Shown here in pieces: positions 1-64,000 of a stretch of 64,000 bases of DNA. The notes beneath the pieces were generated by a model that made no database searches, had not been told where the DNA came from, and saw only the letters and a program-made list of their open reading frames with translations. Every line of letters begins with the position of its first letter. The first letter of the stretch is position 1. This DNA comes from an uncultured Pseudomonadota bacterium. GTDB taxonomy: Bacteria > Pseudomonadota > Gammaproteobacteria > Ga0077536. A program made the translations under genes and the position numbers. The stretch spans positions 40,403 through 104,402 of the forward strand of contig CAIKBL010000081.1 in NCBI GenBank assembly GCA_903825645.1. The letters are read 5' to 3'.

Positions 1-264
1 GAGTTCGGCCGTCTCAAAAGGGCCTTCTAAAAGGACGATGGGCGTGTGCAGGTTTGCTTCACGTAGCCGCACCGCTTCTTCCAGCGAGGCCACGCCAAAG
101 GCGTCGACCCCTGTCAGGGTCCGTGCCATCCGCACCAGACCATGGCCGTAGGCATCTGCCTTGATGATGGCCATGACGCGACGGTTAGGGGCATGCGCTC
201 TGACCACTGCCAAATTTGCACGCACCGCCTGCGAATCGAAGACCACCCGCGCCGGGCGCGTCAT
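1..264 (-). CDS. alr: Alanine racemase, N-terminal part (gene continues beyond window start)
   Basis: Minus-strand reading from ATG at 264: MTRPARVVFDSQAVRANLAVVRAHAPNRRVMAIIKADAYGHGLVRMARTL; contains the PLP-lysine motif AIIKADAYGHG; overlaps the dnaB stop (ATGA). Confidence 0.9.
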   Translation of the reverse strand, partial: MTRPARVVFDSQAVRANLAVVRAHAPNRRVMAIIKADAYGHGLVRMARTLTGVDAFGVASLEEAVRLREANLHTPIVLLEGPFETAEL

Positions 265-1664
265 GAACGATCTCCACTCCCATAGGAGTCATGCGCGAGG
301 TTTTCGAACGTGGTGTATTCCCCGAAGAAACGCAGCTTGCGCATCCCAATGGGGCCGTTACGCTGTTTGCCAATGATGATTTCGGCGACACCCTTGTCGG
401 TGCTGTCCTCGTTATAAACCTCATCCCGGTAGATGAACATGATGAGATCGGCGTCCTGTTCGATAGCGCCCGATTCGCGCAAATCGGACATGACGGGCCG
501 CTTGTCCCCGCGCTGTTCGAGACTTCGATTGAGCTGCGAGAGTGCGATCACCGGAACGCTCAGCTCTTTCGCAAGTGATTTCAGCGAACGGGAAATTTCC
601 GATATCTCGGTCGCGCGATTCTCATTCGTCCCAGGCACGTGCATGAGTTGCAGGTAGTCAATCACAACCATGCTCAAGCCATGCTCGCGAGCGAGGCGAC
701 GACAACGGGCGCGTAAATCGCCCGGCGTCAGTGCTGGGGTGTCGTCGATGAATAATTTGATCTCAGACAAAATGCCGACAGCATGCGTTAGACGGGGCCA
801 GTCATCATCGGCCAACTTGCCAGTCCGGACCTTGTGCTGATCGATCCGTCCCAGCGAGGACAGCATGCGCATCGCTATTTGCTCGGCCGGCATTTCCATA
901 CTGAAAATCGCGACCGGCAATTTCTCGCGCGTCGCCGCGTTCTGCGCAATATTGATGGCAAAGGCTGTTTTGCCCATCGAAGGCCTGCCGGCGACAATGA
1001 CGAGATCAGAGGGTTGCAGACCAGACGTCATCCCATCGAGCTCATAAAATCCCGTCGGTACCCCCGTAATGGGATTATCCCGCTGGAACAGGAGGTCGAT
1101 ACGATCGAGGGCGCTAACCAGCAACTCCTTAATCGGCCGGAAGCCCCGTCGACCCCGCGATTCGCGCTCGGCGATTTCAAACACCGTGCGCTCTGCCACG
1201 TCGAGTAAATCGTTGGTAGAACGTCCTTCGGTCCTGAACGCACTTTCTGCGATTTCTGTCCCTGCTTTGATGAGCGCCCGCAAGACCGCCCGATCCCGTA
1301 CGATATCGGCATACGCGGCAATATTGGCGGCGGTCGGGGTGTTGTCCGCAAGCTGCGCCAGATAAGCAAGGCCCCCACTGTTTGCGAGCAGCCCGTTACT
1401 CTCGAGCCACTCTGCGAGGGTCACAATATCGTAGGGTTTGCCGTCGTTGGCGAGCGCTTCAATACCTCGATAGATATTGGCGTGGTCGCGCCGATAGAAG
1501 TCGGTCTGACTGATCCGCTCCGAGACCTGTAACCAGGCTTCGTTGTCGAGCATGAGGCCGCCGAGCACCGATTGCTCAGCCTCGACGGAATGCGGCGGAA
1601 CACGCAGCGAATCGACAGAACGATCCGCCGCGAATGGCCGGTTGGTGGGGTACTCAGCGGCCAT
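261..1664 (-). CDS. dnaB: Replicative DNA helicase DnaB
   Basis: 467 aa; PHSVEAEQSVLGGLMLD, Walker A GRPSMGKTAFAINIA, DYLQLM, DLRESGAIEQDADLIMFIYRDE. Confidence 0.97.
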   Translation of the reverse strand: MAAEYPTNRPFAADRSVDSLRVPPHSVEAEQSVLGGLMLDNEAWLQVSERISQTDFYRRDHANIYRGIEALANDGKPYDIVTLAEWLESNGLLANSGGLAYLAQLADNTPTAANIAAYADIVRDRAVLRALIKAGTEIAESAFRTEGRSTNDLLDVAERTVFEIAERESRGRRGFRPIKELLVSALDRIDLLFQRDNPITGVPTGFYELDGMTSGLQPSDLVIVAGRPSMGKTAFAINIAQNAATREKLPVAIFSMEMPAEQIAMRMLSSLGRIDQHKVRTGKLADDDWPRLTHAVGILSEIKLFIDDTPALTPGDLRARCRRLAREHGLSMVVIDYLQLMHVPGTNENRATEISEISRSLKSLAKELSVPVIALSQLNRSLEQRGDKRPVMSDLRESGAIEQDADLIMFIYRDEVYNEDSTDKGVAEIIIGKQRNGPIGMRKLRFFGEYTTFENLAHDSYGSGDRS

Positions 1665-1708
1665 CTATAAGCTGCTGTAGAGCCGCGTCTAACGGTGACG
1701 AAACGACC

Positions 1709-2170
1709 TTAGCGTCCGACGTCTTCCGTCGCAATGACGACGGTAATGGTCGGATTCAAGTCAGCATGAAACTCAAGCTCGATGACGTGACGTCCGATAT
1801 TCCGGAGCGCGCCGCTCGCCAGACGCAATTCCTTCTTCTCGATACTGTGGCCTAGGACTGCCAAGGCGGCGCAGATTTCGGTCGCGCCTACGGAGCCATA
1901 AAGCCGACCTTCGTTGCCTGCCTTGGCAATAATGGTCAGTTCCAGATCCTGCAGCTTCTCAGCCCGCGACATGGCTGATTCGAGCGCGCTCCGTTGAGCC
2001 GCTTCCAGGCCGGCTCGGCGGGCCTCGAATTTAGCGACGTTGTCACCGGTCGCCGGCACCGCTTTCTGCCGGGGGACCAGATAATTCCGGCCATATCCCG
2101 GTCGGACACGCACCCTGTCACCCAACTTGCCAAGGTTATGAATTTTTTCGAGCAAAATTACTTCCATCAT
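1709..2170 (-). CDS. rplI: 50S ribosomal protein L9
   Basis: MMEVILLEKIHNLGKLGDRVRVRPGYGRNYLVPRQKAVPAT. Confidence 0.97.
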   Translation of the reverse strand: MMEVILLEKIHNLGKLGDRVRVRPGYGRNYLVPRQKAVPATGDNVAKFEARRAGLEAAQRSALESAMSRAEKLQDLELTIIAKAGNEGRLYGSVGATEICAALAVLGHSIEKKELRLASGALRNIGRHVIELEFHADLNPTITVVIATEDVGR

Positions 2171-2306
2171 CGTACGTACCTTCTCTAAGCTAACTGCGTG
2201 TTCAAGTCCGGTTCACGGACGGCATTTCCGTGCTCGCCTGACCGACTCCCCTGAGGCCATCCCGCGCAGCCTCCCTTTCTGTTCAGATCTTGTGCCCGCG
2301 CCACCT

Positions 2307-3218
2307 TCAGCCGCCCGCGTTCGGGCGCACCCGACGCCTGAAATCAACCACCACATCCGCAATCCCCGTGGTCGCGAGAATGGGGATCGCCACATGCGGG
2401 GCTAGGCCTAGCAGCAAGTAAACGCCGCCCAACCAAGCTCGATTCATTTCCCGCGCGAGACACACCGCGTGCAGCACCGCAAGCCCCTGCACCGCGAACA
2501 TCAGTAACAGGACAATCATCGCGTCCTGGGCCAACCCACCGGCGGCACCGACCCAGTTCAGAATCGTGTTGCAGGCCGCTGCCAGCGCACCTATCGGCAA
2601 CACCCAGCGGGGTAGCACGAAATTCCTGAACTCGGTGCCAAATCCGCCAGGATTGTAGAGTTGTGCCTGCCACCCGCGGGCTAACATCAACATCCCCGTA
2701 AAACCAATATACAACAGCGCGACAGAGGCCGTGTGCATCAGATTGCCATAGGTCTGGATCTGATCAGCCGAGAGGAACTGCCCCCCTTCGGCCTCAACGA
2801 GCTCTCCGAGCACCGTCAGGCGCCCCCGCCAGAACGCATTGACGTCTGGATTCGCGAACCGCATCAGGGCCGCGTAAACCATGACGCAAATGCCGATATT
2901 CACCACCGCCTGGCCTTGCTGGCGCGTTCTGTGCAGGGTGAGGCAGGCGCCCCACACCGGCATCCAAGCCGCCGCGATCGCCATCGCGGCAATACCCAGC
3001 CGACCGTTCAGCGCGACCATCGCGGCCGCGCAAAGGGTTCCGGCCACCAGCAAGGTGCGCAAACCAGCCAGCGCCCCTTGCCGCAAGGTCACCAACCCAA
3101 GCAGGCCTCCGCTGATCAGCAACGCCGGGCCAAAAAATAACGCCAGCAGCGCGAATACAGCAATGAGGAGTGACGCGATCAGCGGCCCCCTCATCGCCAG
3201 CTTGGCAAGCCCACGCAT
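2307..3218 (-). CDS. DUF2232-like multi-pass membrane protein
   Basis: 303 aa hydrophobic protein between rpsR and rplI, the usual site for DUF2232 proteins. Confidence 0.75.
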   Translation of the reverse strand: MRGLAKLAMRGPLIASLLIAVFALLALFFGPALLISGGLLGLVTLRQGALAGLRTLLVAGTLCAAAMVALNGRLGIAAMAIAAAWMPVWGACLTLHRTRQQGQAVVNIGICVMVYAALMRFANPDVNAFWRGRLTVLGELVEAEGGQFLSADQIQTYGNLMHTASVALLYIGFTGMLMLARGWQAQLYNPGGFGTEFRNFVLPRWVLPIGALAAACNTILNWVGAAGGLAQDAMIVLLLMFAVQGLAVLHAVCLAREMNRAWLGGVYLLLGLAPHVAIPILATTGIADVVVDFRRRVRPNAGG

Positions 3219-3250
3219 GTACGCGTCAGCGACCGTCTGTCAGCGGCGCC

Positions 3251-3508
3251 TCAATGCGAATCGCTATAAGGGATCAACGCAAGAAAACGCGCGCGCTTGA
3301 TGGCCGTGGCAAGCTGTCTTTGGTATCGCGCCTTGGTCCCGGAAATGCGGCTTGGCACAATTTTACCATTTTCGGCGACATTGGCCTTGAGCGTGTTGAG
3401 ATCTTTGTAATCGATCTCGACGACACCCTCTGCGGTGAATTTGCAGAACCGGCGCCGACGAAAATGTCGCGAACCGCCGCCACGGGGTTTGGGTTTAGCC
3501 GGTCTCAT
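3251..3508 (-). CDS. rpsR: 30S ribosomal protein S18
   Basis: [67 protein letters not shown]. Confidence 0.97.
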
Positions 3509-3960
3509 GATTCAACCTCCGTTTCTGCGGCGTCGGCAGACGCCGGACTTGCTTCTTCACCGCCATTTTCGCCGACATTTTCGCTGCTATTGGAAGCCTG
3601 ATGCCGATTGCGCCGTTCGCTCTCGCGCTCGTCATGCTCGTCTTTGGCGCGCGCCATGAACGAAGGCTCGGTCACCGCGGTTTCGCGCTTGATCGTGAGA
3701 TGCCGCAGGACGGCATCATTGAAGCGAAACGCGCTGGTCAGTTCCGTCAGGGTCGGTCCATCGCACTCAATGTTCATCAAGACGTAATGCGCCTTATGCA
3801 CTTTGGCCACGGGGAATGCCAGTTGGCGACGACCCCAGTCTTCCAGACGGTGTATGTGCCCACCAGTGGTTTGAATCATCGTCCGATAGCGGTCAACCAT
3901 AGCATTGACCTGCTCACTCTGGTCAGGATGGACCAGAAACACGATCTCGTAATGTCTCAA
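3505..3960 (-). CDS. rpsF: 30S ribosomal protein S6
   Basis: [25 protein letters not shown]...; likely TTG start at 3960 preceded by GAGAGGAG, so the ORF track start at 4008 is probably too long. Confidence 0.95.
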
Positions 3961-4103
3961 CAGCGGCTCCTCTCGGTTGGTAGCTTCCCGGCATAGGCAG
4001 TGAAGCAAGGAGTAGTGGGAAAAAGGAGCGGCATTCTACGCGGGCCGCGACGACAGTGTAAAGGCGGCCGAAAAGCGCCCCGGCTCTAAAAGACCGCGCG
4101 CGC

Positions 4104-4853
4104 TCAGGCGCCCCGTTGCCGGAGGGTCTCAAATAGACAGACGGCCGTGGCAGTCCCAAGATTAAGGCTCTCGACGGTGCCTTTCAGCGGTATTCTGGCA
4201 AGCCAGTCGCAGGATTCTCGGGTCAGCCGACGCAAGCCCGCGCCCTCGGCACCGATGATCCACGCCAGCGGGCGATTGAGATCGAGCATGTAGAGGCTTT
4301 CACTGGCCTCCCCGCTCGCCCCGACCAGCCACACACCGGCTTCTTTGAGCGCTTCGAGGGTTCGCGCCAAGTTAGTCACAAAGACAAGCGGCACGGTATC
4401 GAGCGCGCCGCTGGCGACCTTGGCGACGGCGGGCGTAATGCCGGCACTTCTGTCTTTGGTCAGGATGATCCCGCTCACCCCGGTGGCATCGGCCAACCGA
4501 AGTACCGCGCCGAGATTCTGGGGATCCTGCAGTTGATCAACGACCAAAACCAACGGCAACGCGGCGCCGATGACATGGGTCGCCAGCCATTCATCGAACG
4601 CCCACCCGCGGGGCGGCCGGCGACGAATGACCACGCCTTGATGGCCGGGGGCGCCAGCGATCCGCTCCAGCGCCTCCCCCCCAACCCGCTGAGCCCGCAC
4701 GCCCAAGGCAGTGGCCCGTGCAACGAGCTGCTCAAGCTCCGGCTGAACCGTGCCCAGACGAATCCAGCACTCCAAAATCGCCTCCGGCGCGTGTCTGAAA
4801 GCGGCTTCCACCGCATGCAGGCCATAGGTCAATAGGGTCCGGCTATCACTCAT
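4104..4853 (-). CDS. rlmB: 23S rRNA (guanosine-2'-O)-methyltransferase RlmB (SpoU family)
   Basis: YGLHAVEAAFRH; LVLVVDQLQDPQNLGAVLRLADATG; WIIGAEGAGLRRLTRESCD; SLNLGTATAVCLFE. Confidence 0.93.
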   Translation of the reverse strand: MSDSRTLLTYGLHAVEAAFRHAPEAILECWIRLGTVQPELEQLVARATALGVRAQRVGGEALERIAGAPGHQGVVIRRRPPRGWAFDEWLATHVIGAALPLVLVVDQLQDPQNLGAVLRLADATGVSGIILTKDRSAGITPAVAKVASGALDTVPLVFVTNLARTLEALKEAGVWLVGASGEASESLYMLDLNRPLAWIIGAEGAGLRRLTRESCDWLARIPLKGTVESLNLGTATAVCLFETLRQRGA

Positions 4854-7009
4854 CGGCGGCGGCGCCCCGATTTTAGGGGTGGTGGCGTGGGTGGTGGCGC
4901 CAGGGCGAAATCAATTTTGCGATCATCGAGACTGACCCGCGCCACCACGACGGTCAGACGCTGACCCAATCCATATTCCTGCTGCTTTCGACGCCCCACC
5001 ATGCGGTGCCGAACCGGGTCAAAGTGATAGTAATCCTCGGGCAGCGCCGTGACATGAATCAGTCCTTCGACGAACGAATCGTCCAGTTGCACAAACAGAC
5101 CGAACGCCGTCACAGCACTGATGATCCCGACGAAATGCTGTCCAACTTTATCGAGCATGTACTCGCACTTCAGCCAGGCAACCGCATCTCGAGTCGCATC
5201 GTCGGCTCGGCGTTCAGTCATCGAGCAGTGCTCGCCGAGCAAGAGCAGATCATCGGCCGGCGCCGGAAGTTTGGCGATCTGCTGTTTGAGCGCACGATGG
5301 ATCGCCAAATCAGGGTAGCGACGGATGGGTGAAGTGAAGTGCGCATAAGCCGTGAGGCCCAGCCCAAAATGGCCCTGATTATCGGGACTGTATACCGCCA
5401 GCTTCAAGCTTCGCATCAGGACGGTCTCAATCAGATGGCGGTCAGGTCGCGCACGGGCCTGTTCCAACACTTTCGAGAAATGTTGCGCGACCGGATGTTC
5501 CCCCCCCCCTAAATTGAGGCCTATCCCGGCTAAAAATTGGCGCAAGGCTTCGATTTTCTGAGCCTCGGGCAAAGCGTGGATCCGAAACAGCGCAGCTCGC
5601 CGATGTCGGATGAGATGTTCGGCCGCCGCCACATTGGCGGCAATCATGAATTCTTCGATCAACCGGTGGGCATCGCCGCGTTGGCGGGTTTCGATGCGCT
5701 CGATCTTGCGGGCGGCATCAAACACGAAAAGAGGCTCTACGCTGTCAATATCCAGCGCGCCGCGAACTTCTCGCTGGGTGCGCAACAGCTGATACAACTC
5801 GTAAGCCACCCGGAGATGGCTTTCAAGACTGTCTTTCGCGAGATCTGACGGTGGCGCCGCCGCCAGCCATCCGGCAACTTCCTCGTAAATGAGGCGGGCA
5901 CGGGAGCGAATAACGGCATTGGCGAACCGGGTGCGCGTACAGTTGCCCGCGGCGTCATAACGGAGCTCACAGACCATGGTCAGACGCTCGACGTCGGGAT
6001 TCAACGAGCAAATACCGTTCGACAGTTGCTCAGGAAGCATAGGGATCACCCGTGCAGGGAAATACACGGAGGTTCCCCGTTCCCGTGCCGCCCGATCGAG
6101 CACCGTCCCGGGACGCACGTAATGCGCGACATCGGCGATCGCGACATACAGCACAAAGCCTGACCGGGTCTTACGGCAGTACACCGCGTCGTCAAAATCC
6201 CGCGCATCGACACCGTCGATCGTCACGAAAGGCAAATCGCGCAAATCCTCGCGATCGGCGTAGTCCGCTTCCACCACCGTGGCAGAAATCTGCCGTAACT
6301 CGCGCGTCAGTCCCTCTGGCCAAGTGGTTGGTAATTCGTAGCTGCGGATGGCGATATCGATTTCCATCCCCGGCGCCATATGGTCACCTAACACCTCGCG
6401 TACATGTCCAATGGGTTGATAACGGCTGTCCGGCTGCTGATCGATGGTCACGACCACGATTTGTCCGTGTTTGGCACCCGCTTCCTTGCCCGGCGGGATC
6501 AGGATGTCCTGATTGAGATGCCGGTTGTCGGGACTCACGACGGCGACCCCCCCTTCCTGGAAATAGCGTCCGACCACGTCGTGGTTCGCGCGCGACAGCA
6601 CCTCCACCAGCGCGCCATACGGTCGGCCACGGTCGTCCTGACCGGCCAGTCGCACCAGCACCCGGTCGCCATGGAGCACGCGTCGCGCCTCCCGGGGCGC
6701 GAGGTAAATGTCCGCGTCACCCACGTCAGGCCTGACGAAAGCGAACCCGTCCGGATGTCCGATAACACGCCCCGGCAATAACTCCATCGCCCGCGCGATC
6801 CCGAAACGCCGGTCCCGCGTCTCGAGCAACTGCCCGTCACGGACCATCGCCCGCAATCGCCGCTGCATCGCATGCATGGCGGGTCGATACCCGACATCCA
6901 GTGTCTTGGCGAGCGTCTTAAGGGTGCAGGGCGCGCCGCTTTTTTCAAGCTGCGCGAGAATCGCTTCACGACTCGGGATAACTAAAATTTCTGATTCAGA
7001 GGTTGGCAT
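4850..7009 (-). CDS. rnr: Ribonuclease R
   Basis: RNB-domain motifs (FVTIDGVDARDFDDAVYC, YFPARVIPMLPEQLSNGICSLNPDVERLTMVCE), FTSPIRRYPDLAIHRAL, C-terminal S1 domain; MPTSESEIL start at 7009 preferred. Confidence 0.95.
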   Translation of the reverse strand: MPTSESEILVIPSREAILAQLEKSGAPCTLKTLAKTLDVGYRPAMHAMQRRLRAMVRDGQLLETRDRRFGIARAMELLPGRVIGHPDGFAFVRPDVGDADIYLAPREARRVLHGDRVLVRLAGQDDRGRPYGALVEVLSRANHDVVGRYFQEGGVAVVSPDNRHLNQDILIPPGKEAGAKHGQIVVVTIDQQPDSRYQPIGHVREVLGDHMAPGMEIDIAIRSYELPTTWPEGLTRELRQISATVVEADYADREDLRDLPFVTIDGVDARDFDDAVYCRKTRSGFVLYVAIADVAHYVRPGTVLDRAARERGTSVYFPARVIPMLPEQLSNGICSLNPDVERLTMVCELRYDAAGNCTRTRFANAVIRSRARLIYEEVAGWLAAAPPSDLAKDSLESHLRVAYELYQLLRTQREVRGALDIDSVEPLFVFDAARKIERIETRQRGDAHRLIEEFMIAANVAAAEHLIRHRRAALFRIHALPEAQKIEALRQFLAGIGLNLGGGEHPVAQHFSKVLEQARARPDRHLIETVLMRSLKLAVYSPDNQGHFGLGLTAYAHFTSPIRRYPDLAIHRALKQQIAKLPAPADDLLLLGEHCSMTERRADDATRDAVAWLKCEYMLDKVGQHFVGIISAVTAFGLFVQLDDSFVEGLIHVTALPEDYYHFDPVRHRMVGRRKQQEYGLGQRLTVVVARVSLDDRKIDFALAPPPTPPPLKSGRRRR
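5510..5519 (+). repeat. Poly-C (10 C; G10 on coding strand) inside rnr
   Basis: Read directly: gatgtt-CCCCCCCCCC-taaattg; encodes Gly-Gly-Gly in LNLGGGEHP. Confidence 0.9.
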
Positions 7010-7113
7010 GTGCCGACAATAACGCGTGGCGGCGTCACGCGCGAGCACCCTGCAGTCGGAACGATGTCTCATTGACTCCCCGGAGGGGGTCCGGTAGATT
7101 TCGGCCCGCCTCA

Positions 7114-7198
7114 GCCGAGGTGGCGGAATTGGTAGACGCGCTGGTTTCAGGTATCAGTGGAGAAATCCGTGGAGGTTCGAGTCCTCTTCTCGGCACCA
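7114..7198 (+). tRNA. tRNA-Leu (anticodon CAG)
   Basis: GCCGAGG...CTCGGC acceptor, GGAATTGGTAGACGC D-arm, CTGGT-TTCAGGT-ATCAG anticodon arm, variable arm, GGTTCGAGTCC T-arm, encoded CCA. Confidence 0.95.
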
Positions 7199-7265
7199 AA
7201 GGCACATGCTCTTAGTCACGCCAGGCGGAACCAGTCGTCCGTCTGGCGAGCGCTTCGCCGACGGG

Positions 7266-8270
7266 TCACATCAGCAAACTGGCGACGTAACCTAGGTAGA
7301 GGGCACCGCTGATCCCGACGTGCCAGATTCGAACCCCCCCACGGCGCGCCTGCCAACACAACCAACCGGCAGAGGCGTAGGTCACCGCCGCGCCCGCGAG
7401 AATGGCCGGCGTCGGACTCCAGGGCGTGACCAGAATCCCCAAAGCGGGCAGCAAACATCCTTGGAACACCATGGCGCCGCTAATATTGCCCAGCGCCAAG
7501 GTGTCTTTTCCACGCCGGATCCAAAGCACACTATTTATATTTTCTGGCAATTCCGTGGCAACCGGCACCAGTAACAACGAGAGCAAGAGTGCGGAAACGC
7601 CCCAATGGGCAGCGGCCGTCGTGACCGCGATCACACACCCTTCCGCCCCGAATATCAGCAACCCCAGGCCCAGCCCCAACTGGAGCACCACCACCGCCAC
7701 GTGGTCGGGCAGACCCACCCGGCAAAGGTGTAACGGCCCGTGCGCGCGGGTACCATGTCCTTCGCGGTTCAATTGCGCGTTCGTCGCGAAAACCCGAAAG
7801 ACATAACCGAGGTAAACCCCAATCAGCGCCAGTGCAAGGAACACCCGTGCCAAGTGGTAGGACGTCGGTAGCGCAAACCCAAGACAGGCGACGCCGAACC
7901 CCAGCAGGAAAAAAGTCAGATCTCGAGCAAGTCCGTTACCTCCGGGAGCTAGTTTACCGTGCCACCCGCGACGGGACAGAACCGCAAGACCCGTCAAAAA
8001 CATGGTCAGCGTCGCCAACATCAGCGGCGCCCCCAGAATGGCGCCGACCCCGATATCCGTACTGGTTTTGACGCTCGCGGTGCCGCCAAAAATGGCGACG
8101 ATAGGGATCGTACTTTCAGGCATGGCGGTCGCCATGGCTGCGAGCAGGGAGCCGGTGACGCCGTCAGACAAACCGAGGCGCTCGCCGTAATGCTCGAGTG
8201 CGTTAGTGAATAATTCAGCGGCGAGGAAAATTATCGCCAGCATGAGCAGTAACTGCAGCGTCAGACTCAT
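7266..8270 (-). CDS. Sodium/calcium exchanger (CaCA) family membrane protein
   Basis: Duplicated exchanger repeats: GLSDGVTGSLLAAMATAMPESTIPIVAI and LLLSLLLVPVATELPENINSVLWIRRGKDTLALGNISGAMVFQG. Confidence 0.85.
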   Translation of the reverse strand: MSLTLQLLLMLAIIFLAAELFTNALEHYGERLGLSDGVTGSLLAAMATAMPESTIPIVAIFGGTASVKTSTDIGVGAILGAPLMLATLTMFLTGLAVLSRRGWHGKLAPGGNGLARDLTFFLLGFGVACLGFALPTSYHLARVFLALALIGVYLGYVFRVFATNAQLNREGHGTRAHGPLHLCRVGLPDHVAVVVLQLGLGLGLLIFGAEGCVIAVTTAAAHWGVSALLLSLLLVPVATELPENINSVLWIRRGKDTLALGNISGAMVFQGCLLPALGILVTPWSPTPAILAGAAVTYASAGWLCWQARRGGVRIWHVGISGALYLGYVASLLM

Positions 8271-8334
8271 GTTACCCTCGCGTGCGCCACCGGCTTGGGC
8301 AACCGCGCCATGGGAGCCTGTCCGTTATTGAAAT

Positions 8335-9159
8335 TTGGGGTTGAAATTTGTGGAAGCGCTATATGTAAAGGCATTTTTACTCGGCATTGTGGAGGGGTTG
8401 ACCGAATTCCTGCCCGTCTCCAGTACCGGTCATTTGATCATCGCCAGTCATTGGTTGGGTTTCGATAGCGAGCACGCCGCGTCGTCATTCGAGGTATTCA
8501 TTCAATTAGGTGCCATTCTAGCGGTCTGCTGGTATTTCCGCGCCCGGATAGCCACGGTGATGCAGGGACTCGGGCGGACCGCGCCGAGTAACCGCTTTGC
8601 CCTGAACATTACCATTGCTTTCCTCCCCGCCGCCGTTATTGGACTCCTAAGCTACCATCAAATTAAAGCCCTGCTGTTTTCACCTTGGGTCGTGGCCTGG
8701 GCCATGGTCATCGGCGGCGTGTTGATCCTGTTGATCGAGTGGCGTCTTGGCGCGGCGCGCATCCAGGCCATTGACGACATCAAACCCCGCCATGCCCTGC
8801 AGATTGGTTGCGCACAGGTGCTTGCGCTAATCCCGGGTGCCTCCCGCTCGGGGGCCACCATCATGGGCGGCTTACTCAGCGGTTTGGATCGAAAAACCGC
8901 TACGGAGTTTTCATTTTTCCTCGCGATGCCCGTGATGTTCTCAGCCACCGTATTTGACCTCGCCAAGAACTGGCGGGCGCTCAGCGTCGACGATATTGGC
9001 ATCTTCGGCGTAGGATTTATTACGGCATTTGTGAGCGCCCTGCTTACCGTGAAATTCCTCTTGCAATTCGTCTCACGCCACAGTTTTGCGGTTTTCGCCT
9101 GGTATCGCCTTGCATTTGGGGCGTTCCTACTCTGGCACTATCGACCAGGCGCCAGCTAA
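8335..9159 (+). CDS. uppP: Undecaprenyl-diphosphatase UppP/BacA
   Basis: LLGIVEGLTEFLPVSSTGHLIIASHWLGF; LIPGASRSGATIMGGLLSGLDRKTATEFSFFLAMPVM. Confidence 0.95.
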   Translation: MGLKFVEALYVKAFLLGIVEGLTEFLPVSSTGHLIIASHWLGFDSEHAASSFEVFIQLGAILAVCWYFRARIATVMQGLGRTAPSNRFALNITIAFLPAAVIGLLSYHQIKALLFSPWVVAWAMVIGGVLILLIEWRLGAARIQAIDDIKPRHALQIGCAQVLALIPGASRSGATIMGGLLSGLDRKTATEFSFFLAMPVMFSATVFDLAKNWRALSVDDIGIFGVGFITAFVSALLTVKFLLQFVSRHSFAVFAWYRLAFGAFLLWHYRPGAS

Positions 9160-9301
9160 ACCGACCGGATATGCCGGGGAGATAGGTCGATATAGCAAGA
9201 ATATCGTTCCGCCTCTCCGGCCGGACGCCTAGACTGCCGGTGGCAATCCCCGGTAACGAGAAGCAAGGAATCGACGCGTGTCATCGACAGTGACTGCTCT
9301 G

Positions 9302-9313
9302 CCCCCCCCCCCC
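9302..9313 (+). repeat. Poly-C homopolymer (12 C) at the 5' end of cysJ
   Basis: Read directly: gctctg-CCCCCCCCCCCC-tcaatcgg. Confidence 0.9.
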
Positions 9314-9357
9314 TCAATCGGGACCAGCTGGCCCGCCTGGATCAGGCCGCGAGCGGT

Positions 9358-11088
9358 TTGACGGGCGCGCAGCTCCAGTGGGCCAGCGGCTACCTCGCCG
9401 GACGCGCGGCAGCCGATCAGGCGCAGGGCGCTGCGCCAACCTTAAGACCCGAGAACAGCAAGGCGGGACAAAGCCTAGCCATTTTTTATGGTTCCCAAAC
9501 CGGTAACAGTCGGCGGCTGGCCGAACTCGCCCACGCACAAGCGACGGCCCAACAAATGCCAGCCCGGCTGATCAATCTCGCCGATTATTCGCCGCGTTTG
9601 CTCAAACAAGAAAGCGTCGCGGTGTTCATCGTGAGCACCCAAGGGGATGGCGATCCGCCGGAAGACGCCGTCTCGTTTTTCGAGTTTCTGCACGCGGCTA
9701 ACGCGCCCCGTCTGGAGAAGCTCAAATTCAGCGTTCTTGCCTTAGGCGATTCGAGTTACCCGTATTTTTGCCAGGCTGGCCGTGTTCTTGACGAGCGCCT
9801 TCTGGTACTCGGCGCCACGGCACTACAGGTTCGCATGGACTGCGATCTCGATTTCAGTGCCGCGGCCACGGGATGGACCGATGCGGTCATCGGGCAGGCG
9901 GCGAATCTGTTGAAGCCGCTCACGCTGCCCCAGGTCACGATTATCGAGACCGCTGCGAGCGCGATCCGCGCCGCAGAAGCGGGCAAGCAGACACGCGGCG
10001 AACTGCTGCTCAACCAACGGTTGAGCGGCCGCCATTCAGGGAAGGACGTTCGCCATTTGGAATTCGCGTTCGCGGATGCGAATTTCACTTACGAACCCGG
10101 CGACGGCATCTCAGTACAGCCACAGAACGCGAACGTCTTGGTAGAAGAAATCCTCGAGACACTGCGCGCGAGCGGTACGGTGCAGGTCGAGCGCCCTGGC
10201 GGCAGGTCCCGTCAATTAGTGGAAATTCTGACCGAAGAGGTAGAGCTCACGCTCATCAACCGCCAGCTCCTGAGCGCCCTCGAGGCACGCACGGGGCACG
10301 CTGGCCTGCAACATCTGCTGGCGACAGCGCATGCCGCCGAGTTTGCACATTATCTGGAAACTCACCAAGTCATCGATGTGCTTCGGGATTTTCCGGCGGA
10401 GCTCTCGCCCGCAGAGTTCGTCAGCCTGCTACGGCCGCTTGGACGCCGAACGTACTCTATCGCCTCTTCGAGTGCGGCGACGCCGGATGAAGCCCACTTA
10501 CTCGTTGCGGTGGTCGAGTCGCGTAACCTGCATGGGACACGCCTCGGCGCGGCGTCGAATTTTCTTGCCGCCATGACACCCGGATCTGAACTCACCCTGC
10601 ATCTGGAAGTAAACCCGACCTTTCATCTTCCTGCTGATGACGCGACTCCTCTGATCATGATCGGCCCCGGGACGGGCGTTGCCCCCTTCCGCGCCTTTGT
10701 CGCCGAACGCGCAGCGCGTGGAGCACAGGGCCGGCACTGGCTCTTTTTTGGCGAGCGCACGCATCGCGAAGATTTTCTCTATCAAACGGAGTGGCAAAAA
10801 GCGCTGGCACAAGGCCACTTGCACCGCCTGGACGTTGCCTTTTCGCGAGACCAGGCGCACAAGGATTATGTCCAACACCGCATTGTGGAAAATGCACGAG
10901 ACTGCTACGCCTGGCTGGAAGAAGGTGCCGCCCTATACGTCTGCGGCGATGCCAAACGTATGGCCAAAGATGTGCATGCCGCACTCCTCGAGGCTATCCG
11001 CCTAGGCAGTGGCAGCGACGAGGATGGGGCCCGTGAATACCTTCAGAACCTGCAACGCAACGGTCGTTACCGACGTGACGTATATTGA
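9358..11088 (+). CDS. cysJ: Sulfite reductase [NADPH] flavoprotein alpha subunit CysJ; natural start probably GTG at 9278 if the C tract length is different
   Basis: FYGSQTGNSRRLAE flavodoxin motif, RTYSIASS, MIGPGTGVAPFRAFVAER, C-terminal NGRYRRDVY. Confidence 0.93.
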   Translation: MTGAQLQWASGYLAGRAAADQAQGAAPTLRPENSKAGQSLAIFYGSQTGNSRRLAELAHAQATAQQMPARLINLADYSPRLLKQESVAVFIVSTQGDGDPPEDAVSFFEFLHAANAPRLEKLKFSVLALGDSSYPYFCQAGRVLDERLLVLGATALQVRMDCDLDFSAAATGWTDAVIGQAANLLKPLTLPQVTIIETAASAIRAAEAGKQTRGELLLNQRLSGRHSGKDVRHLEFAFADANFTYEPGDGISVQPQNANVLVEEILETLRASGTVQVERPGGRSRQLVEILTEEVELTLINRQLLSALEARTGHAGLQHLLATAHAAEFAHYLETHQVIDVLRDFPAELSPAEFVSLLRPLGRRTYSIASSSAATPDEAHLLVAVVESRNLHGTRLGAASNFLAAMTPGSELTLHLEVNPTFHLPADDATPLIMIGPGTGVAPFRAFVAERAARGAQGRHWLFFGERTHREDFLYQTEWQKALAQGHLHRLDVAFSRDQAHKDYVQHRIVENARDCYAWLEEGAALYVCGDAKRMAKDVHAALLEAIRLGSGSDEDGAREYLQNLQRNGRYRRDVY

Positions 11089-11091
11089 ATC

Positions 11092-12828
11092 ATGACCGAA
11101 AAAAATCTATCACCCGTCGAAGGCATCAAAACGCGCAGTCGCCACCTGCGGGGCAGTATCGTGGAGAGTCTGCGTGAGCCCCTCAGCGGCGCCATGCATG
11201 AAGATGACACCCATCTCATCAAATTCCATGGGATCTACCAGCAGGACGATCGCGATCTGCGGGCAGAGCGCCGCTCACAACGCCTCGAGCCAGCCTACCA
11301 GTTCATGATCCGCGCGCGTGTTCCCGCCGGACGCTGTACCTCGGCGCAGTGGCTCGCGATGGACCAGATTGCCCGAACCTGGGCGAATCAAACTTTGCGC
11401 TTGACCACCCGACAGGCTTTCCAGTTTCACGGCATATTGAAACGCGACTTAAAGCCGTCGATTGCCGCCATTAATCACGCGCTGCTCGATACACTTGCTG
11501 CCTGCGGTGACGTGAACCGCAATGTCATGGGCACTACCCTGCCGTTTCCAACGGCCCTGCGCGGCCAGATCAACGATCTGTGTCAACGCTTAAGCGATCA
11601 CCTGACGCCGCGCACCCGCGCCTACCATGAAATATGGCTCGATGAGCAACTGATCGCCAGCAGCGTCCAGGAGATTGAGCCAATCTATGGGTCAACCTAC
11701 CTGCCGCGCAAGTTTAAAATCGGGATAGCGGTGCCGCCCGATAATGATGTCGACATTTACTCGCAGGATCTGGGCTTTATCGCCATCGTTGAGCATGGGG
11801 AATTGGTCGGCTTCAACGTCACTGCCGGGGGTGGGCTTGGCATGTCACATGGCGAATTCCAGACCTATCCGCGGCTGGGCGATCTGCTCGGGTTCTGCAC
11901 GACGCCTGAAGTCCTTGCGGTTGCAGAAGCGATCGTCGCCACGCAGCGAGATTTCGGGGATCGCACAAACCGCAAGCACGCGCGGCTAAAGTACACGATT
12001 GACACGCTCGGACTCGCCCGTTTCAAACGCGAAGTCGAAGCCCGACTTGCGCACCCGCTGCGCCCAGCCCGCGCTTTTCAGTTCACCCACAACGGAGACC
12101 GCTATGGGTGGCAGGAAGAGACCGACGGCACGAGTCACTTCACGGTCTATCTCGACAGTGGGCGGGTGCAGGACACGCCAACCCAACAGGCGCTCAGCGG
12201 TCTGCGCGCTATTGCCGAAGCGGATCTGGCTACTTTTTACCTCACACCGAACCAGAACGTCGTACTCGGGCATATTGCGCCCGAGAACCGTGAACGTGTG
12301 CAGGCGCTGCTGGCCAAGCACGGGCTCGGTGAGGCGCACATATCCCCTACCCGTGGACTTTCGATCGCCTGCGTCGGTTTCCCCACCTGCGGGCTGGCGA
12401 TGGCCGAAAGCGAACGCTACCTCGTCCCCTTCGTTTCCCGTCTCGAAGCCTTGCAGACACGCCTGGGATTAGCGGATGCGGCGATGACGATCCGGATCAC
12501 AGGATGTCCGAACGGCTGCGGCCGACCCTATCTTGCGGAAATCGCGCTCGTCGGTAAGGCGCCGGGCCGTTACAACTTGTACCTCGGCGGCGCCTTTAAC
12601 GGGACGCGTCTGAATGTACCGTATCGCGAGAGTGCCTCCGAAGAGGACATTCTGCTGACGCTCGAGCCCTTATTCGTCCGCTACGCCGCAGAACGGACAG
12701 CACAGGAGCGCTTCGGAGATTACCTGGTGCGCACCGGCGTCGTCCCGGCAATTCTGGTGGGCACTGAATTCGCCCAAGTGGCACAGACACTTGCGGAGCG
12801 CCGTAGCTCACCCGCACCGTCATCCTAA
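11092..12828 (+). CDS. cysI: Sulfite reductase [NADPH] hemoprotein beta subunit CysI
   Basis: ESLREPLSGAMHEDDTHLIKFHGIYQQDDRD; siroheme/4Fe-4S ligands CVGFPTCGLAMAESER and ITGCPNGCGRPYLAEI. Confidence 0.96.
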   Translation: MTEKNLSPVEGIKTRSRHLRGSIVESLREPLSGAMHEDDTHLIKFHGIYQQDDRDLRAERRSQRLEPAYQFMIRARVPAGRCTSAQWLAMDQIARTWANQTLRLTTRQAFQFHGILKRDLKPSIAAINHALLDTLAACGDVNRNVMGTTLPFPTALRGQINDLCQRLSDHLTPRTRAYHEIWLDEQLIASSVQEIEPIYGSTYLPRKFKIGIAVPPDNDVDIYSQDLGFIAIVEHGELVGFNVTAGGGLGMSHGEFQTYPRLGDLLGFCTTPEVLAVAEAIVATQRDFGDRTNRKHARLKYTIDTLGLARFKREVEARLAHPLRPARAFQFTHNGDRYGWQEETDGTSHFTVYLDSGRVQDTPTQQALSGLRAIAEADLATFYLTPNQNVVLGHIAPENRERVQALLAKHGLGEAHISPTRGLSIACVGFPTCGLAMAESERYLVPFVSRLEALQTRLGLADAAMTIRITGCPNGCGRPYLAEIALVGKAPGRYNLYLGGAFNGTRLNVPYRESASEEDILLTLEPLFVRYAAERTAQERFGDYLVRTGVVPAILVGTEFAQVAQTLAERRSSPAPSS

Positions 12829-13014
12829 ACCGGCAGACTTTCGGCTGGCGCTCGTCTTTGCTGTGGTCGACTCGTGGGCGAATCGCCGGGGTCGCGAGCG
12901 GCATACCCCTAGACATGAACGTTATATGAATTTATAAAGTGTTCGGTAGGCCCAGCTCGTCCAGCGGGTCGATACCAAGTTTCATTAACGTTCTCACTCA
13001 CCCGGAGCGCCTCG

Positions 13015-13485
13015 ATGCTTGCATTATATTTTCCGTCAGGCGTGCTGCATTATTTGCTCGGCGGCATTTTCATTGGCAGCGCCGTCAGTCTTGCATTTCT
13101 GACCACCGGTCTGGTGACGGGCATGAGCACGGTATTCAGTTCGACCTGGTCCTATCTGTCGCGCCTCAGCTTCTTTCAGGAGCCCCGGCTCGTCAACTCG
13201 CGCCAATGGCGACTGGTGCTTGCCCTCGGACTCATCCTGGGCGCCGCGCTCTGGATGATAACGTTCGGTGGCGCGACACCGGCGCACACCGCGATCCCGT
13301 GGTGGCGTCTACTGGTGGGGGGTTTTATAGCGGGTTTCGGCGCCCGTCTGAGCAACGGTTGCACCTCTGGACACGGCATTTGTGGCCTGGCTTCCCTGCA
13401 GACACCCTCGTTGCTCGCGGTGAGCGTGTTTCTAGCCACCGCAATACTAACGGCCAATCTGGTCCTGTATCTGGGTGGTGTCTGA
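13015..13485 (+). CDS. YeeE/YedE family (sulfur-compound transport-like) membrane protein
   Basis: GGFIAGFGARLSNGCTSGHGICGLASL cysteine motif characteristic of YeeE/YedE. Confidence 0.85.
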   Translation: MLALYFPSGVLHYLLGGIFIGSAVSLAFLTTGLVTGMSTVFSSTWSYLSRLSFFQEPRLVNSRQWRLVLALGLILGAALWMITFGGATPAHTAIPWWRLLVGGFIAGFGARLSNGCTSGHGICGLASLQTPSLLAVSVFLATAILTANLVLYLGGV

Positions 13486-13919
13486 TGAAACCACAATCTC
13501 TCGTCGCCGTCCTCTTGAGCGGTGTCTTGTTCGGTTTTGGTCTTGCGGTGTCTACCATGATTCAGCCGGAAGTCGTGCTGAGCTTCCTACGTCTGCAGGA
13601 CCTGGGTCTGTTGTTGGTACTAGGCGGCGGCGCCTCGGTCACCGCAATGACATACCAATGCGCGCCGCGCCTGTTTAAGCGTCCGCTGTTTGAAGCCAGT
13701 TTTGGCCGGCATGCCGCGAGCCTCAATCGCCAGACCCTCGGGGGTGCCGCGCTATTCGGCATCGGCTGGGGCCTCTCCGGGGTGTGTCCGGGGCCTGCGA
13801 TAGCTGGACTGGGCGCGGGAAACGGCATGCTGCTTTATGCGCTCGGGGGAATGCTGGCGGGCGCTTACTGCCAAGGCTGGGTCGCGAGCCGCCGCGCCCC
13901 GGCGTCACGCGGCACCTGA
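13485..13919 (+). CDS. YeeE/YedE-like second half protein (DUF6691-like)
   Basis: Start ATG overlaps the preceding stop; MKPQSLVAVLLSGVLFGFGLAVSTMIQPEVVLSFL...GGAALFGIGWGLSGVCPGPAIAGLG. Confidence 0.85.
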   Translation: MKPQSLVAVLLSGVLFGFGLAVSTMIQPEVVLSFLRLQDLGLLLVLGGGASVTAMTYQCAPRLFKRPLFEASFGRHAASLNRQTLGGAALFGIGWGLSGVCPGPAIAGLGAGNGMLLYALGGMLAGAYCQGWVASRRAPASRGT

Positions 13920-14409
13920 TCGGTCCCCGCAGACAGGGTGGATCCCGTCCCCCGTCTGCGCTCACCAGAAGCGCACGCCGGCCCTAGCTACCGGTTTCGC
14001 GCAGGCCGGTGGCGTATTCCTGATCGGCGCGTATTCGACGCAATACCGCCGTGAAACCTCGTGTAGGCCGAACGGTAGGACTTGCCCGGGAGGATCATCA
14101 CGTGCCCAGCGGCTCACCTGTAGCGGCGCACCCCCAATGCGGCTTAGATTTAGCCCCCAGTTCCGTATTATCATAGGCGCCGGCCAGCAAAGCTCCCCTG
14201 AATCCTGCTCAGCGCCCGCCAGCGGTCCGACACGACCACCGCGCGCGACGGCTTGACTTCACATGTCCCAAAACCGAGGGAACCAGACGTTGTGCGGCCT
14301 CGGCAGTGGGCTCGGCAGATCCCGGAATGGCCACGAACGTGACCAACCGCTCGTTGCGAGCCCCCAGTCTAAGCCCCATGACACCCCTCAGATCGAGAGC
14401 CGCAACACG

Positions 14410-15291
14410 ATGATCCGATTCGTTCAGTGGGCCACTTGGCCGCTTCTACTCACCACGTCATGTCTCATTCTGAGCGTCGGTTTCACCACGCCCGGCGACA
14501 TCGACGTCTTCGGCCTCGCGGTCAAACCAGAGCTTATTTATTTCAATTTGTCTTATGCTTGGATCGTCCTTTGGCTGCTACTGCTGGAGCGGTTGCTCCC
14601 CTATCGTGCGGCATGGCAGCGTAAGGATGGTCAGACTGGCGCCGATCTGGCCCATACGCTCCTGAACAAGGGTCTGGTGCAGTTCACCATCGTGCAGTTG
14701 ATGGGGATGTCCTTCTTTCAGCATCGAGAGGCGACCATGCTGTCGACCCAACCCCTGTTGGTCCAGGCAAGCGTGGGTTTACTTGCGGCAGAGTTCGGCC
14801 TGTATTGGGCCCATCGCTGGTCGCATGAATGGCCGCTGCTCTGGCGGTTCCACGCAGTGCATCACAGTGTGAAGCGCTTGTGGCTGATAAACACGGGCCG
14901 TTTCCATTTCGTCGATTCGAACCTAAGCGTGCTGGCGAGCGTCCCATTCTTGCTACTGACCGGCATTTCGATGAATGCCATCATCCTAGTTAGTGCGATC
15001 ACGGCCTACATCGGTGTCTTGACCCACTGCAATGTTGCAACGCGCTGCGGGTTCTTGAGCTACGTGTTTAATACCCCCAACCTGCACCGCTGGCATCACT
15101 CGTTGGTGCCCACCGAGGGCAATGCCAACTATGGCCAAAATCTGATGTTGTGGGATCAACTGTTCGGAACGTTCTTTATCCGCCCGGAGGCCGAATTAGG
15201 CGAAATCGGCATCGCAGAGCGTATGCCTGCCCGATTCATCGGGCAACTGTATGTCCCCTTCATCTGGAAGCGCTACCAACGTGCGCCGTGA
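14410..15291 (+). CDS. Sterol desaturase / fatty acid hydroxylase family membrane protein
   Basis: Histidine boxes HRWSHE, HAVHHS, HRWHHS; start at MIRFVQWATW preferred over ORF-track start 14263. Confidence 0.85.
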   Translation: MIRFVQWATWPLLLTTSCLILSVGFTTPGDIDVFGLAVKPELIYFNLSYAWIVLWLLLLERLLPYRAAWQRKDGQTGADLAHTLLNKGLVQFTIVQLMGMSFFQHREATMLSTQPLLVQASVGLLAAEFGLYWAHRWSHEWPLLWRFHAVHHSVKRLWLINTGRFHFVDSNLSVLASVPFLLLTGISMNAIILVSAITAYIGVLTHCNVATRCGFLSYVFNTPNLHRWHHSLVPTEGNANYGQNLMLWDQLFGTFFIRPEAELGEIGIAERMPARFIGQLYVPFIWKRYQRAP

Positions 15292-15298
15292 GTCCCCC

Positions 15299-16126
15299 TC
15301 AGGCGGGCAACCGTTGCAGTCGCTGCAAGCGCCATTGGAGCAAACGCCACAATCCCGCCACTCCCCACTTGACCCAGCGCCGACTAGGTTTGAGATCCAC
15401 GGCCGCCAAAATCATGTACGCGGCACTACGCACGTGCTGTCGCTGATACCGGGCCATAGCACGCCGCCAGTACGCCGAGGCGCATGCTTCGCGCTCGTAG
15501 AGCCGCTCCTCGGTCCCTGCGTGGTTGGCACTGAAATAAGCATAGGCCAGCTCGTCGTCCTCAGTCTCCTGCACGCGTCCGAGCGCCACCCGCAAACGGG
15601 CCACGAAACCCAGCGGATTTCCCTGGAGGTAGCGTCGCAGGTGCATCTGGAACAGTCGGTAATGCGCTGCCTCATCTTGGGCGATGTGGTGACAGAGTTG
15701 GCGCAACACGGGCTCGTGGGTGCTGTCACGCAACGCCGCGTAAAAAGAACAAGTGCCCGACTCAACGACGCAGCGAGCGACCAGCTCCCCCGCTCGAGAG
15801 CCCCTGACAGACTCGGTAGCCGCCAGCGGCAAGCGATATCCGGCTCGGAATCGAGCCAGTCGCGCGGCAAAATCAAAATCCGGATCGATCCGTTCGGCCC
15901 ATTGCGCAAGCGCCCGCCCGTGTTGCGCTTCTTCCACGCCCCAGACATCCACTGCCGCTTTGAAAGCCGAATCGTCGCCGAAGACATTATGCAGATAGGT
16001 CACGTAATCCGCGCTGTTTGCCTCGACAATCGCCGCCGTCTTGATGGTCTGCAACAAATCCGCGTCGACCAGTTCGGGTGCCAAGCGATCCCACGGCAAC
16101 TCTTCAATTTTCCAATGCGGTCTCAT
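15299..16126 (-). CDS. Ferritin-like diiron-fold protein
   Basis: WGVEEAQHGRALAQW and VVESGTCSFYAALRD...IAQDEAAHYRLFQMHL resemble paired E/ExxH metal-binding helices. Confidence 0.65.
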   Translation of the reverse strand: MRPHWKIEELPWDRLAPELVDADLLQTIKTAAIVEANSADYVTYLHNVFGDDSAFKAAVDVWGVEEAQHGRALAQWAERIDPDFDFAARLARFRAGYRLPLAATESVRGSRAGELVARCVVESGTCSFYAALRDSTHEPVLRQLCHHIAQDEAAHYRLFQMHLRRYLQGNPLGFVARLRVALGRVQETEDDELAYAYFSANHAGTEERLYEREACASAYWRRAMARYQRQHVRSAAYMILAAVDLKPSRRWVKWGVAGLWRLLQWRLQRLQRLPA

Positions 16127-16292
16127 GAGGCACCGAAGCCCGCGGGCCGTGCCGTCATCGGGCCGAGGTGTACAGAGCCGAAGCGCCCAGCGTATAGTGC
16201 CGGCCGCGTCGGGCTCGTTTGCGCCGTGCGTCTAAGCGGTGTGCGGCGGACAACAAGACAGGTAGGATGATTCATGGCTCTGATTGTAACCC

Positions 16293-18200
16293 TTGTCGAA
16301 CACGATAGGCTGCTTGTCCATTCAGGAGAACACTCCCGTCGTGGTTGAACCCAACGCATTGCCTGCTCATCGTCCCCGTCAAGTTTTTTCTGTGGCATCG
16401 TATCTGCCACTGCACTGGCCAGAATTGTTACGCCGTGTCGTCGCCATCAGCGTTGACTGGCTCCTCGGCTTCCGCTCGTTAACCAAGCGTTACCATCGCG
16501 TACCGGCGGCGGCAAACGCGCAGGAATTCACCTCGCTCGCGCTGAAGGAGCTGGGGGTTCGCCCGAGCGTTGCCGAACATGAACTTGCCGGGATCCCAGC
16601 CGAAGGGGGCTGCCTGCTCATCGCTAATCATCCTCATGGGGGGCTCGATGGGTTGCTCCTGATGGAGACGTTACTGAAGCGCAGATCTGATGTCCGCTTC
16701 ATGGCGAATCATTTTTTAAGTCGCTTTCAAGAGCTTGGCTCGTTGTTCCTTGAGGTTGACCCCTTCGACACGAGCGCGGCGCGGCGTTTTAACTCGAGCG
16801 CCGCCCGTGAGGCGCTCGCTTGGCTACGTAACGGCGGATTACTGGTCATTTTCCCCGGCGGCGAAGTGTCCAGCTTCGATTGGAGTGACCGGAAAATCAT
16901 CGATCCCGAATGGAATACCGGCGTCGCTCGTCTCGCTACCCAGACTCAGGTACCCGTCGTACCCTGTCACATCGGGGGTCGTAACAGCCTCTTATTCCAG
17001 ATGGTCGGTCTTCTCCATCCCCGTTTACGTACCGCGTTGCTCGCGCGAGAAATGTTGAATGCGCATGACCGCACGGTCCGAATTCGTTTCGGAATGCCGA
17101 TTCCATTCGATGTGTTGGGTGATCTCGAGAATCGGCAACAGATTATTCGCTACCTGCGTACCAAGACGTATTTGCTCGCAGAGCGAATTGATCACCGCTT
17201 TGTACTTGGCCGCGCCGGCTCACCTCGCCGACCGGAGGAAAAACTGACTTCCGCCATTTCTAGCGACGTACTCAGTGCCGAAGTCGCGGCACTCCCCACG
17301 GATCAATGCATCCTCAAAAGCGGGCATTTCGAAGTGTGGTTTGCACAATCGGCGCAGATTCCGTGGTTACTCCAGGAAATCGGCCGCTTGCGTGAGATCT
17401 CATTTCGCGAAGTAGGCGAAGGTACGGGCAAACCCTCCGACATCGATTTGTACGATACCTATTACAAGCATCTATTTGTCTGGGACGCGCCCAAGCAAAA
17501 AATTGTCGGAGGCTATCGCCTTGCCCATGCCGATGACATCCTGCGTCAATACGGACCTAAAGGGCTTTATGTGCATTCCCTGTTCAAGCTGGCACCGCAG
17601 CTGCAAGCAGGTCTCGAACACGCCATCGAAGTCGGTCGCTCCTTCGTCGCGCCTGATTACCAGCGAAGCTATTCGGCCCTTATGCTGCTATGGAAGGGCG
17701 TGGCAAGTTATCTGGCAATGCGTCCTCGCTACAACGTCCTGTTCGGTCCGGTCAGCATCAGTAACGACTACCACCCGATATCCCAGCAGATCTTGGTGCG
17801 CTTTCTGAAGCACCATAAATTCGAAAGAGTACGGGCTAGTTTGGTAAAACCCCGTCGACCGTTTCGACCCAAAGATCATGAAGCCGCGGATATCGTAGAT
17901 TTGGACAGCGGCGATCTACGCCTGGTCGCCGATTTGCTGCGGGCCGTGGAGCCGGATGACCGGGGTGTCCCGGTGCTCCTGCGCCAATACCTCAAATTGG
18001 GGGGGCAGATCCTAGGGTTCAACATCGACAGCGATTTCGGCAATGCCATTGATTGTTTGTTGTGGGTCGACATGCGCAGAACAGAACTACCGCTGCTGCG
18101 CAAATATATGGGTAATGAACTCGCCGAGGCGTTTTATGCGCGACACTGCGTGGAAACGCCGACCGCGGCGACGGGCAGCCCAGTTGCCGCGCTGCGCTGA
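16293..18200 (+). CDS. Fusion protein: PlsC-type 1-acyltransferase domain + OlsB/hemolysin-like GNAT acyltransferase domain (OlsF-like candidate)
   Basis: ANHPHGGLDGLLLMETL (PlsC HX4D-like), IFPGGEVSSF, then SDIDLYDTYYKHLFVWD...GGYRLAHADDILRQYGPKGLYVHSLF...EVGRSFVAPDYQRSYSALMLLWKG; start could be GTG 16341 preceded by AGGAG. Confidence 0.75.
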   Translation: MSNTIGCLSIQENTPVVVEPNALPAHRPRQVFSVASYLPLHWPELLRRVVAISVDWLLGFRSLTKRYHRVPAAANAQEFTSLALKELGVRPSVAEHELAGIPAEGGCLLIANHPHGGLDGLLLMETLLKRRSDVRFMANHFLSRFQELGSLFLEVDPFDTSAARRFNSSAAREALAWLRNGGLLVIFPGGEVSSFDWSDRKIIDPEWNTGVARLATQTQVPVVPCHIGGRNSLLFQMVGLLHPRLRTALLAREMLNAHDRTVRIRFGMPIPFDVLGDLENRQQIIRYLRTKTYLLAERIDHRFVLGRAGSPRRPEEKLTSAISSDVLSAEVAALPTDQCILKSGHFEVWFAQSAQIPWLLQEIGRLREISFREVGEGTGKPSDIDLYDTYYKHLFVWDAPKQKIVGGYRLAHADDILRQYGPKGLYVHSLFKLAPQLQAGLEHAIEVGRSFVAPDYQRSYSALMLLWKGVASYLAMRPRYNVLFGPVSISNDYHPISQQILVRFLKHHKFERVRASLVKPRRPFRPKDHEAADIVDLDSGDLRLVADLLRAVEPDDRGVPVLLRQYLKLGGQILGFNIDSDFGNAIDCLLWVDMRRTELPLLRKYMGNELAEAFYARHCVETPTAATGSPVAALR

Positions 18201-18403
18201 GGGGGAGTTGAGAGCTGGCGCGGGCCGTTCGGAACATCTCGCCTGTGCGGGGCACCGTGTCGAGCTGAGCGGACACGTCGGGATCACACGCCGCGTGCGG
18301 GTATGTGCGATTTCTTTCGCGATCGGTGAAGAGTCGGCATAATCGCCCACTGATCACGCTGTTCAAGACCGGCAGGCTGCGGCCGCCTCATGATGGAACC
18401 TCC

Positions 18404-18682
18404 ATGCGCCACCCACGAGGGAAATTATTTGCGTTAATGCTACTGCTCGCGGCCTGCGGCAAGACCGAGAATCGGCCTGCGACCGCGCTACCATCTTCCG
18501 CTTCGGTGGAAGCACTCGCCGTGCGGGTCCCGACCAAGCCCCTCGAGCCGCCGGTCTACACGCTGCCCAAGGGACCTATCCGACTCTCCGACGATACGGT
18601 GGTTTATGGCCCAATCCAAGTGTCGACATTAAAAAATACTTGGTGGCAACAGTACAACCGCGGGGCAAACGCCCCGCGATGA
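18404..18682 (+). CDS. Small putative lipoprotein
   Basis: MRHPRGKLFALMLLLAACGKTEN: signal peptide with lipobox-like LLAAC. Confidence 0.6.
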   Translation: MRHPRGKLFALMLLLAACGKTENRPATALPSSASVEALAVRVPTKPLEPPVYTLPKGPIRLSDDTVVYGPIQVSTLKNTWWQQYNRGANAPR

Positions 18683-18719
18683 TCTCGCGCGCCGTCCATT
18701 AAAGACAACACGCGCGTAC

Positions 18720-20159
18720 TTAAGCGTCAGAGGGCGCGACCCAACCTGGAGGCGCACCGCCTTGATCCGGGCGCGGTGGTGGCGGAAGTTTGCGCTTTTC
18801 ACCGGCGGCCGCTTCTCCCGGATCCCCGGGGATCGGCATACCGGCCATATAACCGATGATCTCGAGTGGGCGCGGCGCGCCCGCGTAAGCTGCGGTCAAA
18901 CAGGCGTCGATTTCTTCCGGTGCCTTCGCCGTGGTCGCGATATGCGCAGTGCTCTCGCTGTATTCCACGTGCGGCGAATATTGCGGCAGGCCTGGCACCG
19001 TCCCGTTCTTGGCGAGGGTCTCAGGCACCCGATCATGCTGCCGCTGCGCAAGGCGCTGGAGAATATTCCAAGCTTTCTTGTTTTCCTGAATCGGCCACAC
19101 ATCCACTAAGCCAGCCGCTTGGAACTTGCGCCAAATTTGCTCACCCCGCTCGGTACGGAGGACCACGATCGTTGCCTGATCGGTGCCCACCCCACCACAA
19201 GCGATGTCAGCGAGTTCGGCCGAAAAATCTCCACAGTGCCGACACTCCGGACGCTGGTATTCGTGCATGGCTTCTTCGAGCGGGATGCGCGCGATGTCGC
19301 CGTCACGTTTGTAGATGAGCACCTCACCCTTAACGTTGAATTTGGTGACTTCCGTCAGCGGGATCCCCATTTTCTCTGCGATTCGTTCGGTCATCAGCTC
19401 GGGGCGAAATACCTCTGTACAGAACAGGCCGATGTTGAACGAAACCCGCTCGGCAAAGCCTTTCAGAAAACCTCGTTGACGACTGACAATCTGCGGCTTT
19501 TTCTTGGCCGAGAGCAAGATACTCGGGTCGACGTAGGTCATTTTACTCAGTGGCGTGATCTGACACGGGACACCGACGAAAGCCACCTGTTTCAGGTCCC
19601 GCTCCTTGACTTCGCTAAGTGCTAAATTGTTCGGGCAGTAGGTATACCAGCTGCTCGCACTGGCCTTAATTTCCTCTTGCGTGGTGACAACTTTCGGCGT
19701 TGGAAAACACGGATCATCATTCTCCCCAACAGCGGAGACAACAGCGCCATCGATTTCGCCAGCCTCTCGGGCCCAGGCGAGGAGCGCTGTCACAATGCCG
19801 CCGTCCTGAGCGCGCGCGAGAATATCATCGCGTTTAGTACGCGCCACGAAAATATGGCGGTACACACCGAATACGCCCTCATAACCCCGATCATTCCCAA
19901 ACTGGGCATCTCGGAGATGTTGTTCACGAGGCCATAGACGGGGACAGACCGCAGCACAGACGTCGCACCCGACGCCCTCACTGATACCGCAATAATCGAA
20001 CGCAGCGGAGGCCTTCGCGGTTTGTTGGGGTTTGTTATCGATGTATTCGATGACGTTGTGGGGGCATACAAGCACACAGCTGCCGCATTCGCAGCAACTA
20101 CCTGCCGCAACCACATCGTTCATCATGTCCTTGAAGGAATTTTGGTAGAGCGAGCTCAC
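18720..20159 (-). CDS. FrhB-like protein (coenzyme F420 hydrogenase/dehydrogenase beta-subunit family)
   Basis: N-terminal CCECGSCVLVCPHNVIEY and CDVCAAVCPRLWP ferredoxin motifs; AQDGGIVTALLAWA; YCPNNLALSEV; VAFVGVPCQITPLSKM; RPECRHCGDFSAELADIACGGVG. Confidence 0.8.
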   Translation of the reverse strand: MSSLYQNSFKDMMNDVVAAGSCCECGSCVLVCPHNVIEYIDNKPQQTAKASAAFDYCGISEGVGCDVCAAVCPRLWPREQHLRDAQFGNDRGYEGVFGVYRHIFVARTKRDDILARAQDGGIVTALLAWAREAGEIDGAVVSAVGENDDPCFPTPKVVTTQEEIKASASSWYTYCPNNLALSEVKERDLKQVAFVGVPCQITPLSKMTYVDPSILLSAKKKPQIVSRQRGFLKGFAERVSFNIGLFCTEVFRPELMTERIAEKMGIPLTEVTKFNVKGEVLIYKRDGDIARIPLEEAMHEYQRPECRHCGDFSAELADIACGGVGTDQATIVVLRTERGEQIWRKFQAAGLVDVWPIQENKKAWNILQRLAQRQHDRVPETLAKNGTVPGLPQYSPHVEYSESTAHIATTAKAPEEIDACLTAAYAGAPRPLEIIGYMAGMPIPGDPGEAAAGEKRKLPPPPRPDQGGAPPGWVAPSDA

Positions 20160-20406
20160 AAAGAAGATCCTCGGCGCTGACGGTTGACCAGCGGCACGCG
20201 TGATCAGAAAAATTGGATTCCTGGCGCGCGCTGGGAAGGGTCAGAATCTACCATACGCTCAGGTTCGGAGAAAAGCCGATTGGCGTGGCCCGCGCCGATG
20301 AACACTGGCGAATACGTCCCTACCTACCGCCGTGCACCGTATCGACGCGTAGGTGGCCGCCCTCCGCAACCAACACGCCGGACGGCACAAGGGCCGCATG
20401 CCGTCC

Positions 20407-21429
20407 TCAACCGCGTTCGAGCAGCATCCGGAGATCGATAATGGCAGCGTTCGCACGCGAAATATAGGACGCCATCACCAACGAATGGTTCGCGACGATC
20501 CCGAAGCCTTCGCCGTTTAGGATGATCGGGCTCCAGATGGGCTCTTGCGTGTTCTCCAATTCGCGAATGACCTGACGCAGACTGACCAGTGCATTCCTTT
20601 TCTCGAGTACCCCGCTGAAGTCGCTTTCTATTGCACGCAAGAGATGCAAGAGCGCCCAGGTAGACCCGCGCGCCTCATAGAAGACGTTGTCGATTTGCAT
20701 CCACGGTGTCTTAACGATGCGTACATCAGGCGTCGCCGTAGACTGTGCCGAGGAGGGATCGCCCGCAAGCGAGGTGTTCACACGGACCTGGCCTACGCTC
20801 TCGCTGAGGCGCTCGGAGAGATCACCCAATCTTTTCTCAACCAGCGACAACCAATTCCGGAGATTATCAGCGCGGGTATAGAACTGCGTATCCGTCTCAC
20901 TGCTGCGGCCCAACCGTCCGAGATAGGCCTGGAGTGCCTCGCCGGCATCGGCATATTCGGTTTCAGCCGCAGGCCACATCCAAGCATCGTTGCTGATGCT
21001 CAGCTTGTTATCTGCTTTGACCAGATCGGGCTGCTCCGAAGATTGGGACTGTGCACGTGAAAAGTCATTGCGCAGCGCCTTGGTCATGTCTCGCAACTGC
21101 ACCAGGACGCCCCACTCCCAGCTCGGAAGGTTATCCATCCACACGCCAGGTGGCATCACATCGTTGGATAAATAGCCGCCGCGTTTATGCAGGAGGATAT
21201 CGAGGATTTCGATGGTCGTGGCCGTGGTAATTTCACCGCGCACCAGCGGCCTGTCTGCATGCGGTAACCACTTGGCGACCGTCTCATGGACCGCAAATTG
21301 CTCAGGTTCGTGATCGAACACCGCCATGAAGATCCCCATGGCGACGAGATACGCACAAAAGGCGCCCCCCAACCATCGCCATCCCCGATAGGGCCCTTCA
21401 AACAGACGCGCTTTCAGGCGGGCTAACAA
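20407..21429 (-). CDS. DUF2333 family protein
   Basis: Single N-terminal TM; RGGYLSNDVMPPGVWMDNLPSWEWGVLVQLRDMTKALRNDFSRAQSQS pattern recalled for the family. Confidence 0.75.
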   Translation of the reverse strand: MLARLKARLFEGPYRGWRWLGGAFCAYLVAMGIFMAVFDHEPEQFAVHETVAKWLPHADRPLVRGEITTATTIEILDILLHKRGGYLSNDVMPPGVWMDNLPSWEWGVLVQLRDMTKALRNDFSRAQSQSSEQPDLVKADNKLSISNDAWMWPAAETEYADAGEALQAYLGRLGRSSETDTQFYTRADNLRNWLSLVEKRLGDLSERLSESVGQVRVNTSLAGDPSSAQSTATPDVRIVKTPWMQIDNVFYEARGSTWALLHLLRAIESDFSGVLEKRNALVSLRQVIRELENTQEPIWSPIILNGEGFGIVANHSLVMASYISRANAAIIDLRMLLERG

Positions 21430-21465
21430 TTTTTTTCTCCTCCGGCTCGACGTGTGTGATGCTCG

Positions 21466-23055
21466 TCAGCATTCAAAATAGACCTGCAGGACCTTGTCTA
21501 CGGGTTCAATCGCGGCCAATGCCGCCAGTGTTTCTTCCGAAAGCGCATCGGAAACACCAATCACGGCGATAGCGCGGGCCTTGCCTTCGCTGGCCCCCAC
21601 CTGCATGCGCGTGATATTAATGCCCGCTCGTCCCAGAATTTCGCCGATCGCGCCGATCACGCCCGGCTGGTCGGCGTGACGAGTCATCACGAGCTGCCCT
21701 TCCAGGGCTGCTTCGATTTCGTAATCATTGACCCGCACGAGACGCGCATGCCGCTCGTCAAACAGCGTACCTTCAAGACAGAGGGTGCCTGCTGCGCTGC
21801 GGCCACGGACCCGCACCATCGCAAGATAATCTTTCGAATCGGGAGACTTGAGCTCGCTGATCTTGATGCCTTGCCGTCGCGCAAGTGGCAAGGCATTGAC
21901 CCGGTTGATGGGAGTGGCTAAATGGTCTTGAAAGACGCCCGCCACCACCTCGCACAACAAGGGCTGTGCTTCTAGATCGGCGGCTCGGCCGAACAGGCCT
22001 ACTTCGATTTCGAGCAATGCGCCATCACTCATCAGGGACAACAACTTACCGAGATGACGCGCGAGCGTGAGATAGGGCGCCATCTGCACCAAACGATCCG
22101 GCGCGATGCTCTTCAGATTAACCGCATTGCGAACTTCATTCCGGATCAAGAAGGCGGCAATCTGATGGGCTATTTCCACACCGACAGCTGTCTGAGCTTC
22201 CTGGGTGGAGGCACCCAGATGTGGCGTAAATTGAATACGCGGCTGACTATACAGCGGCGATGCTCCCGGGGGCTCCTTCTCGAATACATCAAGCGCCGCG
22301 CCCGCAAGATGTCCCGTATTGACCAGTTCGAGAAGCGCCTGCTCGTCGAGCAAGCCGCCTCTCGCGCAGTTGATGACACGGGCGCCTTTTTTCATGGAGG
22401 CCAGGCGCGCCGCATTCAGTAAATTCCGAGTGTCCTCCGTCACCGGGCAATGCAGGGTCACATAATCGGCGACGGCGAGCATCGCTTCGAGCGTGACACC
22501 TTCCACACCATACTGCGTGAAGGTCTCGGGCGTCACGAAGGGATCAAAGCCGAGAACCCGCATCTTAAGTCCACGCGCCCGCTCGGCAACCAGCCGTCCG
22601 ATGGTACCGAAGCCGATGACGCCCAACGTCTTGCCCGTCACCTCAGAGCCCATGAATCTGGAACGTTCCCACGCCCCACCGCGCACCGATCGATCGGCCT
22701 CGGGCAGTTGGCGACTGAGCGAAAACAAATGCGCGATAGCCAGTTCCGCGGTGGTCGTCGCATTGGCATCCGGGGTATTCAACACCACGATGCCGCGCTC
22801 GGTCACCGCCTCTAGGTCGATATTATCGACGCCTATCCCCGCGCGACCAATCACGCGCAACTGCCGAGCCGCCTCAAGTAATTTGCCGCGAATTTTGGTT
22901 TCGCTGCGCACAATGATCGCGTCCGCGTCAGCCGCATGGGCCAATGCCGCGTCGACTTCCAGCCCCGGGGTGAAGTCGATTTCAATTCCCGGGTATTCCT
23001 TCAGCGCGGCGATGCCTTCGGGCGCCAGCTTGTCCGCCACAAACACTTTAAACAT
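21466..23055 (-). CDS. serA: D-3-phosphoglycerate dehydrogenase (long form with C-terminal ACT domain)
   Basis: MFKVFVADKLAPEGIAALKEYPGIEIDF; GRAGIGVDNIDLEAVTERGIVVLNTPDANATTTAELAIAHL; TPHLGASTQEAQ; C-terminal ACT. Confidence 0.95.
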   Translation of the reverse strand: MFKVFVADKLAPEGIAALKEYPGIEIDFTPGLEVDAALAHAADADAIIVRSETKIRGKLLEAARQLRVIGRAGIGVDNIDLEAVTERGIVVLNTPDANATTTAELAIAHLFSLSRQLPEADRSVRGGAWERSRFMGSEVTGKTLGVIGFGTIGRLVAERARGLKMRVLGFDPFVTPETFTQYGVEGVTLEAMLAVADYVTLHCPVTEDTRNLLNAARLASMKKGARVINCARGGLLDEQALLELVNTGHLAGAALDVFEKEPPGASPLYSQPRIQFTPHLGASTQEAQTAVGVEIAHQIAAFLIRNEVRNAVNLKSIAPDRLVQMAPYLTLARHLGKLLSLMSDGALLEIEVGLFGRAADLEAQPLLCEVVAGVFQDHLATPINRVNALPLARRQGIKISELKSPDSKDYLAMVRVRGRSAAGTLCLEGTLFDERHARLVRVNDYEIEAALEGQLVMTRHADQPGVIGAIGEILGRAGINITRMQVGASEGKARAIAVIGVSDALSEETLAALAAIEPVDKVLQVYFEC

Positions 23056-23227
23056 GACCAATTCCTCGTCAGCCCCAGACGGGTGAACCCGTTGAGGCAT
23101 CAACAATCTAATTGAAATCCGACGTTTACGGCGACCATAGCTGCGCGTCCGATCCCCAAACAGTCAAGGGCAGCGACACGAGCGGTCCGGGCGACAGCCC
23201 GCCGCCGCACGGCGCCCTCCCACCCCG

Positions 23228-24397
23228 CTACGCCGTTGCCTCACGAGTCTGTGCATAGGCCCACTCAAGCCAAGCCGTCAAAGCTTCCAGATCCGTCGCT
23301 TCTACCGTCGCACCGCCCCAAATCCGAAGGCCGGGTGGCGCACTACGATAGCTGTTGATATCGAAGGCCACGCGCTCACGATCCAGCAACGCCGCCATGC
23401 GCTCTACCGACTGGCTCTGCGCCTTGGCGTCGAGTGCGGTAAACCATGGTGCGGTAATCTTGAGACAAATCGACGTATTGGAGCGGATGGCCGGTTCAAC
23501 GGCCAAAAACTCGATCCAGTCCGTGCGGGCAACCCAAGCCGCGAGAACGGCTAGGTTACGGGCCGAGCGAGCGCATAGCGCCTCAAGCCCGCCCAGACCC
23601 TCAGCCCAGCGCAGCGCGTCGAGATAATCTTCGACACATAACATCGAAGGCGTGTTGATGGTGGCACCCTCAAACAGGCCTTCGTCTATTTTGCCTTTCT
23701 TGGCGAGCCGGAAAATCTTCGGAAGTGGGTGTGGCGGCGTGTAGGTCTGCAGTCGTTCAGCCGCGCGCGGACTCAGGATGAGCACACCATGCGCGCCCTC
23801 CCCCCCCAGCACTTTTTGCCAGGAAAATGTCACGACATCAAGCTTGGACCAGGGCAGCGGCATCGCGAAGGCCGCTGAGGTCGCATCACATAACGTAAGT
23901 CCCTCGCGATCATCCGGAATCCAGTCACCATTGGGCAGCTTCACACCGGAGGTCGTCCCGTTCCAGACGAAAACGACATCATGCGCGAAATCCACCGCGC
24001 GCAAATCGGGCAGTTGACCGTAAGGCGCCTCCAGCACGCGGGTATTTGGCAGACAGAGGATTTCGGTCACATCCGTCACCCACTCGCTGCCGAAACTCTC
24101 CCAGGCAAGCACATCGACTGGGCGCGGGCCAAGCAGATTCCAGAGCGCCATCTCGACTGCGCCTGTATCTGAAGCCGGGACGATACCAATACGATAATCT
24201 GCCGGTACACCCAGCACCGCGCGGGTTCGGTCGATGGCGTCCTTCAGGCGGGCTTTCCCCTCCTTCGAGCGATGGGAACGCCCGACCAGTGCCTGATCGA
24301 GTGCCGCCGAAGTCCAACCCGGGCGTTTCGGGCAAGGTCCGGACGAAAAACAGGGGTTGGCTGGCCTAATCGCGGGTCTCTGCGTGTCTCCACTCAT
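23228..24397 (-). CDS. serC: Phosphoserine aminotransferase (Methanosarcina/alphaproteobacteria-type SerC)
   Basis: [15 protein letters not shown]...[45 protein letters not shown]; adjacent to serA. Confidence 0.88.
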
Positions 24398-24501
24398 GCT
24401 CTCACCGTGCGCTTGAAAGTCAAGGCGGGCATTCTACTGGGGCAGGGGTCGAATGCAATCGCACTGCCGCAAAGGCATCGTCTCCGACACCTACTTGCTG
24501 G

Positions 24502-25182
24502 TTATCTTCCTCTCATGTCCGGTTGGGTCGCCGCACCGGGAGTTTCGGCGAGCACGCGGCGCATTTCCTCTACCTGCTCGTAGAGCAGATTCGCGGCTTT
24601 AAGCTTTTCTTCCATCTGTAAACGAACACTCTTCAACTGCGCGCGTTGGGCCTTAACCTTACCCGCAAACGCTACTAGGGACTGATGATGATCGCGCAAA
24701 ATCTGTGCTTTTTGTAGATAGTGAGCACGGTAGTGCGCGCGGAGTTCCGCATCTCGCTTGCGCAACAACGTCTCCGCGGTTTGTTCCAGACTGGCCGCCC
24801 TGATCTGATAACGACGATCGAGTTCTTGTATCCGTTGGTGAAGGCCTTCCGCGACATGCGCACGCAACTGGCGCTCAAAATCACTAACGAGCCCCTCGAT
24901 CGGATCGGTCACCTCGCCGTCCTTTTCCCCGGCAGCTACGGACGCGCCCAAATCAAGCGAAAAGGGTGACCCGTGGTCCTGCGCGAAGTCCGGTCCATCC
25001 TCCTCAGCAGAGGCGGGCGCAAACGCCCGCAGGTCTTGCCGAATATCCAGCCCGTCAGGCTCTGTTCGCGCGCGCGGTTCCGCCGCGCTCACCGGTCCGC
25101 TGTCTCCGTTCGCAGGACTGTCCGAAGCGCCCGGTCCTGCGTGCGGGACTGGCGCGTCATCGAAGAGGGAGGTGTTTTCCAT
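24502..25182 (-). CDS. Hypothetical coiled-coil protein
   Basis: Start MENTSLFDDAPVPHAGPG; C-terminal charged heptad-like region QRIQELDRRYQIRAASLEQTAETLLRKRDAELRAHYRAHYLQKAQILRDHH. Confidence 0.55.
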   Translation of the reverse strand: MENTSLFDDAPVPHAGPGASDSPANGDSGPVSAAEPRARTEPDGLDIRQDLRAFAPASAEEDGPDFAQDHGSPFSLDLGASVAAGEKDGEVTDPIEGLVSDFERQLRAHVAEGLHQRIQELDRRYQIRAASLEQTAETLLRKRDAELRAHYRAHYLQKAQILRDHHQSLVAFAGKVKAQRAQLKSVRLQMEEKLKAANLLYEQVEEMRRVLAETPGAATQPDMRGR

Positions 25183-25267
25183 CGGCAAATTCCCAGAATT
25201 GAATTGGGGGTCAGGGCACGCGGGAAAGAGCAGCACATGGGAAGATGCACGCGCGTCGCCCACGCGC

Positions 25268-26347
25268 CTACCGGCCGACGGCCGACACCCCATTCTCGCG
25301 GGCTAGCGCCATGATGACCGGCTCTTCGAGGTAAAAACTCTTCAACCCGCGCTCCGCAAGCATATACGCGCCGACTGCACTTCGTGAAGGATCTTCCCCA
25401 CACACGATATAGGTTTTGTCGCCATCTAACGCTTTAATCTTGCGGCGTAACGCCCCGAGTGGAATATTCTGGCTATGTCTGAGTGGTGCTTTCGTGTAAA
25501 TCTCTGGATCGCTGATATCGAGCCAGCAAGCCCCCCGGGAGACCGCCGCGAGAGCGCCCCCGACACCCAGACTGTGCACGAGCGGTCGCCGGACGAGGCG
25601 ATCGAAATCGGCGCCCGCAATGCAAAGAATCTGTGCATCCGTCAGTGCCACCACCGACGTTTCGCGCGGCATCTTCGAAATGAGCGCGGTTTCGCCAAAA
25701 GAGTCACCGGGTCGTAAATCACGGACGTGCACATCCAGGCGCCCCGTCCCCGCGCGCCGCGTCACTTCGCAGTAGCCTGTCTCCAGTAGATAAAACGCGT
25801 CGCCAAGCTCGCCTTGCTTGAGAAATTTCTCGCCGGCGGCCACTGCCCGAACATCAATTGTGCTGAACAATTGACGAATTGACCGGGGTGACAAGATCTG
25901 GAACAGGGCCGAATCCATCGTGCGACTCATCCAGTCTTGTCCGGAGACGCAGATGAGTTCACTGACCGTCAACGCATCATTAATCTGCAACAGGCGCGTG
26001 GATTCCCCCGCGCGGTCGAGTTCCTGACAGCTGAGAATCGCAATAGTGCAAGGTGTGCGGGCCCTTGCTGTAAAACGCCGGGCACCGCGCCCATCCAGCG
26101 GACGTCGCGCGACGCCCGGCGCGAGACCGACCGGTCGGACAAGGCGCTCTTGTTCGAAGAATTCGAGATCTCCGACCATCAAATAATGTACAAACCCATC
26201 ATCATCACCACCGACAAAAATCGTCTGTCCCGGCTTGAGCGATCTCAATTCCACCGTCTGCCACAGTCGTTGCTGTGCATCGCGTGCAAACCGGTTTATC
26301 GGCACAAGGCTGCGGAATACCAGTTCGCTAGATTGCCGATTAGCCAT
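25268..26347 (-). CDS. Cyclic nucleotide-binding domain protein with C-terminal rhodanese-like domain
   Basis: cNMP-type segment GEKFLKQGELGDAFYLLETGYCEVTRR...LRPGDSFGETALISKMPRETSVVALTDAQILCIAG; rhodanese-like RHSQNIPLGALRRKIKALDGDKTYIVCGEDPSRSAVGAYMLAERGLKSFYLEEP. Confidence 0.78.
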   Translation of the reverse strand: MANRQSSELVFRSLVPINRFARDAQQRLWQTVELRSLKPGQTIFVGGDDDGFVHYLMVGDLEFFEQERLVRPVGLAPGVARRPLDGRGARRFTARARTPCTIAILSCQELDRAGESTRLLQINDALTVSELICVSGQDWMSRTMDSALFQILSPRSIRQLFSTIDVRAVAAGEKFLKQGELGDAFYLLETGYCEVTRRAGTGRLDVHVRDLRPGDSFGETALISKMPRETSVVALTDAQILCIAGADFDRLVRRPLVHSLGVGGALAAVSRGACWLDISDPEIYTKAPLRHSQNIPLGALRRKIKALDGDKTYIVCGEDPSRSAVGAYMLAERGLKSFYLEEPVIMALARENGVSAVGR

Positions 26348-26554
26348 AGGTGAATGTTTTTTTATTTGGCGGAACTTTTTACCAGAGCAGTCCTGAGCGT
26401 CCCGTCCCTCAAGGGCGTTGGGCAATCGCGTGGGGAGGACTATAGGCAGGGGCGAAAACCCATCACAAGGTAGCGGCGCACAGCCCAACGCTTGTTTGCA
26501 ATTCAACCCTAGACAAGCCAAAAGACGTCGCGCACAGGCGCGATAGACAGACAC

Positions 26555-27813
26555 TCACCCTTGCTGTAGCGCCTGCTGGCCGGATCGTTGAACGGTAGCA
26601 GGCAACAGCGGCGGCGCTCCTCGTTGCTGCCACAGCAAGTAACAGACGACGGCGACGTTCAGCCCATTCCAACCGATGCCGTTGAGAAAGGCGATTCGAT
26701 AAGATCCGGTCCAATCGTGCAGTGCACCCGACATCCAACCGCCAAGGGCCATGCCGAACAGCGTCGCCATCATGACGATCCCTACCCGGCGACCCGCCGG
26801 GTCAGCAGAGAAGTGCTCCCGGATGATGATGGCATAAGTCGGTACGATGCCACCCTGAAACAGCCCAAATAGCCCCGAAACGACGTACAGCGACACCAAT
26901 CCGTCGGTGGACGAAAATAAGCACAACGCGATCCACTGCATGACGGAACTGATCAGCAAGGTCCGAAGTCCCCCCATCCGATCGGCAACAAATCCAGCCC
27001 CTAGTCGACTAAAAATCCCAAGCCCCAGCATCAGCGCCAACATCTGGGCCCCGCGTGCGGGGCCAAATCCCCGGTCACTACAGAGGGCGACCAGCTGGAC
27101 TTGCGGCATGGCGATGGCGACACAGCGGCCGAGACCGGCGAGAAAGAGAAGCACAGTCACACGATTCAATGAAAGTGGAAGTGCCTCACCGGGATTCGAC
27201 GCAAAAACGGCCGGTGTCTGCACAACAGATCCCAAGCGAAAGCGGAGCAGTCATGACAGCGGTAACATCGTGAACAAGCAGCACCCGCCAAGCCAGACGT
27301 AAGTCGTGCGCCACCCGACCGCGGTCTGAAGGTATTTGGACAAATAGCGCCCGCGAGATAGGCTCCAGACGCGCAGATCGCCACCGCTATACCGCGCCGA
27401 CGCCCAAACCAGTGCGAGATATCCGCAATGGGCGGCGCAAAGATCGCCGAAATGCCCCAAAAGCCAATCAAAATGCCATGAATAAGCGCGAATTCCCAAA
27501 TCGAGGTGGCCCGACTGGCCAAGCAGAAGCCGAGGCACAGGCTAAAGGCCGAGATCACGAGCGGCGGCACGATACCGTAACGATCTGCGAGTTTACCCAT
27601 GAACACCCCACCCACACCGAACCCCAGCATGGTCAGCGTAAAGGGAAGCGATGCGCTGGCGCGATCGATCCCGAATTGGGCCTGCAGCGTGGGCAGGATC
27701 ACCGACAAGACATACATCCCACTGCCCGCGACGGTCATGGCCAACAACGAGGTCGCGAGACGCCGCCAGGCATAGACCGATTCCGGTGTTTTCCCGACGT
27801 TCACGGGCACCAC
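26555..27813 (-). pseudogene. MFS transporter, disrupted by a frameshift (~27335-27345) and an in-frame TGA (27251-27253)
   Basis: N-terminal half (27813 frame) and C-terminal half (27235 frame) are both MFS-like; the bridging 27251..27538 frame supplies YLQTAVGWRTTYVWLGG then stops. Confidence 0.8.
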
Positions 27814-27816
27814 GCT

Positions 27817-28320
27817 TCAGCACGCATAGTCGACCGCGATAATCCGATAGGAAACGGGGCCGCGCGCCGTCTCGAACGTGATTTCATCCTCCGTTTGACG
27901 CTTCAGCAGCGCGCCGGCAAGCGGAGAGTCGATACTGATATAGGCATCGTCCTTATTGATTTCGTCACTGCCGACGATCCGATAGCGCAGGCGCACGCCG
28001 GCGGGATCCTCGAGTTCGACCCAGGCGCCGAAAAAAATCTGCTCGCGGCGAGCGGAAGCCAATGTTTGGGTGACAATCGTTAGCGCCGGCATCCGGCGCT
28101 GGAGATAACCGAGTCGCCGATCAATCTCGCGTAGCTCCTTCTTCCGATAAATATACTCGGCATTTTCGGAGCGATCGCCCTCGGCGGCAGCCGCAGCGAG
28201 ATGTTTAACGGTCTCGACACGCCGGCCCCCTAGCGCCTGTAGTTCAAGTTCGAGCGCCCGGTAGCCCTCGGCCGTCACATAGGGGGAGGATTTCACTCCT
28301 GGTGGTCGCCAGCGAGTCAT
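27817..28320 (-). CDS. greB: Transcription elongation factor GreB
   Basis: YVTAEGYRALELELQAL...AAAAAEGDRSENAEYIYRKKELREIDRRLGYLQRRM...GSDEINKDDAYISIDSPLAGALLKR. Confidence 0.93.
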   Translation of the reverse strand: MTRWRPPGVKSSPYVTAEGYRALELELQALGGRRVETVKHLAAAAAEGDRSENAEYIYRKKELREIDRRLGYLQRRMPALTIVTQTLASARREQIFFGAWVELEDPAGVRLRYRIVGSDEINKDDAYISIDSPLAGALLKRQTEDEITFETARGPVSYRIIAVDYAC

Positions 28321-28366
28321 GAGAGAGCCGCCCGGCAGTCGCCTGATAGCATCCGCAACTGCCCCA

Positions 28367-29887
28367 TCAACGGGCACCCTGTCCGACGGCGAGTGCTTGC
28401 AGGGCTCCCCGGTTGCATCCCGATGCGGGATCAAAGGACACCTGTACACGCAAACCCACCGCATTCTCACCGGTCAGACGCGTAAAGGTTTCGGTATCCG
28501 CCAGACCATTGGCGACGAAGCGTCGCCCGTCAAGCAGACGTCCATAGAGGATGCTACGGACAGGCGTGTGGTCCCGCGCATACAACACCGTGTAGGTATC
28601 GATCACCCCTTCGCCCTGCGCCGCTTCGGCACACGGCATTGGCGCGGCGCCGGCCAGCGGTTGCGCGTCATCTTCGCGGTCCGGGAATTCAAAATTCGCA
28701 GTGTTCGGCTGCGCGCCATAAAGACCTACCGCGTACTTGTGCATGAACCAACCGATCGCGGTGGTCAGGCCGGAGCGGTAGCGTCCCGCGGCAATATTTT
28801 CTGCCATCGTCGCAATGCCGTGCAGGGCGAAATTACTGCCTGGGCCACCGAAAAACCCGAGGCCACCGGTCTGGGTCAGCGGTCTTCTGTCATTCTCTGC
28901 GATGCCGAGTTCATGACGCGCGATGGTCACCGCACAGGGGAAGCAGCTATACAGATCAAAAGCTTCCACTTCGCTGATCGGAACCTCAGCGCGGTTCTGC
29001 GCCTTACGCGCCGCGGCCGCTAAGGCTGGACTTTTCGTGTAGGCCGATTTCTCGATCAAAAAGCGTTGCCGATCGCGGGCGTATCCACCACCGAGAAAAT
29101 AAGCGACCTTTCCGGCACCACCCTGCAATTTCGCGGCGTACCGCGCTGTACTCATGAGGATCGCGGCCCCCAAATCAGCCGTGACGAGCGATACCATGCG
29201 CTTGGTGTAGGGAAAAGCGATCGGACGGTTGTCCGGCCCCGGCGTGACAATTTCCATCGCCGTACGGGGTGCGCGCGTCCACGCATTGGGATGGCGAGCC
29301 GCTACTTCGCTGAAGTCTGCCCACATCTGTCCGACGCTTTCTAGCCAGTCTTCCCGGGATTTTCCAGAAGCTGCCCATAAGGCATTTTCGAATAAAGGAA
29401 AACCATGAATCGGTAGCGTCAAGCCATGGCGCTGCTCCCATGGATTACTCCCGACAAGGTCGTCCTCGGCATAATCAGCGGGGATCCCGCGTACCAGCGC
29501 GCCTTCTCCGGTCGGGTCCCCCGCCGCGCGCGGATAAAACGCCTCCGCACCACAGACAAGCACCAGATTGGCTTCGTGGCGCGCTAACATGCCGGCCGCC
29601 TGATTCACGAAATGTTGAGGCGACTCGCCACCGATCCCCGAAACGCGGGTCATCACGGGGCGAGCGCCCAGGCGTCTAGCCAGTTCATCAGCTGGAGCGG
29701 CGAGGTATCGGCTCTGCGATCGCACCACCAGAATCGCATCAATCTGGCTCAGCGCATCAGTCCCCGCCTGCTGACCGGCGATACGCGCCGCTTGCTCCAT
29801 CATGTCAACGGGCCCCAGAAACGGCGGCTGGGCGTGTTTCGGCTGGGTGATTTGTCCCCACCCGCAGAGAACGATTTTTTCATGCAT
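28367..29887 (-). CDS. Thiolase-like acetyl-CoA acetyltransferase family protein
   Basis: VSGIGGESPQHFVNQAAGMLARHEANLVLVCGAEAFYPR; EAFDLYSCFPCAVTIARHELGI; GLGFFGGPGSNFALHGIATMAE. Confidence 0.85.
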   Translation of the reverse strand: MHEKIVLCGWGQITQPKHAQPPFLGPVDMMEQAARIAGQQAGTDALSQIDAILVVRSQSRYLAAPADELARRLGARPVMTRVSGIGGESPQHFVNQAAGMLARHEANLVLVCGAEAFYPRAAGDPTGEGALVRGIPADYAEDDLVGSNPWEQRHGLTLPIHGFPLFENALWAASGKSREDWLESVGQMWADFSEVAARHPNAWTRAPRTAMEIVTPGPDNRPIAFPYTKRMVSLVTADLGAAILMSTARYAAKLQGGAGKVAYFLGGGYARDRQRFLIEKSAYTKSPALAAAARKAQNRAEVPISEVEAFDLYSCFPCAVTIARHELGIAENDRRPLTQTGGLGFFGGPGSNFALHGIATMAENIAAGRYRSGLTTAIGWFMHKYAVGLYGAQPNTANFEFPDREDDAQPLAGAAPMPCAEAAQGEGVIDTYTVLYARDHTPVRSILYGRLLDGRRFVANGLADTETFTRLTGENAVGLRVQVSFDPASGCNRGALQALAVGQGAR

Positions 29888-30165
29888 ATGCTGAGTTCCT
29901 GGCGAGGCACCCGAAGACGAAGACGACTCAGCTCCCTAAATGGGGAGCATCTAGAGGGTAACGGAATTCCACAAACGCGCAAATCTTCACCACGCCGTCC
30001 CCCAGGGGCAACGCGTTAGATCCCGACGCGGACAGCATCCTGTGGCATGATTAGCGACCAGTGAAGGGGTACAGACGCCATCGACATGTGCCTCACACGC
30101 CAAAAGCAGGTGTCAGAAAGCCCCTGTATCGGTCGATGACCCACGTGCGTTAAAGGAAGTCCTCT

Positions 30166-30750
30166 ATGCCAAATCGATTCATGAAGGCCGCCCTACTAAC
30201 GCTGGCGAGTCTTTTTTTGTGGGCGCCCAGTACGGTATTCGCCGCCGCTTCGGCCTCGTCGACACCTGGCACTCAATGCAGCACGTGCAGTACGACCTTC
30301 CAATGCGCCGACGGTCTCAAGTGCGAGGGCGCCCGTTGCCGTGGCGAAAATCAATGTTGCCTTGACCTCGATTGCCCGACCGGGCAGCGGTGCCAGGATC
30401 ACCAGTGCAAACCCGCCGGTGGTCAGGCCGGCCGCTGCGGCGAATGTGAGACGGCGTTCCAATGCGCAGAGGGCCTTAGTTGCATCAGTGCCCGATGCAA
30501 GGGCAAAAATGAATGTTGCTTGAACCAAGATTGCCCGGCAGGACAGAGTTGCGAAAACCATCAATGCAAAATAAGCGGCGGCAAGGTCAATACCTGCGGC
30601 CAATGTACCTCATCCTTCGAATGCGCGAACGGCGTGAGCTGCAGTGGTGCGCGTTGTAAGAACGCCGATCAGTGTTGCCTCGATCAGGATTGTCCGGCGG
30701 GACAAACCTGCCAAGATCATCGCTGCGGCAACGCAGTCACTAAACATTAG
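30166..30750 (+). CDS. Secreted cysteine-rich protein with three tandem ~53-aa, ten-cysteine repeats
   Basis: Signal peptide MPNRFMKAALLTLASLFLWAPSTVFAAA; repeat consensus CxxCxxxFxCAxGxxCxxARCxxxxxCCLxxDCPxGQxCxxHxC three times. Confidence 0.85.
   Translation: MPNRFMKAALLTLASLFLWAPSTVFAAASASSTPGTQCSTCSTTFQCADGLKCEGARCRGENQCCLDLDCPTGQRCQDHQCKPAGGQAGRCGECETAFQCAEGLSCISARCKGKNECCLNQDCPAGQSCENHQCKISGGKVNTCGQCTSSFECANGVSCSGARCKNADQCCLDQDCPAGQTCQDHRCGNAVTKH
30277..30747 (+). repeat. Three tandem in-frame repeats, period 159 bp (30277-30435, 30436-30594, 30595-30747)
   Basis: Aligned translation: 53, 53 and 51 aa units with identical cysteine spacing. Confidence 0.85.
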
Positions 30751-30769
30751 TCAGGAGCTTCGATTCTTC

Positions 30770-31720
30770 ATGAGCGCAGGACAACGACTACCCAACACCC
30801 CAGATCCCATGTTCCGCTGGCCTGGTGCCCAGGGCGTAACCCTTGCCGGCGATGCTTGGGGAGATCCGCACGGCCCGCTGGTGTTACTCCAGCACGGCGG
30901 CGGCCAAACCCGCCACGCCTGGAAAAATGCAGGGGAAGCGCTAGGGCGTGCCGGGTACTACGCCATCGCTTTCGATGCCCGTGGCCACGGTGACTCTGAC
31001 TGGGCGCCTGACGGCGTCTATGGGCAGGACATCATGGTGGATGATTTGATTTGTCTGCTCAGCGCATTGGGCAATAAGCGCCCGGTCTTAGTGGGCGCTT
31101 CGATGGGCGGCGGCACGAGTCTGGTCGCCGTCGGCGAAGATCGGGTGGATGCCACAGCGCTCGTACTCGTTGACATCGCACCGCGGATCGAGACCGCCGG
31201 CGTTGAGAAAATAGGCGCGTTTATGCATCAGCGCCCCGAAGGTTTTGATTCTCTTGAGGAGGTCGCGGCGGCCATCGGCGCCTACCAGCCACACCGCTCA
31301 CCGCCAAAAGATTTGGCCGGTCTGGCGAAGAACCTCCGACTAGCGGAAAACGGCAAATATCGCTGGCACTGGGATCCTCGCTTCATGGCGTTGCGACGTG
31401 AAATGGACAAACGCGAAGCGCGTCTAGAAGCCTGTGCAAAAGCGCTAAATCTGCCCACGCTGTTGGTCCGGGGAGGCTTATCTGATGTGCTAAGCGAAGA
31501 AGGCGCCCGCGCTTTCTTAGCCTTAAGCACCCACGCGGAGTACGCAAATATTACGGGCGCGGGTCATATGGTCGCGGGAGATCGTAACGATATCTTTGGC
31601 ACGGCCGTGATTGATTTCTTGCAACGCGAGGTACCCGTCGACGGACAACCGCGGAAAGCCGCGCATACGCCCCATCCGCACCACGAAGGTCCACCAGGAG
31701 ATTTGATCGACGTCCCCTGA
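30770..31720 (+). CDS. Alpha/beta hydrolase
   Basis: LLQHGGGQTRHAWKNAGEALGRAGYYAIAFDARGHGDSDW; VLVGASMGGGTSLVA nucleophile elbow; GAGHMVAGDRND catalytic His. Confidence 0.92.
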   Translation: MSAGQRLPNTPDPMFRWPGAQGVTLAGDAWGDPHGPLVLLQHGGGQTRHAWKNAGEALGRAGYYAIAFDARGHGDSDWAPDGVYGQDIMVDDLICLLSALGNKRPVLVGASMGGGTSLVAVGEDRVDATALVLVDIAPRIETAGVEKIGAFMHQRPEGFDSLEEVAAAIGAYQPHRSPPKDLAGLAKNLRLAENGKYRWHWDPRFMALRREMDKREARLEACAKALNLPTLLVRGGLSDVLSEEGARAFLALSTHAEYANITGAGHMVAGDRNDIFGTAVIDFLQREVPVDGQPRKAAHTPHPHHEGPPGDLIDVP

Positions 31721-31752
31721 AGGGGGGGGGCACGGACGGACAGGTTGATTGC

Positions 31753-31785
31753 ACCCGGCACCGCGCGACTGGCGCGGTGCCGGGT
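31753..31785. terminator. Perfect 14-bp inverted repeat between convergent genes; possible bidirectional terminator
   Basis: ACCCGGCACCGCGC-gactg-GCGCGGTGCCGGGT; no clear T-tract. Confidence 0.6.
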
Positions 31786-31798
31786 CAGCCGCCTCTCA

Positions 31799-32452
31799 TC
31801 AATACAGGCTTTGCCGATAGTTCTCCTCAATCGCTGTATCCACGGCGGCGATCTGCCCCTCTGCAAGGGACATCTCTCCTGCGTCGGCCAATTGTTCCAG
31901 AATCATCCGACCCAGCGTTGGTAAAGCCTTGCGGTCCTGACAGGTCGCGCTGTCCCATAGTTTGCCGCGCCGAAGTGCCTTCGCGCAGTGCAGGAATGCC
32001 TCTTCTACTTGCACTCGGATCCCCACATGAGGAACCTTGCCGTTCACCGCACAGCGGGCGAGAAGTCCGGGATGGTGCAGTACGGTCCCGCGTCCGTTTA
32101 CGCGCAACATGTCGTCAAAACCGGGCACGAAGAAAAGTAAGGCAACCGCCGGATTTTCAACGATATTAAGCAGACTGTCGTAACGTGCGTTACCTGGTCG
32201 CTCGGGCAAAAACAGGGTGCGGTCATCCACGACGAGGACGAACCCCGGCACGTCACCGCGTGGGGATACATCACCGGCGCCGCTGACGCTCGCCGTTCCG
32301 AGCACCACAAAGGGTGAACGCTCAATGAAGGCCCGAGCGTACTTGTCGAGCTGGGTGCGCACTTTCCGGGCAGCAAGTTCCGACGGGATGCCTAACGCCG
32401 CGCGTAATTCGGCGGCCGACGTATAGAGCGTAGCTCCCGATTCATCGATCAA
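31799..32452 (-). CDS. Pyridoxamine 5'-phosphate oxidase (FMN-binding split barrel) family protein
   Basis: FIERSPFVVLGTASVSGAGDVSPRGDVPGFVLVVDDRTLFLPERPGNARYDSLLNIVENPAVALLFFVPG. Confidence 0.85.
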   Translation of the reverse strand: MIDESGATLYTSAAELRAALGIPSELAARKVRTQLDKYARAFIERSPFVVLGTASVSGAGDVSPRGDVPGFVLVVDDRTLFLPERPGNARYDSLLNIVENPAVALLFFVPGFDDMLRVNGRGTVLHHPGLLARCAVNGKVPHVGIRVQVEEAFLHCAKALRRGKLWDSATCQDRKALPTLGRMILEQLADAGEMSLAEGQIAAVDTAIEENYRQSLY

Positions 32453-32518
32453 CTGAGCACCTCATCCAAATCAACATGCTTGATGAAGGAACCAAGACGC
32501 CGAGGTCTCATCACCGCA

Positions 32519-32920
32519 TCAGCCCATGGTCTGCACTTTTTCAGGCAAAATTTTGTAGATCACCCGCACTTCGGTTGGTGAGCGCCACGGGTAACTGTCT
32601 TGCCCTATATATTTCTTGGTGAGGGCGTCAATGTGGAGATCTGCACCCGCTTCGGTGATCTCTACGACCCGACCGATAATCTGCAGGTAACGGTAAGCGT
32701 TATCGGGATCGAGAATGGACAAGGCCACCTGGGCGCGGGCCCGCATGTTCCTATCCTTGAGGCGGCCTTTGGCGGAGTTCACTACCACGTGCTGTCCATC
32801 GTAGGAAAACCATACGGGCGTCACCTGTGGACTCCCGTCCCGCATAATGGTTGCGAGGTGGGCAAAGGTGATCTTGCCGGTCAGCAGATCTTGGAAGGAT
32901 TCGGGAATGCGGTTCGCCAT
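32519..32920 (-). CDS. PPOX-class, F420-dependent-type oxidoreductase
   Basis: FAHLATIMRDGSPQVTPVWFSYDGQHVVVNSAKGRLKDRNMRARAQVALSILDPDNAYRYLQIIGRVVEI. Confidence 0.8.
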   Translation of the reverse strand: MANRIPESFQDLLTGKITFAHLATIMRDGSPQVTPVWFSYDGQHVVVNSAKGRLKDRNMRARAQVALSILDPDNAYRYLQIIGRVVEITEAGADLHIDALTKKYIGQDSYPWRSPTEVRVIYKILPEKVQTMG

Positions 32921-33034
32921 GAGAATTCCGTTCTATTTCTTAACTACGTTGCACTACTTGTTAGGTATGCAGGCTAGGGGCAGGACGCCGCGCCGTCAAG
33001 CAAACTGCAGTAGCGCGCAGGCCATTTTCCGCGG

Positions 33035-34527
33035 CTAAGGACCCTGGACTCGGTTACGGCCACGGCGCTTAGCGGTATAGAGCGCAGCGTCCGCGCGTTC
33101 GAATAGCGCACTCAAGGTTTCTCCCGGCTGTAGCCCCGCGACCCCGATCGAGACCGAGACAGGCACCCACCGCGACTGACATTGGAAAGCAGCTTGCTCG
33201 ACTAGACAGCGCAAATCCTCACAAATATGGCGCGCGCCGGCGGCCGAGGTGTCCGGAAACAAGGCGACAAATTCATCCCCGCCGAAGCGGGCCAGCAGAT
33301 CGGTTTTACGCGCTCGCCGCAGACATAGTTGAGCGCTGTGGCGGAGTACCTTGTCACCTACCTTGTGACCATAGTTGTCATTTATAATCTTGAAGAAATC
33401 CAGATCAATGATCGCCAGTGTCAAATCGGTTTTTTGCCTACGGGCCCGTAGAAATTCGAGACGGGAACGTTCTTGATAAGCAAGCCGGTTAGGGAGCCCG
33501 GTGAGCGTATCTTGGTGTGATTTTAGTTGTTCGTTTACTAAGCCTAAGCGCAGATCTTCTGATTCTCGCTCGATTCTTTTTATTCGCGTCATCAGCGCCC
33601 CGATAGACTCTTCGTAAGTCATCTGTTTCGAATGCTGCGCCTCCACGTAATGCTTGACTGAGGTCTGAATCAGCTGCACGTGGGATTCCACTATTTTTTT
33701 AATTCGGAAATTGGCACATCCCCGTTAATGGCGCGATCGATCGCGGCAACGTCCGTGTCGAATGCTGCTGAAAACTGTGCTGATACAGACACGATCTCCT
33801 GACTACCCTGCAGCGCGCTCGTTAAATCTGTCTCGATAGCGTGCAGATGCTGTGTTGCGCGTTTGAGATATTCACCGAGACTGCGCACATCCTGTCGCGC
33901 GACTGCCTGAACCTCATTCAGGAAAGATCTGACATTCTGCACCGCATCAACGCTTGATCCAGCCTCCAGACTTTCTCGTAATTTAAGGGCTTTTGATTCG
34001 AAATCGGGTGGAAGCGAGAGGCCATCAAATAGTGACGCAAACAACCCTCCGATCGCATTGGTCGCTGGTAGCGCTGGAATTTGGAGCGGCGCGGTTGCTA
34101 TACAGTCGTTAAGAAAACTCGCCATCTGAGACACCCACAACGGGTCGATACGGCCTTCAGTGGCCTTGTCGCGTAGATGGCGTGCCTCGAAACTTTGCGG
34201 CTCAGGTATCTGAAGCCGATAAAACAGTACGAGCCAATTCGAGATCCCCGCCTCTTGCGTCACGGGGTGGAGCAAGCATTGATAGATCAGACTTTTCAGC
34301 GCCGAAACGTCCAAGGGGATGGAGAGATTGCGAAGCGCTGCGAGCGCTTGTTCGTGACCAGCGAGAGACGAGCGGGGGACTTGAGCGCTAAGCAGACCGG
34401 CAAGCGCGCCGCGTAGGTCTCCCGCTAGACGCTGCGCGACATCGAATTCGCGACACAGTTCGCGATGCTGAGTACGCCACCCATCCTCAACTGCTGGAAG
34501 CAAAACTGAAGGCTCCGGATTCGGCAT
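33035..34527 (-). CDS. GGDEF diguanylate cyclase, split into two ORFs (33691..34527 N-terminal domain; 33035..33691 linker + GGDEF) at an A7 tract
   Basis: DTLTGLPNRLAY, LARFGGDEFVALFPDT; upstream ORF ends ...ISELKK* at TTAAAAAAATAGTG and the downstream ORF begins with the overlapping GTG. Confidence 0.8.
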
Positions 34528-34860
34528 GCGGAATTGCTTACCATCTGTCCCGCGATCGACCTTCTAGGACGTTGCTTGAGACGAGCCTGAATAAGCCTTC
34601 AGCCCGGGTCTGGAGGCGGCTTAATCTTGCAAACATCAAGATTCAGCGGGTCTATCTGCGTGTTGCTCGAAGATGACATCAAAAAAAACAGGTTTCTGCC
34701 AATCGCCGTCACGCGTTTCCGACATTGCCTCGAGCGTCGATGGCCCAACATCGGTCATGGGTAGCATCGTTGCTGGCTTTGTCGAAGCGCCGGGCTAAAG
34801 CCGACCGGCGACGCGGCGGCATCACCCGTAAACGACTGATTTGCGTGTGCAGGGTCGTGT

Positions 34861-35583
34861 TCAGGCCAGCGTGTGATAGATTTTTTGCACGTCGTCATCC
34901 TGCTCAAGTCGATCGATCATCTCGAGGACTTCTTTGGCCTGCTCTTCCGGTAATTCCGTCGGCGTCAGGCAGATATATTCGTGCTCCGCGGACAAGGGCG
35001 CTACGCCCTTATCTTCAAGTGCTTTCTGGACCTGTCCGAAGTCCGGAAAATTGCAGCGAATCACCAACTGAGGCTCATCTTTGTCACCCCGTCCCTCGCC
35101 CATTTCCTCGAGCCCATGGTCAATGAGGTAAAGTTCAAGCTCGTCCTGATCAATGCCTTCCGGGCTCAGGCGAAACACGCCCATGCGCTTGAACATGAAG
35201 CTCACACTGCCCGTCAGACCGACATTGCCGGCGAATTTATTGAAGATACTGCGCACGCTCGCGATAGTACGCGTCGGGTTGTCGGTCGCCGCTTCCACCA
35301 TCACCGCGACGCCATGCGGGGCATAGCCCTCATAGATCAAGACTTCGTAGTTCGTCGCATCCTTCCCCATCGAGCGTTTGATGGCGGATTCTACCTTGTC
35401 CTTCGGCATGTTGACGGCGCGAGCGTTCTGGATCACTCGGCGCAACACCGGGTTGTATGCCGGATCCGGTCCGCCGGCGCGTACCGCGATGGTAATGTCC
35501 TTACCGATTCTCGTGAATTGTTTCGCCATGCGATTCCAGCGGGCGAACATTGTGTGTTTGCGTGTTTCGAAAATTCGTCCCAT
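34861..35583 (-). CDS. yebC: YebC/PmpR family protein (probable transcriptional regulator / translation factor)
   Basis: [94 protein letters not shown]. Confidence 0.93.
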
Positions 35584-35655
35584 GGCGCCGCTATCCTCAG
35601 ATCAAATGGTCCTGTCCCGCGGTATGATGCCATTATCCGAACGGAGATCGCCAAC

Positions 35656-36549
35656 ATGCCGATGCATACGCCAGTTCAGTACATGCAATCCATCACGACC
35701 CGCTACCTGCGGCTTGGCTACACCCCCTATAGATGGTTCGCCGCAGACACACCTCCGCCCTGGCAACCTCTCACCCAGCGCCTCAGTGAAGTTCGGCTGG
35801 GGTTGATTTCCACCGCCGGCGCCTACGTCCTTGGCCAGCGTGCGTATCACTATCGGGATGATGCCTCGATTCGCGCTATCGATAGCGACACGCCGGCAGA
35901 AAATCTCCGTTTCTCCCACATCACAGAAAACTACCTGGTCGCCGCGCGTCAGGATCCCGCATGTTTGTTGCCACTCAGCGGATTACGGACCCTGGTGAGG
36001 CGTGGCGTTTTGGGTGCCCTGTCAAAAAAGGTCTTTTCATGTATGGGGGGTATCTATTCACAACGCCGGGTACAAACTGAGACGGCCCCCGCCCTGCTCG
36101 CGGCGTTACGTGCAGAGGCGGTGGATGTTGCGCTGCTCGTCGCCATGTGACCTGTGTGCCATCAGACCGTGAGCCTGATAGCACGCCATCTCGAGGCCGC
36201 CGGGATCTCGACGCTCTGCATTGGCAGTGCCCGCGATATCCTTGCAGCCGGACAACCACCACGCGCTGTATTTGTGGACTATCCACTCGGCCATACCGTG
36301 GGGAAACCATTCGACGCGACCGACCAGGGAAACATTCTAGAGGGGGCGTTGTCCCAATTGACGACCATGACCGTACCCGGGACGCTGGTCAGCCTACCCA
36401 ACAGTTGGGGCTCAGAGATGTGGCGTGAAGAAGCGAGTACGTCCGACGGTGGCGACACCCGCCAAGCGCGGGATAGTTCACCTCAGTTTCAATATCCGGC
36501 AGATCGACTTGCTGCCCGCCGAACTGGTGCGCTGGGGGCCAATGAATGA
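35656..36549 (+). CDS. Candidate selenoprotein: glycine/sarcosine/betaine/D-proline reductase selenoprotein B (GrdB/PrdB)-like, TGA at 36148-36150 proposed as Sec
   Basis: Frame is continuous through one TGA: ...ALLAALRAEAVDVALLVAM-U-PVCHQTVSLIARHLEAAGISTLCIGSARDILAAGQPPRAVFVDYPLGHTVGKPFDATDQGNILEGAL...; ORF track splits it at 36150/36154. Confidence 0.75.
36154..36186 (+). promoter_or_regulatory. Putative bacterial SECIS stem-loop immediately downstream of the in-frame TGA
   Basis: GTGTGCCATCAG-accgtgagc-CTGATAGCACGC: 12 paired positions with one G-T wobble and one C-A mismatch, beginning 3 nt after the TGA. Confidence 0.6.
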
Positions 36550-36914
36550 CCGCAAATGAATGCATTTTTTGTGCGCCAGACCGCCCACTTATTGCGGAAA
36601 ACGACCTGGCGCTCGCGTTTCTCGATCGCAATCCCGTCAGCCCAGGCCACGCGCTCATCGTGCCGCGTCAACATGTCCGTACCATCTTTGATGCCTCGCC
36701 GGCAGTATATAGCGCCTGCTTCTCTCTGGCCTGCGAAGTCCGCCACTGGGTTACGCAAATGCACGCGCCGGATGGCTTTAACCTTGGCGTAAACTGCGAG
36801 GTAGCCGGTGGCCAAAGCGTATGGCACGCGCACATCCACCTGATCCCTCGTTACCATGGAGATGTGCCCGATCCACTCGGTGGCGTACGCAACGTCATTC
36901 CCCGGAGAGCCTGA
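36546..36914 (+). CDS. HIT (histidine triad) family protein
   Basis: CIFCAPDRPLIAENDLALAFLDRNPVSPGHALIVPRQHV...GQSVWHAHIHLIPRYHGD; overlaps the preceding stop. Confidence 0.92.
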   Translation: MTANECIFCAPDRPLIAENDLALAFLDRNPVSPGHALIVPRQHVRTIFDASPAVYSACFSLACEVRHWVTQMHAPDGFNLGVNCEVAGGQSVWHAHIHLIPRYHGDVPDPLGGVRNVIPRRA

Positions 36915-36915
36915 C

Positions 36916-37803
36916 ATGAAAGTCCGCATTGCGGTGACGCCTCCAGCGATGGCCATGGGCGAAGCTGTTTTTCCCGAGTACCTGTTAGCCTGTGAATCGC
37001 TGGGTTTCGACACGTTGTGGCTTTCTGATGTGCCTCTGGGGCCACTAGGCGATCCACTCGTCAGTCTGGCATTCGCCGCGGGCGCCACCCGTCGACTCAA
37101 GCTTGGTGCCAATGTTGTGCCGCTGGGTCGTAACCCTTGGTGGCTCGCGAAGCAGCTCGCGCAACTCGACCGTCTGAGTCGGGGTCGACTGCTCTTGTCT
37201 TTTGTGCCGGGGCTGGGTGCGCCGGCCGAACGTGCCGCCGTCGGCATGCCCAGCGGGGATCGGGGACGAGCAGTTGATGACATCATCGGTCTGCTCCGTC
37301 GCTGGTGGGCGGGAGAGCCGGTCAGCGCCCAGTACGGCGACTATCTGTTTGAAGCCCTGTCCCTTCAGCCGCTTCCCTTCCAGCAGCCGCTCGAAATCTG
37401 GCTGGGTGGAATCGGGCCAGCAGCGCTTGAACGGGTCGCGGCTTTAGCGGATGGCTGGTTGACCGCTAGCGCGACACCCGCCGAGGCGGCGGAGGGGCGC
37501 CTGATCATTCGCGCACGCGCCGCGGCGCTCGGCCGCCATATTGATGACGAACATTTCGGCATCAGCATTCCGTACGCGCAGGATGCGCCCTCGCCCGTTG
37601 CCGTGGAGGCACTCCGCGCGAGACGAAAGGATCGTGATCTCACCCACATCTTGCCGCTCGGACGGGCGCCGCTGGTATCCCTTATCCAGTCTCATCTCAC
37701 GGGGGGAATCAGCAAATTCGTACTAAGGTCGCTCACCACCAGTACCGACTGGCGAGCAGACTTGGCCTGGCTTGCGGATTGTGTGCTGCCACTCCAGACG
37801 TAA
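36916..37803 (+). CDS. LLM-class (luciferase-like) flavin/F420-dependent oxidoreductase
   Basis: MKVRIAVTPPAMAMGEAVFPEYLLACESLGFDTLWLSDVPLGPLGDPLVSLAFAAGATRRLKLGANVVPLGRNPWWLAKQLAQLDRLSRGRLLLSFVPG. Confidence 0.85.
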   Translation: MKVRIAVTPPAMAMGEAVFPEYLLACESLGFDTLWLSDVPLGPLGDPLVSLAFAAGATRRLKLGANVVPLGRNPWWLAKQLAQLDRLSRGRLLLSFVPGLGAPAERAAVGMPSGDRGRAVDDIIGLLRRWWAGEPVSAQYGDYLFEALSLQPLPFQQPLEIWLGGIGPAALERVAALADGWLTASATPAEAAEGRLIIRARAAALGRHIDDEHFGISIPYAQDAPSPVAVEALRARRKDRDLTHILPLGRAPLVSLIQSHLTGGISKFVLRSLTTSTDWRADLAWLADCVLPLQT

Positions 37804-37828
37804 GATCGCCGGCCCCGTCGGCGTGTCG

Positions 37829-38794
37829 CTACTGGAGTGTTGAAGTTGGGGGGAGCTGCAAGAGTGCAGGAATAAACATTTCCTCGACATCCACGGCATC
37901 GAAGCGGTACTGCTGGCCACAGAACTCGCACCCGATCTCGACTTGGTTCTGCTCTGCGAGAATTTCTTCCAGCTCTACGCGACCAAGTCCTTGCAACATC
38001 TGCTGCACCCGTGAACGTGCACAGGAGCAGCTGAAACGGGTGGGCAGCACTTCGAATCGTTGCAGTTTTTCTTCCCAAAACAAGCGATGGAGTAGCGTAT
38101 CGACATCGAGCGTCAGTAGTTCGGTTCGCGATAACGTCGAGGCTAACAGGGAAAGTCGGTTGAAGTCTTCATGCGCCCCAATCAAGTCCTCGTCCCTGCC
38201 TGCCGCGAGGTTGCCAAGACCCGTTGAGGGCATGCGTTGAAGCAACAATCCGGCTGCCACCTCATCATTGGCGGCGAGCAGCATTCGCGTGTCAAGTTGC
38301 TCGGACTGCAGCATATAGTGCTCGATAACCGCCGAGAAATCGTCCAGCGATTCGCGTTGATCGCCATGCAGCGGCACCACACCCTGGTAGGGTTGAACGC
38401 CCGTCGCGCGTGTGCGTGCATCAAGCGTGATGGCGCAGCGCCCCATGCCCCCCACGTTGGCCAGGGCGCCGAGACGATCATTGATCGAGACCTCGCCAAC
38501 CACTTTGGCTGTTGCCCGGAAGCTCAGATCCGATTTAACCTCCGCAACCGCGAGTTTTAGCGGACCGTCCCCGTGTATCTGCAAGATAAGCGCGCCATCG
38601 AATTTGATGGAGGAATGCATCAACACGCCCGCTGCCGCCATCTCCCCCAGCAAGATCCGCACGGGCTCGGCGAACGCCCCTACCGTTGCGCGGCGGCGAA
38701 GTGCTTCCTGCCAACCACTGGTGAGTCGCACGAAGGCGCCCCGCACGGGCAGTCCCTCGAACAAAAAGCGGTGTAGTCCTCTGGGGTCCATCAT
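37829..38794 (-). CDS. hslO: Hsp33 redox-regulated chaperone
   Basis: LPVRGAFVRL; RFSCSCARSRVQQMLQGLG and IGCEFCGQQYRFD zinc-binding cysteines. Confidence 0.93.
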   Translation of the reverse strand: MMDPRGLHRFLFEGLPVRGAFVRLTSGWQEALRRRATVGAFAEPVRILLGEMAAAGVLMHSSIKFDGALILQIHGDGPLKLAVAEVKSDLSFRATAKVVGEVSINDRLGALANVGGMGRCAITLDARTRATGVQPYQGVVPLHGDQRESLDDFSAVIEHYMLQSEQLDTRMLLAANDEVAAGLLLQRMPSTGLGNLAAGRDEDLIGAHEDFNRLSLLASTLSRTELLTLDVDTLLHRLFWEEKLQRFEVLPTRFSCSCARSRVQQMLQGLGRVELEEILAEQNQVEIGCEFCGQQYRFDAVDVEEMFIPALLQLPPTSTLQ

Positions 38795-38970
38795 GCCATC
38801 CCGTTACATGGTCCCTGATTGTAAAGGGCTCGCGTCGCGATCACTACTGAGGACTTCACCACCTGCCGGTGCGCTTACGCCCGCTTTCCGAGCAGCCGTT
38901 GACGTGTTGCTTGCCCCGGTCATACGTGGCCCGCTATGGTGGTTCTGTGCAGTCCAAATTTTCCGACCCG

Positions 38971-39753
38971 ATGGCTGCTCACATGAGGACCAGGCACTTG
39001 AGTACCCTGCAAGTCGTAACCTATAACATCCACAAGGGCCATCTTGGGCGCCACGGGGTGACCGTCATAGCCCTGCGAGAAGCTTTGCGAAAAATAGGCG
39101 GCGATATCGTTTTTCTGCAGGAGGTTCAGGGGGTTTCCCATCGGCACACCGCCCGCTATGCGGATTGGCCGCGCATGCCGCAACACGAATACCTGGCGGC
39201 GGACGAGTGGATAGATTTCGCTTATGGCCGCAACGCGGTCTACCCGGACGGCCACCACGGAAACGGAATCCTCTCCCGATTTCCCGTGGTCAACTGGCAC
39301 AATCTCGACATCTCCCAATCAGGTCTTGAGCAGCGTGGATTATTGCATTGTGAAATCCGAGCACCCGATTGGCCTACGTCCCTGCATTGTGTCAATCTTC
39401 ACTTGGGTCTCCTCGGCGGCTGGCGCAAACGGCAGATGGCGCTCCTCTATACCTATCTCGAGCAGCACGTGCCGTTCGAAGCGCCTTTGATTGTGGCCGG
39501 CGATTTCAACGACTGGTCCCAGCGCTCCAGCCCGCGCCTACGCGGTCGCTTCGACCTCATGGAGGCCTTCGAGGTGATGACGGGGAAGCCGGCCCGTAGC
39601 TTCCCTGCCCGTCTGCCGCTGCTACGCCTCGATCGCATTTATGTCCGGGGTTTCCGCGTGGAGGCTGTAGACATTCATCCGGGTCCACGTGGGGGAGGCT
39701 TATCCGACCATGCCGCGCTTTCGGCCACGCTCACACGGATCCTATGCACCTGA
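38971..39753 (+). CDS. Endonuclease/exonuclease/phosphatase family protein
   Basis: VVTYNIHKGHLG; DIVFLQEVQG; PLIVAGDFNDW; GGGLSDHAALSATL. Confidence 0.9.
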   Translation: MAAHMRTRHLSTLQVVTYNIHKGHLGRHGVTVIALREALRKIGGDIVFLQEVQGVSHRHTARYADWPRMPQHEYLAADEWIDFAYGRNAVYPDGHHGNGILSRFPVVNWHNLDISQSGLEQRGLLHCEIRAPDWPTSLHCVNLHLGLLGGWRKRQMALLYTYLEQHVPFEAPLIVAGDFNDWSQRSSPRLRGRFDLMEAFEVMTGKPARSFPARLPLLRLDRIYVRGFRVEAVDIHPGPRGGGLSDHAALSATLTRILCT

Positions 39754-40889
39754 CACCGGGCAATCGATTCAATCTCTTTGAGACTGGAGATGAATTTTTT
39801 CCGGCCCTTGAAGCCGCCCTCGACCGGGCAGAAAAAGAAATCCATCTCGAAACCTACATCTTTGCCGATGATGAAACAGGTCAGCGCGTCGCGGCGGCGC
39901 TTGCCGCTGCGGCGAGACGGGGGGTTATCGTGCGCCTATTGGTGGATGGATTCGGCTCCCGTGACCTCGTGCCTGGCCTGCGCAAGTTGCTGGTTCCCGC
40001 CGGTGTGCAAATCGCGATTTATAGGCCGACACGAACGGGCTTCTCGTTGCGTATTCACCACCTGCGTCGTCTGCATCGCAAGCTGGTCGTCATTGATGGC
40101 GTACTTGCCTTCTGTGGCGGCATAAATCTGCTGGCGGATCGTCAGAGTAACCCGCAGGCCCCACCACGTTATGACTTCGCGATCAGCATCGAGGGTCCGC
40201 TCGCGGCCGATGTCCATCGGGCAATGAGGCGCCTCTGGCTACGGGTACATGTGGAAATCGGAGGCTTACGCCGCGTGCCTGTGCCAGCACCCTTTGCAGA
40301 TGGCGCACTCGCCTGCTTTCTGACGCGCGACAATTTTCGCCATCGTCGACATATCGAAAATGCCTACTTAAGCGCGTTGGCGAGCGCCAAGAAAGACGTG
40401 CTTATCGCGTGCGGTTATTTTCTGCCGGGACGCCGCATGCGGCGTGCTTTGCTGGCTGCCGCCAAACGGGGCGTCCGCGTCCGTCTGCTTTTACAGGGAC
40501 AACCGGACCATCTGCAAATTCACTATGCCACCCAAACTCTCTACCGTTTTTTTCTAGCCAACGGAGTGCTTATTTACGAATATTCTGCGGCCCATCTTCA
40601 TGCAAAAGTTGCACTGATTGACGACGATTGGGCAACTGTCGGCTCTTCAAACATTGATCCTTTCAGCCTGTGGCTATCACGTGAAGCCAATGTCGTCATG
40701 CGGGATCACAACATCATCGCTCGTCTTCGTGAGAGTCTTGAGGAGGCGTTAACGCGTCAAGCCCGACCCGTCACCACAGAATTCGCCCGGCGACTACCGC
40801 TACATCAGCGTCTGGTGGGCTGGACTTTTTATCAATTAGGTCGACTCATCATCGGCCTGTCGGGCCTAGCTGCCCGGAATGAGTTTTGA
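39744..40889 (+). CDS. Cardiolipin synthase / phospholipase D family (ClsB-like)
   Basis: Two HKD motifs: LHRKLVVIDGVLAFCGGINL and LHAKVALIDDDWATVGSSNIDPFS. Confidence 0.92.
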   Translation: MHLTPGNRFNLFETGDEFFPALEAALDRAEKEIHLETYIFADDETGQRVAAALAAAARRGVIVRLLVDGFGSRDLVPGLRKLLVPAGVQIAIYRPTRTGFSLRIHHLRRLHRKLVVIDGVLAFCGGINLLADRQSNPQAPPRYDFAISIEGPLAADVHRAMRRLWLRVHVEIGGLRRVPVPAPFADGALACFLTRDNFRHRRHIENAYLSALASAKKDVLIACGYFLPGRRMRRALLAAAKRGVRVRLLLQGQPDHLQIHYATQTLYRFFLANGVLIYEYSAAHLHAKVALIDDDWATVGSSNIDPFSLWLSREANVVMRDHNIIARLRESLEEALTRQARPVTTEFARRLPLHQRLVGWTFYQLGRLIIGLSGLAARNEF

Positions 40890-40958
40890 ACGTCATCCCG
40901 CAGCGTATCTGCGTATTATCGCTATGATGCGACTCCCTTCATTTCCAAGAGAAGTTAT

Positions 40959-41507
40959 ATGGCACGCCTTCGATATCTAACGGAATCCGATCTAGAACCG
41001 GCCGATCAAGAGCTACTGGCTCGAAAATTGAACCTTTATCGTATTCTGGCGCACAGCCCGGACGCAACACGTAGTCTGCGGACGCCCGCGCTCTATATTC
41101 GCCATCACAGCACGTTGGATCCTCGTCTGCGCGAACTGGCTATTGTGCAGGTGGGTTTCGTATCCAAAATCGCCTATGAGTATGCACATCACATCGAAAT
41201 TGGGCGTGAATTCGGGGTCACGGATGACGATCTGCGCGCGATCGCCCTCGAGTCCGCGGGAACGCCCAGCGGGTTACCCGCGCTCGACCGCGCAATCCTC
41301 AGCGCGGCCCGAGAGCTCGCTGCACAACCGGCGTTGTCCGAGGAGACTTTCGCGATCCTAAGGGCGGCGCTCTCGGATGCGCACGTCGTCGATCTGGTGA
41401 TGGCGATCGGGCTGTATTGCGGCGTGGTCAGAATCCTCGGCGCGCTCCAAATAGAACTTGAACCGGAATACGCGGCACTGCTGGTGAAATTCCCCCTGCC
41501 CACCTAG
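40959..41507 (+). CDS. Carboxymuconolactone decarboxylase family protein
   Basis: DPRLRELAIVQVGFVSKIAYEYAHHIEIGREFGVTDDDLRAI. Confidence 0.85.
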   Translation: MARLRYLTESDLEPADQELLARKLNLYRILAHSPDATRSLRTPALYIRHHSTLDPRLRELAIVQVGFVSKIAYEYAHHIEIGREFGVTDDDLRAIALESAGTPSGLPALDRAILSAARELAAQPALSEETFAILRAALSDAHVVDLVMAIGLYCGVVRILGALQIELEPEYAALLVKFPLPT

Positions 41508-41652
41508 ATCTTTTCCCGATTCGCGGCTGGCCCCTTTCAGAGCGCACCCGCGGGATTTCGGTCATGGCCGGACACACAGGTGCCGTCGGCGAAGGGGGCG
41601 TATCGAACATCCTGCCCAGGACAAGTCGATGGTCGCCGTTCGGCTCCCGAGG

Positions 41653-42567
41653 TTAGTCAGGACGCAACGCCTCCAAGGCTACCCAGTCGGGAATGGACTG
41701 GTAATTCACCCCAGAAGCGAGAATTTTCGGAGCGTCGGTCTTCGGCAATAACTGGATGGTATTGAGAATGACCTGGGTTGCACCCGCATCGAAATGTTGC
41801 TGAATACGGTCCTTGATCTGGGCCTCTGTCCCCCACGCGACCAGCGCGTCAATTAATCGATCGCTGCCGCCGCCTTGAAGATCCTGTTCGGTATAGCCGA
41901 GCCGCAGCCAGTTGCGATAGTGATTCGGGGTGATGAAATAGAACTCCAGAGCCCGCCTAGCCGCCGCGCGCGCGGCCGCGCGATCTTCGGTCCAGCAGAC
42001 ATGCTGGGCGGTACAGATCCATTTGTCAGGCCCCAGTATTTCGCGGGTACGGCGCGTATGCTCCGGCGGCGAATTGAACGGATGGGCGCCCATCGTCATT
42101 TCGCCCGACAGGCCGATCATTTTCCAGCCAAGCGCGCCGAGGACCATCGGCGGATCTTCGCCGAGCAGGTGCTCACGAGCCCGGGTCATGTCATCGAGAT
42201 ACTTCCGCATGGTGGTCAGTGGTTTGCCATAGCTATGCCCATGTCCCCCACTGACGATTGACTCATGTGAGACACCGAGCCCCATAATGAAACGATCGCC
42301 GTAGAACGAGCGCAGACTGCGTCCACTCTGGACACAGGTCATGGGATCGCGCCCATAAATATTGGCGATGCCACTGGCTACCGTAATGTTTCGGGTGTGG
42401 CTAAGCAGGAAACCGCCCAGCGTAAAGCTCTCGTAGTAATACACCTCCGGATACCAGATAGACTGGTAGCCAAGTCGCTCGATGCGTTGCGCCGCAGCGG
42501 CGAGCTCCGGTCCAGTAAAGTTATCGGGATAGAGAAAAACGCCTACGCTCTTGTTCGGCATCGTCAT
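41653..42567 (-). CDS. LLM-class F420-type oxidoreductase
   Basis: VGVFLYPDNFTGPELAAAAQRIERLGYQSIWYPEVYYYESFTLGGFLLSHTRNITVASGIANIYGRDPMTCVQSGRSLRSFYGDRFIMGLGVSHE. Confidence 0.85.
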   Translation of the reverse strand: MTMPNKSVGVFLYPDNFTGPELAAAAQRIERLGYQSIWYPEVYYYESFTLGGFLLSHTRNITVASGIANIYGRDPMTCVQSGRSLRSFYGDRFIMGLGVSHESIVSGGHGHSYGKPLTTMRKYLDDMTRAREHLLGEDPPMVLGALGWKMIGLSGEMTMGAHPFNSPPEHTRRTREILGPDKWICTAQHVCWTEDRAAARAAARRALEFYFITPNHYRNWLRLGYTEQDLQGGGSDRLIDALVAWGTEAQIKDRIQQHFDAGATQVILNTIQLLPKTDAPKILASGVNYQSIPDWVALEALRPD

Positions 42568-42762
42568 AACGGTCGCTCCTGTCGCGAATAGGAATATCCA
42601 CAGGGGATCAGTCTCGCTCAGTCGGCGGGTCTTGAACAGTCGGGGGTGCTGGTCCCGGCCAATGTCGGATTATTTCCCCTCGATGGATCGGTCCGCACCG
42701 CGCAGTTGCTGAGGTCACGCGCAGGGTATGCTAGCGACTCCTCCACTTCTGGACTACTCACC

Positions 42763-44454
42763 ATGAACAGTCGTCCACCCTCGGGCCCGATCAACGGCCG
42801 CAACGCCTTCGTCTCCCTGCTAGCCTCGGAAGGGGTTGATGTGATGTTCGGCAATCCCGGCACAACGGAATTAGCCATCATGGAGGCTCTCACACAACAA
42901 TCCAGCATGGCCTATGTGCTCGGTCTGCAGGAGGCCATCGTCGTGGGCATGGCGGATGGCTACGCACGGGCGTCCGGCCGTCTAGCGGCCTGCAATGTGC
43001 ACGTGGCACCGGGACTCGGCAATGCGATGGGATCGTTGTACAACGCGAAGTTCTATGGTTCCCCGGTGCTCGTCACCGCGGGTCAACAGGAGCAAGGTTT
43101 CGGGCTTACCGAGCCAATGCTCTACGATCCCCTTATCCCGATCGCGCAACCTTGCGTGAAATGGGCGACGGAAGTGACCCGCGTGCAGGATTTACCACGC
43201 ATCGTGCGACGCGCGGCCAAAGTGGCCCTTACTCCCCCCACTGGACCGGTGTTTATCAGTCTCCCGGGTGACATCCTGGACAGCACGGCGACACTTGATC
43301 TCGGTCACCCGACCCGCGTTGACAGCGCGACGCGCCCCTCGGACGCAGCGCTCGAAACCCTCGCCAACGTATTGCTGTGTGCAACCAACCCCGTCATTGT
43401 GGCGGGCCACGAACTGGCTACCCGGGAAGCGTTGGACGAGGCCGCCGCGCTGGCTGAATTATTGGCGATTCCGGTTTATCAACAGACGGTCCCTTCAGCG
43501 GCTCACTTTCTATCAGAACATCCAACCTACCGGGGTCCAATTTCCCGCAGCCAACCCCAGGTACGAGATACGCTGAGTCCGCATGATGTCCTCATCCTCC
43601 TCGGCAGCGATCAGCTCAGGATGGCGGTCGCGCACGTTGTCGAGGCGCTACCACCGGGGATCCGAATCGTACAAATTAGCGAAAGAGCGTGGGAACTGGG
43701 CAAAAATTATCCGACAGAAATTGCCATCAATGCGAACGTGAAAGAAACCCTGCGTGCACTGTTGGCAACCCTCCGTGCGAAGATGACATCCGAACAGCAC
43801 GCGCAGGCAGCCGCTCGCCTCACGGCTTTAGCGGCGGATAGTTGGCATGAAAAACGAATCCGGCTGGCCAGCGACATCATGAAACTCGACGTCGTTCGCC
43901 CCATGGATCCCCGACACCTCATGTTGCGACTCGTCGACAGCTTGCCGCCCGATGTCGTTGTCGTTGAGGAGGGCTTAACCTCGACGGGCTCTCTGCTCAA
44001 TTTCCTGCCATTCAGGGATCCGCACGGCTTCTACGGACTCGCGAGCGGGGGGATCGGTTTCGCCATGGCCGGGGCTATTGGGATTAGCCTTGCGCTTCGC
44101 GATAGACCCATTGTCGCCATTGTCGGCGATGGTAGCGCCATGTACAGCATCCAGGCGCTCTGGACCGCAGCACATTTGAAACTCCCCATCGTCTACGTTA
44201 TCCCCAATAACAGGGGCTACCGTATTCTTAAGGAGCGCATGAAGTCGCTACGCGGCAGCGCGGATTTTATCGGAATGGATTTTCTGGATCCGGAGATCGA
44301 TTTCGTGCTGCTTGCACGCAGCATGGGCGTCACGGCGGAGCGGATAGACGATCCGGCCGCTATCGCACCCGCCATGCGGGCCGCCCTGACGCGTCGGGGT
44401 CCGACATTACTCGACGTCTCGGTCGCCGACGGGTTTGGCGGGGGGCGTCGCTAA
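42763..44454 (+). CDS. Thiamine pyrophosphate-binding enzyme (benzoylformate decarboxylase/acetolactate synthase-like)
   Basis: GVDVMFGNPGTTELAIMEAL; GPVFISLPGDIL; IVGDGSAMYSIQALWTAAHLKLPIVYVIPNNRGYRIL (TPP motif). Confidence 0.9.
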   Translation: MNSRPPSGPINGRNAFVSLLASEGVDVMFGNPGTTELAIMEALTQQSSMAYVLGLQEAIVVGMADGYARASGRLAACNVHVAPGLGNAMGSLYNAKFYGSPVLVTAGQQEQGFGLTEPMLYDPLIPIAQPCVKWATEVTRVQDLPRIVRRAAKVALTPPTGPVFISLPGDILDSTATLDLGHPTRVDSATRPSDAALETLANVLLCATNPVIVAGHELATREALDEAAALAELLAIPVYQQTVPSAAHFLSEHPTYRGPISRSQPQVRDTLSPHDVLILLGSDQLRMAVAHVVEALPPGIRIVQISERAWELGKNYPTEIAINANVKETLRALLATLRAKMTSEQHAQAAARLTALAADSWHEKRIRLASDIMKLDVVRPMDPRHLMLRLVDSLPPDVVVVEEGLTSTGSLLNFLPFRDPHGFYGLASGGIGFAMAGAIGISLALRDRPIVAIVGDGSAMYSIQALWTAAHLKLPIVYVIPNNRGYRILKERMKSLRGSADFIGMDFLDPEIDFVLLARSMGVTAERIDDPAAIAPAMRAALTRRGPTLLDVSVADGFGGGRR

Positions 44455-45659
44455 GCCTGCGCCGCCGCGCCCGTGTCTAGGAATGATCGGATCATCTCCT
44501 CCGCATAACCGAGCTCGCGGAGCACCGCACAGGTGTGGGCGCCGATCGCAGGTGCCGCATGGGCGGCAATTTTAGCCACATCCTCAACGGCAATCGGCGA
44601 ATCCACGGTCCGTCGACCGGGCAGATCAACGATGTCGCGAAAAACGCCATTCGCCTGCATCTGTCGGTCTTCAGGCAGGCTGGCGGTCCGTTGAACGATG
44701 CTAAAAGTAATCCCGTGCCGGTCAAACGCCACCGTCCAAGCCTCCAGCGTTCGGGTCGCAAAAACTTCGTCAAGGATCGCCACGAGCGCGCGGGCATGAA
44801 GACGACGATCAGCGGAGGTCGTAAAACGCCGATCGGCGAGCAGGTCGGGGCGTTCGATGGCGCTACAAAACAGTGCCCACTCGTGTGCTTCCTTAACCAT
44901 CACGAGCGCAAAATGCCGCTCATCGCGTGTGGCGTAGACACTGACCAAGGGATTGGGCGACTCCGCATGCGTCCAAGGTTGGGCTGGCACTGCTTGACAG
45001 AGCGCCGCCTGCGCCATGATGCCGTTCGCCCACACACCGTTTGCCATCAGGGAAGTTGAGACCTTACTTCCCAGCCCTGTCCGCTCACGGCGGAAGAGCC
45101 CCAGCATGATGGCGCCAAAAAGCGCCACGGCCGTCGGGTGATCGCCCATGCCTGGCGCCGACATCGAAACCTCGCCATCGCGGGGTCGGATGAGGTCCAT
45201 GAGTCCGGAGCGGGCCCACCACGCCGTCGCATCATAGCCGGGACGCTCGACCTCTTCGCCAAGTTCACCGTACCCCGTGACGTGTGCGTAGATGAGGCGT
45301 GGATTGAGTCCGGTAACGTCCTCGTGCCGAATTCCCAGATCGCTCAGCACAGAGGGTTGGTAGTTCGTAATAAACACGTCAGCCGTTGCGATCAAACGAT
45401 AGAGCGCCTCACGCGCCATCGGATTTTTCAGGTTCAGGGCCACCGATTTTTTGTTACGGCCGTCCAGCAGCCAGGGATAGTTTTCGTCGCACTCTGGCAG
45501 CGGCCTCAGCGTATAGAGATAACGCAAAGGATCCCCGATTCCAGGGGCTTCAATGTGAAACACCTCCGCACCGAAATCTCCCATTATGGTGCCGGCCGCC
45601 GGCCCGGCGACAAACGTCGCCACTTCCACGACCCGAAGCCCTGCCAGGATTGATTGCAT
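44451..45659 (-). CDS. CaiB/BaiF family CoA-transferase
   Basis: LAGLRVVEVATFVAGPAAGTIMGDFGAEVFHIEAPGIGDPLR; DGRNKKSVALNLKNPMAREALYRLIATADVFITNYQP. Confidence 0.93.
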   Translation of the reverse strand: MQSILAGLRVVEVATFVAGPAAGTIMGDFGAEVFHIEAPGIGDPLRYLYTLRPLPECDENYPWLLDGRNKKSVALNLKNPMAREALYRLIATADVFITNYQPSVLSDLGIRHEDVTGLNPRLIYAHVTGYGELGEEVERPGYDATAWWARSGLMDLIRPRDGEVSMSAPGMGDHPTAVALFGAIMLGLFRRERTGLGSKVSTSLMANGVWANGIMAQAALCQAVPAQPWTHAESPNPLVSVYATRDERHFALVMVKEAHEWALFCSAIERPDLLADRRFTTSADRRLHARALVAILDEVFATRTLEAWTVAFDRHGITFSIVQRTASLPEDRQMQANGVFRDIVDLPGRRTVDSPIAVEDVAKIAAHAAPAIGAHTCAVLRELGYAEEMIRSFLDTGAAAQA

Positions 45660-45729
45660 CGTCCCTACCACCGAAAAAATGGTTTTTTGAGGTTATGGTC
45701 TATTTCAGTCGAGCATCTGCACGGCCGGA

Positions 45730-46332
45730 TCAAGGCCGCGTCGCCGCCTGACGTATGGCCGAGGCGAGATCTGCACTCAGCGCCGCGAGCATCCTGCTCA
45801 TGGCGGCAGCCCGTGCCGGATAGTCATTGCCCGCGACAGACTCGGAATAACTCGATTTGTGACTCGCGAGTACCTGGCGGCCATCGACGCTTAGTATCCG
45901 CCAGTAAACGGTTAACCGAGCTTCCCCGGTCTGTGTAGTGACGAAATCAGTCACCTCGAGCGCGATCTGTAGGCTGTCCGCGGCTGCCGCCGCGCCAAGA
46001 CTGGTGATCCTTCCCGTAGCCAGTCGACGGGACAGATCTTCCACCAACACCCGGGAAAAATTCTGTGCCAGCGGCTCGACCCATCGGGCATTCTCGGCGC
46101 CGACCATCTCGGAATCACCCTTCAGGATCAGAAACTGGGCCCGGTCCGCATAAGCCGGTAACGAAATAGGTCCAACTACGACCCCGGGCGACGTGTCATT
46201 GACTACCGCTGGCGCCACCAAGGCCGTCAACACCAGTAACTGCGGCGGGGCCGTCGAGCGGATGGCGCATCCACTGTGCAACGCCAGACACAAGCCCCAC
46301 AAAAAACCCGGAAAGACACGCCACATCGTCAT
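45730..46332 (-). CDS. PqiC/ABC-type transport auxiliary lipoprotein
   Basis: Lipoprotein-type N-terminus (LALHSGCAIRS); LPAYADRAQFLILKGDSEMVGAENARWVEPLAQNFSRVLVEDLSRRL; last gene of an MCE operon. Confidence 0.82.
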   Translation of the reverse strand: MTMWRVFPGFLWGLCLALHSGCAIRSTAPPQLLVLTALVAPAVVNDTSPGVVVGPISLPAYADRAQFLILKGDSEMVGAENARWVEPLAQNFSRVLVEDLSRRLATGRITSLGAAAAADSLQIALEVTDFVTTQTGEARLTVYWRILSVDGRQVLASHKSSYSESVAGNDYPARAAAMSRMLAALSADLASAIRQAATRP

Positions 46333-47378
46333 TTCTGTGACTCCAGACGTTTACCAAAAATCACCGCATTGGGTTGGTTTTCGAGGGCGTCAGCAAGTGC
46401 ATGCACCGCACGCGCGGCGCCTGCGAGTTCCTGCAAGACGTCACGCAGTTCATGACCAGTCGCTGAGGTTGGCCGCGTCACTGATTCGAGACTAGCCATC
46501 GTTTGCTTGGTCTGAGCGAGTGCCGCTTCGGCTTCGCGCGCGGCATGATCCAGATCAGCAACCAGCCGCGCACCATCGCCGGCCGCAAGCTTGTCAAACG
46601 TACCCAGTGTGCGGCCGGCTGTCGCTACCACCGGCTCAAGCGCATGCGTTATTCGATCGAGGCTGACGAGCAGTGGAGTCATCTGCTGGTCTGTGCGGGT
46701 TGCAAGCGTATGAACATCTTCCAGTGTCGCCGAAAATTGTGCCGGTAGATGTTGGAGTTCGGGCGAATTCAGCAGTCGATTCGCGCCGGAGAGCGTTCCC
46801 TGTAAAGCCGCCAACATGTTCTCCAACGGCAGTTTTTCGAGCTTTTCGAGAACCTGTCGGACGGTTGTCTGGGCCTTTTGCAGCACGGTCGGCACCGTCG
46901 GGATCTCCCGTCGACCCGTCACGGCGTCGATGCGCGGCGAGTCCGGCAGCGGCACATCCGAATAAAAATCGAGTTGTACAAACAACTGCCCCGTCACCAG
47001 ACTTTCGGACTGCAGTTGCCCCCGCAGACCATGCTCGACGAGCTTTTTGATCGGATCGCCCTGCTCGTCCGCACTTGCGCTGGTCTTGAAATACGCGCCA
47101 GGCGCCGTCAAGTCTACATAGACCGGGATTTTGACTTCCAAGGAAGTCGGGTCCAGTCGAGTCGTGATCGACGTCACCTCACCAATTTTGACGCCACGAA
47201 ACTTGACAGAAGCGCCGACGCTAAGCCCTTGGACATCGCCTTCAAAATACAGCACGCAGGCAATAGTTTTTTGAAAAAACTTACCTGATCCGAAGAGCAA
47301 GACACCGATCACGACGAGGCAAACGGCACCCACAATGAAGCCGCCTATAACTGCCGGATTCGTTTTGTTACGCATCAA
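46329..47378 (-). CDS. MlaD/MCE family protein
   Basis: N-terminal TM; YFEGDVQGLSVGASVKFRGVKIGEVTSI MCE core. Confidence 0.92.
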   Translation of the reverse strand: MMRNKTNPAVIGGFIVGAVCLVVIGVLLFGSGKFFQKTIACVLYFEGDVQGLSVGASVKFRGVKIGEVTSITTRLDPTSLEVKIPVYVDLTAPGAYFKTSASADEQGDPIKKLVEHGLRGQLQSESLVTGQLFVQLDFYSDVPLPDSPRIDAVTGRREIPTVPTVLQKAQTTVRQVLEKLEKLPLENMLAALQGTLSGANRLLNSPELQHLPAQFSATLEDVHTLATRTDQQMTPLLVSLDRITHALEPVVATAGRTLGTFDKLAAGDGARLVADLDHAAREAEAALAQTKQTMASLESVTRPTSATGHELRDVLQELAGAARAVHALADALENQPNAVIFGKRLESQK

Positions 47379-48154
47379 GTCATCTCGCCACGGGTGAGAA
47401 ATCGTCGGACTTTGGGATCGCCACCTGCAGACAACATTTCCTGCGGTGTCCCGCGTGCCACCAAGGTTCGACGTTCCGCATCTAGAAAAATCCCGTTAGT
47501 TCCGATCGCAAAAATACTCGGCAGTTCATGCGTGACGATAACGACTGTTGCCCCCAAGCTCGACTGCAATTCGACAATCAGTTCATCCAGCCGACGCGAG
47601 CTCAGTGGGTCAAGACCCGCCGATGGCTCGTCAAAAAAAAGAATTTCAGGATCAAGCGCCATCGCCCGCGCCAAGCCAGCCCGCTTCTGCATCCCGCCGC
47701 TGATCTCCGAGGGATAATAGTCCTCGAAACCGGCCAATCCGACCAAGGCCAGCTTAATCGCCGCGAGCTCCCGGATCTCTTCGTCGCCAAGGTTGGTGTA
47801 TTGCTCGAGCGTAAGCGCAATATTCTCGGACAAGGTCATGGAGCTCCACAACGCACCTTGTTGGTACATCACCCCGAAACTCCGCAGGCGCGCCGCCCGC
47901 GCCGTCTCGGACGCTAGGAGGAAATCCTCCCCGCTGTAACAAATTTGGCCGCTTTGGGGCGCTTGCAAGCCAATCATATGCCTGAGCAGGGTACTTTTGC
48001 CGCACCCGCTATCGCCCATAATGACAAAAATATCGCCCCGATTGATCGTGAAGGTCAGACCCCGCTGAACCACAAAATCGCCGTAAGCCATGGTGAGATC
48101 TCGGACCTCGACGTGCGCCACCGGCGTCTTCCCATTACCAGCCGAGGATGTCAT
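47375..48154 (-). CDS. ABC transporter ATP-binding protein (MlaF-like)
   Basis: GDSGCGKSTLLRHMIGL Walker A; EISGGMQKRAGLARAMALDPEILFFDEPSAGLDPLSSRRLDELI. Confidence 0.93.
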   Translation of the reverse strand: MTSSAGNGKTPVAHVEVRDLTMAYGDFVVQRGLTFTINRGDIFVIMGDSGCGKSTLLRHMIGLQAPQSGQICYSGEDFLLASETARAARLRSFGVMYQQGALWSSMTLSENIALTLEQYTNLGDEEIRELAAIKLALVGLAGFEDYYPSEISGGMQKRAGLARAMALDPEILFFDEPSAGLDPLSSRRLDELIVELQSSLGATVVIVTHELPSIFAIGTNGIFLDAERRTLVARGTPQEMLSAGGDPKVRRFLTRGEMT

Positions 48155-49292
48155 AAATCACCGTCAACGTGGCATCCACCACAATAATCCAAACAATCCC
48201 CGTCACGACTGCAGAGGTTGCCGCATCGCCAACGGCCGCCGCACTGCGGCCACACTGCATTCCCCGCAAACACCCCGCAAGCGCGACAAGCACGCCGAAA
48301 AACACGGCTTTTAGCAACCCCAGGCCGAACTGCGCTAACGACAAAGCCGCGATTGTTTGGTCATAGTATTGCGAGATCCCGAGTCCAAACGAACTGACAG
48401 CGACAAAGCCGCCGCCAAGAATGCCGAGCAAATCGGCGTAAAGGCAAAGCAGCGGGACCATGAGGATGAGGGCCAACATGCGCGGCAGTACGAGGAAATC
48501 GATGGGCGAAAATCCGCTGGTTTGAAGCGCGTCGATCTCCTCACCGACGGTCATTGTGCCGATTTGAGCCGCAAACGCAGCCCCGGTCCGTCCTGCCATG
48601 ATGATCGCCGTCATCATGGCGCCCATTTCTCTCGCCATCCCCAAACCCACGAGATTGGCGACGAAGATCTGTGCCCCAAACTGTCGCAATTGAACAGCCC
48701 CGACATAGGCCAGGATCATCCCTACCAAAAAGCTGATCAGGGACACAATCGGCAAGGCTTCGGCACCGCATTGTTGAAGGATGAGTAAGAAATCGGCCGA
48801 CCGAAAGCGGGCCTGCCCCCGTAGCAAGCGTCCAAACGAAAAGGTCATCTCGCCGATAAAAATCAGTAATGCGCGACCGCCGGCAAAGCTCGCTTGCGCC
48901 GTCTGCCCGATGCGCGCGAGCCAGGTGACCGGGACCGTCTCGCGGCGGGATCCCTGCCGCTCCGGCACTGCAGTGCTAAGTTGGAGCAAGCGCCTGACGC
49001 CGTCGGGCAGATCTGTATCGTCGAACAGGACTCCGGCCTGTTCGGTCTCTCGGCGAAGCCGATTGAGTCCGACAAGCAATAACGAATCCCAACCGCCCAG
49101 CTCGTGGCAATCAAAACGCAGCCGCGCCATTCCCTTGAGTGCGGCTTGAACGTCGGTGAGGACTGGCAAGCCGGCGGCGACAGTCCAAGTTCCGATAAGC
49201 CGCAGGCAAAGGACATCCGGTTCCGGGCGAGACAGACTAAACGTACAGGAGGAAGACATCTGCGTGTTGGCCTGAATGGAGACAAAACTCAT
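48135..49292 (-). CDS. MlaE-family ABC permease with N-terminal STAS-like domain
   Basis: N-terminal ~100 aa STAS-like segment, then MlaE-type [62 protein letters not shown]. Confidence 0.9.
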
Positions 49293-49479
49293 GGCGCGGA
49301 CCGTTCGTCACGTCGGGGCTGACCAGTCCACCTGTCGCCTCGACCCCGACGACGCCCTAGGGGATCATCATGGACCCGCTGCCCGATGTTCGCTATCGTA
49401 TCAGCGCGGCTGGTCGCGTTGCCACTCGCAACCCTGCGCCTGTTGTGGCGCCCGGCCCTCCAGTTCAGAGACCCAAACC

Positions 49480-50040
49480 ATGTCCAAAATTCCAGATCTC
49501 GAAATCGTACGTCAGTTACTGTCCTCGATCGGCGAAGATCCGGATCGTGAGGGATTGCGCGAAACACCCGCCCGATTTCTCAAAGCGTGGGCTGAGTATA
49601 CCCGTGGGTACAGTGAAAAGCCGGAGGACCTTCTTAAGGTTTTTGAAGATGGTGCGCAGAGCGTCGATGAGATGGTGATCGTGCGAGATATCCCCGTTTA
49701 CTCGCTCTGCGAACATCACCTTGCTCCTTTTTTTGGCAAAGCCCACATCGGCTATGTGCCCAGTCGCCGGATTCTGGGGTTGTCAAAAATCTCGAGACTC
49801 GTCGAGGTCTTCGCGCGTCGCTTGCAAGTCCAGGAGCGTCTGACCAATCAGATTGCCGACGCATTGGAAACCCACTTGCAGCCGCTCGGCGTAGCCGTAG
49901 TAATCGAATGCCGCCACATGTGTATGGAGTCGCGGGGCGTGCGCCACTCGGGCACCACCACGGTAACCTCGGCGCTGCGAGGCTCCATCAAAAATAACGC
50001 TGACACCCGCCGGGAGTTTCTGGCATTGATAGGCCACTGA
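49480..50040 (+). CDS. folE: GTP cyclohydrolase I
   Basis: [70 protein letters not shown]; start at 49480 preferred over 49276. Confidence 0.96.
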
Positions 50041-50065
50041 GGTCTTGCCGACAGCGCAAGCAGAC

Positions 50066-50923
50066 TCAACGCAGCAGCGGGGATAGACCCGCTATGTCGG
50101 CCGGGGTGAGCGCAAAGTCAAAAATCTCGAGATCCTCGCGCAGGTGCAATCGAGACTGCGTACCGGTCAGCGGCACGATCTCCATTTGCGTTAAATATCG
50201 GAACAAGATCTGCGCCGGGCTGCGTCGATAACGCGCAGCAAGTGCGCGGAGACGCGCATGCCCGAGCAACTGCGGATTCGCCGTGAGCGTCCAGAAGCTT
50301 TGGTAGACCACACCGTGCTGGCGGCAGAACGCGCGCAGCGCGACATCGTAGCCGGTGCGCGCGTGAAAACGATTCTGCAATACCGCCGGTTTGATCCGCG
50401 CACGCGCAAAAAGTGCCGCAAACCAGTGAAGATCTGTGCAGTTACTGATCCCGATCAGACGCGTATCTCCGGCGTCGCAAAGCGTCTCCATCGTCTGCCA
50501 CACCTCCGCCATTTCAGTCTCGTTCAGTAGCGGGGAGTGCAACAAAAGCGCGTCCACGTAATCAACCTGCAGCTGCGCAAGCGACGTTTCCATCGACTGC
50601 CTCACTTGCGCGGCCGGACGGGCCTCAGCCGCATAGGGGACATTGACGAGATCATGGCCGGCCAATGGGGTGAATTTCGTCTGTACGTAGAGAGACGCCC
50701 GGGACAGTCCCCGCTCCACGGCGTCGACGAGCGCCGCACCGACCGCCGCCTGCGCATAGTGTTTGGGTTGGCAGGCGGTATCGATGCCACGAAATCCAGC
50801 GGCAAGCGCCGCTGTGACCAGCATCGTTGTCCGCTCCCGCTTCCAGGCCGTGCCGTAGAGCATTTGGGGCATCGCCACACCCTGCGGGGTGATGACGTTG
50901 GGGATTTTCGGGAGATCAACCAT
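50066..50923 (-). CDS. Aldo/keto reductase
   Basis: MLYGTAWKRERT...GFRGIDTACQPKHYAQAAVGAAL; YVDALLLHSPL; LIGISNCTDLHWFAALFARARIKPAVLQNRFHARTGYD. Confidence 0.88.
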   Translation of the reverse strand: MVDLPKIPNVITPQGVAMPQMLYGTAWKRERTTMLVTAALAAGFRGIDTACQPKHYAQAAVGAALVDAVERGLSRASLYVQTKFTPLAGHDLVNVPYAAEARPAAQVRQSMETSLAQLQVDYVDALLLHSPLLNETEMAEVWQTMETLCDAGDTRLIGISNCTDLHWFAALFARARIKPAVLQNRFHARTGYDVALRAFCRQHGVVYQSFWTLTANPQLLGHARLRALAARYRRSPAQILFRYLTQMEIVPLTGTQSRLHLREDLEIFDFALTPADIAGLSPLLR

Positions 50924-51087
50924 AAGTCTGTTCTGTGCCCTGTTTCCAGACGTGCGCGTTTTCGAGGCAAACACACTGTCACCGGTCTGCATGGGCCGGT
51001 ATCATGTCACAGTGCCGTTTTCACCCACGCTTCCAGCTGAGCGCTCAGAACAGGTTGCGTGGAACATGACCTTTCCGGAACAGCCAG

Positions 51088-52305
51088 TTGGACAAATCTG
51101 AACTTCTCAATCAATTGCGGATCGAACGATCACCGCCCCCGCCCACTCGTTGGCGCTGGGCGGGGGTAGCACTCTGCGTTCTCGCCGCCGGCGCTTACTT
51201 GTCCTTCCGACTGCTCCGCCCAGTGCGCAGCGTACGGGTCGTCGAAGCCCAAGTCGCAACTGCCCTCAAGTCTGACTCCGCGGTACTTGACGCTACCGGT
51301 TATGTCACCGCACGACGTCAGGCGACCGTCTCGGCAAAAATTACCGGACGTGTGGAGGAGATCTTCATCGAAGAAGGCCAGGTAGTTGCTGCCGGTGCGG
51401 TCATGGCACGGCTTGATCCAATCGATGCTCAGGCCCAACTGGGATTTGCCCACGCACAAGTCGCCGCCGCCCAAGCGTTGTTGGCCGATTTGCGCGTCCA
51501 AGCGGCACAGGCAAAGCGTGACGCCGAACGCCAGCGCACGCTGGCACGGCGCCAACTCACGAGCACACAGATAGCAGAGACCGCCCAATTGCAGGTTGAT
51601 TCGCTCGCCGCCCGCATCGATAGCCAGCGCCGACAAGTCACGGTTGCCGAACGCGCCGTCACTGTGGCCGAAGTGGGCCTCGACAATACTATCGTCCGGG
51701 CGCCGTTTGCCGGTGTCGTGACCGTGAAAGCGGCACAGCCTGGCGAGATCGTCTCCCCCATGTCGGCCGGCGGCGGCTTCACCCGCACGGGGATCGGCAC
51801 CCTCGTCGATATGGACTCACTCGAAATTGAAGTCGACGTGAACGAAGCCTACATCAGTCGGGTAGAACCGCGGCAGCCCGTCAGCGCCGTATTGAATGCC
51901 TACCCGACGTGGAACATTCCTGCGCACGTGATCACAATCATACCCGCGGCTGATCGCAGTAAAGCGACTGTAAAGGTCAGAATTGCCATCGATATCCGCG
52001 ATCTCAGGATCGTACCCGACATGGGGATCCGAGTGAGTTTTCTTGAAGATCCGAAAAAACCCAGCCCGACCCCGGTCCCCCTTCCGGGTGTCATGGTGCC
52101 CGCCGATGCCCTTGTGCACACCGACGAGGGCACCGTCGCTTTCCTCCTCGAGGGCGAACATGTTCGGCGTCAACAGGTGACGTTAGGACAGACTTTGGGT
52201 TCGCAACGTCAAATTTTAAGCGGGATCCCACCCCATGCCCGAGTCGTAAGCGCTCCCCCCGCGGGACTCACCGACGGCCAGCGGATCATCTTGGACGCGC
52301 GATGA
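51088..52305 (+). CDS. Periplasmic adaptor subunit (HlyD/MacA-like)
   Basis: Single N-terminal TM; ATGYVTARRQATVSAKITGRVEEIFIEEGQVVAAGAVMARLD; TIVRAPFAGVVTVKAAQPGEIVSP. Confidence 0.92.
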   Translation: MDKSELLNQLRIERSPPPPTRWRWAGVALCVLAAGAYLSFRLLRPVRSVRVVEAQVATALKSDSAVLDATGYVTARRQATVSAKITGRVEEIFIEEGQVVAAGAVMARLDPIDAQAQLGFAHAQVAAAQALLADLRVQAAQAKRDAERQRTLARRQLTSTQIAETAQLQVDSLAARIDSQRRQVTVAERAVTVAEVGLDNTIVRAPFAGVVTVKAAQPGEIVSPMSAGGGFTRTGIGTLVDMDSLEIEVDVNEAYISRVEPRQPVSAVLNAYPTWNIPAHVITIIPAADRSKATVKVRIAIDIRDLRIVPDMGIRVSFLEDPKKPSPTPVPLPGVMVPADALVHTDEGTVAFLLEGEHVRRQQVTLGQTLGSQRQILSGIPPHARVVSAPPAGLTDGQRIILDAR

Positions 52306-53015
52306 CAGTTGATCCCCCATTACCAACGGCGATGGTCGTCATGCGGGGTATCACAAAAGCCTACCAGCGGGGAAACCAGCCGGTCGAGGTGCTGCATGAC
52401 ATTGATCTCGACATCCCGAAGGGAGATTTCGTTGCGCTGATGGGCCCCTCAGGATCTGGCAAAACAACGCTGCTTAACCTCATCGGCGGACTGGACAAGC
52501 CGACCAGCGGCACGGTGACCGTAGCGGGCCGCAGGCTCGACCAACTGACGAGCGGCGAATTGGCGCACTGGCGCTCGACGAGCGTGGGCTTCGTCTTCCA
52601 ATTCTACAACCTGTTGCCGATGCTTTCGGCCCAGAAAAATGTCGAACTTCCGCTGCTCTTAACCCCGCTCAGCGGCGCAGAGCGGCGGCGCCACGCCAGC
52701 ATTGCGCTTGAACTGGTCGGCTTAGCGGGGCGCGCCCGACATCGTCCCCAAGAGCTCTCCGGGGGAGAGGAGCAACGTGTGGCCATCGCGCGAGCGCTTG
52801 TTTCAGATCCCCAATTACTGGTATGCGATGAGCCAACCGGCGATCTTGATCGGCACACGGCCGACGAAATTTTATCCCTGCTCCAAATGCTAAATGCAGA
52901 GTTTGGTAAATCCATCGTGATGGTCACGCATGATCCTAGAGCGGCCGAGTACGCCCGGCATCAGATACATCTGGATAAGGGGATCTTGGTCCCCGCGCCC
53001 ACGCACGGCGCCTGA
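52302..53015 (+). CDS. ABC transporter ATP-binding protein (MacB/LolD type)
   Basis: [56 protein letters not shown]. Confidence 0.95.
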
Positions 53016-53020
53016 TCGAC

Positions 53021-54184
53021 ATGGGATACCTGGGTCTTGTGTTTGCCGGTCTTTTTCACAAGCCTAGCCGGACCGCCTTGACCCTGCTGTCAATTGTGAC
53101 CGCGTTTACGCTATTCGGCTTTCTCGATGGGATACGCCTGGTATTTTCGCGCGCGGCCGATAACTCGGGGACCGACCGGCTGATCGTGACCTCGCGGCTA
53201 TCGATCATCCAACCCCTGCCGATTGCGCATCGAAACCGTATTGCGCAGATCCCTGGCGTCGCACAAATTGCCTACGCCAACTGGTTTGGAGGCATTTATC
53301 AGGATCGTCGCAATTTCTTTCCGAATATCGCGGTCACGCCCGTCGAATTTTTGGCCATTCATCCTGAAATTGTGCTGAGTGATGAAGCACGCGAGGCCTT
53401 TCTGACCACCCGGACGGGCGCCCTCGTCGGCAGTGCGCTGGCGCAGAAATTTCGCTGGAAAATCGGTAACAGAATTCCACTTCAGGCCACCATTTGGCCG
53501 CAAAAATCGGGCAACAATACTTGGCTTTTTGATATTGTCGGCATCATGCGCACGCGGGACGAGCGCAATCAGCAATATGCAGGCGAAATGCTCTTCAGAT
53601 ACGACTACTTTGACGAAGGTCGGACCAACAGCCAGGGAACCGTGGGCTGGTATATTGTCAGAATAGAGGATCCCGCACTTTCAAATGAAATCGCGCTTGC
53701 CATTGACCGCTTGTTCGCGAATTCGGACAGTGAGACGAAAACGCAAAGCGAGAAAGATTTTAATCTCGCATTTGCCAAGCAGTTCGGTGACATCGGCTTG
53801 ATAGTCAGCGCCATCATGGGCGCGGTTTTTTTTACCCTGTTACTTGTGACCGGCCACACCATGACCCAGGCAATCCGCGAGCGCATTCCGCAATTGGCCG
53901 TGCTGAAAACACTGGGGTTTAGCGACGTGACACTTTTGGGCGTTGTACTCGGCGAAGCGTTTGCGATGATGTTGCTGGGTGGTTGCTTGGGCTTAGGTCT
54001 CGCGAGCATCGGCCTCCCCCTGCTCAGTGACAGTTTCGGCGGACAGTTACCACCGTTGTCGGTCAGCGCGCGCTCTTGGAGCTTAGGGATCCCTTTGATG
54101 CTGGGCCTCGGTGCGATCGTCGGTCTCCCTCCAGCGTGGCGAGCAATGCGACTCAGAATCGTCGACGCCCTGGCTGGACGCTAA
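53021..54184 (+). CDS. FtsX-like ABC permease
   Basis: HKPSRTALTLLSIVTAFTLFGFLDG; C-terminal FtsX-type TM segments; operon with adaptor and ATPase. Confidence 0.9.
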   Translation: MGYLGLVFAGLFHKPSRTALTLLSIVTAFTLFGFLDGIRLVFSRAADNSGTDRLIVTSRLSIIQPLPIAHRNRIAQIPGVAQIAYANWFGGIYQDRRNFFPNIAVTPVEFLAIHPEIVLSDEAREAFLTTRTGALVGSALAQKFRWKIGNRIPLQATIWPQKSGNNTWLFDIVGIMRTRDERNQQYAGEMLFRYDYFDEGRTNSQGTVGWYIVRIEDPALSNEIALAIDRLFANSDSETKTQSEKDFNLAFAKQFGDIGLIVSAIMGAVFFTLLLVTGHTMTQAIRERIPQLAVLKTLGFSDVTLLGVVLGEAFAMMLLGGCLGLGLASIGLPLLSDSFGGQLPPLSVSARSWSLGIPLMLGLGAIVGLPPAWRAMRLRIVDALAGR

Positions 54185-54187
54185 ATT

Positions 54188-55369
54188 ATGCAGATCCTAG
54201 GACAAATATTCGCAGTGACGCGCATGAGTCTGTTTACGCTGCCGCAACGCGGCGCCTCATCTATGGTGGTCGTGGTGGGCATCGCGGGCGTCGTCGGCGT
54301 CTTGGTTGCGTTACTCGCGATGCGTGACGGTTTTCAGAAAACCCTCGGTGCCACCGGTCGGGAGGATGAGGTTATCGTTCTGCGTGGCGGATCCAACTCG
54401 GAAATTTCCAGCCAGCTTTCCCGCGAAGAAATCAGGCTGGTGGCGCAAGCGCCGGGGATCCTCAGGGGGGCTGGCGGATTACCCCTTGCGTCCGCAGAAG
54501 CCGTCGTCATCGCGAATATTCCCAAGAAGGCAACCGGCACGGATGCCAATGTGCAAATCCGCGGCGTGGGCTCGCAGGCTTTTTCCCTGAGGGATACCTT
54601 TCGGCTACTCATGGGTCGCCAATTCACGGCAGGAAAACGGGAACTCATTGTCGGTCAGGGGGCACAGCGCCAATTCAGTGGTCTGGACCCCGGCAATCAG
54701 ATTTCGCTCAACAATGAGCCCTGGAAAATAGTTGGGATATTCGCAACAGATGACGCACATGATTCCGAAATTTGGGGAGACGTCGAGTCCGTCCAGGCGA
54801 CTTACCGTCGCGCCGTTTTCCAATCGGTACGTCTGAAGCTGACAGATCCCGGAGTGCTGCCCTTGCTGACGACAGCCTTGGCTGGCGATCCACGCCTGCG
54901 CGTCGATGTTCAAACCACGCGACTTTATTACGCTACCCAGTCGGAGCGCCTGCGCGATTTGATTAATTTTCTGGCCGCGACGGTTAGCGTGATCATGGGC
55001 ATCGGCGCGACTTTTGGTGCCCTGAATACCATGTACGCGGCCGTCGCGAATCGGGGGCGGGAGATCGCGATCCTGCGGGCCATCGGTTTCCGCGCATTTC
55101 CGATTGTAATTTCGGTCCTATTGGAAGGTTTACTGCTGGCCGGCGTCGGCGGCCTTTGTGGGGTTGCCGTTTCGTGGCTCATGTTCGACCAATATACCGT
55201 TTCCACCCTTGGGGCCAATTTCAGCCAAGTGGTGTTCTCCTTTTCCATTTCTTGGCCGCTCGTCCTGACCGCACTGCGCTGGGCACTGCTCATCGGTTTC
55301 GTCGGCGCGTTGTTCCCAGCCGTCGCCGCCGCCCGTCGGCCATTGACCACCGCGCTGCGCACCGTATAG
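54188..55369 (+). CDS. FtsX-like ABC permease
   Basis: GATFGALNTMYAAVANRGREIAILRAIGFRAFPIVISVLLEGLLLAGVGG. Confidence 0.92.
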   Translation: MQILGQIFAVTRMSLFTLPQRGASSMVVVVGIAGVVGVLVALLAMRDGFQKTLGATGREDEVIVLRGGSNSEISSQLSREEIRLVAQAPGILRGAGGLPLASAEAVVIANIPKKATGTDANVQIRGVGSQAFSLRDTFRLLMGRQFTAGKRELIVGQGAQRQFSGLDPGNQISLNNEPWKIVGIFATDDAHDSEIWGDVESVQATYRRAVFQSVRLKLTDPGVLPLLTTALAGDPRLRVDVQTTRLYYATQSERLRDLINFLAATVSVIMGIGATFGALNTMYAAVANRGREIAILRAIGFRAFPIVISVLLEGLLLAGVGGLCGVAVSWLMFDQYTVSTLGANFSQVVFSFSISWPLVLTALRWALLIGFVGALFPAVAAARRPLTTALRTV

Positions 55370-55462
55370 GGCGCTGGCCCCGCGCGATACACAATCGTAC
55401 GCGGGGGTCACGAAGGTGCTACCGTCCGGAAGTCTCTCTCACTTTAAAGCAAGGAATTCGGC

Positions 55463-55600
55463 ATGGCCAAAGGGCAGAAGCGCAGTGGTCGGGAACCTAA
55501 AAAACCCAAGCAGGTGAAGAAAGCCTCCGCGCCGGCGGCGTCCCCCTTCGCGGTATCCGGCACGCCACGTACCCCAGGGGCGCGTAGCGGTAGTCGCTAG
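55463..55600 (+). CDS. Small basic protein (45 aa)
   Basis: MAKGQKRSGREPKKPKQVKKASAPAASPFAVSGTPRTPGARSGSR; preceded by AAGGAA; absent from ORF track because it is short. Confidence 0.6.
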   Translation: MAKGQKRSGREPKKPKQVKKASAPAASPFAVSGTPRTPGARSGSR

Positions 55601-55851
55601 CGTCTGTTCAAGAAGAGCCTCGGGCGGGCGCGCGGCTGTGCGCCCGAACCGGAAAACAGAGAACTACCGGCCTTCCAGTCCCCGCGCAGCCCCCAAATAG
55701 CCCCCTACCCGATTATCCTTAGGCCAATCAGGCGCAATTCACGCCGCTCGACAGGTATCCGACATATACTCTGGACTCGAGGTGCGGCCGGGATGTCCCC
55801 CATGGGACCCACATAAAGGCGCCATCTCTTTCTCCGAGACCAGGAAATAAC

Positions 55852-57483
55852 GTGTCGAATACAACGCTTACCGAGATCTGCTTCGAAAATTTTGCCCTTC
55901 ATCCCACGCTGCTCCAGGGCTTGGAAGACGCCGGATTCATCCGCTGCACACCTATTCAGGCTATGACCCTGCCGATTACGCTCAAGGGACGGGATGTGGC
56001 CGGTCAGGCTCAGACGGGCACGGGCAAGACGGCGGCCTTTCTGGTCGCACTCTATAACCGCCTGCTGACCGGCAACGCCAACCCGGAGAAACGTGCCCAA
56101 GATCCTCGCGCCGTCATCCTCGCGCCGACCCGCGAACTCGCAGTCCAAATCGAAAAGGACGCGGTTCAAATTGGACGGTTCACGGGTTTGCGAACCGCGC
56201 TTATCTACGGCGGCGTAGATTACGAAAAGCAGCGCAAGCTGCTGGAAGACGGTGTAGACATCGTGATCGCCACGCCGGGCCGTCTCATCGATTTTGTTAA
56301 ACAGCAAACCGTGAGCTTCCGCGCCATTGAGGTGATGGTGATGGATGAGGCTGATCGCATGTTTGATCTGGGTTTCATCAAAGATATCCGCTTTCTCCTG
56401 CGCCGCATGCCTGGCCCTGAAATCCGGCAGAATTTGCTCTTCTCCGCGACGCTCAGTCACCGTGTGCTTGAACTCGCTTACGAGCACATGAACGATCCCG
56501 AGAAGCTGGTTGTCGAAACGGACACCATTACGGCCGAGAACGTTCGCCAATGCGTCTATTTTCCGGCCACTGAGGAAAAAATGCCGTTGTTGCTCGGGCT
56601 GTTGTCGAAAATGGATTCGAATCGCAGCATTGTGTTCGTGAACACGAAGTATGTCTGCGAGCGTGTCGCTTTGACCTTAGAGCGCGCTGGCTACAAAGTC
56701 GGCGTATTGTCCGGCGACGTGCCGCAGAAAAAGCGCGAATTGTTGCTCGCCAAATTCATCAAAGGCGAGCTCAGCATGCTCGTCGCGACGGATGTCGCGG
56801 CCCGTGGATTGCACATCGATGCCGTGAGCCATGTCTTCAACTACGATCTGCCCTTGGATCCAGAAGATTACGTACACCGCATCGGTCGTACGGCTCGTCT
56901 GGGCGCCGCCGGTGACGCGATCAGCTTCGCCTGCGATGAATATGCGATTGGATTGCCCGATATCGAGACCTTCATCGCACAAAAGATCCCAGTTGGTCAG
57001 TTCGACCCGGCGATGTTGCTGCCTATCCCACGCGGAGGCCCCCATGCCTCTGGCGGCCCACGCGAGGCCAGTATTGTCGAGGATGCGCTCGAAGAGGCGT
57101 CAGCAGAGCGCCGTAAGCGACGGGAACGCGATCAGCGAGATGGCCGCGGTCCACGCGCCGGCGGTGGTGGCCGCTCAGGCACCTCCCGAAGCGAGCCGAG
57201 ACACGAACGTGCACCGCCGCCTGCGCCGGTCGCCATACCCCTTGAGCCGGTGGTGGCTGTCACGGCCGAGGCCTCGACGACGGGCGACGCCGCACAACGT
57301 CCCAAACGCCGACGCGCACCCCGCCAGCGCACACGTCCGCCCGAGCAGGAAACCACCGGTGTTGGCGCATCGTCGAGTGCAGCAGCGGCCGCCACCCCGG
57401 ATGGTCGCAGCCTGAAGACCCGGATAAAACTCACGATCAAGTCATGGATCAAGCGCCTCGGGATGCCACGCGGTCAATCCTAA
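55852..57483 (+). CDS. DEAD-box ATP-dependent RNA helicase (RhlB-like)
   Basis: [92 protein letters not shown]; basic C-terminal tail. Confidence 0.93.
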
Positions 57484-57631
57484 GCCCTCGTCACCACCAC
57501 CGCGAAAGCGGCGGCACGGCTTCCCCACCCGCACGCCCTCATTTAGTCCATAGGGGGTAGCGAGCGCGGCCGAGGCCTCCTCAGCGTAAGGCGCGCCTTG
57601 GGGTTGAAACCGCCGCCGGTGCCTGTATGGT

Positions 57632-58621
57632 GTGGAATACCAACGCACCGCTGACGACAAGAGAGGCTATTCCTTGGCTAACCCGCATAACGCCGCCGAT
57701 CTGGCGATCACGCTACCCGTCCTTCCCGTCGATCGCAGCTTCGACGCCGTCTATGCCGCGCCGGTAGAGATCTCGCCGCTGATACGCCGGGTACTCGCCC
57801 GCAATCCTAGCCCGTTCACGTTCCATGGCACCGGAACTTACATTATCGGGCGAGGTCGGGTGGCCGTCATTGATCCAGGGCCACTGATTGACGAACACAT
57901 CCAGGCACTCCAGCGTGCCCTCGAAGGCGAGACGGTGACTCATATCCTGATCACCCACACCCATTCCGACCATTCACCGGCAGCCGCGCCGCTCAAAGCC
58001 ACCACCGGGGCCCGTACCTATGGTTTCGGTCCACATGGTGCTGGCAAAAAGATCGACGGGATCGCCGTAGAAGAAGGCGGCGACATGGGCTTTTTGCCCG
58101 ACATAACCGTCCGCGACGGTGCCCTCATTGAGGGCGACGGCTGGTCAGTCGAGGCGGTGTATACCCCGGGGCACACCTCCAACCATCTCTGTTTCGGGTT
58201 GCGCGAAGAGCGAGCGCTGTTTACCGGAGACCATGTGATGGGCTGGTCGACGACTGTCATCGTCCCGCCGGATGGCGACATGGCCCAGTACTTCGACAGC
58301 CTAAATCGACTGCTGCTGCGCGAAGACCAGCGTTATTACCCAACCCACGGCAACCCAATCGACGCGCCGGCCCATTTTGTGCGACAACTCATCGCGCACC
58401 GACATGCCCGGGAACGTCAGATTGAAGCCTGCATGACCGCGGGCTTGGAGCGCATCCAAGACATGGTTCCGGTCATTTACTCGGAAATCGACTCACGGAT
58501 GCATCCGGCTGCGGCTCTCTCTGTTCAGGCACACCTTGAGCACATGTCAGCCACCGGGCGTTGCCGCATTCAAGCCGATTCCAGAGGCGAAAAACGCTTT
58601 CGCCCCGTATTCCCGACTTAA
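57632..58621 (+). CDS. MBL-fold metallo-hydrolase
   Basis: THILITHTHSDHSPAAAPLK; YTPGHTSNHLCFGLREERALFTGDHVMGWST. Confidence 0.92.
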   Translation: MEYQRTADDKRGYSLANPHNAADLAITLPVLPVDRSFDAVYAAPVEISPLIRRVLARNPSPFTFHGTGTYIIGRGRVAVIDPGPLIDEHIQALQRALEGETVTHILITHTHSDHSPAAAPLKATTGARTYGFGPHGAGKKIDGIAVEEGGDMGFLPDITVRDGALIEGDGWSVEAVYTPGHTSNHLCFGLREERALFTGDHVMGWSTTVIVPPDGDMAQYFDSLNRLLLREDQRYYPTHGNPIDAPAHFVRQLIAHRHARERQIEACMTAGLERIQDMVPVIYSEIDSRMHPAAALSVQAHLEHMSATGRCRIQADSRGEKRFRPVFPT

Positions 58622-58644
58622 TCAGGGGACGGGAACGAGCCCCT

Positions 58645-59538
58645 TTAGGTTAACGAGGCCCGGTAGATACTCTCGATAGCCGCATTCAGTGATTGATCGA
58701 ATTCAGCGTCCGACTGCCCGGCGGTCAAGCCCTCGGACAAGGCGCGCGAGAAGCTCGCAATAACCCCATGGTTGCGCGCCAATCGGGCATTCGCCTCGGC
58801 GCGCGCATAACCGCCCGAAAGGGCGACGACCCGCACTACGCGCGGATGCGCGACGCAGGCCTGGTAGTCACCGTCCACCTCCGGCAGCGTCAGCTTCAGC
58901 ATCACTGCCTGATGGGCTCCCAGAGCATCGAGCGACTCGAGAAGGGCGGCCTTTAGCAGCGTTTCGGCTTTCTGCTTGTCCGGGCAGTGAATGTCGACTT
59001 CCGGTTCAATAATCGGCACAAGGCCTGCGGCAATAATCTGCCGACCAACCTCAAACTGCTGCTGGACCACCGCACGGATCCCCTCGGCATTCGCTTGTTT
59101 AATCACCGAGCGCATCTTGGTACCAAAAATGCCCTTGCTCTTTGCCTTGGCAAGGAGGTTGTCGAGCCCAGGATTAGGCTTCATGAGCTGCACCCCATTG
59201 GCTTCGTCAGCCAATCCCTTATCAATCTTGAGAAAGGGCACAACCCGTTTGACGTTCCAGAGATAATCAGCGGTAGCTCGTCCTTCGACTTGCCGATCCA
59301 TGGTGTTCTCGAAAAGAATTGCGCCGAGTACCCGATCGCCGTTAAAACTTGGCGCCGTCATGATTCGCGTACGCATCTGGTGGACCACCACGTACATACC
59401 CTCTTCGTCCGACCAGGCATCCGCACCGACACCATACAAGGCAAGTGCCTTCGGCGTGCTGCCGCCGCTCTGATCAAGGGCTGCAATAAAACCAGGTTGC
59501 GTCAGCATTTTCTGCATCTGTTGTTCGAAGGTATTCAT
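58645..59538 (-). CDS. Fructose-bisphosphate aldolase class I
   Basis: [72 protein letters not shown]. Confidence 0.93.
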
Positions 59539-59650
59539 CGGATTCCTCGTCGCTGTCAGGGGAGTTGCGGTCATCAGGGAGTGTCCGCGCATTCTACCGC
59601 AAACTGCCCCGCGGGTTGAGGCGTGATTGCCGGCAGGGGTCCATGCCGAG

Positions 59651-60292
59651 TCACCCTAAAGCTAGTCGCGGGAGGACAATCGAGCTGCAACCCACGCCCC
59701 CGTAGCTGACATATTCACCGCAGACGAAGCGGTACGCGGCAAGCGCACACAGAGCGCCATCGAGCTCATCGATGTTGCTCAACGCTGCGGTATCCACACC
59801 TGCGCCCTCGAGCAAGCGTCTGCGAACCTGCCGCTTCTCCCGCGCCGACACGGGCTCGCCCGCAAGCGCACAGGCGATGCCATGCGGGTATGTCTCAAAG
59901 CAGAGACGCGACTGTTCGAGGGGCGCTTGACCATCGAACAGCGCATAACTCTCCTGCAGGACGGCGAACAATTCTTCCCCACACAACATCCAGCCAAAGT
60001 AGTTTTTTGGATGCATGCGCGCTGCCACGCGGGTCGGACTGGCGAAGCAGCTGATCCCTGCCTGCATGAGTGCACGTTCGGATGGCCGAGCCCTACCGTC
60101 TTCGCTCCAGCCACTCGGCGCGTCGACCCCAACAACCTGCGCGCCCTGCGCCTGACACCAACGGACAATCTCGACGGCCTCGCGGCTGGCGAAATTCGCC
60201 TGGTACGCCCCGTTTCGAAACACCACCGCATGGAAGCCCTTGCGCGCGCCACCGACGTCGATCCCGGCGGTTAAAATAGTTCCGCTCGGCAT
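59651..60292 (-). CDS. DUF429 family protein
   Basis: [50 protein letters not shown]; overlaps next start. Confidence 0.78.
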
Positions 60293-60522
60293 CAACTGCC
60301 CGGCAGGCCTTCTATAAACCAAATCTCCACTTTCTGGCGCGCCCAAGGCGTACGCCGCAAGAAAAAAAGACTTGATTTGAGCGAGGGATCAAACTGAAAA
60401 CAACGGACCGGGATACGCCGCGCCATTTCTGGCCATCCGTGGCGTTCGATTAGAACTTTCAGCATCTTCTCAAGGGTGACGCCGTGAAGCGGGTCGCGTG
60501 ATGGTCGGGGAGCGTTTGACAT
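60292..60522 (-). CDS. VF530-family (DUF2132) DNA-binding protein
   Basis: DPLHGVTLEKMLKVLIERHGWPEMARRIPVRCFQFDPSLKSSLFFLRRTPWARQKVEIWFI. Confidence 0.88.
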   Translation of the reverse strand: MSNAPRPSRDPLHGVTLEKMLKVLIERHGWPEMARRIPVRCFQFDPSLKSSLFFLRRTPWARQKVEIWFIEGLPGS

Positions 60523-60614
60523 GGCACCTAAACAGAGTTCCTAGCAACGAGAAAAAATTAGCTCATAAAATACCGATTCCTCGCTGGCGATCTGCTGCCG
60601 ACGAGAAACCGGTA

Positions 60615-61192
60615 TCAAATACTATGCGCTTTTTTGGGGAGGGCGACGATGGCGTCGCCGCGAGAGTCGTCGGATTTTCCCCGAGATGATGTTCGGTAGG
60701 CGGCCAGCGCACTGACCGTGAACGTGGGATTAAGACCGCCCCAAGTCGGAATCAGGCTTGAACCGGCGATGAACAGATTGGACACGTCTTGGCACTGTCC
60801 AAAGTCGTCCGTCATTGACTTGGCTTTGGACCGTCCCCTGACGGTCCCGCCGAGGGTGTGCATCGACGCCCGTCCGCTGCCTTGAAAATCTGCTTGCTCT
60901 GGCTACTCTGGCTTCCCAGCAGCGCACGCTATCCGGCGCAATCGTGTACAACATGCGCAGGCGGCAAACAGTGCTGATCTTTACGTTCGCTGAGTGCCAG
61001 TCGATTTTTGGGTACTGGCAAGCCTTCGCCCACAGAGGTCATGGTCGCGAGACTGACGAGATCAGCCATGCCTTGACCAGAGCCAGCCTCCCAAATGAAC
61101 ACCTGCTTCCCTGCCTCGGCTAATTTCGCCTCGAGCAGGCTACCCGCCGCGCCCGATCCCACCGTGACAGCATCGACCATTGATGGCTTCAT
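60615..61192 (-). pseudogene. GMC-family oxidoreductase remnant (N- and C-terminal ends only, internal deletion)
   Basis: N-terminal VDAVTVGSGAAGSLLEAKLAEAGKQVFIWEAG (FAD motif) and C-terminal VSNLFIAGSSLIPTWGGLNPTFTVSALAAYRT, in different frames and only ~190 codons in all. Confidence 0.8.
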
Positions 61193-61755
61193 GACATCAC
61201 CACGGCGTCAGGGGCAGCATATGCTCTTGGGAAGGTAGATTAGGTTTGGCGAAACCTTCCGTCGTCCCGGAGAAAACATCCATTGCATCATTCCGTGTGG
61301 CGAAATAAAAAAGCGGCGCTGGAAGCGCTGAGCCAGTGTACGGGCGCCTTTTATCCCATGTCACCCACGTTCAGGGCCTGCTGCACTTTTCCCAACGCAT
61401 GAAATGATTGCTGACATCGCACGAAGGACAAGCTATCCAATGCCGCCAGACTCTGCTTGCATAAATCCATATAAGACATCGAGAAGTCGAATTAGCGCAA
61501 CATCAGATATGAAGTCGCACTAACTAGCTGCGCGCCTACAAAATGTGCTATTCCAGCTGTAGCTGCATCCAGTAGCAGAACGTCGTCGAGAGCCTCGAGA
61601 TTCGCACCCTCGGCGATGCCAAGAATACAGAAGGGTTGCGCTTGCGCGTAGGCTTGACTTGGACCGATCCCGTCAAGAGAACCGGCAACCGAAAGCGTCG
61701 CTAATCCAATCTCCGCCAGTTAGGGAAATTCGCGGCGTGTATTGCTCCTGACCAT
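61189..61755 (-). pseudogene. Decayed Tat-signal protein, probably gluconate 2-dehydrogenase subunit 3-like partner of the GMC remnant
   Basis: One frame from ATG 61755 (MVRSNTRREFP*LAEIGLATLSVAGSLDG...) to a TGA overlapping the GMC ATG; in-frame stops at 61720, 61492, 61351, 61288 and 61240. Confidence 0.65.
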
Positions 61756-62188
61756 CAATACATCTTCTTTCGCGTTGGGAAGTTCTTAGTTGAACTGCGA
61801 ATTAAGAAAAAAATCACAACAATTTTTGGCTAACGGACGGACACGCAAAAATTCGCCAAATTCGAACGATCCTAGGCTTCTTATCACAAATTTCCATCGC
61901 CACGCGCGCCGTTTTGCCGGATCCGCTTGGTGGATGGGTTGCCTTTTCCATATCCGGAAATTTTCTCGCGAGCAAGGACGATAATAGGCGAAACGACCGC
62001 GCTGAGTAACGCCTTGCACCACCGTCAGCAGTACGGTGATCGGGAGGGAGACCATTGCGTGTAAAAAAGTGTGACGAGCGATTATACGAGGGACTGGCTA
62101 TGCCATGATCAGTACCTAAAGTCGTGCCACAGGGGTACTGTCCAAGACACTGACGCCGTGCGGCACGCTACCAATGGAGTAGCAGCAA

Positions 62189-64000
62189 ATGATGACTAGA
62201 GGATTCGACAACAAGCGTAGTCTTAACTTCGCTGCAGTTGTATTAGGCGCTTTCATGACCCAAACGTCTCCCGCGACCGGCGTCGCCACCTTCGCGGGCG
62301 ATGCGCAACACACCGCTAATTATAGCAGCGCTGGGGGTGCTCAAATCCTGAACAGAATTCTGTGGCGAGCGCCAGTCGACACCACCAATTCGATTACACA
62401 CGCCCATTACGGTGCACCATTAGTCACGGCGGCCAATACCGTCATTGTCCCGGTCCTGATTTCGAAGACTGGTTTCAGGCTTGATGTCTATCAAGACAGC
62501 GCGAACCTTTCGGGCACGGTGAGTTCATCCTATAGCTTAGCCACAGACTATGTCATGCCGAGCCATAACTGGATCCCCGTCTATCAACCCGTTCTGGCAA
62601 CCATTCCCGTCACGGGGAGCGCTCCCATTACCCGACTGTACTTTCCTGGAGCGGGTGGGACGATGCTCTACATTGATAATCCCGATCAGAAGCCCGCCGC
62701 CCAGGCGATCCATCGGCTAGCTTTCTACCCGTCATCCAACACAACGAGTTTCAACTCTTCGGTGTTCGTAAACACACCGACCACCGCCGATACCTATGGC
62801 AATATTTATTTCGGGTTCCGTGTGCAAGGAACAGCTCCGCCGCCGCTGAGCACCACACAGAGCGGCTTTGCCCGAATCGCACCCGATGGAACCGCAAGTT
62901 ACATCCTTGCAGGTAATGCGGCTGGTGACACGCTGATTTCTCGTGACTCGCACAACGCAGCACCAACGCTGAGCCAGGATCAGGCGACCTTATATGTGCC
63001 CGTAAAGTCGGCAAGTAGCAAGGAAGACTACGCTTACTTGTTAGGCCTGGACACTGGAAATCCATCGCCCGGGTCGGGGACCGGAAAGCTTGGCGCCAAG
63101 TACAAGGTGTTGCTGAAAGATCCTCGGAACTCCAGCTATGGCGCAAAAGTCCTCGACGATAGCACCGCGTCCCCGACAGTCGCCCCGGATGCGGATGGGT
63201 CGGTCTTTTTCGGTATCTACGCCAACCCCGACAATGGATCTCGCGGATTCATGTTGCATTTTGACAGCAAACTGGCGAAGACCTATACCCCGGGAGGTTT
63301 TGGATGGGACTACACGTCGGGAATCGTCCCGGCGTCAATGGTCACGGGGTATGCCGGTACGTCGTCTTATCTGCTTTTCTCGAAGTACAACAACTATGCG
63401 GGAGCCGGCGACGGTAACGGTATCAACCGGTTCGCATTGCTTGATCCGACCACAACCCAGGTTGATCCTCATAGCTCAGCTGCCGGTTTACTCGAAATGC
63501 GGGAAGTGTTGTCCGCAGTGGGCCCAACGGCGGATACCAGATATCTTTCCAACACCTATCCGTACGCCCGCCGCGAATGGTGCATCAACAGTCCAGCCAT
63601 TGATCTGATTACCAACAGCATTTTTACGCCCAACGAGGATGGCAGCATTTACCGATGGGATCTGCGGACCAATTCACTCGCTCAAGCAATTAATCTTGGC
63701 TCCGGCATCGGCGAACCTTATGTTCCCACCATCATCGGTCCTGGCGGCATCGTGTACACGATGAACGGGGGAACATTGTTCGCCCTCGGCGCCGCGAGCA
63801 CCAATGCGATGAGCCTAAATGCTTCGGTGCCAGATGTGCGGGCAGCGGTGAAAGGGCCTTTTACACTGACTGTACAGATTCAATCGGTACCCTCCAACGC
63901 TTCGGTTGTTTTTACCGATAACTACACGGGGTTCTCTACGACGGCAAAGACGATTACTTCTCAACTCAGTTCCGTAAACGTCACGACTAATGCCGTGTCG
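62189..64000 (+). CDS. Large putative secreted beta-rich protein, 5' part (open to window end, 604 codons)
   Basis: MMTRGFDNKRSLNFAAVVLGAFMTQTSPATGVATFAGDAQHTANYSSAGG... with repeated DGSVFFGIYAN / DGSIYRWDLRTNS / GGIVYTMNGGTLFALGA blade-like segments; missing from ORF track because no stop lies in the window. Confidence 0.75.
   Translation, partial: MMTRGFDNKRSLNFAAVVLGAFMTQTSPATGVATFAGDAQHTANYSSAGGAQILNRILWRAPVDTTNSITHAHYGAPLVTAANTVIVPVLISKTGFRLDVYQDSANLSGTVSSSYSLATDYVMPSHNWIPVYQPVLATIPVTGSAPITRLYFPGAGGTMLYIDNPDQKPAAQAIHRLAFYPSSNTTSFNSSVFVNTPTTADTYGNIYFGFRVQGTAPPPLSTTQSGFARIAPDGTASYILAGNAAGDTLISRDSHNAAPTLSQDQATLYVPVKSASSKEDYAYLLGLDTGNPSPGSGTGKLGAKYKVLLKDPRNSSYGAKVLDDSTASPTVAPDADGSVFFGIYANPDNGSRGFMLHFDSKLAKTYTPGGFGWDYTSGIVPASMVTGYAGTSSYLLFSKYNNYAGAGDGNGINRFALLDPTTTQVDPHSSAAGLLEMREVLSAVGPTADTRYLSNTYPYARREWCINSPAIDLITNSIFTPNEDGSIYRWDLRTNSLAQAINLGSGIGEPYVPTIIGPGGIVYTMNGGTLFALGAASTNAMSLNASVPDVRAAVKGPFTLTVQIQSVPSNASVVFTDNYTGFSTTAKTITSQLSSVNVTTNAVS

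Follow-up and report, generated by a model that had tools for sequence, protein, structure and literature searches.

A predicted exported protein of three ten-cysteine units in a gammaproteobacterium, with a Dumpy DPY-like second half in each unit

The window, i.e., the whole stretch of 64,000 nucleotides that was analysed, carries on its plus strand a short gene encoding a cysteine-rich protein, followed at close distance by an alpha/beta-hydrolase gene. The features of the locus are as follows.

30041-30051, plus strand: the 11-mer TGTGGCATGAT, upstream of the cysteine-rich gene
30166-30750, plus strand: gene for the cysteine-rich, three-unit, predicted exported protein of 194 aa, with ATG start, orthologues and purifying selection
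30166-30243, plus strand: predicted Sec signal peptide MPNRFMKAALLTLASLFLWAPSTVFA, with an AxA-type end and no lipobox cysteine, judged by eye
30277-30408, plus strand: unit 1 (aa 38-81), with its DPY-like half spanning 30355-30408
30436-30567, plus strand: unit 2 (aa 91-134), with its DPY-like half spanning 30514-30567 and giving the best match to PDB 1oig
30595-30726, plus strand: unit 3 (aa 144-187), with its DPY-like half spanning 30673-30726
30770-31720, plus strand: alpha/beta-hydrolase gene, 19 bp 3' of the cysteine-rich gene

The reading frame is preceded by a ribosome-binding-site-like AAGGAAG (30153-30159), and the signal peptide, the three ten-cysteine units and the 30 cysteines of the encoded protein are all present as the original prediction described them. 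The units match the pattern C-x2-C-x5-C-x5-C-x4-C-x5-CC-x4-C-x5-C-x4-C three times with exactly equal spacing, each being 44 aa long and recurring with a period of 53. They are indeed repeats, though to call them near-identical was too strong, as pairwise identity within the window protein is 59-61%, and at the DNA level TRF did not find a tandem array. Among the window's 219 stretches that run for 100 codons or more without a stop, this frame ranks first in cysteine fraction (15.2%), about a factor of two above the next one (8.0%).

Each unit can be divided into two halves, both spaced C-x5-C-x5-C-x4-C, the second reading CCLxxDCPxGQxCxxxxC. Two cysteines per unit fall outside these 4-Cys halves, namely the first of the CxxC and the second of the CC pair, and they may bond to each other, thereby locking the halves together. 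The spacing of the ten cysteines is invariant in all units (10 of 10) of the four orthologues, i.e., the window protein and those of three other genomes. The even and invariant cysteine set, together with the signal peptide recognized by eye, places the protein in the general class of disulfide-rich exported proteins. Once exported, a protein with 30 cysteines can be expected to become oxidised, since DsbB (E 2e-40) and two proteins with DsbC_N are encoded in the window's genome.

Three congeneric genomes also carry an orthologue, G002 with three units and G001 and G003 with two units each, so that, as regards the copy-number check proposed with the original prediction, unit number varies from two to three among carriers and the module is retained. 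The contig of the G002 locus is also deposited as CAMATU010000075.1 (L001 hereafter), recorded as Klebsiella pneumoniae; its gene content is that of G002:C75 of this genus, and the record is probably a mislabelled metagenome-assembled genome. No orthologue occurs in the two remaining members of the genus (G004 and G005) or in the order's other genera (36 genomes in all), nor, weak matches aside, in 399 phylum-wide and 369 class-wide sampled genomes. Among the weak matches, the one in G455 is a chance hit to the antisense of glmS, and those in G584, G591 and G716 (E 0.001-0.009), which lie in short frames, some of them with stops, were provisionally treated as chance. No relative was found in viral contigs, phages or plasmids, and PHROGs gave no match. 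The restriction to one genus holds for the genomes searched, the only scan of genome contigs having used a single protein. The same module was also sought elsewhere in the window's genome, as had been proposed, and none was found; the gene is single-copy.

In the closest pair of orthologues, G001 and G003, the repeat region showed dN 0.040 and dS 0.88, and the resulting dN/dS of 0.046 (about 0.06 with the cysteines removed) indicates selection on the amino-acid sequence. Trees built for the neighbouring hydrolase place the four carriers in one group, with support of 0.76 for the protein and 0.905 for the codon alignment, which fits a single gain of the cysteine-rich gene as far as this one gene can tell. 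Trees of the units were poorly resolved; unit 2 of the window's genome (G000) and unit 1 of G002 pair in the protein tree (0.87) and not in the DNA tree, and this pairing hints at gain or loss of units.

In all four carriers the hydrolase gene lies on the same strand, beginning 19-24 bp after the cysteine-rich gene, and the two are likely co-transcribed. The statement that no partner gene nearby explains the protein has to be qualified in this respect, but the hydrolase is also conserved in genomes without the cysteine-rich gene and shows no obvious signal peptide. On the upstream side the neighbours differ: the window has a thiolase-like gene there, G002 has cbtB and cbtA, and G001 and G003 have cbtA-like genes that are shortened. 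The shortened genes L005:831-1346 (minus strand) and L006:1983-2504 (plus strand) encode CbtA-like proteins (171 and 173 aa) whose match to Pfam CbtA is confined to its last third. Each of the four carrier genomes has a single copy of the 11-mer TGTGGCATGAT, located upstream of the cysteine-rich gene in every case, and G004 and G005 have none. The 11-mer is possibly an extended -10 element (TGn-CATGAT); a sigma-70 consensus scan called no site there, and around the gene the calls for sigma-70 promoters and for terminators were no better than those in shuffled sequences. Rfam gave no match at the loci, with no cobalamin riboswitch over threshold.

Profile searches, including Pfam and TIGR04201, passed no curated family cut-off, and for this reason the protein was filed in no family. 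The closest likeness of the second half of the unit is to the DPY module of Drosophila Dumpy: PDB 1oig was matched with E 0.006 by the window protein and 0.001 by the unit profile, and against Pfam Dumpy_DPY (PF21164) the G002 orthologue scored best (E 7e-6, 26.3 bits, just below the curated cut-off of 27 bits, which none of the proteins reached), the window protein scoring 12.0 bits. Because cysteine-rich proteins give inflated scores, we used shuffles in which the cysteines were fixed and the remaining residues permuted, 2000 for each of the four proteins, and the real DPY score was reached by none (0/2000 per protein, 0/8000 overall). The second half of all ten units shares with DPY the C-x5-C-x5-C-x4-C spacing and the DCP core, and a mean of 4.6 out of 14 non-cysteine residues is identical, so the match is not explained by the cysteine pattern. 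We rejected the idea that each unit consists of two DPY modules, as the first half shares the cysteine spacing only (0.2/14 non-cysteine identities); column permutation likewise gave z values of 5.5 and 0.9 for second and first half. The units differ from DPY in joining two 4-Cys halves and two extra cysteines, and whereas DPY sits between EGF modules, the present protein is small, presumably soluble and bacterial, and a Pfam search found no EGF module in it. The proposal that the protein is exported and carries a disulfide-type module akin to eukaryotic extracellular cysteine-rich domains is thus supported, both by the half-unit match to DPY beyond the cysteines and by the encoded DsbB and DsbC.

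A second likeness concerns Dickkopf_N (PF04706), a family in which the same CxxGxC-type and DCxxGxxC-type halves alternate and to which the alignment again extends beyond the cysteines. In the genome G125 (locus L054) we observed a 569-aa exported metalloprotease-like protein in which a HEFGHWMGLDDE stretch is followed by a C-terminal Dickkopf_N-type cysteine-rich array, i.e., animal-style modules. This protein, matched by Pfam Dickkopf_N with E 3e-9, belongs to another family of the same class, and positions 3-41 of the unit aligned weakly to one element of its array, with 36.4 bits, compared with a maximum of 30.0 in cysteine-fixed shuffles (0/2000). The units described here differ from Dickkopf_N in their invariant CC pair and in that the array stands alone, and Pfam did not list the protein under PF04706 even at E up to 10. 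The myxobacterial repeat TIGR04201 (Myxo_Cys_RPT) was matched weakly, with E 0.013-0.039 and at best 14.1 and 15.7 bits against a curated cut-off of 25 bits. These repeats, found in TraA and its relatives, are also tandem, secreted, short and cysteine-rich, about as long as a half-unit, and those of TraA have been proposed to form a rigid stalk (PMC3325183); the present protein has neither the PA14 domain nor the MYXO-CTERM, and comes from another organism. Squash trypsin inhibitors and other knottins, as well as LDL-receptor class A modules, are cysteine-rich and show local resemblances of the CC or FxCAxG style, with E values of 2 or more and an order and spacing of cysteines unlike those of the units. 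A match to Nab2-zf4 (E 0.0036, below cut-off) was discarded as a CCCH zinc-finger look-alike, as the orthologues lack it and histidine is not conserved. AlphaFold gave poor models (mean pLDDT 46.7 for the protein and 63.1 for a single unit), and Foldseek, run with a low-confidence model, returned nothing below E 2.

Other explanations of the locus were weighed against these results. That the frame is open by chance, or lies antisense to another gene, has a practically negligible probability: a 135-aa antisense ORF does overlap it, yet the three orthologues retain every cysteine of their units, substitutions are biased to synonymous sites, with a dN/dS that contradicts this explanation, and both the position and the signal peptide are conserved among the four carriers. 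A genuinely new 10-Cys fold, in which the DPY-like half is a convergent short motif, would agree with a first half that has only its cysteine spacing in common with DPY, with the lack of any family over cut-off and with the occurrence in one genus among the genomes searched; it appears rather unlikely, given that the full unit matches the Dickkopf_N-type array, and its second half DPY, beyond the cysteines.

The toxin, protease-inhibitor, surface-adhesin and metal-binding roles suggested with the original prediction received no positive support. A periplasmic or surface metal-binding protein, acting as a thiolate store or metal chaperone and tied to the neighbouring CbtA/CbtB cobalt-transport genes, could be imagined from the 30 cysteines, from the divergent CbtB and CbtA neighbours in G002 and from the shortened CbtA-like genes flanking the loci of G001 and G003. 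We regard it as distinctly improbable, as no protein of the window's genome scores above threshold for CbtA, the CbtA-like proteins of G001 and G003 align to the Pfam model in its C-terminal third only, no cobalamin riboswitch exceeded the threshold at the loci, and the two-unit orthologues have no histidine at all. Moreover, an even cysteine count in an oxidising compartment served by DsbB and DsbC fits disulfides better, and export speaks against a metallothionein-like store. Finally, cbt genes adjoin the hydrolase in G004 too, where the cysteine-rich gene is missing, so their adjacency is independent of it. A secreted defensive protein, either a multi-headed protease inhibitor or a knottin-like toxin directed against competitors or grazers, would suit tandem cysteine-rich units of varying number, and squash trypsin inhibitors and other knottins do figure in the weak Foldseek list; every match in that list, however, has E above 2 and comes from a low-confidence model. 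Genes for immunity, maturation or secretion are missing from the immediate neighbourhood, PADLOC gave no match, a conserved inhibitory loop is not apparent, and the close orthologues show purifying rather than diversifying change, which makes a defensive function unlikely.

The best reading of the array is that of a lineage-restricted variant of the Dickkopf_N/DPY/TIGR04201-style cysteine-rich module. We consider it slightly favoured that the array would be exported, crosslinked by disulfides and stable, serving outside the cytoplasm as a spacer or a binder, either as a soluble periplasmic protein or as a released one, and not as an enzyme. The small three-unit protein would be exported through Sec and its three 10-Cys units oxidised in the periplasm, giving 15 disulfides if all cysteines pair; the product would be a protease-resistant string of mini-modules separated by short, partly glycine-rich linkers, where in each unit a 4-Cys first half would precede the DPY-like 4-Cys second half, the extra cysteines maybe cross-locking the two. 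Such an array could then serve as a spacer or as a binding protein, in the manner of the Dickkopf_N-, DPY- and TIGR04201-type arrays. Against this reading stand the family scores, none of which reaches a cut-off, the poor structural models and, for the spacer role, the absence of an attachment domain or anchor such as Dumpy and TraA possess.

More tentatively, the 44-aa unit might be a new small disulfide domain in which a DPY-like half has been fused to an unrelated 4-Cys half, cross-locked by the extra cysteine pair, and which arose in one genus with its own promoter element. Should this be the case, a bacterium would possess a stand-alone array of "animal-style" modules, and stand-alone arrays of animal-style cysteine-rich modules are unusual in bacteria. 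On present evidence the locus does not represent a new kind of system. An array restricted to one genus, varying in copy number, clearly under purifying selection and preceded by an element present once per genome, would offer a tractable case for the origin and spread of such modules, and a bacterial protein with 15 disulfides could usefully serve to test DsbA/DsbC-dependent folding.

Some minor observations concern the DNA of G004 and other parts of the window. In G004, intergenic DNA of L034 (about 4395-4480, 5070-5145 and 5228-5300) contains a short repeat similar to GGGAGCCGCTTTAGCGGCGAA that recurs at dispersed sites and has inverted partners. On the minus strand of the window, positions 24535-26347 hold, spread over two frames (52% and 43% identity), the orthologue of a 668-aa protein of L001 with cyclic-nucleotide-binding and rhodanese-like sequence. 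An MFS transporter gene at 26621-27783, minus strand, is interrupted by a frameshift near 27337, reflecting a pseudogene or an assembly error; its counterpart in L001 is intact (424 aa), with 68-69% identity on either side of the frameshift. Similarly, a GGDEF gene at 33047-34488, minus strand, is present as two overlapping ORFs with a frameshift at about 33695-33703, and corresponds to one gene of 497 aa in L001.
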